DNA of 35,360 bases from Bacteroidota bacterium (lineage in GTDB: Bacteria > Bacteroidota > Ignavibacteria > SZUA-365): NCBI GenBank assembly GCA_029907355.1, contig JARYLZ010000026.1, forward strand, positions 1-35,360. Reading direction: 5' to 3'. The notes beneath the pieces were generated by a model. That model saw only the letters and a list, made by a program, of their open reading frames with translations, was not told the DNA's origin and searched no databases. Below, in pieces: positions 1 through 35,360 of this stretch (its first letter is position 1; every line of letters begins with the position of its first letter). Both the position numbers and the translations under genes were made by a program.

Positions 1-1288
1 TCCGCACGTCCCATGCTCGCGCTTCGACGATGACCTCGAGAGGCTCCGTGCCGAACGCGAACAGCTGCCCGTCCCGCGGGGCGAGAATGCTCGCCAGGGG
101 CGGGTCCGCGATGCGCTCCAGCCTCCTCTCCGGCGTGTACGTACCCGCGAGGGCGTCCTCGATCACCGACGGCTGCTTGTACAATGCCTGGTACCGCGCC
201 AAGGGGTAAAGTTCCTCACCTTTCCGCCATTGGACGTACCGGTCGCCGAACGCAGAGCAGTCGTAGTATCCATCGGGTGTGAAGGTCAGCCATTGCCCAT
301 CGCTGAAACCGACGAAATCGACGATCTCGGTTCCGTCCTGCGCGTTCCACACCCGTACGGCCCCGTCCGTGTGTGCGCTCGCGAGCCGCTCGGGGCGATG
401 CGGTTGGAACGCTGCGGCCATCGCGCCGTAGGAGTTCGGGATCGATGCGCGTCTCGTTTGTTTTCCCCAGTCCCAGATTTCCAGCAAGCCGTTCATCATG
501 CTCACGGCGAGCAGTTTCCCGGGCGGGTCGAGAGCGAGATGGTGCGGAAAACCGATGTTCACGGGCATATCCTGCAGGAGAATCCCCTTTCGCACATCCC
601 ATGCCCGCACGGAACCGTCCCGCCCGCCCGAAAGGAGCACCGCGTCGTCCGGCGTGAACAGAACCGTCCGGGCGAACCGCCTGTGCCTCCCGAGGACGCG
701 GACGAGCGAACCGCCCGCGAGGTCCCACACCTTGACGGAGCCGTCCTGCCCGGCGGTTGCGAGCAAACTCCCGTCATGCGAAACCGACAGGGCGTTTACC
801 CACACGCATCCCGCCGCGATGCGGCGCAATTCCCGTCCTGTCGAAGCGTCCCACAGCGAGAGCGTATCGTCGCGGCCGCAGGCGGCGATGGTTCGCCCGT
901 CTGGTGTGAATGCGATATCGCTGATGTATCGCTTGTGCGCCGCGATGTCGTGTAGGAGCGCCCCGCTCGCGGCCTCCCAGATGAGAATATGCCCGTTCAT
1001 ATCCCCCGCCGCAACGAGGGCGTCGTCGGGGCTGAGAGCGAGGGAGGTCACGAGTGTGGCATGGGGAGCCCGGAGCGAGAGCACCGCTTCCCCGTTCTCG
1101 AAGTTCCACGCCTTGACCGTGGAATCCCTCCCGCAGGACCAGAGCATTTTCCCGTCGCTCGAAAATACCAGATCCCAGATGGCCCCCGATTTCCCTTCCT
1201 CGAGATGAAGAGCGATCCTGTCCTCTTGTGCGCACACTCGAGAAAAGATCACCGTGACGAGTACGGCCAACCGGATGATGTGCTTCAT
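1..1288 (-). CDS. Secreted seven-blade WD40 repeat protein, probable WD40-caspase fusion (3' end beyond window)
   Basis: The minus strand is open from the ATG at 1288 to the window edge, giving 429 residues with no stop. Residues 1-20 form a signal peptide (MKHIIRLAVL... ending RVCA-Q). Seven WD40 blades follow, each with an SPDG/TPDG-type turn and a closing W-[DNE] such as VKAWNF, ILIWEA, LSLWDA, VKVWDL, VRAWDV, LEIWDW and VRVWNA, so one complete propeller is present. After it comes a segment with DGQWLTFTPDGYYD and YKQPSVIEDAL. In known WD40 proteins this linker usually precedes a peptidase C14 (caspase-like) domain. The caspase part itself is not in the window, so that assignment is inference. 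The protein would act outside the cytoplasm. No Shine-Dalgarno sequence is obvious. The neighbouring gene is divergent. WD40 identity is nearly certain; the fusion is likely. Confidence 0.9.
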   Translation of the reverse strand, partial: MKHIIRLAVLVTVIFSRVCAQEDRIALHLEEGKSGAIWDLVFSSDGKMLWSCGRDSTVKAWNFENGEAVLSLRAPHATLVTSLALSPDDALVAAGDMNGHILIWEAASGALLHDIAAHKRYISDIAFTPDGRTIAACGRDDTLSLWDASTGRELRRIAAGCVWVNALSVSHDGSLLATAGQDGSVKVWDLAGGSLVRVLGRHRRFARTVLFTPDDAVLLSGGRDGSVRAWDVRKGILLQDMPVNIGFPHHLALDPPGKLLAVSMMNGLLEIWDWGKQTRRASIPNSYGAMAAAFQPHRPERLASAHTDGAVRVWNAQDGTEIVDFVGFSDGQWLTFTPDGYYDCSAFGDRYVQWRKGEELYPLARYQALYKQPSVIEDALAGTYTPERRLERIADPPLASILAPRDGQLFAFGTEPLEVIVEARAWDVR

Positions 1289-1794
1289 GGCGCGTATGGA
1301 CAATTCGAAACGGAATGTAACGAAGAACCCGTTTCCTGAGAAACGGGCGAGACGGCTGCCCGCAAGATGGGGGTAAACAACAACGCCGCGACGCAGGTTA
1401 TCACCCGCCGCATGTGGGGTACGGCGGATGGACCCACGCCGGGCGCCGGTTTTTTGCCCTCTCTGAACAGGGCGATGATAGTATACGGAATATTTCACCA
1501 CGAATCCATGTTATCGGTTCATCCGCATGAAAACACGCAAACATTTTGGGAAATTGACACCCATTCGCTCTCGCTCCCTTTCCAGAGCTGTTCCGACCGC
1601 TCATTATCCGAGAGGTTGAGGAAAGAAAATAGACGAAAGGCGGCCACGAAGCGGCATGGGAATGCTTTTTCTCTTGCATGAAAACTTTCAAAATGAAATA
1701 TTTAAATTGATTAATCGAAATCATTGGTCTCGATGGTATGGAAGCGTTTTTTCCGCATCATGAGATATCGAAGACACTCAATGAGAGGCGGTCC
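1289..1794. other. Divergent intergenic region without a gene
   Basis: This 506-base gap separates two divergent secreted-protein genes. The short open frames in it have no ribosome-binding site and no recognisable protein character. It holds an inverted repeat at 1328-1347 (listed separately) and an AT-rich block around 1681-1720 just before the plus-strand gene. That block contains TAAATT at 1703-1708, which fits a TAnnTT -10 box, and TTG at 1674-1676. The spacing between the two is longer than in the stable-RNA promoters, so I call no promoter here. Confidence 0.5.
1328..1347. other. Perfect 8-bp inverted repeat upstream of the WD40 gene
   Basis: CCCGTTTC at 1328-1335 and GAAACGGG at 1340-1347 are exact reverse complements around a 4-base CTGA loop. 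The element lies 40 bases upstream of the WD40 start codon, so it would sit in the leader RNA or in the promoter as an operator. There is no following T-tract on the plus strand. Read on the minus strand, TTCTTCGTT follows, which is mildly T-rich. Function is undetermined. Confidence 0.4.
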
Positions 1795-2877
1795 ATGAAG
1801 AAAACACATGCGACGGCAGCGGTCGTCTTGGGCTTTCTCCTCGCAAGCACGAGCGCGATGCAGGCCCAACAAGTCGATGCCGGGATTTTTCCCGGTAGCG
1901 GCGCCACACTCGAAATCCGATTGCGCCCATCCGACACGGTGATGACACTCCCCCTCTCGAACGTCGCGTTCACGATCCGGTGGCCGACTGCTTACGGCGT
2001 GAGCCTGGGGACGGCATCTTCCCCCGTGTACGCGATCGCTAAACAAGGGGCGGAAACCGTAGCGGGGAATTATCGGTACCAGAAATTCGCCGCCGCGACG
2101 GCCCAGTCCATCACGTGGTCGCCGCAGGTGGAAATCCCCGTGCTGACCGTACCCGTCCAGCAAACGGGAAGCGGGGTCGGGACGTTCGAACTCGTCAACG
2201 ACTCCTGGACGAGCGCCAACAACGGCGAGTACTACGTGGAAATCGCCGGGTTGAACAAGACGGGCACGATATACCAATCGTCCGCCAGCGTTCCTCTTCC
2301 CATCCGCTTGCTTTTCTTCTCCGCGGAAACACGTGAGTCGAGCGTTGTCCTCTCCTGGGGTACCCGGGACGAAGGAACCGTCGCAGTCTTCATCGTGGAG
2401 AGAAGCGCCAACGGCTCTGAGTGGGCCGTCATCGGTTCCGTGACACCCTCGGATCGAAATGCGAGCGGTTCTTGGCTCTTTCACGACAATTCGCCGCCAC
2501 AGAACGGCACCGTCGGGATTCTCCGGTACCGGCTTCAGGTCGTTTACGGTGACGGCGCTGTGGATTACTCACCCATCGTGGAGGTACAGACCGCGAAACC
2601 GGAACCAGGGGGATTCACCGTGCAGGTGCACCCGAACCCCTCGCGCGGCAGGCTCTTCGTCACGCTTTCCCTCCCGGTAGACGACCGTATGACGCTCCGG
2701 CTCTACGACCGGATCGGGCGCAGTGTACGCCTGTGCCGCGAGGATACTCCATTCCCTGCGGGGACGCACCTTCTCGTTCTCGACACCGGCGACCTCGCCC
2801 CGGGAGAATACTTCCTGACCGTTGCGGGCGCTTCCTCCACCCGCACGGTACCGGTCGCGGTTACGAGCGGTTCGTGA
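1795..2877 (+). CDS. Secreted protein with type IX secretion C-terminal sorting domain
   Basis: The 360-residue protein starts at ATG 1795, preceded by GAGAGGCGG at 1782-1790; an upstream in-frame ATG at 1738 has no such site and would bury the signal peptide. Residues 1-24 are a signal peptide (KK charge, hydrophobic core, AMQAQ). The middle is beta-rich: an N-terminal cohesin-like or Ig-like part (about 25-180), then a segment with VVLSWGT and FIVERSANG (about 185-265) typical of fibronectin-like domains in Bacteroidota secreted proteins. From about residue 278 comes VHPNPSRGRLF, then LRLYDRIGRSV and APGEYFLTV, which is the type A sorting domain pattern that directs export by the T9SS and cell-surface attachment. 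The next gene is also a secreted surface protein, 43 bases downstream. The cargo function is unknown. Confidence 0.85.
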   Translation: MKKTHATAAVVLGFLLASTSAMQAQQVDAGIFPGSGATLEIRLRPSDTVMTLPLSNVAFTIRWPTAYGVSLGTASSPVYAIAKQGAETVAGNYRYQKFAAATAQSITWSPQVEIPVLTVPVQQTGSGVGTFELVNDSWTSANNGEYYVEIAGLNKTGTIYQSSASVPLPIRLLFFSAETRESSVVLSWGTRDEGTVAVFIVERSANGSEWAVIGSVTPSDRNASGSWLFHDNSPPQNGTVGILRYRLQVVYGDGAVDYSPIVEVQTAKPEPGGFTVQVHPNPSRGRLFVTLSLPVDDRMTLRLYDRIGRSVRLCREDTPFPAGTHLLVLDTGDLAPGEYFLTVAGASSTRTVPVAVTSGS

Positions 2878-2920
2878 GCGCAAGATCCTCATTCCCAGGA
2901 ACGATCCGTGGAGTTGAGTC

Positions 2921-4948
2921 ATGAATACACGAAACCTTCTTTTCCTCGCCTTTCTCCTCGCCGCAGCGGCGATGCGCGTGGAATCCGCCGTCTGCACCTT
3001 CCAGACGGCCGGATATTGGAGCGTGGCGGCAAACTGGGCCAACGCGACGAAACCGGGAAACGGCGATACCGTCGTCATCGCCGCGAACTGCACGGTTGAC
3101 GAGAACATCTCCATCCTGACGTTCGGGGCGTTCATCGTCAACAGCAATATAAATCTCTACCTGGGGCAGTACGCGCTGGTCTTCACCGGCACCGTGACGA
3201 ACAACGGCCTCATCCACACCGAGTGCACTTCTCCGACGCCACTTCCCGCCAACAAGACATGGGGCAACTACGTGTTCTTCGAAGCCACGGGGGCACAGAC
3301 CGTCCCACCGGGCACGTACGAGCGGTTGAAGCTCTCCGCCACAGGCTCGTCCCGCACCGTTTCCGCGGGCGGCGATATCACCGTCACATACGAGCTGTAC
3401 GTCGAAGGGTTCACCAACGCGAACCAGGCGGTCTTCGATCTCGGGACGTACCGCCTGCTGGGAAGCCCGACATACTGCTACGTTTCGGGCATGCTCCGGA
3501 CGGCGAACACCAGCCAGAACCCCCTCCCCTCCGGGTTGCGGTGGTACTCGAACATTCCCATGCGGCAGGGAACGATGGAGTTCTACGCTACAACGCCGCA
3601 ATACGTGCCGGGGGGAACATATGACGACGACGTCATCCTGACGGGGAGCACGAAGACGCTCACCGGCGTGATGTACTCGAACGGCGTACTGACGCTCCGG
3701 AATGCCGTCCTCGCGATCGTCGACTCGAGCGTCATCGTCGGGACATCGGGAACCATCTCGACGGCTGCGGGTTTCTCGGCTTCGAACATGATCGCGACGA
3801 CGGGGATCGGATTCCTCTACAAGCGTTATGGCACCTCGAGCACGTACACCTTCCCCCTCGGCGACCTGACCGGCACCGCGGAGTACTCGCCTGCGACCCT
3901 CCAATTCACGAACGCCAGCGCCACCCTCATGGCGGGTGTGCGCGTCGTCAATGCCAAGCACCCCCAGAACACGAGCTCCACATCGTACATCAACCGATAT
4001 TGGGTACTCGACGTGACGAGCACGGGGCTTCCGTCGGGAAACGCCTCGTTCACGTATGTAGACGCCGACGTCGTCGGCATGGAGGACAGCATCTACACCC
4101 AGCAGTACTCGGGGACATTGTGGCTGCAACGGAATAGAACCAATCCCACGACGAACGAATTGACCGCAACGGCGATCCCGATCGCCGGCCATTTCACGGG
4201 CTTCTGGAACGCCCCGCCGCCCGTTTGCATCGTGGATGCCCGCGTTCTCCTCCAGGGGCCGGCCCTCGGTTCGATGGGGACGATGTCCACCGCCCTCAAT
4301 ACGGCGCGCCTCATCCCCCTATCCCAGCCGTACAACACAGCACCATGGAACTACCCCGGAACGGAGAGCGTCACCGCGATCCCGTCGCCGAACGTCGTGG
4401 ACTGGGTACTGCTCGAATTGCGCAGCACGCCGAGCGGCTCGCCCGTTGCACGGAAAGCCGGGTTCATCCTCTATGACGGCCGCATCACCGACGTCAACGG
4501 GACGAGCCCGGTCCCCTTCGCAGGCGTCGCACCGGGCGGCTATTACATCGTCGTCCGCCACCGGAACCATCTCGCCGTCATGAGCGCCGATACGGTATCC
4601 ATCTCGACGGCGACGCCGCTCTACGACTTCACGACGGCGGCATCCCAAGCCTACGGGACGGAACCGATGGTGGGTCTCGCAAACGGCCAGGCGCCGTTCG
4701 CCCTGTGGGCGGGGGACGCGAACGCGGACGGCCAGCTCAAGTACACGGGGACGTCGAACGACCCGTCTTTCATCCTCCTGAGAATCGGCAGCAGCGATAT
4801 CACCGCCACCGTCACCGGCTACCACAAGGAGGATACCGGCATGGACGGCGTGGTCCAGTATTCCGGACCCGGCAACGATCGGGCGGTCATCCTCCGGAAT
4901 ATCGGCGGGGTCAATATCGGGAACACGCGGTCGACTCAGGTCCCCTGA
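2921..4948 (+). CDS. Large secreted surface protein with two C-terminal dockerin-like repeats
   Basis: This 675-residue protein starts at ATG 2921 with GGAG at 2910-2913. Residues 1-22 are a signal peptide ending RVESA. The N-terminal part (WSVAANWANATKPGNGDTV and following) resembles the beta-solenoid start found in many Bacteroidota adhesin-like proteins. Around residues 310-420 there is another beta domain (YTFPLGDLTGTAEYSP). From about residue 445 the sequence LLQGPALGSMGTMS, WVLLELR, YYIVVRHRNHLAVMS and FALWAGDANADGQ follows a known C-terminal module of this phylum. It ends in two duplicated Asp-rich loops, DANADGQLKYTG (about 598) and DTGMDGVVQYSG (about 638), each followed by a hydrophobic helix. 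These look like calcium-binding dockerin-type loops. There is no PNPxxG sorting domain. Probably surface-exposed; ligand unknown. Confidence 0.8.
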   Translation: MNTRNLLFLAFLLAAAAMRVESAVCTFQTAGYWSVAANWANATKPGNGDTVVIAANCTVDENISILTFGAFIVNSNINLYLGQYALVFTGTVTNNGLIHTECTSPTPLPANKTWGNYVFFEATGAQTVPPGTYERLKLSATGSSRTVSAGGDITVTYELYVEGFTNANQAVFDLGTYRLLGSPTYCYVSGMLRTANTSQNPLPSGLRWYSNIPMRQGTMEFYATTPQYVPGGTYDDDVILTGSTKTLTGVMYSNGVLTLRNAVLAIVDSSVIVGTSGTISTAAGFSASNMIATTGIGFLYKRYGTSSTYTFPLGDLTGTAEYSPATLQFTNASATLMAGVRVVNAKHPQNTSSTSYINRYWVLDVTSTGLPSGNASFTYVDADVVGMEDSIYTQQYSGTLWLQRNRTNPTTNELTATAIPIAGHFTGFWNAPPPVCIVDARVLLQGPALGSMGTMSTALNTARLIPLSQPYNTAPWNYPGTESVTAIPSPNVVDWVLLELRSTPSGSPVARKAGFILYDGRITDVNGTSPVPFAGVAPGGYYIVVRHRNHLAVMSADTVSISTATPLYDFTTAASQAYGTEPMVGLANGQAPFALWAGDANADGQLKYTGTSNDPSFILLRIGSSDITATVTGYHKEDTGMDGVVQYSGPGNDRAVILRNIGGVNIGNTRSTQVP

Positions 4949-4950
4949 TA

Positions 4951-4978
4951 CGCAGGTCCATACCCCCCTGGACGTGCG
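4951..4978 (+). terminator. Hairpin after the surface-protein gene, possible terminator
   Basis: Two bases after the stop codon, CGCAGGTCCA (4951-4960) pairs with TGGACGTGCG (4969-4978) over ten positions with one G-G mismatch, around a C-rich 8-base loop. No T-run follows, so it is at best a weak or factor-assisted terminator. It would separate the surface-protein transcript from the tRNA gene that follows. Confidence 0.35.
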
Positions 4979-5001
4979 GGGGAAGACGGCGTTATTCATA
5001 G

Positions 5002-5030
5002 TTGCCTGCCGCACACCGGCAGCGTAAGTT
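5002..5030 (+). promoter_or_regulatory. Promoter of tRNA-Ser
   Basis: TTGCCT at 5002-5007 and TAAGTT at 5025-5030 are separated by 17 bases and would start transcription near 5037, about 18 bases before the mature tRNA. The same TTG-N20-TAnnTT layout occurs in front of the SRP RNA, and with N19 in front of tRNA-Val. This supports all three. Confidence 0.5.
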
Positions 5031-5054
5031 GCCAAGCGGAGATGAACCCGTTTT

Positions 5055-5139
5055 GGAAGGGTGGCAGAGTGGTTTATCGCACTGGTCTTGAAAACCAGAG
5101 ATGGGAAACCATCCGTGGGTTCGAATCCCACCCCTTCCG
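5055..5139 (+). tRNA. tRNA-Ser (anticodon UGA)
   Basis: GGAAGGG (5055-5061) pairs with CCCTTCC (5132-5138), with discriminator G at 5139. The anticodon stem CTGGT/ACCAG encloses CTTGAAA, giving anticodon TGA, which reads UCA. A long variable arm (GATGG...CCATC) is present as expected for class II serine tRNAs, followed by a T-arm GTGGG-TTCGAAT-CCCAC. CCA is not encoded. The length is 85 bases. Its own promoter lies just upstream. Confidence 0.95.
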
Positions 5140-5360
5140 CATAGCACGAAAGGCGTGTGGGGGGCGATCTCCGTTCCCAGAGGAAATGGTCTGTCGATGA
5201 ACCGGCACGAAGCGGCGAAACTCGGCTGCGAAAAGACAGCGAGACTTACACCGCATGGGACAGTCGCCAAGGTTACGCATCGGATCGCGGAGATCCCTTC
5301 GCGTTGAACCCTGCAACACCACGGCCGAACCCTCCGGATGGAACAAACACGGGGAAGGAA

Positions 5361-6059
5361 ATGGTTATCTCGAGCGTATCACATTCCCTGTCCGGTCGAC
5401 TTCGCAAAGGCGCCCATACCCCTGTCGTGCTGGTGATCGATACGGAACTCGACCCGAGCGACCCGACAGCGGCGGGAAAACTCTGCGAACGTCTGTCTCG
5501 AGTCGTCCCGCGCTCCTGGAGGATCGCACGATGCCGCTTCACGGAGGTCTCCCCCGCTCTCGTCCGTAGGCTCCGCACGCGTTTCATCGTTCTCTCGGGC
5601 CAGGGGACTCCCTGGATCCGGTACCCTGAAGAATCGATCACCCGCTTCCGCGACTTCCTCGACCACACGGATATCCCCGTGCTCGGCATCTGCGGCGGGC
5701 ACCAGCTGCTCGCCCTCGCCTATGGAGAAGCAGTAGCCCCGATACGAGGCACGCTGAAGGGCAATTCCTACAGGGGTATGTACGCCCAGCACGGCTACAC
5801 AGCCGTCCAGCTTGACCGTGAGTGCGAGTTGTTCCGCAGTGTCCCCTCCCCTGCATGGTTCTGGGAAAACCACGTCGAAGAGGTGAAACGCCTGCCGGAT
5901 GGTTTCACCCGCATCGCGACGGAGGATGAATCTCCGGTCCAGGCGATGCGACATACGTCCAGGCCCCTCTTCGGTGTGCAGTTCCACCCCGAACGCTTCA
6001 GTACCAAATACCCCGCCGGTTGTATCGTGTTACGGAACTTCTTCCATCTCGAAGCATAA
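5361..6059 (+). CDS. Stand-alone class I glutamine amidotransferase-like protein
   Basis: This 232-residue cytoplasmic protein is a single class I (triad) amidotransferase domain. The nucleophile elbow GICGGHQLLAL places the catalytic cysteine at residue 111. The partner histidine and glutamate are in FGVQFHPE (His209, Glu211). ENHVEEVKRLPDGF resembles the equivalent part of GMP synthase amidotransferase subunits. It would hydrolyse glutamine and hand ammonia to a partner synthase, but no synthetase is fused or adjacent, so the acceptor is unknown. I start at ATG 5361 because GGGGAAGGAA lies directly in front and the domain begins soon after; an upstream in-frame start at 5157 would add a non-conserved, Arg-rich extension. 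The M23 peptidase gene follows after 12 bases, suggesting co-transcription. Family certain, substrate not. Confidence 0.85.
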   Translation: MVISSVSHSLSGRLRKGAHTPVVLVIDTELDPSDPTAAGKLCERLSRVVPRSWRIARCRFTEVSPALVRRLRTRFIVLSGQGTPWIRYPEESITRFRDFLDHTDIPVLGICGGHQLLALAYGEAVAPIRGTLKGNSYRGMYAQHGYTAVQLDRECELFRSVPSPAWFWENHVEEVKRLPDGFTRIATEDESPVQAMRHTSRPLFGVQFHPERFSTKYPAGCIVLRNFFHLEA

Positions 6060-6071
6060 AACCGGCCTGGT

Positions 6072-6872
6072 ATGTTGCCTTCCCTGCTCCAGCACACGAA
6101 ACGGGATCTCTTTCCCGGCGTTCGATGCGCCACACTCGTGTCGCTGGTTTGCGCCCTCGTGCCGTCCGTCACGGGATGGGCACAGTCCGACGTCTACCGG
6201 CGTTGCGACAGCCTCTTCAACGACATCTACTTTCTCCGCCTGGATAGGAAAGCGGCGGTGCGTGCGTTCACGAAAATCCTCCCCGATCTGCGCACGCGAA
6301 CGGCGAAAGATATCCCCCGCCCTGCACCCCGCGACTCTTGGGTGTTCCCCGTCAAGGGGTATGCCGCCTCCGCCATCGGCGGTCGAGGCGACGAAGGATA
6401 CCGCGGCGCAGCCGCTTATGACTTCTTCGCCGGAAATGCTCACGGCGGTCACCCCGCTTTCGACATCTTCATCCGGGACAGGAACCGTGATTGCATTGAT
6501 GACAAGACGCAACAACCGGTACCGGTGATCTCGATATCCTCGGGGGTTGTCGTCTGCGTGAATCCCACTTGGGCGCCGGACAGCATGGATGCCGTGCGAG
6601 GGCAAGTCATCCGGGGCGGCCTCTACGTCTGGGTTTACGACCCGGCCTCGGACGGCCTCTTTTACTACGCGCATCTGCGGAACGTGTCCTGCCTTGTTGG
6701 GCAGATCGTAAAACCGGGCGATACTCTGGGAGAGGTCGGCCGCACCGGCAAGAATGCGTTTCCCCCTCGTTCGCCGACGCATCTGCACTTCATGTGCCTC
6801 TCGCTTGCGAACGGACTCCCGCGGCCGGTCAACGTCTACGACGATCTCCTCCGCGCATCGAGGAAAAAGTGA
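6072..6872 (+). CDS. Secreted M23 (LytM-type) metallopeptidase
   Basis: The 266-residue protein has an N-terminal signal segment (about 19-38, hydrophobic, ending GWAQS). The M23 zinc site is visible: His127 and Asp131 in GGHPAFDIF, His201 in YYAHLRN, and His237-Leu-His239 in PTHLHFM. GQIVKPGDTLGEVGRTG is the usual M23 turn before the HxH motif. The domain normally cuts peptide cross-links in peptidoglycan and shapes the cell wall, or, if regulatory, activates amidases. All zinc and catalytic residues are present, so it is probably active. An unusual insert directly after the first motif reads DRNRDCIDD (136-144), which looks like a Ca-binding loop. It starts 12 bases after the amidotransferase stop, probably in one operon; no clear Shine-Dalgarno sequence. 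An alternative short N-terminus is possible. Confidence 0.87.
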   Translation: MLPSLLQHTKRDLFPGVRCATLVSLVCALVPSVTGWAQSDVYRRCDSLFNDIYFLRLDRKAAVRAFTKILPDLRTRTAKDIPRPAPRDSWVFPVKGYAASAIGGRGDEGYRGAAAYDFFAGNAHGGHPAFDIFIRDRNRDCIDDKTQQPVPVISISSGVVVCVNPTWAPDSMDAVRGQVIRGGLYVWVYDPASDGLFYYAHLRNVSCLVGQIVKPGDTLGEVGRTGKNAFPPRSPTHLHFMCLSLANGLPRPVNVYDDLLRASRKK

Positions 6873-7238
6873 CCGCAGTGTTCCCCTGCTGGTTTTAAAT
6901 CAGACCTCGAACCTTTTAACAACCGATAGGGGGAAGAACATCGGTTTCGCCTTCTCATTTCGTGGAACCAGGTTCCCGGACGGCCGAGGGCGGGTGCGCG
7001 CAACGAGTTCTCAAAGCCCCGCCGGTTGATAACTCTCCATACACCTCATCTGCCTTCGATTCCGGTTATACGTATTCTTCAATGACCTCTCCAACGCGGA
7101 AGGCGCCGAATGGTATCATGAGAACGTGCGAAACCCCATCTCTAGCTCTCGTTTCATCCATCGGTCGTACCGGGCCGGCTGTGGTGCACCGCGCATTGCA
7201 GCCTCCGCGGCGATTGTCTTCGAATCAGGTATGAGCGA
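6873..7238. other. Convergent intergenic region with a weak hairpin
   Basis: These 366 bases lie between the ends of the convergent M23 and DUF6920-like genes. No frame in it looks coding. AACCGAT at 6921-6927 and ATCGGTT at 6940-6946 form a perfect 7-bp inverted repeat with a 12-base loop, followed by TTTCGCCTTCTCATTT. This is a possible weak terminator for the plus-strand operon. Nothing else was recognised. Confidence 0.4.
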
Positions 7239-8093
7239 TCATTCCGCCCATTCGTAGGCGATGTTTTCTATGCGGCCGCGCCAGTATGGCTTCGGCCCGT
7301 CGGGAAGTATCCAAGCCACTTCACCCTCGAGGGGGATGAGCATTCCATCACGGATCGCGTAATCGCGCCACCGCCCTTCCCAGGGGGTCGGTACCACTGC
7401 TCCCCCGACCGTTCGTCCGCGTGCTTCGGCACGCACCGACTCGATCAAGCCCTTTTCGTCGAAGCGGAACACCATCGTCAACGCGATTCCGCCATCCTCC
7501 AGCGTCGCCTTTGCCGAAACGGCGTCTATAGCTTCCCACTGTACGCCCTGGCTCGGCAGAAGCGCCGTCGGGTACCAAGCGGCTTCGGCGAAGAACCGCA
7601 TCAGTTCACCCCGGGCCACCTCCGGCGTGCCGCGCAGATTCACCAGCGGCACCAAGCCGAACAGCGACGCGTGGAGAATCCCTTCCCCTGCGATGTAGGC
7701 GTCATGCACACGAACCGACAGTCCGGGCACCATTTCGATACGGGCTTCCCAATCGAACCCGGGGCGCCGGGTGATTATCCGCTGGGTCGATCGGAACGGC
7801 TTCCATTGATCGCCGGTTTCGCTCATGTTGAACATGCCGATATGGAGCACGCTGACGGCAGAGACCAGGGGTTGCCCCTCACGGAGGACTGCGCGAAAGT
7901 ATTTTTGAACCGGCGCGGGTAATGTATCCAATTCGCTGGGGCTGTACATCTTTACCGCGCTGGGGATGCGTGCCGCCTCCAATTCGGCATGCATCTCGTT
8001 CGTGGCGGATTGCCACCGAAGAGACCCATAGAGAAGTGCAAGAGCAACTACGATGGTCAAGACGAGAAAAGCGAGAAAAAGTGTTGTGCACAT
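7239..8093 (-). CDS. DUF6920-like (DUF6544) membrane-anchored protein
   Basis: The 284-residue protein has one N-terminal membrane segment (about 4-24, LFLAFLVLTIVVALALL) and then a soluble domain. The body matches my memory of the DUF6544/DUF6920 family: LPAPVQKYFRAVL, a W-PF-STQ segment, RRPGFDWEARIEM, GLVPLVNLRGTPEVARGELMRFFAEAAWYPTALLPS (the most diagnostic part), and YWRGRIENIAYEW at the C-terminus. The family has no established function. I place the start at ATG 8093, which has AGGAAAGG eight bases upstream and puts the membrane segment at the very N-terminus. A TTG at 8183 with GGGAGGAG before it is a rival start that would add 30 residues. The gene stands alone, convergent to the M23 gene, next to a gene-poor area. 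Confidence 0.75.
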   Translation of the reverse strand: MCTTLFLAFLVLTIVVALALLYGSLRWQSATNEMHAELEAARIPSAVKMYSPSELDTLPAPVQKYFRAVLREGQPLVSAVSVLHIGMFNMSETGDQWKPFRSTQRIITRRPGFDWEARIEMVPGLSVRVHDAYIAGEGILHASLFGLVPLVNLRGTPEVARGELMRFFAEAAWYPTALLPSQGVQWEAIDAVSAKATLEDGGIALTMVFRFDEKGLIESVRAEARGRTVGGAVVPTPWEGRWRDYAIRDGMLIPLEGEVAWILPDGPKPYWRGRIENIAYEWAE

Positions 8094-10435
8094 ATTGTCG
8101 ACCTTTCCTGCATGATGAAGTGTTTCAGCGACATTGGACAGCTCCTCCCTTCGCAACCGATCGTCGTATTGCCGTTCAGACAATCGCTCTCCTCCCGGAA
8201 CGTGGTTCGGCCCGTTCGACCACCGCGTGGTCGCCGTCTCCCCCTCTGGCGGGCAGATAACCGTACTCGTGCAGAATGCCGTCTACCGGTGTATACGGCT
8301 GCACGAACATGTTCTCGCAGCGGGTCCACTCGCGCGTCACGTCTTTGCGGAGCGTCTCCGCTCGATCATCCAGGAGGCTTCGCCGTGTGGAACCTTCCGA
8401 ATGCTGGGGTTCACCGCGAAGGTATCGGAGAGTGAGATCCCCTTCTCCCTCCAATTCGGCTCTTCGCCGCTGAGGCAACGCATTTTCCACATCACCCTCC
8501 CTCGGCCCACGGCCGCGGAGACCGTACCCGATTCGTTCGTATTGTTTTTCGCACTGTTCATGGTTTGTCCAGCCGAGCATTTCGAGGTGGTGACGCCGGC
8601 ATTGCCCAGCCTGCGCAGGAGCAATACGGGGTAGAGCTGGCTGAGACCCGGTTCATACGCGTATCGACCGGTCGATTGCACCGGAGAACTGGCCCTCGAG
8701 TCCATGACAGTCCCTCATGCGACCGCAAACTACACAGATGGGCAATATTTCGTTCGAATGTCTTTATATACCGTCGTCATTGCCATTCAAAGATGAGCGC
8801 GGGAACGCTCGAAGCGACATTCTCGCACGGCAGGAGAAAGTATCCGAATCCTATCGCGAAGAACGGAGAGATTGCCGCCCGAATCACCCCAGTGAGCTCA
8901 GGACGCCGTTGATCGAAGCATTCCATGTGACGAGAATACCGATCGCCTCGTATACGCAAAGCCCATGACGATGGCACGCCGGGTTTGCGCTTCCACCGTC
9001 TTTCCGACAAACCAGGTGACCAGCGAATGGCCATGAGCACGGCTCCATATTCCCCGTCAATGGAGACACTCAGCGGCTCCCCTGATGCCCTGAACAGGGA
9101 ACGAGAACGATCGGTGTGAAGGGAATGGCGACCGTCGGTTCACACAGATAAGAAACTCAATAATCATACGACAATATTTTGTAATTCTTCACCCTCTTCC
9201 TTTCCGATTTGTTCACGTCATCGTACGAAGCAAATGATCATTGCACTCCCGCGTCCATCTCCATACCCTGATATCGCTTCTATCTTTGAAGGCTGGTCGC
9301 AAGCGAAACAGCATGAAGGCGACTCTAAGAATAAGCGGTGGAATCAGACGTTTCGGCGAATGGGAAAGAGTACACCGGAACGCTCATACCATCCTCTATC
9401 GAGGCTGCACCGGTCGTCAGGTGGAGCGGTACAAGTGGCGGAAGATCCTGATGATCAATACATATACCCTCGAACTCCTCTCTCGAGAAGCTGTGAATGA
9501 GTCTGTGCCTCGTCACGGAACAGCCCCCAACGAATTGCCGAGAACGTGGTTCGTCTCGTGAATCGGCGAGGATGTCGTGTATCGGGGTACCGGAATGACC
9601 TACAGGTACGGGATTGCGAATCGCACGGTCCAGAACCGTGTCCGAAAAATCAGAAGCGGAGATACGACGGTTACGAGTATTTCGTGCGAGACCTGAAGCA
9701 TACCATTTTGTAGCACTGCTTTCGTCAGGTCCGCGGGCAGCGAACCGCTTGCCGCCCGGTCATGCTGCCGAAATTGCATCTTGGGGTATGATATAATGCC
9801 GTTTGCACGTTTTGCGGGGGATATCCGATTGAGAACGGTCGCGATCACGGACAATACGGCATATATCATCCACAAGCTTCTGCTGAGAAGCGCGATCGGC
9901 TACCAATTCAACACAACAGTGGCCGGATACAAGAGCACATATGGAAAGAATACCGGGCACCGGACCCGGGTTTCGGAACGGGATTTTTGCCATGTGATCG
10001 ACTCAGTAACAGGAGACTGCATAAATGACGAAAAGGAATCCATCCATCCGGGATGAACAATTCTTTCCGCCTCGCAAGAAAAAATGCCGAGGACAGGACC
10101 CGGTATACAGAGAGCGTATACAATCCATGTACGCTTCATCGTACAGCTCTCAAAGAAACGTTCGCGCACTGCGCAGCGCATGATGAGAACCACTTGAAAT
10201 GGGGATGTCCATGAGACAAATACCTTGTCAAGGCGGTCTATATCGAATTTCCAGATAGATACAGATTGCCCCATCCACATGCTCCACTGAGTCCCAAGAG
10301 CATATGGTCAGCCGCACACGGAGCGCGGGGAGGGTATCGATTGTATGAATCGTTATGCGGTCACCGCGACCGCTACGACTCATCGCCAACATACTCGGCG
10401 GACTCTTTCGTCTTCGCCTTCCCCACGATCCATGG
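8094..10435. other. Gene-poor region, no convincing gene
   Basis: About 2.3 kb in which I see no supportable gene. Open frames are short, overlap on both strands and lack ribosome-binding sites or family resemblance. The best candidate is a 134-codon minus-strand frame at 8176-8580 whose stop overlaps the TTG alternative start of the DUF6920-like gene. Its composition is Arg-rich and unconvincing. A minus-strand frame at about 9900-10128 begins MKRTWIVYALC... with a possible lipobox (GIFSC) but soon loses protein character; it could be a decayed lipoprotein. GTGTGAA (9114-9120) and TTCACAC (9139-9145) form an inverted repeat. Base composition is visibly AT-richer than in the flanking genes. 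Confidence 0.5.
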
Positions 10436-10642
10436 TTATTGTTTCCGGGTGGAAAACCCGAATGGCATATACAATGGGCAAAAGCCGATGACACTGGTCA
10501 CGATAAAAATAACGGCCAGAATGCCCAAGATAACAGCCAATGATCCGGATAGATTACCGTTAAAGAATAAAATAACGATCACGACGGCAATCGCCAGCCG
10601 GATGATACGGTCCAGGGTCCCCATGTTCTTGACGAGTTTCAT
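10436..10642 (-). CDS. Small DUF2892 membrane protein
   Basis: This 68-residue protein begins MKLVKNMGTLDRIIRLAIA and continues with two hydrophobic segments (about 13-29 and 33-52), ending GFCPLYMPFGFSTRK. This is the standard DUF2892 (YgaP-type transmembrane domain) pattern: an N-terminal N-G-x-x-DR-x-x-R segment, a two-helix hairpin, and a G-x-CP-LY-x-x-G motif. The start is supported by AAGGAGGAG a few bases upstream. Members are sometimes fused to rhodanese domains; here it is free-standing. Function is unknown. The conserved Cys in GFCP is present. It is the only convincing gene in almost 4 kb. Confidence 0.9.
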   Translation of the reverse strand: MKLVKNMGTLDRIIRLAIAVVIVILFFNGNLSGSLAVILGILAVIFIVTSVIGFCPLYMPFGFSTRKQ

Positions 10643-12003
10643 AGACTCATCTCCTCCTTATTCGATGATCATCTGAGGGATGAAACGAAGTGCGCTCTCC
10701 CGGCGAACGACCCGCGATGTATGGAACCGACCGGATGCGGCTTCCGTATTCTGATTTCCTTGTCATCGATTTCCGTCCCCTTCATTCCAATACGACGAAC
10801 TTCCCGGCGAGTCATACTTCGACCACTGTAGATCAATGGTAGAGAGCGAAATGGTCGGCTGCTCATGCGGCTGAACCTTCCAGGTTCTGTTCAAGCCGCA
10901 CCGCAGGCAAGGAGGAAGCGTTATGTCTCAGCCCTTTCAAGGGGATCCCTGATTGCGCATTTCCGTCCATTTCCCCACCCAAACGCACGTGAGGTTCAAG
11001 ACCATGTCGACCAAACCGTCGGTGATGAGAACCGTGAACTGAATCGCCTCTGTCTGGAAAAGATACGCTCTCTTTTTCTCCGCGATAATATTTCCACACC
11101 ACACATGTTGGATATGATGAATATTTATGAGGAGCCAGAACTAAACCATTGAACTCCATTGTCTCATCGTACCATCCCCGACGCTCGAGTACCACATCCC
11201 ACCATGCCGGTATCATTTCTCCCATGGAAAAACACCAACGCGACCTACGGATCATTCCGAGCAACCGGCCGGTGTAATCAACGACTTTGCCGGGCTGTTA
11301 TCCCATACTGTTCTTCTTACTGGGATTGCAGATGATCAAATATCCTATTGCTGATGGAATCATCCAAGAGCATTTCGAAGTGCCCATGATGCTCCTCGGT
11401 CTTCACAGGGAGGTCTCGTGTCGGCCAAGGCATCTCACTCTATCACATAATCGCCATATTCTCTCGTATCCGGCTCTCGATCCCACGGCTCAACACGTCT
11501 TTCCCTTCGGTTTCATTCCGGTTGACCGAAATATCCATTTCATTTTCGGACAAGATCGAAGCCGATCGCACGCGCGGTCTCCTTGAAACATTCCCAATGG
11601 CGCCGTCCGATGTTCGGCGGTCATGGGAACGAACACTGTCGCGTTGGAATTTGCTTTTGAACAATTTCATTTCTCATCGTCGACCGATACATGAAGCGTC
11701 AAGCGTATCCCTCGTATCCCCCGTCCGAATCGCCTTCGTTTTTCCTTTGCCCTCGTTTCTCCTTTTGAATACATGCGCCTCGATACGGACTCGGTCGACT
11801 GAGCGGGCAATGTTACCCTGTCGCGATAAACGATGGATGTAACGGATTTCGAACGACTCGAGCGAAGAGGATGGCGCGCCGTCCATTCCTGCCGCAGAGA
11901 CGCTCCCTCATGCCCGTGCGGCCGGTCGTTGAATCGTGTCCGCAAGCGTTTGCTCACTCCGGTAACGGGATACGGACGATGATATCCTCATCCACGAGCA
12001 TGC
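10643..12003. other. Gene-poor AT-richer region, no convincing gene
   Basis: About 1.36 kb upstream of the DUF2892 gene and downstream of the GTPase gene. The line 11101-11160 has 21 G/C of 60 by hand count, compared with 42 of 60 at 16141-16200 inside a gene. Several frames of 60-130 codons exist on both strands (for example 10863-11264 minus, 11287-11586 plus, 11522-11842 plus). None has a ribosome-binding site, a recognisable motif or consistent codon use. It may be decayed DNA or a long spacer. No tRNA or known RNA was recognised. Confidence 0.45.
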
Positions 12004-13728
12004 TCAACCCGTGCAGAGAGCGTCCAGTTCGCGGATGCGCCGGCGCAAATCCTCGAGCCGTGGAGCGATGGTCTCCTCCGCTTCCGTCCGGCGCACAGCG
12101 GCCGAACGGATGGCTTCCTCGAGCCCGTTGGCGACTTCGTCGACCCGGGTATCCAGTTCCTTGAGAAACGAACGCACGGATGTCTCGAGTTCGGTGACGG
12201 CAAGGGACCGGAGATTCCCGCTCGCGCGCTCGACCGACCGTTCCATACGATCCATGACGGCGCGCAATGCCGACCGCAGCGCGAGTCTCCGCGGGAGGAA
12301 CCGCGAACCGATCCGCCGGATATCGATTTCCAGGAATAGGGGATCGTCTTCCGTCTTGTACGTGAGAGAAATATCCCAGTTCGGCCGGGGAATAGGAACC
12401 GTCTGCTCGACCGGCAAATCGAACAGTTCGGCCGTCTCCCGCTTGAGACGCTCGATGCGTTCGCTCAACGAGGTCGCGAACCACCCGACCATCTCGACGT
12501 ATTTCCGCTTGAGGATGGGCTCGAACTCCCTCCGCTCTTCCTCGAAGAGAACAGGGAGTTCCGCGGCGAGCGTCTGCGCGAGCTTTCCCTGTATATCCGC
12601 CGCAGGTGCGTGTGCGAGGGAAGACGCGACAGCAGTGAGCCGGCGCCCGAGTCTCTCGGTGACCTTCTCTTTCCAAACCAGTGCCTGCGACTCGATCCAC
12701 CGGGTGATATCGCCTGTTTCCCCCGACAGCAGGTGACGGAAACGCTTCCTGTCTCGGGCGAGTTCGCTCAGCGCATTCTCGAAAGCCGCCATCCGCTCTC
12801 TGAGCTGTTCGATGGGCATCGACATCGCGCGGAGTTCGAGGCGGTACCCGAAATGGGCATCGCGACACAAGGCATGGAAGCGGCGGACAGCCTGGTCGAG
12901 GACGATGTTCTTGCCGTCCTTCACGCTCACACCGGCAAGTTCTTCCCGAAGGCGATGGATGCCCTGGTTTTCCCCTCCGCCCCCGTGGGAGAAACGCGAC
13001 GTGACGGGGAACACGGCAGGGTCCCCGTCCGGCAACCTCGCGCGAAGGACCGACCGAAGGTACGCGAGGGACTCCTCCCGTTCGCGCGGTGTCAACATGT
13101 CCGCCTTGTTGAGGACGAAAAACACGTGTTGCGTGTGGCGGAGAATCTCCGCGAGGTACGCGTCCTCCGTCTCGGTGATAGGGGGGTCTGCGGAGAGAAC
13201 GAAAACCGCAGCATCGATGCGGGGGACGAACGCTCGGGCGACGGCAGAGTTGGACGCGAAGAGCGAACCGACCCCCGGCGTGTCGATGAGCACGAGCCCG
13301 CCGGAAAGAAAGCGAGCCGGGTGCCGCACGTCTACGTAGCGGACGGCTTTCACATTGCCGGGGTTCCCTCGTTCCGTCGTGAAGGCCGGGAGATCCGCAC
13401 GAGAAACCGCCGTCCTGCGCCCATCCTCGAACACGACATCGATGGAAAGAGGCTCGCCGAAACGAACGAGCGTGACGACGGATGTCACCGGGAGAATGCC
13501 GGTGGGGAGGAGATCGTCTTCGATGAGGGCATTGACGAGGCTCGACTTTCCCCGCTTGAACTGCCCGACGACGCCGAGGTAGAGACAGCCTTCCCGGACT
13601 CTGCTGAGCTCCTCCTCTATGCGCAAGTGCATATTCTCAGGGGACAGTTCCCGGAGTTTCTCCAAATCGTCGATGAGACCGGCGATACCCGTCGTTCGTG
13701 CCCGACCATTTTCACGTATGGAGTCCAT
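12004..13728 (-). CDS. Bacterial dynamin-like GTPase
   Basis: The 574-residue protein has a dynamin-type G domain near the N-terminus. The P-loop is GQFKRGKS (55-62), the switch-I threonine region is PTGILPVTSVVT (75-86), the G3 motif is DTPG (149-152) and the G4 motif is NKAD (207-210). A long, charged, mostly helical region follows (about 290-574), with heptad-like stretches at the C-terminus (DLRRRIRELDALCTG), consistent with the stalk of dynamin-like proteins. Such proteins bind and remodel membranes after GTP hydrolysis; the exact role here is unknown. I start at ATG 13728, preceded by GAGGGGAG, because the domain begins soon after; the frame is open further upstream to 14028 but that part is not protein-like. 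It is a single gene, whereas many bacterial dynamins occur in pairs. tRNA-Val lies upstream on the other strand. Confidence 0.88.
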   Translation of the reverse strand: MDSIRENGRARTTGIAGLIDDLEKLRELSPENMHLRIEEELSRVREGCLYLGVVGQFKRGKSSLVNALIEDDLLPTGILPVTSVVTLVRFGEPLSIDVVFEDGRRTAVSRADLPAFTTERGNPGNVKAVRYVDVRHPARFLSGGLVLIDTPGVGSLFASNSAVARAFVPRIDAAVFVLSADPPITETEDAYLAEILRHTQHVFFVLNKADMLTPREREESLAYLRSVLRARLPDGDPAVFPVTSRFSHGGGGENQGIHRLREELAGVSVKDGKNIVLDQAVRRFHALCRDAHFGYRLELRAMSMPIEQLRERMAAFENALSELARDRKRFRHLLSGETGDITRWIESQALVWKEKVTERLGRRLTAVASSLAHAPAADIQGKLAQTLAAELPVLFEEERREFEPILKRKYVEMVGWFATSLSERIERLKRETAELFDLPVEQTVPIPRPNWDISLTYKTEDDPLFLEIDIRRIGSRFLPRRLALRSALRAVMDRMERSVERASGNLRSLAVTELETSVRSFLKELDTRVDEVANGLEEAIRSAAVRRTEAEETIAPRLEDLRRRIRELDALCTG

Positions 13729-14010
13729 CTCCCCTCTTCCGCACGGATTGTCTCTCTCCATCATCGAAACCCAGGCAGTGATTCGAGCAATCAAACTCAT
13801 AAAAATAGGACATCGTTCATGCCGAATCCACTCCGTATACGATGAGATATTCCGGTACTCCGGTCTTTCTTCCCGAACGTTTCCGTTCCCGCAGAATCCG
13901 TATCGGTTCCGTTTCCCGTGATGCTGCGGCACACGAACCGATGCGCCGGTTGGAACAGGAGAATGCTGGTCTCGTGATACAGGGGACAGTATGGGAGGCG
14001 CGAGGCCGTT

Positions 14011-14038
14011 TTGTTTCCTCTCCCTCAAACGGTAGATT
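14011..14038 (+). promoter_or_regulatory. Promoter of tRNA-Val
   Basis: TTGTTT (14011-14016) and TAGATT (14033-14038) are 16 bases apart and would start transcription near 14045, ten bases before the mature tRNA. The pattern TTG-N19-TAnnTT matches the other stable-RNA promoters in the window. Confidence 0.45.
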
Positions 14039-14054
14039 GAATTGCAGGCGCGAC

Positions 14055-14129
14055 GGGCAGTTAGCTCAGCCGGTCCAGAGCGTCTGGTTTACACCCAGAA
14101 GGTCGGGGGTTCGAATCCCTCACTGCCCA
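14055..14129 (+). tRNA. tRNA-Val (anticodon UAC)
   Basis: GGGCAGT (14055-14061) pairs with ACTGCCC (14122-14128), with discriminator A at 14129. The anticodon stem TCTGG/CCAGA encloses TTTACAC, giving anticodon TAC for valine. The D-arm AGCTCAGCCGGTCCAGAGC and T-loop TTCGAAT are canonical. CCA is not encoded. The length is 75 bases. A T6 run at 14154-14159 after a short GC-rich stretch may help end its transcript before the lipoprotein gene. Confidence 0.95.
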
Positions 14130-14178
14130 CGGAACCGGCCGCTGGACGTCGGATTTTTTCACAAAGCAAAGGATGCAC

Positions 14179-14883
14179 ATGATGAAGCACAACACCCGCG
14201 TCCACGCGGCAGGCATCTTGATCGCTGCCATGCTCGCAGGGGGATGCCAGAAAGACACGGGACTGAAAAAGACGCCGCCCGAGGTAAAACTCTACGGCGT
14301 CGAATCCGCGAGGGTCGAGTACGCCTACACCGGCGATGTAAAGGGAACGAAAAACCTCCTCATCGCGAACTACGGCATGTACGAACGGGACCAGGACGAG
14401 TTCACGGTGAACATGGACGGTCAGACGTCGGAAGTCAAATCGCTGACCATCCGCCTCGACAGCACGGACTATCAAATCGACCTCGCGAAGAAGCAAGGGC
14501 GGAAAACCCCATTCGCCCTCGGCCTGCTCAAGAACTTCGCGGATAAACTCAACCCTCAGCAACGCGAAAACCTGAACGCCGAACTCATCCAGCGCACGAT
14601 GGGCGGGAAAAAAGTCGGCACGGAAACGATCCTCGGGAAGACGTGCGACATCTACGAAATCCCGAGCGGCGGGCGGTTGTCTCTCTGGAAAGGGATCATG
14701 ATGCGGCAAGATATCCCGATGGGGGAGGTCCGTTTCGGCATCGTCGCAAAGAAGCTGGAGACGGATATCAATCCCACCATCGAGGATTTCGCCGTTCCGC
14801 CGGGCATTTCTTTCGAGCAACCGATGCCGCAAATGCCGCCCGCACCGCCACCGCAGAACCCGCCGCAGGGCGGAGGCCGGTAG
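14179..14883 (+). CDS. Lipoprotein with DUF4412-like domain
   Basis: The 234-residue product has a lipoprotein signal (basic start, hydrophobic core, AAMLAGGC-Q) that would anchor it to a membrane through the cysteine. The mature part is one domain: VEYAYTGDVKGTKNLLIANYGMYERDQ, then STDYQIDLAKKQGRKT, then GKKVGTETILGKTCDIYE and SLWKGIMMRQDI. This order resembles the DUF4412 family of periplasmic or outer-membrane proteins, function unknown. The C-terminus is a Pro/Gln/Gly-rich tail (PMPQMPPAPPPQNPP). AAAGGA lies just upstream and favours ATG 14179 or 14182 over the first ATG at 14173. The tRNA-Val gene ends 49 bases before; a hairpin at 14947-14964 probably ends the transcript. Confidence 0.8.
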   Translation: MMKHNTRVHAAGILIAAMLAGGCQKDTGLKKTPPEVKLYGVESARVEYAYTGDVKGTKNLLIANYGMYERDQDEFTVNMDGQTSEVKSLTIRLDSTDYQIDLAKKQGRKTPFALGLLKNFADKLNPQQRENLNAELIQRTMGGKKVGTETILGKTCDIYEIPSGGRLSLWKGIMMRQDIPMGEVRFGIVAKKLETDINPTIEDFAVPPGISFEQPMPQMPPAPPPQNPPQGGGR

Positions 14884-14946
14884 CCAAATCCAACGGGCAC
14901 AGACCCTTCGGAACAGTCCCCGCGAGCAGGAAATCGTTGCACCCCG

Positions 14947-14964
14947 CTCCCGCACATGCGGGAG
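14947..14964 (+). terminator. Hairpin after the lipoprotein gene
   Basis: CTCCCGC (14947-14953) and GCGGGAG (14958-14964) form a perfect 7-bp stem with a 4-base ACAT loop, 63 bases after the stop codon. ACATTCCTTCTGG follows, so the T-tract is interrupted. It is a plausible terminator. The remaining 14965-15183 holds no gene; it contains TTGTGT (15091-15096) and GATAAT (15112-15117), whose 15-base spacing is short for a promoter of the next gene. Confidence 0.45.
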
Positions 14965-15183
14965 ACATTCCTTCTGGTCTCTCCAAGTGAGCGATACGAG
15001 GTGTTTCGCGTACGGAGCGTTACCTTGTCTCGCGGGAGAGTAGGCGGGTGTTCCCTGCCGTTTTCGGAGCGGGGTGGTATTTTTATGTCGTTGTGTCACG
15101 ATCATACCCGCGATAATCCGTGGGACGCGTGCATCTTCCCCCCTTCGATTCCGTAACTCAGTCCCCGCTGTTTCCTTTTCCCG

Positions 15184-17019
15184 ATGAAAGCCCTTCTCAT
15201 TCCAACCCTTGCTCTGCTCGCTGTCATATCCCCTGTATCTCCCGCACCCGGTATGGCCCCACAAGGCCGGGATCTTCGCACGCCGTACGAACGATCGGGG
15301 TACAAGGCCACGCCGAGATACGCCGAGACGGTGGGCTACCTTCGCATGCTGGAACAGTTCTCACCCATGGTGAGGATCACGAGCATCGGCGTCACACCGC
15401 AGGGCCGTGAAATCCCCCTCGTGATCGTCTCCGCCCGGAAAGCCTTCACGCCGGAACGCGCGCACGCGGCGGGACTGCCCGTCGTCCTCGTCCAGAGCTG
15501 CATCCATGCGGGGGAACCCGACGGGAAGGACGCGAGCCTCATGCTGATCCGCGATATCGCCGTCACGAAATCGCTCGCGGGCCTCGCCGACCGAGCCGTC
15601 CTGCTCTTTCTCCCCATGATGAACCCGGACGGACACGAGCGACGAAGTCCGTATCACCGCATCAACCAGAACGGTCCCGAGGAGCAAGGCTGGCGGACGA
15701 CGGCGCAGAACCTCAATCTCAACCGGGATTTCATGAAAGCCGACGCGCCGGAGATGCGCGCCTGGCTCGGCATGTACAACTCCTGGGCGCCCGAACTGCT
15801 GATCGACTGCCACGTCACGGACGGGATCGATTTCCAGTATAACCTCACGTACTCCATGGAGATGTACGAGAACTGCCCGCGGCCTGTCGTCGAATGGCAG
15901 GAGCGGCTGCGCACCGCGTTCGAGCGTGAGATGGAGGGACAGGGCGACCCCGTGTTCCCGTATGTCTTTCCGCGCGAGGACAAGGACCTCTCGAAGGGGA
16001 TCATGACCGGCGCGGCTTCTCCGCGCTTCAGCACGGGTTACGCCGCCGTGCGTGACCGCGCCGCCATCCTGATCGAGACGCACATGCTCAAGCCGTATCG
16101 GGACCGCGTCACGGCCATGTACCGCCTCCTCGCCGCGGTATTCCGCTTCGTCGACCGTGATCCGAACGCGCTGGTGGACGCCGTCCGGCGTGGCGAGGAG
16201 GAAACCATCCGTGCGCTCTCTCGCGCGCCGGACACGGTGTTCGTCCCGCTGACGTTCCGCCGGACGGAACGGGCGCGGCCGGTCGAGTTCCTCGGCTACG
16301 CTTCGACGGTGCGGAAGAGCGAGATCAGCGGCGGCGAATACCCCGTCTGGGATCACGGCAAACCGCTCCGCGTCACGATCCCGTTCTATGACGACGTGAA
16401 GCCCGACCGTCTCGCCAGGGTCCCGACTGCCTATCTCATTCCCCGCGAATGGACGGCGGTCATCGACGTCCTGCGCGCGCACGGCCTGCGGCTGGATCGG
16501 CTCAGCTCCCCCGTGCGAATCCCGGTCGAGACCGTCGTGTTCACCCGCGCGGAGTGGCGGGCGTCCCCCTACGAGGGGCGGCACCCCGTCAACACCGAGT
16601 TCCGCACGCGTACGGACACGATCGACTACGATGCGGGGACCTGGGTTCTCCGGCCCGCTCAGCGCGGCGGCCGCACCGCCGTGCATCTCCTCGAACCCGG
16701 CGGCCCCGACTCGTTCGTCCAGTGGGGATTCTTCGACACGATCTTCGAACAGAAGGAGTATTACGAACCGTACGTCATGGAAGAAATCGCCGCGCGAATG
16801 CTCGCGGTGGACACATCGCTCCGCCGTGCGTTCGACGCGCACCTTGCGGCGGACTCGTCCTTCGCCCGGAACCCGCGTGCGCGGTTGAACTTTTTCTGGG
16901 AGCGATCGCCGTGGTACGATCCCAAACTGAACGTCTACCCCGTCGGGAAGTATTACGGTACCGAACCGCTGCCCTGTACGCCCGCGCCATCCGACGGCGG
17001 TCGGAGGCGTCGGCGCTGA
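15184..17019 (+). CDS. Secreted M14 zinc carboxypeptidase
   Basis: This 611-residue protein has a signal peptide (residues 1-20, ALLAVISPVSPAP). The M14 active site is complete: zinc ligands His108 and Glu111 in CIHAGEPDGK and His210 in IDCHVTDG, substrate-binding Asn180-Arg181 in NLNRDF, and the catalytic glutamate Glu298 in LIETHML. MNPDGHERRS (about 146-155) is also typical. The enzyme would remove C-terminal residues from peptides in the periplasm or outside the cell. Residues about 330-600 form a second region with no family I recognise. The protein ends GGRRRRR, an odd basic tail. No Shine-Dalgarno sequence precedes ATG 15184. The gene runs convergently into uvrB with 18 bases between the stop codons. 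Confidence 0.9.
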   Translation: MKALLIPTLALLAVISPVSPAPGMAPQGRDLRTPYERSGYKATPRYAETVGYLRMLEQFSPMVRITSIGVTPQGREIPLVIVSARKAFTPERAHAAGLPVVLVQSCIHAGEPDGKDASLMLIRDIAVTKSLAGLADRAVLLFLPMMNPDGHERRSPYHRINQNGPEEQGWRTTAQNLNLNRDFMKADAPEMRAWLGMYNSWAPELLIDCHVTDGIDFQYNLTYSMEMYENCPRPVVEWQERLRTAFEREMEGQGDPVFPYVFPREDKDLSKGIMTGAASPRFSTGYAAVRDRAAILIETHMLKPYRDRVTAMYRLLAAVFRFVDRDPNALVDAVRRGEEETIRALSRAPDTVFVPLTFRRTERARPVEFLGYASTVRKSEISGGEYPVWDHGKPLRVTIPFYDDVKPDRLARVPTAYLIPREWTAVIDVLRAHGLRLDRLSSPVRIPVETVVFTRAEWRASPYEGRHPVNTEFRTRTDTIDYDAGTWVLRPAQRGGRTAVHLLEPGGPDSFVQWGFFDTIFEQKEYYEPYVMEEIAARMLAVDTSLRRAFDAHLAADSSFARNPRARLNFFWERSPWYDPKLNVYPVGKYYGTEPLPCTPAPSDGGRRRRR

Positions 17020-17037
17020 CACGCCCCGCGGCTTCCC

Positions 17038-19053
17038 TCACGCCCCCTCGATGCGGAGGATCTCGTCCCGAAGCTGAGCGGCGCGTTCGAACTCCAGATC
17101 CCGCGCGGCCTGCAGCATTTCCGCGCGGAGCTGTTCGACCAGTTCGCGTTTCTGCTCGCTCGTCATGTACCGGAGAACGGGTTCCGCCACGAGGCGCGGC
17201 TTTTCCCGCGCTTGTCGTTTCTCCTCCGCGCGGGCCTTGACGTCCGCGATGGCGGTCGCCTGCATGATTTCCTCGACGGATTTCCGGATCGTTTTCGGGT
17301 CGATGCCGTGCGCGCGATTCCACTCCATCTGGACGGTGCGCCTCCGCTCGGTCTCCTCGATGACGCGCCGCATCGAATCGGTCACGCGGTCGGCGTAGAG
17401 GATGACCATCCCGTCCACGTTCCTCGCCGTGCGGCCCGCGATCTGCATGATGGCGGAAGCGCTGCGGAGGAATCCCTCCTTGTCGGCATCGAGGATGGCG
17501 ACGAGCGACACTTCCGGCAGATCGAGCCCCTCGCGCAAGAGGTTCACGCCGACGAGCACGTCGAAATTCCCCAGCCGGAGATCGCGGAGGATCTCGACGC
17601 GGTCCAGCGACTCGATGTCCGAGTGGATGTAGCGGACGCGAATGCCGATGTTCTCCAGGTACTCGGTCAGGTCCTCCGACATGCGCTTGGTCAGCGTCGT
17701 CACGAGGACGCGGTCGCCCCGCTTGGCCCGCACACGGATTTCCGCGATGAGATCGTCGATCTGGTGCCGGACGGGCCGCACGGAAATGGGGGGATCGAGC
17801 AGACCCGTCGGCCGGATGATCTGCTCGACGACTACCCCGCCGCACCGTTCCAGTTCGTATGGACCGGGCGTGGCGCTGACGAAGATGCAATTGCGGATGA
17901 GCGACTCGAACTCGCGGAACGTGAGAGGGCGGTTGTCCAGCGCCGAGGGGAGCCGGAAACCGTGTTCGACGAGCGTCTCCTTACGCATGCGGTCCCCGTT
18001 GTACATCGCCCGGATCTGCGGGATGGTCTGGTGCGACTCGTCAATCACGAGGAGAAAATCTTCGGGGAAGTAGTCGATGAGGCATTCCGGCCGTTCGCCC
18101 GCCCTCCGTCCCGCGAGATGGCGGGAGTAATTCTCGATGCCGGCGCAGTACCCGATTTCCTTCATCATCTCGATATCGTAGCGTGTCCGCCGCTCGAGTC
18201 GCTGGGCTTCCACGAGCTTTCCACAGGACCGGAAATACGCGAGGCGTTCCTCCAGTTCCTCCTCGATGGACGCGATGGCCCGTTCCAGCTGCTCCGGCGT
18301 CGTGATGAAGTGCTTCGCCGGGTAGATCACCACGCTCTCCACCCGCTCGCGGACGTTGCCGCTGATGCGGTCGAGGAGGGAAATTCTCTCGATCTCGTCG
18401 CCGAAGAACTCGACGCGCACGGTCTCCTCGTCCTCGTAAGCAGGGACGATATCCACGACATCACCCCGGACGCGGAACGTACCGCGCGTGAAGTCGACGT
18501 CGTTGCGCACGTAGTGGATATCGACCAGCATGCGCAGGAAATCGTCTCGTTCGATCCTCTCACCGCACCGCACGGCCGCGACGCGGTCCGCCCACTGCTC
18601 CTTCGAGCCGATGCCGTAGATGCACGACACCGAGGCGACAACGATGACGTCGCGCCTGCCGGTCACGAGGGCGCTGGTCGCCTTCAGCCGCAGGCGGTCG
18701 ATCTCGTCGTTGATCGACATGTCCTTCTCGATGTAGGTGTCCGTCGCAGGGATGTACGCTTCGGGCTGGTAGTAGTCGTAGTAGGAGATAAAGAATTCGA
18801 CGGCGTTGTCCGGGAAGAAATTCCTGAGTTCGCCGTAGAGTTGAGCGGCCAGCGTCTTGTTGTGGGAAATGACGAGCGTGGGACGGTTGACCGCCGCGAT
18901 CACGTTGGACACGGTGAACGTCTTCCCGCTTCCCGTCACACCCAGCAGGGTCTGGAAACGGTCCCCCCGGCGAAGCCCCTCGATGAGCTGGCGGATGGCC
19001 TCCGGTTGGTCTCCGGTCGGCGCGTAGTCGGAAACGAGACGAAACGTGTTCAT
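17038..19053 (-). CDS. uvrB: UvrABC system protein B (excinuclease helicase subunit)
   Basis: UvrB loads onto damaged DNA with UvrA, verifies the lesion with its beta-hairpin and recruits UvrC for incision. The 671-residue length is normal. Visible are the Walker A motif GVTGSGKT (38-45), the hairpin region [10 protein letters not shown] (91-100), [11 protein letters not shown], the DEAH-like box VIDESHQ, helicase motifs [10 protein letters not shown] and [26 protein letters not shown] and QIAGRTARN, and a C-terminal UVR domain (about 630-665) for UvrC contact. ATG 19053 gives the family N-terminus [20 protein letters not shown]; an ATG three codons upstream (19062) is also possible, and the longer open frame is not conserved. 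Divergent from the reductase gene across 183 bases, so the two may share a control region. No LexA-type site was recognised. Confidence 0.98.
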
Positions 19054-19236
19054 ACCCTGCATTCGTGAACGATACCGGTCATCGTGTAAGATACGGAGGA
19101 TCGAAACGTCGTGCCGTCCCCGCGTTCGTCCCCGCTGGGCAGCAACCGCCCGGATTTCGCATTTCTCGGAGGAATACCGCGCGCAGGGGTCATCGTATTT
19201 GTATTCCGGCACCCGTCTCCAGTACTTTGGAAGGGT

Positions 19237-20187
19237 ATGGGATCACTGCACATTCTCGTCACCGGTTCCGCAGGGTTTCTCGGCTCGAACATCGTCCGTC
19301 TTTTCCAGGCGCGCGGGCTGCAGGTGACAGGGACATGGCACGAGACGCCGCCCGAAGCGCGCGAAGGAACACGATGGCTGCGCTTCGACCTGCGAAAAGG
19401 CCTCTCGTGGTACGATGCCCCCCGAGAACGCATCCGTGCCGTCATTCACTGTGCGGCGATCGCGAGCGTCGAGATGTGCGAGCGCGAAAAGGAACTCGCG
19501 CGGGCGGTAAACGTCGAGGCGACAAGGATGCTCGCCGACTGGTGTGCCGATCGCGGTATCGATTTCATCTTCATCAGCACGGATCTCGTGTTCGACGGTA
19601 CGAAGGGGTGGTACACGGAAGAGGACCCCGTATCCCCCGCGTCGTGGTATGCGGAAACGAAAGCCCTCGCAGAGGAAGCCGCTCGCCTCCATCACCCCCG
19701 TTCCTGGATCATTCGGCCTTCGCTCTGTTACGGCATCTCGAGGGGTTCGCCGGGGTCCTTCCTCTCGTGGACCATCGGGAGACTCTCCCGCGGGGAAACG
19801 GTGGATTTTTATACCAACCAGTACCGCACCCCGGTTTTTGCGGAGGATGTCGCCGAGACGGCGCGACGGATTCTCGAACGCCGCCCCCCGCCGGGTATAT
19901 ACCACGCAGGGGGACCGGAACGGCTCACGCGCTACGACATTGCCCTCCTCGCGGCGAGGATTTTCCTCGGTTCGACGCGCGGCATTCGGCCTGCTCTGCT
20001 CGAACGCCCCTCCATCCCCGGCGGTTTCGACGACACGTCCCTCGACACGGCGAAAGCCCGCCGAGACCTCGAGATGAACTTCACGCCGCTTGTGATGGGA
20101 TTCGAGTCCGTCCGCAGCATGACCGCCGCCGCACCCTGCGGACCGCAAAACGAAACATTTCACGATGGAGAATCATCGCATGGATAA
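19237..20187 (+). CDS. RmlD-like SDR (dTDP-4-dehydrorhamnose reductase family)
   Basis: The 316-residue protein is an extended short-chain dehydrogenase of the RmlD type. The NAD(P)-binding motif is [10 protein letters not shown] (8-17), followed by [12 protein letters not shown] (71-82), ISTDLVFDG (113-121) and the catalytic pair Tyr138-x3-Lys142 in [27 protein letters not shown] and [21 protein letters not shown] are typical of the C-terminal substrate domain. True RmlD makes dTDP-rhamnose, but no rmlA, rmlB or rmlC gene is nearby, so the sugar substrate is uncertain. GGAAGGG just before ATG 19237 supports the start. Its last 8 bases overlap the next gene's start, so the two are probably translated together. 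Confidence 0.85.
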
Positions 20188-21652
20188 AACGCTCGACGAC
20201 ATGCCGGTGGAACGAGGGGAAAACACCGCTCCCCCTGAGACGTCTCCGGCTCCGCCGCTCTTCTCGTTCGACGACCTCTCACCGGATCTCCGCGAGCGCG
20301 TGGCGGCCATGGGGTGGGTTCGGCCCACACCCGTCCAACAGCAGGCCATCCCGCTCCTGCAGCGGGGCGGAGATCTCATCGTCCAGGCGAAGACGGGAAG
20401 CGGGAAAACCGGCGCGTATCTCCTGCCAGCCGTCAACGCCATCGACCCCGCAAAGGCCTGGACCCAGGTGCTGGTGCTGGTCCCCACGCGCGAACTCGCC
20501 CGGCAGGTGTACGACGTGTTCCTCCGCCTGACGGAAGGCACCGAGGTGCGTGGAGCTCTCGTCTACGGCGGCGTCGGTTACGGCGAACAGACCCGAGCGC
20601 TCCGCGAAGGCGCGCATCTCGTCGTCGGGACACCGGGAAGGATACTCGACCATGTCTACCGCGGTACGTTCACGGTCGGCCGCGTGGAACTGCTGGTCAT
20701 CGACGAGGCGGACGAACTCCTCTCGATGGGATTCTACCCGGCGCTCCGGAAACTCCGCATCCAGCTCCCCGAGGAGCGACAAACCTGTCTGCTTTCGGCC
20801 ACCATTCCGTATCACGTCGAGGAACTCGCCCGGTCCTTCCTCAAGGATCCGGAGCGGTTGATCCTCAGTAAAGGCGAGGAGACGGTTTCCACGCTGGAGC
20901 ACTATTACTACATCGTCCCGCCCCTGCAAAAGGAACGCGCGCTCATCAACCTCCTCGAGATGGAGAACCCCGACACGGCCATCATCTTCTGTAACACGAA
21001 ACGAGATGTGGAATACGTCGCCGAGGTGCTCAAGAACAACGGGTACGACGCGCTGCACCTGACCGGCGACATGCCGCAGAACACGCGCGAACGGACGGTC
21101 AAGCGCATGCACGAGGGGACGCTGCGTTTCATCGTCGCGACGGACGTGCTCGCGCGCGGCATCGACATCAGCGACCTGAGCCATGTCTTCCTCTACAGCA
21201 TTCCCGAGCAGGTTTCGGTGTATATCCACCGCTCCGGCCGCACAGCTCGGGCGGGTAAGACGGGCATCGCCATCACCCTGTGCGAGGACATCGAGGAAAA
21301 ACGCCTTCTCGGCATCGCCCGCCAGTACCATTTCGAGATCGTGAAACGCCCCCTCCCGACGCCCGAGGAAGTCGCAGCGCGGACGGGCGAGCGTCTCCTC
21401 GTGCAGATGGAAACGGAAATGCTCACCCTCGGTCTCATGGACCGCGAGCGGCTCCAGCGTTTCCTCCCCCTCGCCCAATCCCTCGCATCGACGGAAGAGG
21501 GGTTCCAGTTGATCGCGCTGTTGCTGGACCGCGCGTACATCCAGGGTCTGCACCGCCCGCTGTTCCAACCTGACCGCCCACCCCTGCACGCCGTGCCGAA
21601 AACAGAAGGGCAATCGCCGCGTCCCCGCCGCCGCGGGCGGCGGAAAACGTAA
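20180..21652 (+). CDS. DEAD-box ATP-dependent RNA helicase
   Basis: The 490-residue protein carries the full DEAD-box set: Q motif PTPVQQQA (49-56), motif I AKTGSGKT (70-77), Ia PTRELA (102-107), TPGR (151-154), motif II DEAD (175-178), motif III SAT (206-208) and motif VI HRSGRTAR (350-357). It unwinds RNA duplexes, for example in ribosome assembly or RNA decay. The first 25 residues and the basic C-terminus (RPRRRGRRKT) are outside the core; the tail probably binds RNA. ATG 20180 is chosen because GGAGA lies 8 bases upstream; an ATG at 20165 would add 5 residues. The start lies inside the end of the reductase gene. It is convergent to clpX with 16 bases between stops. Confidence 0.95.
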   Translation: MDKTLDDMPVERGENTAPPETSPAPPLFSFDDLSPDLRERVAAMGWVRPTPVQQQAIPLLQRGGDLIVQAKTGSGKTGAYLLPAVNAIDPAKAWTQVLVLVPTRELARQVYDVFLRLTEGTEVRGALVYGGVGYGEQTRALREGAHLVVGTPGRILDHVYRGTFTVGRVELLVIDEADELLSMGFYPALRKLRIQLPEERQTCLLSATIPYHVEELARSFLKDPERLILSKGEETVSTLEHYYYIVPPLQKERALINLLEMENPDTAIIFCNTKRDVEYVAEVLKNNGYDALHLTGDMPQNTRERTVKRMHEGTLRFIVATDVLARGIDISDLSHVFLYSIPEQVSVYIHRSGRTARAGKTGIAITLCEDIEEKRLLGIARQYHFEIVKRPLPTPEEVAARTGERLLVQMETEMLTLGLMDRERLQRFLPLAQSLASTEEGFQLIALLLDRAYIQGLHRPLFQPDRPPLHAVPKTEGQSPRPRRRGRRKT

Positions 21653-21667
21653 CGCCGTCCGGCGGCG
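21625..21667. terminator. Two GC-rich hairpins at the DEAD-box/clpX convergent junction
   Basis: CCGCCGCC (21625-21632) pairs perfectly with GGCGGCGG (21636-21643) around a 3-base loop. It lies inside the helicase's last codons, for the Arg-rich tail. CGCCG (21653-21657) pairs with CGGCG (21663-21667) in the 16-base gap. Neither has a T-run on either strand. They could slow polymerase from both sides, but this is inferred from position only. Confidence 0.3.
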
Positions 21668-21668
21668 A

Positions 21669-22916
21669 TCAGGCCGACTGCCTCTGTTTGCGGATCGTGT
21701 ACAACGGTTCGGCGCCGCTTTCGACCGTCTCACGCTTGATGTAGCAACGCGTCACGTTGGGGAGCGACGGCAGCGTGTACATGATATCGAGCATCACGCG
21801 TTCGAGGATCGAACGGAGGGCGCGGGCTCCCGTTCCCCGCTTGACCGCGAGGTCGACGATCGCATCGAGCGCGTCGGGGTCGAACTCCAGCGACACCCCT
21901 TCCATGGCGAACAGTTTCTTGTACTGCTTGACCAGGGCGTTCTTCGGCTGGGTGAGGATGGCCCGCAGTCCTTCGCGCGTGATGGGGTGGAGAACGGACA
22001 CGACGGGAAGCCGGCCGATGAGCTCGGGGATGAGACCGTACTTCAGGAGATCGTCCGGTTCGACGTAGGCAAGGCAATACTCGCGGTCGTCGATGCGCTT
22101 CGCGATTTCCGCGCCGAACCCGACCGGGTTCTTCCCGATCCGTCTCGCGACGATGTCGTCCAATCCCTCGAACGCCCCGCCGCAAATGAACAGGATATCG
22201 CGGGTGTTGATATTGATCAACGGTTGTTCGGGGTGTTTGCGCCCGCCTTTCGGCGGCACGCCGACCACGGCGCCCTCGAGGATTTTCAACAGGGCCTGTT
22301 GAACACCCTCGCCGGACACATCGCGGGTGATCGACATGTTCTCGCTCTTGCGGGCGATCTTGTCGATCTCGTCGATATAGATAATACCGCGTTCCGCGCG
22401 CGGGACGTTGTAATCCGCATTCTGGAGCAGGTGGACGAGAATCGTTTCGACATCGTCGCCGACATACCCTGCTTCGGTGAGCGTCGTAGCGTCTGCGATG
22501 GCGAACGGCACGTCGAGGATACGGGCGAGGGTGCGGGCGAGCAATGTTTTCCCCGTCCCCGTCGGACCGATGAGCAGGACGTTGCTCTTCTCGATTTCGA
22601 CATCGTCGTGGTCGGTGGCATGCTTCGCATCGAGACGCTTGTAGTGGTTATATACCGCAACCGAGAGCGTTTTCTTCGCCTCCTCCTGGCCGACGACATA
22701 TTCATCCAGTGCCTTGCGGATGCGGGCCGGGGTGAGAGCACGGTGGGACTTCATCGGGCGCGAAGTGACGGCTGCCGCATTCTGCCGGAGGATATCCACC
22801 GACATCAATACGCACTGATTGCATATATATGCGTTCGGTCCGGCGATGATGCTTTCCACTTCGCCGGACGCCTTCCCGCAGAACGAACAACGGATATCAC
22901 CCTTCTGGTAACTCAT
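21669..22916 (-). CDS. clpX: ATP-dependent Clp protease ATP-binding subunit ClpX
   Basis: ClpX is the AAA+ unfoldase that recognises tagged proteins and feeds them to ClpP. The 415 residues show the N-terminal zinc-binding domain (Cys10, Cys13, Cys32, Cys35), Walker A GPTGTGKT (117-124), pore loop GYVG (150-153), Walker B IIYIDEID (178-185), the RKH loop (226-228), and the ClpP-docking loop with VGF (265-267) in place of the commoner IGF. Sensor 2 is in [10 protein letters not shown]. No clpP or tig gene is adjacent; here clpX follows an HTH protein gene. The start ATG 22916 has a G-rich site (GGGGGGTG) upstream, right after a strong hairpin, so translation or transcription may be controlled there. 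Confidence 0.98.
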
Positions 22917-22933
22917 AGAGATTACACCCCCCG

Positions 22934-22969
22934 CCGCGGCCGCCGTGATACCGTTCGCGGCGGCCGTGG
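22934..22969 (-). promoter_or_regulatory. Strong 12-bp hairpin in the leader of clpX
   Basis: In plus-strand letters CCGCGGCCGCCG (22934-22945) faces CGGCGGCCGTGG (22958-22969). All 12 positions pair in RNA if one G-U is allowed; the loop is 12 bases. It ends 17 bases before the clpX start codon, just in front of the putative ribosome-binding site. No U-run follows, so a simple intrinsic terminator for the upstream gene is unlikely. An attenuator, processing site or translation control hairpin fits better. Confidence 0.55.
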
Positions 22970-22988
22970 ATCGGTGGAATCGGCACCG

Positions 22989-23534
22989 TTACCGTTTGAT
23001 CTTCCCGAGCGCGCGAAGGTATTCCGTTTCCGCCTTTTGCATCGCGCGCAGGTAATTCAACCGGATCTCGAGAGCCGTGATTTCATCGTTCAATTTCTCG
23101 CCGAGGAGAACCGGGACAGGTGACGCCGCATGAGCGCTCTTCACGGTAACCGGAGTTTCTGCCGCGGCGACCGGTTTCCGGCCCCTCTTCCACGCGGGCG
23201 ACTTCTTCTGCGCTCTCGCCGCCTGTATAGCAAGCTTGCGGCTGCCGTGCATCGTTGTTTCGGTTTTCGCAACGGGTATTTTCTTCTTCGTTTCCTTCGC
23301 CGGCGCCTCGCCGGCAGCCTGTTTCACGGATGCGACGTTATCCAGCGTCTTCAGGAAAACCTTCTCGAACTGTGCGAACTTCTTCGCGACGCGCGGTGTC
23401 ACCATCTTGGATTTGCCGCTCTTAATATTATGCAAGGTGAGATAACTCAACCCGCTCCGCTTGGAAATCTGTCGAAGGGAGATGTGCTTCAACAGTTCCA
23501 TGATGCGGTTTTGGATGTTCTGAACGTTTTCCAT
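22989..23534 (-). CDS. HTH DNA-binding protein with C-terminal coiled coil
   Basis: The 181-residue protein begins with a helix-turn-helix: SLRQISKRSGLSYLTLHNIKSG (about 19-40) has the XRE/LacI-like pattern of helix, GLS turn and recognition helix, followed by KSKMVTPRVAKKFAQFEKVF. The centre (about 75-140) is Lys/Ala/Pro-rich and probably disordered. The C-terminal 40 residues (LNDEITALEIRLNYLRAMQKAETEYLRAL) form a likely coiled coil for self-association. It therefore looks like a small, basic transcription or nucleoid-associated factor; target unknown. The start has AAGGAGG upstream, one of the best sites in the window. It lies 72 bases upstream of clpX on the same strand, with the hairpin between. 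It may regulate its own operon, but nothing in the sequence proves that. Confidence 0.75.
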   Translation of the reverse strand: MENVQNIQNRIMELLKHISLRQISKRSGLSYLTLHNIKSGKSKMVTPRVAKKFAQFEKVFLKTLDNVASVKQAAGEAPAKETKKKIPVAKTETTMHGSRKLAIQAARAQKKSPAWKRGRKPVAAAETPVTVKSAHAASPVPVLLGEKLNDEITALEIRLNYLRAMQKAETEYLRALGKIKR

Positions 23535-23584
23535 AAAGCCTCCTTGGTATTCGAGTATTCAATTTGGGGAAATTACACTTATAT

Positions 23585-23613
23585 AGGATACAAAATCTTG
23601 TCGATGGATACAA
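23585..23613 (-). promoter_or_regulatory. Candidate promoter for the HTH-clpX operon
   Basis: On the minus strand TTGTAT (23613-23608) and TATCCT (23590-23585) are 17 bases apart. Transcription would start near 23578, about 44 bases before the HTH start codon. The layout matches the stable-RNA promoters, though the -10 box ends CT rather than TT. The rest of 23535-23743 holds nothing else I recognise. Confidence 0.35.
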
Positions 23614-23743
23614 CTGTTTCCCCGATAAAACTTTACATATCGTCACCCTTGTATGTACCGGTGGGGCTGAGGCATTCGGCCGAGGTATTCCCGCCGAGAG
23701 TGTATGTATTCCATCAGCAAGGGGACAGGGCGATCGTTCACCC

Positions 23744-25519
23744 TCAATAACCCGCTGCAGAGCCGTTGCCGCGCGGATCCGAGCACCCTTCGTACAGACG
23801 TGCACGCCCATTGTACAATACGGCGTCGATCCTCCCGAACGGTCTGGTGGGTACAAGCGCATGACCCATGGCGCGAAGGGTGTCCGCGACCTCTGCGGGG
23901 ATGCTATCCTCTTCGTAATACAAGGTATCCGGCCGCCATTGATGGTGAACCCGCGGCGCGGCGACCGCGCTATCCAGAGCCATCCCATGTTCGAGAACGT
24001 TGCGGAAAACCTGAAGCACGGTTGACACGATGCGCGAGCCTCCGGGGCTCCCGAGAATGAACACCGGCCTGTCGTTCTTGACCACGATGACCGGCGTCAT
24101 CGAACTGACCATCCGTTTCCCCGGTCGGATGACATTGCAGGGGCTCCCGGCCAGTCCGAATTGATTCGGTTCGCCGATGCGTATACTGAAGTCGTCCATT
24201 TCGTTATTCAAGAGAAAACCCGCCCCCTCGACGACGCATTTGGACCCACAGACATCGTTCAACGTGGTCGTGACGGCGACCGCATTCCCCCACTTGTCGG
24301 CGATTGAATAATGCGTCGTCTGGTTTTTTTCCCCATCGATGCACCCCGCCCCGCCGACAGGGAGAAGCGGAGATGTCCGGTCGAGACGTATCCGGGAACG
24401 GATGCGTCGGGCCGTTTCCTCCGAGAGTAACGAATCGAGAGGCACGTCCACGAAGGCCGGGTCGCCGAAAAATTTCCATCGGTCCGAGAAGGCGAACCGC
24501 AAGGCCTCGGCCATGAGGTGGATATAGCGCGCCGAGCCGTAGATTGGTTCTTCGTTTCCCTCGCCCGCCTCCAGGATATTCAGCGCTTGGAGGAATGCGG
24601 CACCGCCTGCGCTGGGCGGGGGAACCGTCAGGATATCGTACCCGTGCCAGCGAGCATGCAACGGCCGCCGGACGATGCAGCGATAGGATGCGAGATCTTC
24701 GTGCGTGATCACCCCACCGCCTTCGCGCATCTGTCGTACGATGAGGTCCGCCGTTTCACCGCGGTAGAAACCATCCCTCCCCTGCCGCACGATACGCTCG
24801 AGCGTACAGGCCAGATCCGGTTGGCGGAACCGTTCACCGCGGCGGTACGGACGCCCGCTGCGAGTGAACACGCGGGAGGATGAGGGGTACCGTTCGAAGG
24901 ACGGCCGAAGCCGCTCGAAGAGGCGCACCGTCTCCAACGGGAGAACCCACCCCTTCCGTGCGAGATCGACGGCAGGTCGTATCAGCTCCGCCCTCGTCAT
25001 TGTCCCGTACCGTTCGAGCGCCTGCAGGAGCCCGTCGACCGTACCGGGCACACCTGCCGCGAGGGGTCCCTCGAGGGAAGCGCCCGGGATGACGCGCCCC
25101 GCACTATCGAGAAACATGTCCGGGCGTGCGGCCGCCGGTGCGGTTTCGCGTGCGTCGATGACCGCCTCGCGCCCATCGGCCATGCGGATGAGGATGAAAG
25201 ATCCGCCGCCGATGTTCCCCGCCGACGGGTACGTCACGGCGAGGGCGAACCCGACGGCGACCGCTGCGTCGACGGCATTGCCGCCTGAACGAAGGACACG
25301 GACGCCGATATCGGTCGCAAGGGGGGAGGCGGTGACGACCATCGCATGCGGGGCACGTGCGATGCGTCCTGCACTCGCCCGGGATTGCGGCACACAGTGC
25401 TGGTCAGGATAGAGTGCAACGAGGGACACCGCGAAAAACAGAACTGCCGCCCGGACCGTTACACAGCGGCGGGGATCAGTATTGCCGGATTCCGGGATGG
25501 AGTGTACATTGATCATCAT
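23744..25519 (-). CDS. ggt: Gamma-glutamyltransferase
   Basis: This enzyme cleaves glutathione and other gamma-glutamyl compounds, moving the glutamyl group to water or an amino acid, in the periplasm. The 591-residue precursor has an N-terminal signal segment (about 23-37). Conserved parts include HAMVVTASPLATDIGVRVLRSGGNAVDAAVA, GNIGGGSFILIR, DARETAP and GVPGTVDGL in the large subunit. NQTTHYSIADKWGNAVAVTTTLN places the autocatalytic cleavage and nucleophile Thr at 401, the first residue of the mature small subunit. GAGFLLNNEMDDFS and GSPGGSRI complete the active site. The start is uncertain: ATG 25519 or 25516, with no clear Shine-Dalgarno sequence. Only 27 bases separate it from the divergent VWA gene. 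Confidence 0.93.
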   Translation of the reverse strand: MMINVHSIPESGNTDPRRCVTVRAAVLFFAVSLVALYPDQHCVPQSRASAGRIARAPHAMVVTASPLATDIGVRVLRSGGNAVDAAVAVGFALAVTYPSAGNIGGGSFILIRMADGREAVIDARETAPAAARPDMFLDSAGRVIPGASLEGPLAAGVPGTVDGLLQALERYGTMTRAELIRPAVDLARKGWVLPLETVRLFERLRPSFERYPSSSRVFTRSGRPYRRGERFRQPDLACTLERIVRQGRDGFYRGETADLIVRQMREGGGVITHEDLASYRCIVRRPLHARWHGYDILTVPPPSAGGAAFLQALNILEAGEGNEEPIYGSARYIHLMAEALRFAFSDRWKFFGDPAFVDVPLDSLLSEETARRIRSRIRLDRTSPLLPVGGAGCIDGEKNQTTHYSIADKWGNAVAVTTTLNDVCGSKCVVEGAGFLLNNEMDDFSIRIGEPNQFGLAGSPCNVIRPGKRMVSSMTPVIVVKNDRPVFILGSPGGSRIVSTVLQVFRNVLEHGMALDSAVAAPRVHHQWRPDTLYYEEDSIPAEVADTLRAMGHALVPTRPFGRIDAVLYNGRARLYEGCSDPRGNGSAAGY

Positions 25520-25546
25520 TCAAAATATCGGATAGGAACCACGGTG

Positions 25547-27214
25547 ATGATGTCCGTGCCGCGAAGAATCGCCGTTTTCGACACGCGCCACGCGCTGAGA
25601 AGCATCGTGCACGCAAGCCTTCTCATCCTGTTCGCCGCTTCCTCGGCGTCCGCCCAACTCCAGCTCAGTCTGGACACCGTGGACGCGAGTCAATTTCCGA
25701 CAATACGCCTCAAAGTCAAAGCACGCTCGGGCGGGAACACGATACGGGGGCTCGCGGTCGACCAGTTCACCGTTTTCGAGGACGGCACTGTTCAGGCGCC
25801 CATCACCGGCTCCTGCGACGACACGACGAAGAGCGGACCGGTGTCGGTCATGCTGGTGATCGACCGGAGCGGCAGCATGGGCCCCATATTCGGGAGCAAC
25901 GCCATCGTGGACGCCAAGCGGGCGGCGAAAGCGTTCGTCGACCGGCTTTCTCCGGAAGACGAAGGCGCTCTCATCTCGTTCAACGACAGACCCTCGTACG
26001 ACCAGAACTGGACGCGCGACAAGAATCTCTTGAAATCGAAAATCGACGGGATCTCGACGGGAGGCGGGACCGCCATCTGGGATGCGATCATCACGGCCCT
26101 CTCCTACCTCACCCCGCGGACGAATAGGAAAGTGCTGATCCTTCTCACGGACGGGGCGGACGGGGCCAGCACATCACCCTTCTCGGCAGCACGGGACGCA
26201 CTCCGCACCTCCGGCGTCACGGCATTCACGATAGGGCTCGGTTCCCTCACCAACGAGGCACAGCTCCGCGAGCTGGCGCTCGTCAGCGGCGGGAAGTACT
26301 ATACGGCGCCGGACTCTCGTGATCTCGACGAAATCTATCTGGCCATCTCGCGGGAGATCATCCCCACCGGCATCTGCGAGCTGCGGTACACGTCGAAACT
26401 CGACTGCCTCGACGGTTCCGCCCACACCGTCGAGGTGTCGCTCCTGTACGGTGGGCAGAGGGCGTTCGCATCCGGATCCTTCATCGCCCCCACCGATTCC
26501 GCCACCCTTTCCTACGCGTTTCTTTCGACGGGTTCGCACCACTCGGTCGACGCGGGGAACCGTCTCGATATTCCGATCCTCCTCACGCGCATCACGACGA
26601 ACCGCCCCATTTCCTCATACACGTTCACGATCGATTTCGACCGGGGACTCCTCCACCTCGACTCCGTCTCGACGAGCACGCTCACGGCGGGCAGCTCCGT
26701 GAACGTCCAAGAGACGACGAGCGGTTGCAGGGTCCGCGTCGCCTGCCCCTCGCCCGTCACCCGTATAGGAACGCTGGTCACGCTCCATTTCCACGCGGCG
26801 GATATCTTCGCCAGCGAGAGGACACCCCTCACCCTATCCCCCCCGCTCGTCGACCAGCCCTGCACGGTCACGGCATCGGAGAACGCCATCGTCATCATCA
26901 GCGGGAGATGCGAACGGGCATTGATCCGCCTCGCGCCGACCGCCGCCAAGGAATCGAGCGCTTTGCTCGCCGTCACGCCGAACCCCTTCAATCCCACGAC
27001 GACTGCGGTGTTCCGGGTCGCCGAGACAGGGCCTACCTCGATCGTCCTGCGGGACATCCTCGGACGTGCCGTGCTCCGTGTATTCGGACGCGATGCCGTA
27101 CCCGGCGTGTACCGCGTCATCGTCGACGGGGAACGTCTCTCGAGCGGCATGTACATGCTCGAGCTCGTCGCACCGGACGGCATCGACCGAAGAAGCGTGC
27201 TGCTCCTCCGCTAA
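25547..27214 (+). CDS. Secreted von Willebrand A domain protein with C-terminal sorting domain
   Basis: The 555-residue protein has a signal peptide ending SASAQ (about residue 37). After an N-terminal beta domain (about 38-95, with FTVFEDG) comes a VWA domain (about 98-285) whose MIDAS metal site is intact: Asp106, Ser108, Ser110 in DRSGS, Thr175 in GGGTAIWD and Asp202 in LTDGAD. It would bind a ligand through a divalent ion. Residues about 340-450 are cohesin-like beta structure. The end, TPNPFNPTTTAVFRV then LRDILGRAV and LSSGMYMLEL, is a sorting domain of the PNPFNP type used by T9SS-like export. ATG 25547 (or 25550) has AGGAA upstream; the open frame extends back into the divergent ggt but that part is not protein-like. 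Ligand unknown. The SRP RNA gene ends 8 bases away on the other strand. Confidence 0.85.
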   Translation: MMSVPRRIAVFDTRHALRSIVHASLLILFAASSASAQLQLSLDTVDASQFPTIRLKVKARSGGNTIRGLAVDQFTVFEDGTVQAPITGSCDDTTKSGPVSVMLVIDRSGSMGPIFGSNAIVDAKRAAKAFVDRLSPEDEGALISFNDRPSYDQNWTRDKNLLKSKIDGISTGGGTAIWDAIITALSYLTPRTNRKVLILLTDGADGASTSPFSAARDALRTSGVTAFTIGLGSLTNEAQLRELALVSGGKYYTAPDSRDLDEIYLAISREIIPTGICELRYTSKLDCLDGSAHTVEVSLLYGGQRAFASGSFIAPTDSATLSYAFLSTGSHHSVDAGNRLDIPILLTRITTNRPISSYTFTIDFDRGLLHLDSVSTSTLTAGSSVNVQETTSGCRVRVACPSPVTRIGTLVTLHFHAADIFASERTPLTLSPPLVDQPCTVTASENAIVIISGRCERALIRLAPTAAKESSALLAVTPNPFNPTTTAVFRVAETGPTSIVLRDILGRAVLRVFGRDAVPGVYRVIVDGERLSSGMYMLELVAPDGIDRRSVLLLR

Positions 27215-27221
27215 GAAAAGA

Positions 27222-27325
27222 GGAAGGCCAAGCTTCCCTTCGTCACATGCACGTCTGCCGGCCGTTGCTTCCTTCCGGACCTGGCGGGGTTGGGCAGTGT
27301 CGCATTGCGAAGGACTTGACCTTCC
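27222..27325 (-). ncRNA. ffs: Signal recognition particle RNA, small bacterial (4.5S) type
   Basis: The minus strand contains CCAGGTCCGGAAGGAAGC, the conserved apical SRP motif (Ffh-binding site with GGAAG-type tetraloop region). The ends pair: GGAAGGTCAAG at the 5' end (27325-27315) with CTTGGCCTTCC at the 3' end (27232-27222), with one G-U pair. The next inner block TCCTTCG pairs with CGAAGG. The length is about 104 bases, normal for the small form without an Alu domain. With Ffh it targets membrane and secreted proteins to FtsY and SecYEG. A promoter lies directly upstream, and TCTTTTCTT follows the closing helix, a likely terminator tail. It ends 8 bases from the VWA gene's stop codon on the other strand. 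Confidence 0.93.
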
Positions 27326-27330
27326 GGCCT

Positions 27331-27359
27331 AAAATACACCCTTTCCCATATGACGGCAA
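27331..27359 (-). promoter_or_regulatory. Promoter of the SRP RNA
   Basis: On the minus strand TTGCCG (27359-27354) and TATTTT (27336-27331) are 17 bases apart. The start would fall at about 27325, exactly the 5' end predicted from the RNA fold. The boxes fit TTG-N20-TAnnTT. The rest of 27360-27610 contains no gene. Confidence 0.6.
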
Positions 27360-27610
27360 CCGCAATGCGGAAGGCGGGCTGCATCTCGGATTCCATGCTT
27401 ACCGGAATAAGAAGGGATGCACTATACCGCCTCTTGTACCCGCCCCCGTCCGAGAGGAGCTCGCGTTGCCCGACGAGGATATACGGGGATGGCGGGTTTT
27501 CATTCCGCACCGAAACACTCTCGACTCACCCTGCGCATCCATCAGCGCCGCACACAGCTTCGCATGTATCGGATACGTTTTCTTCCCCTAGCCCCAAAAC
27601 CGGTTCCTCG

Positions 27611-28180
27611 TCACTGGAACCTTCCATTGCGGGTAGAGACGACACGACACCCTTCCTGAACCCCGTGCCGCTCGCAGAAACCACCGTTGACCTCAAGCAC
27701 GTATCGAGCGGGCTTCCCCGACTCGAGAGACTGCGAAGAAAACGGGGTCGTTCTCGTGTGAATCTTGACGATGATTCCTTTCCCATCGATGAAGATGATA
27801 TCGAGCGGCAACTGGGTGTTGACCATCCAGAACGCGCGGGGTTCCTCTTCCTCGAAGATGAAGAACATCCCCTCGTTTTCAGCCATCTGCATCCTTCCCA
27901 TGAGTCCGCGTACGCGTTCCTCTTCCCGCTCGGCGAATTCCGCTGTCACCGTGGTGAGGAGCACGCCATCCGGCGAAAGGATCTGGACGATGCCGTCCTT
28001 CCGGAATGGCGGGGCACCACTGCGGCGATCATCCGGCCGCAAGGTCTCCGACGGTTTCTCTCTCGAGGAGAAGACCGTAAAGAGAAGGATAAGCACGATG
28101 GCTGCCAGTGCAGCGCCTCCTCCGACGACGAAGGAGAGTTTCGGTTTTCCTCGCGTGCCGTGTCTTGCTTTGTTCGTCAT
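27611..28180 (-). CDS. DUF192 family protein, membrane-anchored
   Basis: The 189-residue protein has a basic N-terminus and one membrane segment (about 15-37), then a DUF192 domain (about 60-185). Diagnostic parts are VTAEFAEREEERVRGLMGRMQMAENEGMFFIFEE, FWMVNTQLPLDIIFID, IVKIHTRTTPFSS and ARYVLEVNGGFCERHGVQEG. The family is periplasmic or extracellular and of unknown function. ATG 28180 is the best start, though GAGGA sits too close to serve as a good ribosome-binding site; a TTG at 28237 is an alternative that only adds an Arg-rich stretch. The gene is divergent from the ECF sigma operon, with 272 bases between them, and precedes the SRP RNA on the same strand. Confidence 0.85.
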   Translation of the reverse strand: MTNKARHGTRGKPKLSFVVGGGAALAAIVLILLFTVFSSREKPSETLRPDDRRSGAPPFRKDGIVQILSPDGVLLTTVTAEFAEREEERVRGLMGRMQMAENEGMFFIFEEEEPRAFWMVNTQLPLDIIFIDGKGIIVKIHTRTTPFSSQSLESGKPARYVLEVNGGFCERHGVQEGCRVVSTRNGRFQ

Positions 28181-28391
28181 TCCTCGACAGATTCGATTCG
28201 ATGGAACGAAGGTATGGAGGCCCCGCCTGCGAACCAATACGCTGGGTTCCCTCCGATACGATCAACGTCGTACCCCAGCGACGGGAACGCGTCGGGGAAA
28301 CATCCTTGGCAAACACTGAACGTATTGACAAATAAAGATTTCTCTGCATCGTCTATGTAACTTTCCATGAGACGTGCTTGTCTTCATCCAG

Positions 28392-28407
28392 TGGGTGGAT
28401 ACACCCA
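28392..28407. promoter_or_regulatory. Short inverted repeat upstream of the ECF sigma operon
   Basis: TGGGTG (28392-28397) and CACCCA (28402-28407) flank GATA. This perfect 6-bp repeat ends 45 bases before the sigma-factor start codon, in the divergent intergenic region 28181-28452. It could be an operator or leader hairpin. The same region has an AT-rich block with TTGACA (28325-28330) and TAACTTT (28358-28364), but their spacing is too wide for one promoter, and no GAAC/CGTC pair of ECF type was found at normal spacing. Confidence 0.25.
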
Positions 28408-28452
28408 GCGAGAGTGTGCTGCAGGGATGGGGACCATCATTGTTGACCGTTC

Positions 28453-28977
28453 ATGACCGAAGCGGAACGAAGGAGGGCATTCAACGAGATCTACGCCGAG
28501 TACGACCGGCGGTTATTCGCCTATTGCCTCTACGTCCTCGGAGACCGCGACAAAGCGAAGGATGTATTCCAGAACATCTTCATCAAGGTGTATAAATCAA
28601 TCCATGCGCTCCGCGACACCGAGAAACTCGCCCATTGGCTCTTCCGCATCGCGCGTAACGAGTGTTTGAACGCGATGAAATCGATACAGCGAAAAGAGAA
28701 CAGGTACGTGCGCATCGACAAGTCGGAGAATTCCCCTTCCCTCGCCGCTGAGGGGTCGGCGGAATACACCGACGAGATCGAACATGTCCGGTGGGGGCTT
28801 CAACAGCTTCCGCCCGAATACCGCGAGGCGCTCGTGCTCGCGGAATTCGAGGGCTACTCTCTGAAGGAAATCGCAGAGCTGACGGGAGCGAGCCTCTCGA
28901 ACGTCAAAGTGCGCATCTTCCGGGCAAAGAAGAAGCTTCACACGATCCTGCAACCAATCCTCAACGACTATGATTGA
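28453..28977 (+). CDS. ECF-family RNA polymerase sigma factor
   Basis: The 174-residue protein has sigma region 2 at about 10-75 (YDRRLFAYCLYVLGDRDKAKDVFQNIFIKVYK, then AHWLFRIARNECLN) and region 4 at about 115-165 (LPPEYREALVLAEFEGYSLKEIAELTGASLSNVKVRIFRAKKKLH), with the helix-turn-helix that reads the -35 box. No regions 1 or 3 exist, as expected for group 4 sigma factors. It would redirect RNA polymerase to a small regulon, probably including its own operon. No Shine-Dalgarno sequence precedes ATG 28453. The last 8 bases overlap the anti-sigma gene, so the pair is translated together. The inducing signal is unknown. Confidence 0.95.
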   Translation: MTEAERRRAFNEIYAEYDRRLFAYCLYVLGDRDKAKDVFQNIFIKVYKSIHALRDTEKLAHWLFRIARNECLNAMKSIQRKENRYVRIDKSENSPSLAAEGSAEYTDEIEHVRWGLQQLPPEYREALVLAEFEGYSLKEIAELTGASLSNVKVRIFRAKKKLHTILQPILNDYD

Positions 28978-29689
28978 CCACATCGAAGAACTCATCGTCG
29001 CCTACCTGCACCGCGGGCTCAGCCAGGAGCAGGAGCGCGAGCTGTTCGACGCGTGCCGCAACAATCCCGACGTCGCCACGTTGCTGCGGCAGCACGTCGT
29101 TCTCTCCCTCAAATTGCGCGCCGTCCGCGACCGCACCGAGGTGCCGCTGGAAACCCGTAACGAGCTCATCGAGCGGATCAATGCGCTCCCCGTCCCGCAA
29201 GAGACCGCTCCAGTGGGACCGCGGCGCCGTTACACCCCGATGCATCTCTTCGGGGGTATGTTCGCGACGGCCGCCGTCACGGCCTGCGTAGTGTTCCTGC
29301 TGCTGCCTATCCGGGGGACACCGCCGGCCTCCCCCGTCGCGATGGTGCATGACACCGTCGCGGTGACCCTTCGCGATACGGTTACCGTCGTCCGGACCGT
29401 GCGCATCGATGCACGCCGGTCCGCCGCGGAGACCGTGTCGCCCGCAGCCGTCGAAAGCGGAAACCTCGCCGTTTCCGGAGACGTATCGAAGGATTCCCGG
29501 ACCGCAGAGACGGGAGGGGACGAACCGATTCTCGTAAAGGAAACGGACGACGATCTCAACATCGTAGATGTCGCCGATGTCGCCGAAGCTCGCAGAACAT
29601 CCGGCCCATCCTGGATCCAACAGTACAACGTCATGCTATCCCGCCTCGAAACCGTGAAAATTTCTTCGAACGATCGTATTCTCCACTGA
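28970..29689 (+). CDS. Probable membrane anti-sigma factor
   Basis: This 239-residue protein begins inside the sigma gene's stop region (ATGATTGA overlap). The N-terminal cytoplasmic part (1-80) has the short helices of anti-sigma proteins: ELIVAYLHRGLSQEQERELFDACRNNPDVATLLRQH. There is no HxxxCxxC zinc motif, so it is not a ZAS-type anti-sigma factor. One membrane helix spans about 92-113 (LFGGMFATAAVTACVVFLLLP). The outer part has short repeats around DTVAVTLRDTVTVVRTV and a low-complexity, acidic tail. It would hold the sigma factor at the membrane until an envelope signal releases it. This role is inferred from position and topology; no family signature is strong. Confidence 0.75.
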   Translation: MIDHIEELIVAYLHRGLSQEQERELFDACRNNPDVATLLRQHVVLSLKLRAVRDRTEVPLETRNELIERINALPVPQETAPVGPRRRYTPMHLFGGMFATAAVTACVVFLLLPIRGTPPASPVAMVHDTVAVTLRDTVTVVRTVRIDARRSAAETVSPAAVESGNLAVSGDVSKDSRTAETGGDEPILVKETDDDLNIVDVADVAEARRTSGPSWIQQYNVMLSRLETVKISSNDRILH

Positions 29690-29692
29690 ACG

Positions 29693-31168
29693 ATGGACAC
29701 GACTCGAAAGATCGGGGCGTTCCTCGCCGTTTTCCTTACCCTGGCCGGTGCAGGGTTCCCCCCGGCTTCAGGGCAGGACGTCTCCGATTTCACCGTCCAG
29801 ACGGGGAACGATCTCTTCCTCCGCGAGACACAACGGGCACTCGCATCGGAAGACTTCGCATTCCTCCCCTCGCTCGATTGTTCGTTCGAGTACATCCGCC
29901 GATTCGAGAACCGCGACATCACATACCGGCGAGGGCCTATCCCCCTCCGTCAAACATCGGCCGCGGTTCTCCAAGAGGCCCATGCGGCGGGTGGGAACGA
30001 GCCCGTCTCCGCCGCCGTGGGGGAGCGAACGTGTTTCGTCGGGAGCATGCTCGTCGATCTCCCCCGCCCGGGTGAAGCTTCCGGGCATGTCTCCAGCGCC
30101 GACGAATACCGGCGCTACTTGCTCCGGGTCTCGATCGTCCCGCTCGCATACCAGGATGCCCGCCTCACCGCGCGAGTTCTCCTGGAACGTGCCGTCGTAT
30201 CCGCCGTGGGAAGGGAGGTGACCATCCTCCAGAACGAAGTGTTCGGGAGAACCGTGGATATCACCGGAAACGAACCGTTGTATTTCGATCTCCCGAACTG
30301 GGAACCGGTTACGGAGGCATTCGCGAACGCCGTCCCGCCTTCACTGGAAGAGGCGCTCCTCATCACGCTCGAAACCCCTCGGCACTTCGGGTTCTCCCGC
30401 AATGTACCGGAACCGTTCGGGACGAGTACGCGCATATCCTACGCCGTCCCCACCGCCAGCATTGTGAAACTCTCGATCGCAGTGAACGGCGTCGAGCGCG
30501 TCATCGATCGCGGGCGCCGCGAAGCGGGCACATACCACGTCCAGTGGACCCCGGGCGACATTCCGGACGGCGTGTACACTGCTCGGCTCAACGCGACGGA
30601 CAGCACGGGAAAGCCTCTGTACGACGGGGGAATGGAAATGACCAAGGACCGTTCCGCGGGTGGATACACGCCGCCCCGCTTAGCCGTCGCCCCGGGGGAC
30701 GCGACGCGTTTCATCGTCTCGACGGAAAGCGGTCTTGCATTCCAGTTCCCCGTAGACCGCAAGAAATCCCTGCGGCACATGTTCACGCATGTCGCCGTGC
30801 GAGTCGGTTACCGCTTGATGCCGTCCCTCGAGGTGGGCGTGGGAGGGGGACAGGATTCCTTCCACGAGTACCCCGCTCCCAACGTGGACGTCGAACGGAT
30901 CAGCGATTACGGCGGCGTCGTGGCTTACACCTACGGCTATGTGGGACCCTACGCCCGGTACACGTTCGGTTCGAGGCCGCTCCAACCGTTCGCGCAAGCC
31001 GCCGTTTTCTTTTCCGACTATGCTCCGATCGGGGAAATCGGGGCAGGTGTGCGCATGCGGATATTCCGGAACGTCACCCTCCACATCGCCCCCACCGTTG
31101 TGGCACATTTCAAATCGACGGTCAGCGCGAAAGTCGGGCTCCAGTACGGCATGGGGGTTCTTTTCTGA
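29693..31168 (+). CDS. Outer-membrane beta-barrel protein with FlgD-like Ig domain
   Basis: The 491-residue protein has a signal peptide (about 1-28, LAVFLTLAGAGFPPASGQ). Residues about 30-230 are of unknown fold. At about 255-305 there is a FlgD-type Ig segment: YAVPTASIVKLSIAVNGVE and GTYHVQWTPGDIPDGVYTARL. The last 140 residues alternate polar and hydrophobic (VAVRVGYRLMPSLEVGVGGG, YTYGYVGPYARYTFG, PFAQAAVFFSDY, GLQYGMGVLF) and end in phenylalanine, like a small eight-strand outer-membrane barrel. It starts 3 bases after the anti-sigma stop and its stop overlaps the next start by one base, so it belongs to the sigma operon. It could be the sensor or a structural target of the sigma factor. 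Confidence 0.75.
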   Translation: MDTTRKIGAFLAVFLTLAGAGFPPASGQDVSDFTVQTGNDLFLRETQRALASEDFAFLPSLDCSFEYIRRFENRDITYRRGPIPLRQTSAAVLQEAHAAGGNEPVSAAVGERTCFVGSMLVDLPRPGEASGHVSSADEYRRYLLRVSIVPLAYQDARLTARVLLERAVVSAVGREVTILQNEVFGRTVDITGNEPLYFDLPNWEPVTEAFANAVPPSLEEALLITLETPRHFGFSRNVPEPFGTSTRISYAVPTASIVKLSIAVNGVERVIDRGRREAGTYHVQWTPGDIPDGVYTARLNATDSTGKPLYDGGMEMTKDRSAGGYTPPRLAVAPGDATRFIVSTESGLAFQFPVDRKKSLRHMFTHVAVRVGYRLMPSLEVGVGGGQDSFHEYPAPNVDVERISDYGGVVAYTYGYVGPYARYTFGSRPLQPFAQAAVFFSDYAPIGEIGAGVRMRIFRNVTLHIAPTVVAHFKSTVSAKVGLQYGMGVLF

Positions 31169-31839
31169 TGAAAACCGCACCGGTCATCCTTCGCCCGCTC
31201 CTTGCATGCACTCTTGCCATCGCAGCATGGCATTGCGATTTCCCGGACGACCCGCCGCTGAAATCGAACGTCGCACCGCCGCCCGCGAACACCGTCGGCT
31301 CGATCGACAGCGCCGCATCGCTCCTCCCTCTTAAAGCCGGCGTCGGTTGGGTGTACCTGGCCGTCCCGAAATTGCAGAGCCCCCAATCCTCCGTCGCGTG
31401 GGTATCGGAAGTCGTTGTCCGCGGCGGACAGTACTATCGCGTCCCCTACGTGTTCGTCACCGGTGCTCCGCCGCGTCTCGTCAGCGGAATTCCCATCCTC
31501 CTCCGGAATGCCCAGCGCGGGATCGCCTTCTACGACATCAACGACGACACGCTGAGAGAGCCGGGCCGCCAGCCGCGCCTCATGTTCCAGCTCCCCTATC
31601 CCGCAGAGGCGGGAACGCGGCAAGTCCAACCTACGACACTCGGGACCGCAACGGTGACCGTCACAGCCAAGGACACATTGATCGATGATTATAACGGTGT
31701 ACCCGTCCGCACCTATCGATACGACGTCATCGACCCCGACGGCGAATCCATCGTTCTGTACATAGCCCCGGGAAGGGCAATAATGCGGGTGATCCGGCGC
31801 GACGTCGTGTTCCATACCCTGGCATGGATGGGCTTGTAA
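31168..31839 (+). CDS. Lipoprotein A of the ECF sigma operon (paralogue of next gene)
   Basis: The 223-residue protein starts at ATG 31168, overlapping the barrel gene's stop (TGATG). A signal peptide (RPLLACTLAIAAW) runs to HC-DFPDDPPLK. The cysteine aligns with that of the next gene, so lipidation is likely, but histidine before the cysteine is unusual for a lipobox. The mature protein has DSAASLLPLKAGVGWVYL (PL-x-x-G-x-x-W-x-Y module seen in Bacteroidota lipoproteins), LMFQLPYPAEAGTRQV, VTAKDTLIDDYNGVPVRTYRYD and VVFHTLAW. All of these recur in the downstream paralogue, about 40 percent alike by eye. The acidic DFPDD after the cysteine may act as a surface export signal. Function unknown. 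Confidence 0.8.
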   Translation: MKTAPVILRPLLACTLAIAAWHCDFPDDPPLKSNVAPPPANTVGSIDSAASLLPLKAGVGWVYLAVPKLQSPQSSVAWVSEVVVRGGQYYRVPYVFVTGAPPRLVSGIPILLRNAQRGIAFYDINDDTLREPGRQPRLMFQLPYPAEAGTRQVQPTTLGTATVTVTAKDTLIDDYNGVPVRTYRYDVIDPDGESIVLYIAPGRAIMRVIRRDVVFHTLAWMGL

Positions 31840-31918
31840 CAGGAACCAACATCGGGTGAGTACCGAAATTCCCAAGAGGAGTCTTCGAGAACCGCCGCAT
31901 TCTTCGGCAGGGTGCAGG

Positions 31919-32584
31919 GTGAAGGGAAAGGAGCTCTTTCCCCTCGCCGTTTTGTTTTCTTGCCTTTTCTCCTTCAACGGCTGCGATTTCCCCGACGACC
32001 CGCCCTTGAAGAACGGCAGGCAAGAACCGGAACCCGTCGTCGAGATCGACTCCGCTCGCTCGCTTCTTCCCTTGCGGACAGGAAATTTCTGGCAGTACCT
32101 CGTCATTCCGCGCGATGGGATCCCACAACCGCTCGTGCTCTGCCCGGCCACGGAAACGACATACGACGGCGTGACATACTACGAGCTGAAATACCTCTAC
32201 TTCTGCCCGAGCAATTACGCCGAGACGATCGCTGCTTTCCCGCCCGTCCTGCGCTGGCACGCAGGCGGCCTGAGTTTTCACGAACATCTTTCCCCCCTGG
32301 ACACGGCGAGCGTCCGCACCCCGCGGCTCATGTACACCCTCCCGTACCCGGCGCCCGTCGGCACGCGCGTGGAAAACCGGCGCAGCGAATACACGGTGGT
32401 CGTCGCGGCCAAGGACACGCTGATCCCGAACTTCAACGGGACGGCATCCTACCGCTGCTACCGGTACGATCTCTCTTTCCGTAACAGGCCTGCATCGCGC
32501 ATCTACGCCATCCCGGGCAGTGCATTGCTCCGTATCGAAAAAGGCGACCTCGTCTTCCACACGACGGATTGGGTCGTGAAGTGA
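31919..32584 (+). CDS. Lipoprotein B of the ECF sigma operon (paralogue of previous gene)
   Basis: Starting at GTG 31919 gives a 221-residue lipoprotein with a compact signal (KGKELFPLAVLFSCLFSFNGC), close to the length of its neighbour. The frame is also open from a GTG at 31856, but that adds a Pro/Ser/Arg-rich stretch before the signal. After the cysteine comes DFPDDPPLKNG, nearly the same as in lipoprotein A. DSARSLLPLRTGNFWQYL, LMYTLPYPAPVGTRVEN, VVAAKDTLIPNFNGTASYRCYRYD and LVFHTTDW match in order, so this is a tandem duplicate that has diverged. It contains extra cysteines (LCPATE, YFCPSN) absent from A. The 79-base gap after lipoprotein A is the largest inside the cassette. Function unknown. 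Confidence 0.8.
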   Translation: MKGKELFPLAVLFSCLFSFNGCDFPDDPPLKNGRQEPEPVVEIDSARSLLPLRTGNFWQYLVIPRDGIPQPLVLCPATETTYDGVTYYELKYLYFCPSNYAETIAAFPPVLRWHAGGLSFHEHLSPLDTASVRTPRLMYTLPYPAPVGTRVENRRSEYTVVVAAKDTLIPNFNGTASYRCYRYDLSFRNRPASRIYAIPGSALLRIEKGDLVFHTTDWVVK

Positions 32585-32664
32585 GAACGGCGGCGGAAGG
32601 GGATCCCCGACGATGACGGAACAGCCCTGTTGAGCCATAGCTCGTTTTCCCGCATTTTTCCGCC

Positions 32665-33828
32665 GTGAGCGGAAAAGGAACATTGGGTTTTCTCTGCACA
32701 TCCACGGCGTTGGGCGGGGCCGAGCTGAACGCGGTTCGTCTGGCGGGTTGGCTTGCCGCGCGGGGACGCCGCTGCATCGCGATCGGAGCGGAAGCCGGCC
32801 CCTACCTCGAACGATGCGTCGAAGCCGGAATTGAGACGGCGGATATCAAGCCGTTCGCGCGCTGGGGTATTCCCTTCTCCGCCCATCGCCTCAGCCGCAT
32901 TGTCCGCGATAGAGGGGTGGACCTTATCGTGTCGTTTTCCTCACAGGACACGCACATCGCCGCTGCCGCATCCCTCTTCGGCCGCAAGCGCGTCCCTTTT
33001 GCCCACTACCAGCAGATGCAAATCGGATCACCGCGTCGCGATCTTTTCCATCGGCTCGAACATTCCCTGCTCTCTGCATGGATCGCTCCCCTTCCCTGGC
33101 TCGCGCAACAAGCGCGGGAACTCACGCGAATCGCACCGGGGAAAATCGCCGTTATACCGTACGGGTTGGAACTCGATCGATTCCGTCGCCGCTCGGGGTC
33201 GCGGAAACACGCGCGCACCATTCTCTCGCTCCCCGACGATGCCTTCGTCATCGGCACGGTCGGCCGATTGGACCGAGGCAAGGGCCAGGAGTACCTCCTC
33301 CGAGCCGCCGCGAGGCTTCCCGTGCAGGGTAAGCTCCTCATCCTCATCGTCGGAGAGGATACACGCGGCGAACACCAGAGGTACGGCGAGTTCCTTCGGG
33401 GCCTTACCAGAGAACTCGGTCTCGAACAGGCGGTGCGGTTCCTGCCGTTCCGGCTGGACATCGAAACCGTTTTCCATGCCATGGACATTTTCGTCCTGAC
33501 CAGCTTATCCGAAACCTTCGGTATGGTGACCGTCGAGGCATTGGCGTCGGGTCTACCCGTCGTCGGTACCAACACGGCCGGCACACCCGAAATCATCCAT
33601 GACGGCGAGACGGGATTGCTCGTCGCTCCCGGCGATCCGGAGCGCCTGGCGCGGGCCCTCTACACGCTGATGGAAACACCGGAACTCCGTCACCGACTCG
33701 CGGAACAAGGGCGGCGGCACGCGGAGGAACGCTTTTCCCACCACCGGCAATGCGAGGAAATCGAAAAATTGGTCGACCGAATAATCGGGGAAAAAAATTT
33801 GGGCCAAGCCTCGTCCTTTTCCCGTTGA
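32665..33828 (+). CDS. GT4 family glycosyltransferase
   Basis: The 387-residue protein is a GT-B fold retaining glycosyltransferase. The N-terminal half begins LGFLCTSTALGGAELNAVRLAGWLAARG, typical for GT4. In the C-terminal half are PYGLELDRF (165-173), IGTVGRLDRGKG (196-207; Arg201 and Lys206 bind the donor phosphates) and the E-x7-E motif SETFGMVTVEALASGLPVVGT (Glu283, Glu291). It would add a sugar from a nucleotide donor to a lipid, polysaccharide or protein acceptor at the inner membrane face. The start codon is GTG 32665, with no clear Shine-Dalgarno sequence. It follows lipoprotein B by 80 bases on the same strand and could be read through from that operon. No other sugar genes are adjacent. 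Confidence 0.93.
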   Translation: MSGKGTLGFLCTSTALGGAELNAVRLAGWLAARGRRCIAIGAEAGPYLERCVEAGIETADIKPFARWGIPFSAHRLSRIVRDRGVDLIVSFSSQDTHIAAAASLFGRKRVPFAHYQQMQIGSPRRDLFHRLEHSLLSAWIAPLPWLAQQARELTRIAPGKIAVIPYGLELDRFRRRSGSRKHARTILSLPDDAFVIGTVGRLDRGKGQEYLLRAAARLPVQGKLLILIVGEDTRGEHQRYGEFLRGLTRELGLEQAVRFLPFRLDIETVFHAMDIFVLTSLSETFGMVTVEALASGLPVVGTNTAGTPEIIHDGETGLLVAPGDPERLARALYTLMETPELRHRLAEQGRRHAEERFSHHRQCEEIEKLVDRIIGEKNLGQASSFSR

Positions 33829-34927
33829 TTTTCACCCGAAAAACCCTCCCGCGCGGCGGAAGCGGCTCCACGCGACAATATCACCGGGCGTCTCGGCCCC
33901 CAAGCATGCACCGGCTCTGGCTAAAATTGAGAACCCTCAGGAGGTTTTGCACTCGATACACCGATGCAGCGAGCGATAAGCGCTATGTGTCGGCATGCCC
34001 CTGATGAAGTAACCCAATGATCACGGTCGGTTCTCGGAAAATGAACACCCGTCGCAATCCGAATGAACGGGCATGCCGGAAAGTGCAGCGGTATCTCCCA
34101 TGTTGGGGGACTAAAGGGGTGCGCGATAGGATAGGCGTTTCGCCGCCAACCACAGCCGATCAAGAGATTCCCCGGTCTTCCCTGTCGAGGCGGCCCCACG
34201 ACGATTCAGCCCGGCTTCAACGTGTCGGTGATCGATATCAGCGGTGAATGCCGTGCCGGTGGCGATGTCTTTCCAACAGACGACACTGCCCCATTCAACG
34301 CGAAACCTCTTTCATCCCCTCGTCCGTCAGCTCAAAAACACATCCTGATGCGACTGCCGGCACTCGAGCGCCGGGAGTAAAAGTTCCCGTTTCCCAATCA
34401 TCTCTCTTCCCATCACCTCTGGATTGATGCCTTCCTCCGATCGATGCCGACTCACGATCGACTCGGTTTCCCAACGGATATCGCCGTCATTCCTCGCCGG
34501 TCCATTCACTCGAAATCACGGGTAAAACCGACTCCGCATACGATTGTCGTAGGAAACTCTCTTGACTTAAGGGGAGAGATTGACGAGATTCGTCCCGTTC
34601 TCATTCCACAACCGTACGTACCACCAAACGACAAAGTCTTTCCTGAAAGGCGTGGACTTGTTCGTTTCCCGGTCAATGTCCGCCGATGTCAAGCGCGTTC
34701 CGCGTGGTAATTTTCGCTGGAAAGAACGTATACACTCCCACTCATCACGAGGGGGTTTTCCGATGGCTGTGTGCCGGATGAACCCTTGTGATACACATCG
34801 GGGCAACGAGAAACGGTCCGCGGCATGGCAGGCTTGCATCACATCACTCACTCCCGAAGCGAATCGACACTCTTTTCCATAGCGGGACAATCCCGACACG
34901 TCATTCTTCACAGCAATGGAGGATTTC
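33829..34927. other. Gene-free spacer
   Basis: About 1.1 kb after the glycosyltransferase gene. Frames on both strands are short and lack ribosome-binding sites. A plus-strand stretch from about 34198 to 34380 reads VSVIDISGECRAGGDVFPTDDTAP, faintly like the start of TIGR04076 proteins, but it has no start site and loses the pattern, so at most it is a remnant. No RNA gene, repeat or mobile element was recognised. Confidence 0.4.
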
Positions 34928-35332
34928 ATGACGAAGAAAACCATTTGGGCGGTGATCGCCGTGTTCATCGCGTGGGCGATCTTGGATTTCATCCTCCACA
35001 ATCTTCTCCTCTCGTCTCTCTACGAGCAGACGAAACAACTCTGGCGCCCGTTAGCAGAGATGAACATGCCCTTGATGTATGTCGTCACCCTCGTGCTTTC
35101 AATCTGTTTTTGCGTGATCTATGGTTTTCTCGTCGAACCGAAATCGATCGGCAGGGGGACGCTTTACGGCATCGTCACGGGCCTCGGCATGGGCTTCTCC
35201 ATGGGTTTCGGTTCATACGTCAGCATGCCCATCCCGCTCTCTTTGGCCTTCGCATGGTTCATCGGTTCGTGGGTTGAATTCATCATCGGCGGTATACTCG
35301 TCGGTTTGATCATCCGGCCCGCCAAGCAGTAA
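34928..35332 (+). CDS. Small four-helix membrane protein, unknown function
   Basis: The 134-residue protein has four hydrophobic segments at about 6-26 (IWAVIAVFIAWAILDFILH), 46-66 (LMYVVTLVLSICFCVIYGFLV), 75-97 (GTLYGIVTGLGMGFSMGFGSYV) and 101-126 (PLSLAFAWFIGSWVEFIIGGILVGLII). LHNLLLSSLYEQTKQLWRPLAEM between the first two resembles uncharacterised bacterial membrane proteins I cannot name with confidence. ATG 34928 is supported by GGAGG at 34918-34922; the ATG at 34916 overlaps that site and is unlikely. It stands alone after a long spacer. No function is suggested. Confidence 0.8.
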   Translation: MTKKTIWAVIAVFIAWAILDFILHNLLLSSLYEQTKQLWRPLAEMNMPLMYVVTLVLSICFCVIYGFLVEPKSIGRGTLYGIVTGLGMGFSMGFGSYVSMPIPLSLAFAWFIGSWVEFIIGGILVGLIIRPAKQ

Positions 35333-35360
35333 CATCAGGCAGGACGGGCACAGGCGGGGA

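Follow-up and report, generated by a model that had tools for sequence, protein, structure and literature searches.

Architecture of the locus

The window, the whole stretch of 35,360 nucleotides that was analysed, contains five consecutive genes for an ECF sigma factor, a membrane anti-sigma factor, an outer-membrane (OM) β-barrel protein and two lipoproteins (Table 1). All five open reading frames (ORFs) are intact, and their positions, overlaps and gaps agree with those given by an earlier reading of the letters (the sequence-only reading). The sigma and anti-sigma genes overlap by 8 bases, a 3-base gap precedes the gene of the barrel protein, the latter overlaps that of lipoprotein 1 by 1 base, and 79 bases separate the two lipoprotein genes. 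For lipoprotein 2, a GTG at position 31856 is a possible earlier start, while homologues align from 31919. Among the five products, only the sigma factor has Pfam or NCBIfam domains above cut-off. It is 58-71% identical to its orthologues, and its nearest NCBIfam model, NF058625 (GFO_1088/PG0214 family), scores 111 bits, below the cut-off of 130.

Table 1 Features of the cassette and its flanks, in window coordinates
Feature	Position	Strand	Evidence
ECF-type promoter, TGTAAC (28356-28361), 16-base spacer, TTGTC (28378-28382)	28356..28382	+	Conservation, matrix score
ECF sigma factor, 174 aa	28453..28977	+	Pfam Sigma70_r2 and r4_2
Membrane anti-sigma factor, 239 aa	28970..29689	+	Profile match to fused Dma-like anti-sigma domains
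Anti-sigma factor, conserved tail at the C-terminus, WIQQYNVMLSRLETVKISSNDRILH, putative docking peptide	29612..29686	+	Conservation by region
Outer-membrane protein, 491 aa	29693..31168	+	AF2 model, Foldseek, homology to fused Dma-like barrels
Dma-type OM barrel domain	30710..31165	+	hhalign and HMM ranking
Lipoprotein 1, 223 aa	31168..31839	+	Motif after lipid Cys; AF2 pLDDT 84
Lipoprotein 2, tandem relative of lipoprotein 1	31919..32584	+	39% identical to lipoprotein 1
GT4 glycosyltransferase, conserved next gene	32665..33828	+	Pfam Glycos_transf_1
DUF192 protein, conserved divergent neighbour	27611..28237	-	Domain search and synteny

Upstream in the window, positions 25346-27214 encode a VWA and cohesin-like protein whose T9SS type A sorting tail lies near the threshold (22.5 vs 23 bits).

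Conservation of the cassette

To place the locus among its relatives, we used a sample of 41 genomes, 12 of them from the same GTDB family (the window's own genome being G000). The order sigma, anti-sigma, barrel, lipoprotein occurs in 12 of the 12 family genomes, one of which (G009) is cut inside the barrel gene by a contig edge, and the lipoprotein itself was likewise found in all 12. The 8-base overlap of the sigma and anti-sigma genes is kept in all ten further genomes that contain this junction, and the overlap of the barrel and lipoprotein genes in 11 of 11 relatives (1 base, but 4 in G001). Since gene order and overlaps are maintained between genera, the arrangement is not due to chance. 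The full block in these loci also includes the divergent DUF192 gene, which occupies the same place in all ten relatives whose contig covers that spot, and the GT4 glycosyltransferase gene, which follows the lipoprotein gene at a distance of 38-126 bases in 12 of 12 genomes and is possibly a member of the operon. As the whole neighbourhood is thus syntenic, adjacency alone is weaker evidence.

In relatives, the conserved order covers four of the five genes: the tandem lipoprotein pair is restricted to G000 and G001, and the other ten family genomes carry a single copy. A second lipoprotein is thus no defining component of the system. Within 294 genomes of the class, full-length matches to the barrel protein, the lipoprotein and the anti-sigma factor were confined to this family. 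Scanning genome contigs with the barrel alignment returned seven loci, all in metagenome-assembled genomes (MAGs) labelled Ignavibacteria or Bacteroidetes, and the same scan with the barrel sequence alone gave no match.

The anti-sigma factor and the outer-membrane protein

The anti-sigma factor consists of an anti-sigma domain (residues 1-75), one transmembrane (TM) helix (96-114), a variable tether (about 115-214) and a conserved tail (215-239). As noted in the sequence-only reading, the usual zinc motif is missing: the N-terminal 90 residues contain neither HxxxCxxC nor a Pfam hit, and their single cysteine, C29, is invariant in 11 genomes. The protein therefore falls outside the zinc anti-sigma (ZAS, zf-HC2) family as defined by that motif. 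We infer that the sigma and anti-sigma factors form a cognate pair.

The tether is a low-complexity sequence of 96-158 residues across genomes with a mean conservation of 35%, as opposed to 73% for the tail, which always forms the last 24-25 residues of the protein. That the variable tether ends in a conserved tail suggests a partner in the periplasm. A profile of the tail found no match among the fused Dma-like proteins searched (see below). PDB sequence searches with profiles of the anti-sigma factor, the lipoprotein and the barrel protein returned nothing meaningful, the weak hits being noise.

The OM protein starts with a signal peptide, followed by a β-rich domain (about 28-226), a FlgD/Ig-like domain (about 227-318) and a C-terminal barrel (340-491). 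Its AF2 model (pLDDT 72.6) displays eight strands at residues 340-490, and Foldseek matched it to NspA (TMt 0.69), OmpA (0.62) and OmpX (0.56). An even number of strands places the N-terminus of the barrel in the periplasm, so that both the β-rich and the Ig-like domains are expected to be periplasmic. The β-rich domain is family-specific. The FlgD-like domain named in the sequence-only reading is present (matched residues about 227-305) as a generic Ig-like module, which has 43 further weak matches elsewhere in this genome.

Homology to fused Dma-like proteins

The sequence-only reading knew of no named system with this composition. Named relatives do exist, however, in the Dma/Das systems of Bacteroidota, which appear here in split form. 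In Bacteroides thetaiotaomicron, members of the Dma family are composed of an anti-sigma domain, a TM helix, a disordered tether and a β-barrel (PMC13088901). The same work describes Dma2 and, as variants, the fused form and Dma3, which has a sigma domain fused on; for Dma1 it cites a PNAS report of 2024.

In distant families, the anti-sigma domain has weak matches in ORFs of 360-600 residues located directly 3' of ECF sigma genes, and most of these ORFs extend through a tether to a barrel at the C-terminus. Comparison of the anti-sigma domains of the window and of these fused Dma-like proteins by hhalign gave a probability of 98.6 (E 9e-16), a result that is partly circular because most of the fused proteins had been found via the profile of the window's anti-sigma factor. 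The corresponding comparison of the family barrels (alignment A6) with the fused barrels (A7) gave a probability of 96.9 (E 1.4e-10) and is not circular, the fused proteins having been picked by their anti-sigma domain or a neighbouring lipoprotein and not by their barrel. Furthermore, the A7 profile ranked 11 of 11 family barrels (E 3e-9 to 2.7e-3; the window's own at 9.3e-7) above all control barrels (best E 0.36), and hhalign comparisons with control or reversed alignments reached a probability of 1.5% or less. The controls were OMP_b-brl barrels of related genomes, with four sequences in the control alignment, and they rule out generic similarity among OM barrels as the cause of the match.

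We also built a profile, A11, only from whole fused Dma-like proteins outside the family. Its positions 3-118 matched the window's anti-sigma gene (E 1.7e-9), and it matched the C-terminus of the barrel gene in five relatives, namely G005 (profile positions 264-411, E 6.9e-6), G009, G006, G007 and G003; at E 0.1 the barrel of the window itself was not matched. The two halves of A11 thus match two neighbouring genes, a Rosetta-stone pattern in which two genes equal one fused relative.

Profiles of the fused proteins matched in 140 of the 294 genomes at E 1e-4, some of the matches covering one half only. In nearly all loci read, an ECF sigma gene lies directly upstream of the fused gene, and a lipobox protein is encoded next in 37 of 52 loci, a raw count obtained with a heuristic lipobox rule. 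G224 and G213 have a sigma gene, a fused gene and two lipoprotein genes in this order, and the first of the two lipoproteins is a distant relative of those in the window. Lipoproteins 3' of fused genes (L143-L150, L155-L161 and others) often read C-x-S-P-L-D-x-D-T-P-R after the lipid cysteine, which is unusually conserved for a position that is usually linker.

Fused and split forms coexist in part of the family: relatives carry several fused Dma-like matches each, and in three loci (L209, L210 and L211, in G005, G004 and G003) the opposite strand carries a fused paralogue with its own ECF sigma gene at a distance of about 5 kb from the split cassette. Apart from the split pair and one weak anti-sigma match at C19, the MAG of the window (98.9% complete) has no such match. 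Some anti-sigma domains of the same type occur in the class without any barrel (L216), which is why the anti-sigma half alone does not show Dma kinship. A candidate second, independent split in G017 was discarded, as the stretches read contained only anti-sigma proteins without a barrel.

Like Dma, the cassette combines a directly preceding ECF sigma gene with an anti-sigma domain, one TM helix, a long tether and an OM β-barrel, the last located on the next gene. Both the barrel and the anti-sigma domain have homologues in fused Dma-like proteins from this class, and the proteins of B. thetaiotaomicron are likened to them by architecture. In contrast to Dma, where one polypeptide extends across both membranes, the anti-sigma factor and the barrel are encoded by separate genes in the family genomes, the anti-sigma factor has a tail of its own, and the barrel protein carries about 300 residues of periplasmic β-rich and Ig/FlgD domains beyond the fused form. 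Membership in the Dma family is further defined by a sigma factor of group ECF21. In our ECF tree, the sigma factors of the split systems fall on one long branch that is not clearly inside the sigma factors associated with fused Dma; the tree does not settle the position of this branch, and we set it aside as proof of kinship. Judged by homology, the cassette is a split homologue of a Dma-like system, and not Dma in the strict sense. The split form, the tail, the promoter and the LTXXQ target described below are new with respect to the Dma literature covered (PMC13088901, the original PNAS report apart).

The lipoproteins

The two lipoproteins, described in the sequence-only reading as related, are 38-39% identical. 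The lipid cysteine is followed by C-D-F-P-x-D-P-P-L (the cysteine included), which is invariant in 14 of 14 homologues. In several cassette lipoproteins the residue preceding the invariant cysteine is H, R or Q, which makes for an unusual lipobox (window 31168-31240; L027:8351; L028:8530; L036:7318).

Among PDB folds, the lipoprotein model came closest to E. coli RseB (E 0.034, probability 0.90). Together with the frequent lipobox protein after fused Dma-like genes, this match raises the possibility that the lipoprotein is a direct regulator of the anti-sigma factor, in the manner of RseB and RseA, with the barrel as its OM anchor or client. The E. coli RpoE-RseA-RseB system indeed combines an ECF sigma factor, a single-TM anti-sigma factor and a periplasmic partner in an envelope-stress logic. 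It differs in that here an OM barrel is part of the operon, the partner is lipid-anchored and sequence kinship is not detectable. The TM-score of the match is only 0.29, with no PDB fold match below E 0.001, and members of the lipoprotein superfamily also occur away from sigma genes in distant genomes (for example L101, L103 and L107). The refuting outcome named in the sequence-only reading, homologues lying mostly apart from sigma factors, does not hold for the barrel. We found nothing beyond the weak fold match for the lipoprotein as an RseB homologue, and we regard direct regulation by it, which is compatible with a split Dma, as unlikely.

Promoter and predicted regulon

The dyad TGTAACYTTC-N11/12-YTGTC lies 5' of the sigma gene in 11 of the 11 genomes whose contig reaches that far, with small departures in three. 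Exact GTAAC-N17-TGTC was found in 7 of 10 relatives, compared to 2-3 at most in shuffled sequences. In the window, the dyad upstream of the sigma gene is the only match (0 expected), and its promoter matrix score of 25.1 compares with 11.2 for the next best site.

Across 12 genomes, TGTAACYTTN{12,13}YTGTC occurs 27 times, versus once for the reversed control. Leaving aside the sigma promoters, most of these sites are found 5' of genes from a single family of LTXXQ lipoproteins (Spy/CpxP-like), assigned through PF07813 (E 6.9e-8 in one member). All 11 family genomes having such a gene, including that of the window, contain a copy with the site. In G000, the site lies 164 bases 5' of the start of the LTXXQ gene (L256, C169:7850-8737) and scores 16.9, against a 99% limit of about 10.3 for random windows. 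In G012, a genome without the cassette, the LTXXQ homologue has no such site (score 4.8). The L256 lipoprotein is a predicted second target of the sigma factor, and the response may be an autoregulated one by which the level of a membrane-anchored protein, chaperone-like or stress-sensing, is increased.

The predicted regulon includes an LTXXQ/Metal_resist-like protein, a type that we take to have the CnrX kind of fold, and this would fit cell-surface signalling in response to metals or nutrients, as by FecI-FecR-FecA or CnrYXH. As in FecI-FecR-FecA, a sigma factor, a membrane anti-sigma factor and an OM protein are spread over three compartments, here encoded in one operon. However, the OM protein is a small 8-strand barrel and not a TonB-dependent receptor, Pfam and NCBIfam searches detected neither a TonB-dependent receptor nor a FecR domain, and by eye the LTXXQ proteins have no conserved pattern of metal ligands. 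This kind of signalling appears very improbable to us.

The autoregulatory promoter would also suit a conventional ECF/anti-sigma pair, of which barrel-less anti-sigma factors beside ECF genes provide examples in the class. The barrel, lipoprotein and GT4 protein would then be mere regulon members, and the anti-sigma factor would sense on its own and undergo regulated proteolysis. However, the neighbouring barrel belongs specifically to the type that relatives have fused to the anti-sigma domain, and the conserved tail points to a periplasmic partner. We therefore consider a conventional pair unlikely.

Proposed mechanism

In our preferred reading, to which we assign a probability of about 0.7, the cassette is a Dma-type circuit for envelope stress that regulates its own expression and has its dual-membrane anti-sigma factor split into two proteins. 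This reading builds on the order of the genes and its conservation, on both halves being homologous to fused Dma-like proteins, on the conserved tail and on a promoter site shared with the LTXXQ gene. The proposal of the sequence-only reading that the genes form one envelope-sensing unit over three compartments is well supported by the order, the overlaps, the ECF-type promoter and the homology to fused trans-envelope anti-sigma factors.

From these elements we infer sigma binding, docking, the signal, the release step and the activity of the regulon, as follows. The cytoplasmic anti-sigma domain would hold the ECF sigma factor, while the TM helix and the long flexible tether would cross the periplasm. 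The 25-residue tail would bind non-covalently to the periplasmic domains of the barrel protein and/or to the lipoprotein, forming with the extra domains of the former a plausible non-covalent bridge; this docking is the least-tested step. A disturbance of the OM, such as a misassembled barrel or an unoccupied lipoprotein, would break the bridge, upon which the anti-sigma factor may be cleaved or change shape and free the sigma factor. The latter would then transcribe its own operon and the LTXXQ lipoprotein gene from TGTAAC-N15/16-TTGTC promoters.

A further-reaching version, to which we give slightly less than even odds, is that of a naturally split dual-membrane anti-sigma factor in which a docking peptide replaces the covalent link between tether and barrel. 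The OM anchor would become a releasable sensor of a small regulon (the own operon and the LTXXQ lipoprotein), and ECF, Dma and lipoprotein would constitute a general three-part module of the class, split here.

How the OM barrel informs the cytoplasmic sigma factor via fused Dma appears not to be settled in PMC13088901. In a naturally split system, the link can be made, broken and re-fused with both domains untouched, which allows a clean experiment. The predicted promoter, its LTXXQ target and the lipoprotein often found with Dma-like genes provide reporters and candidate partners for a large group of uncultured Bacteroidota.

Finally, the same promoter-like site also precedes the genes of an orthologous pair of uncharacterised proteins of about 370 residues (84% identical; L240 in G005:C139 and L244 in G002:C111), a possible extra regulon member in one genus.
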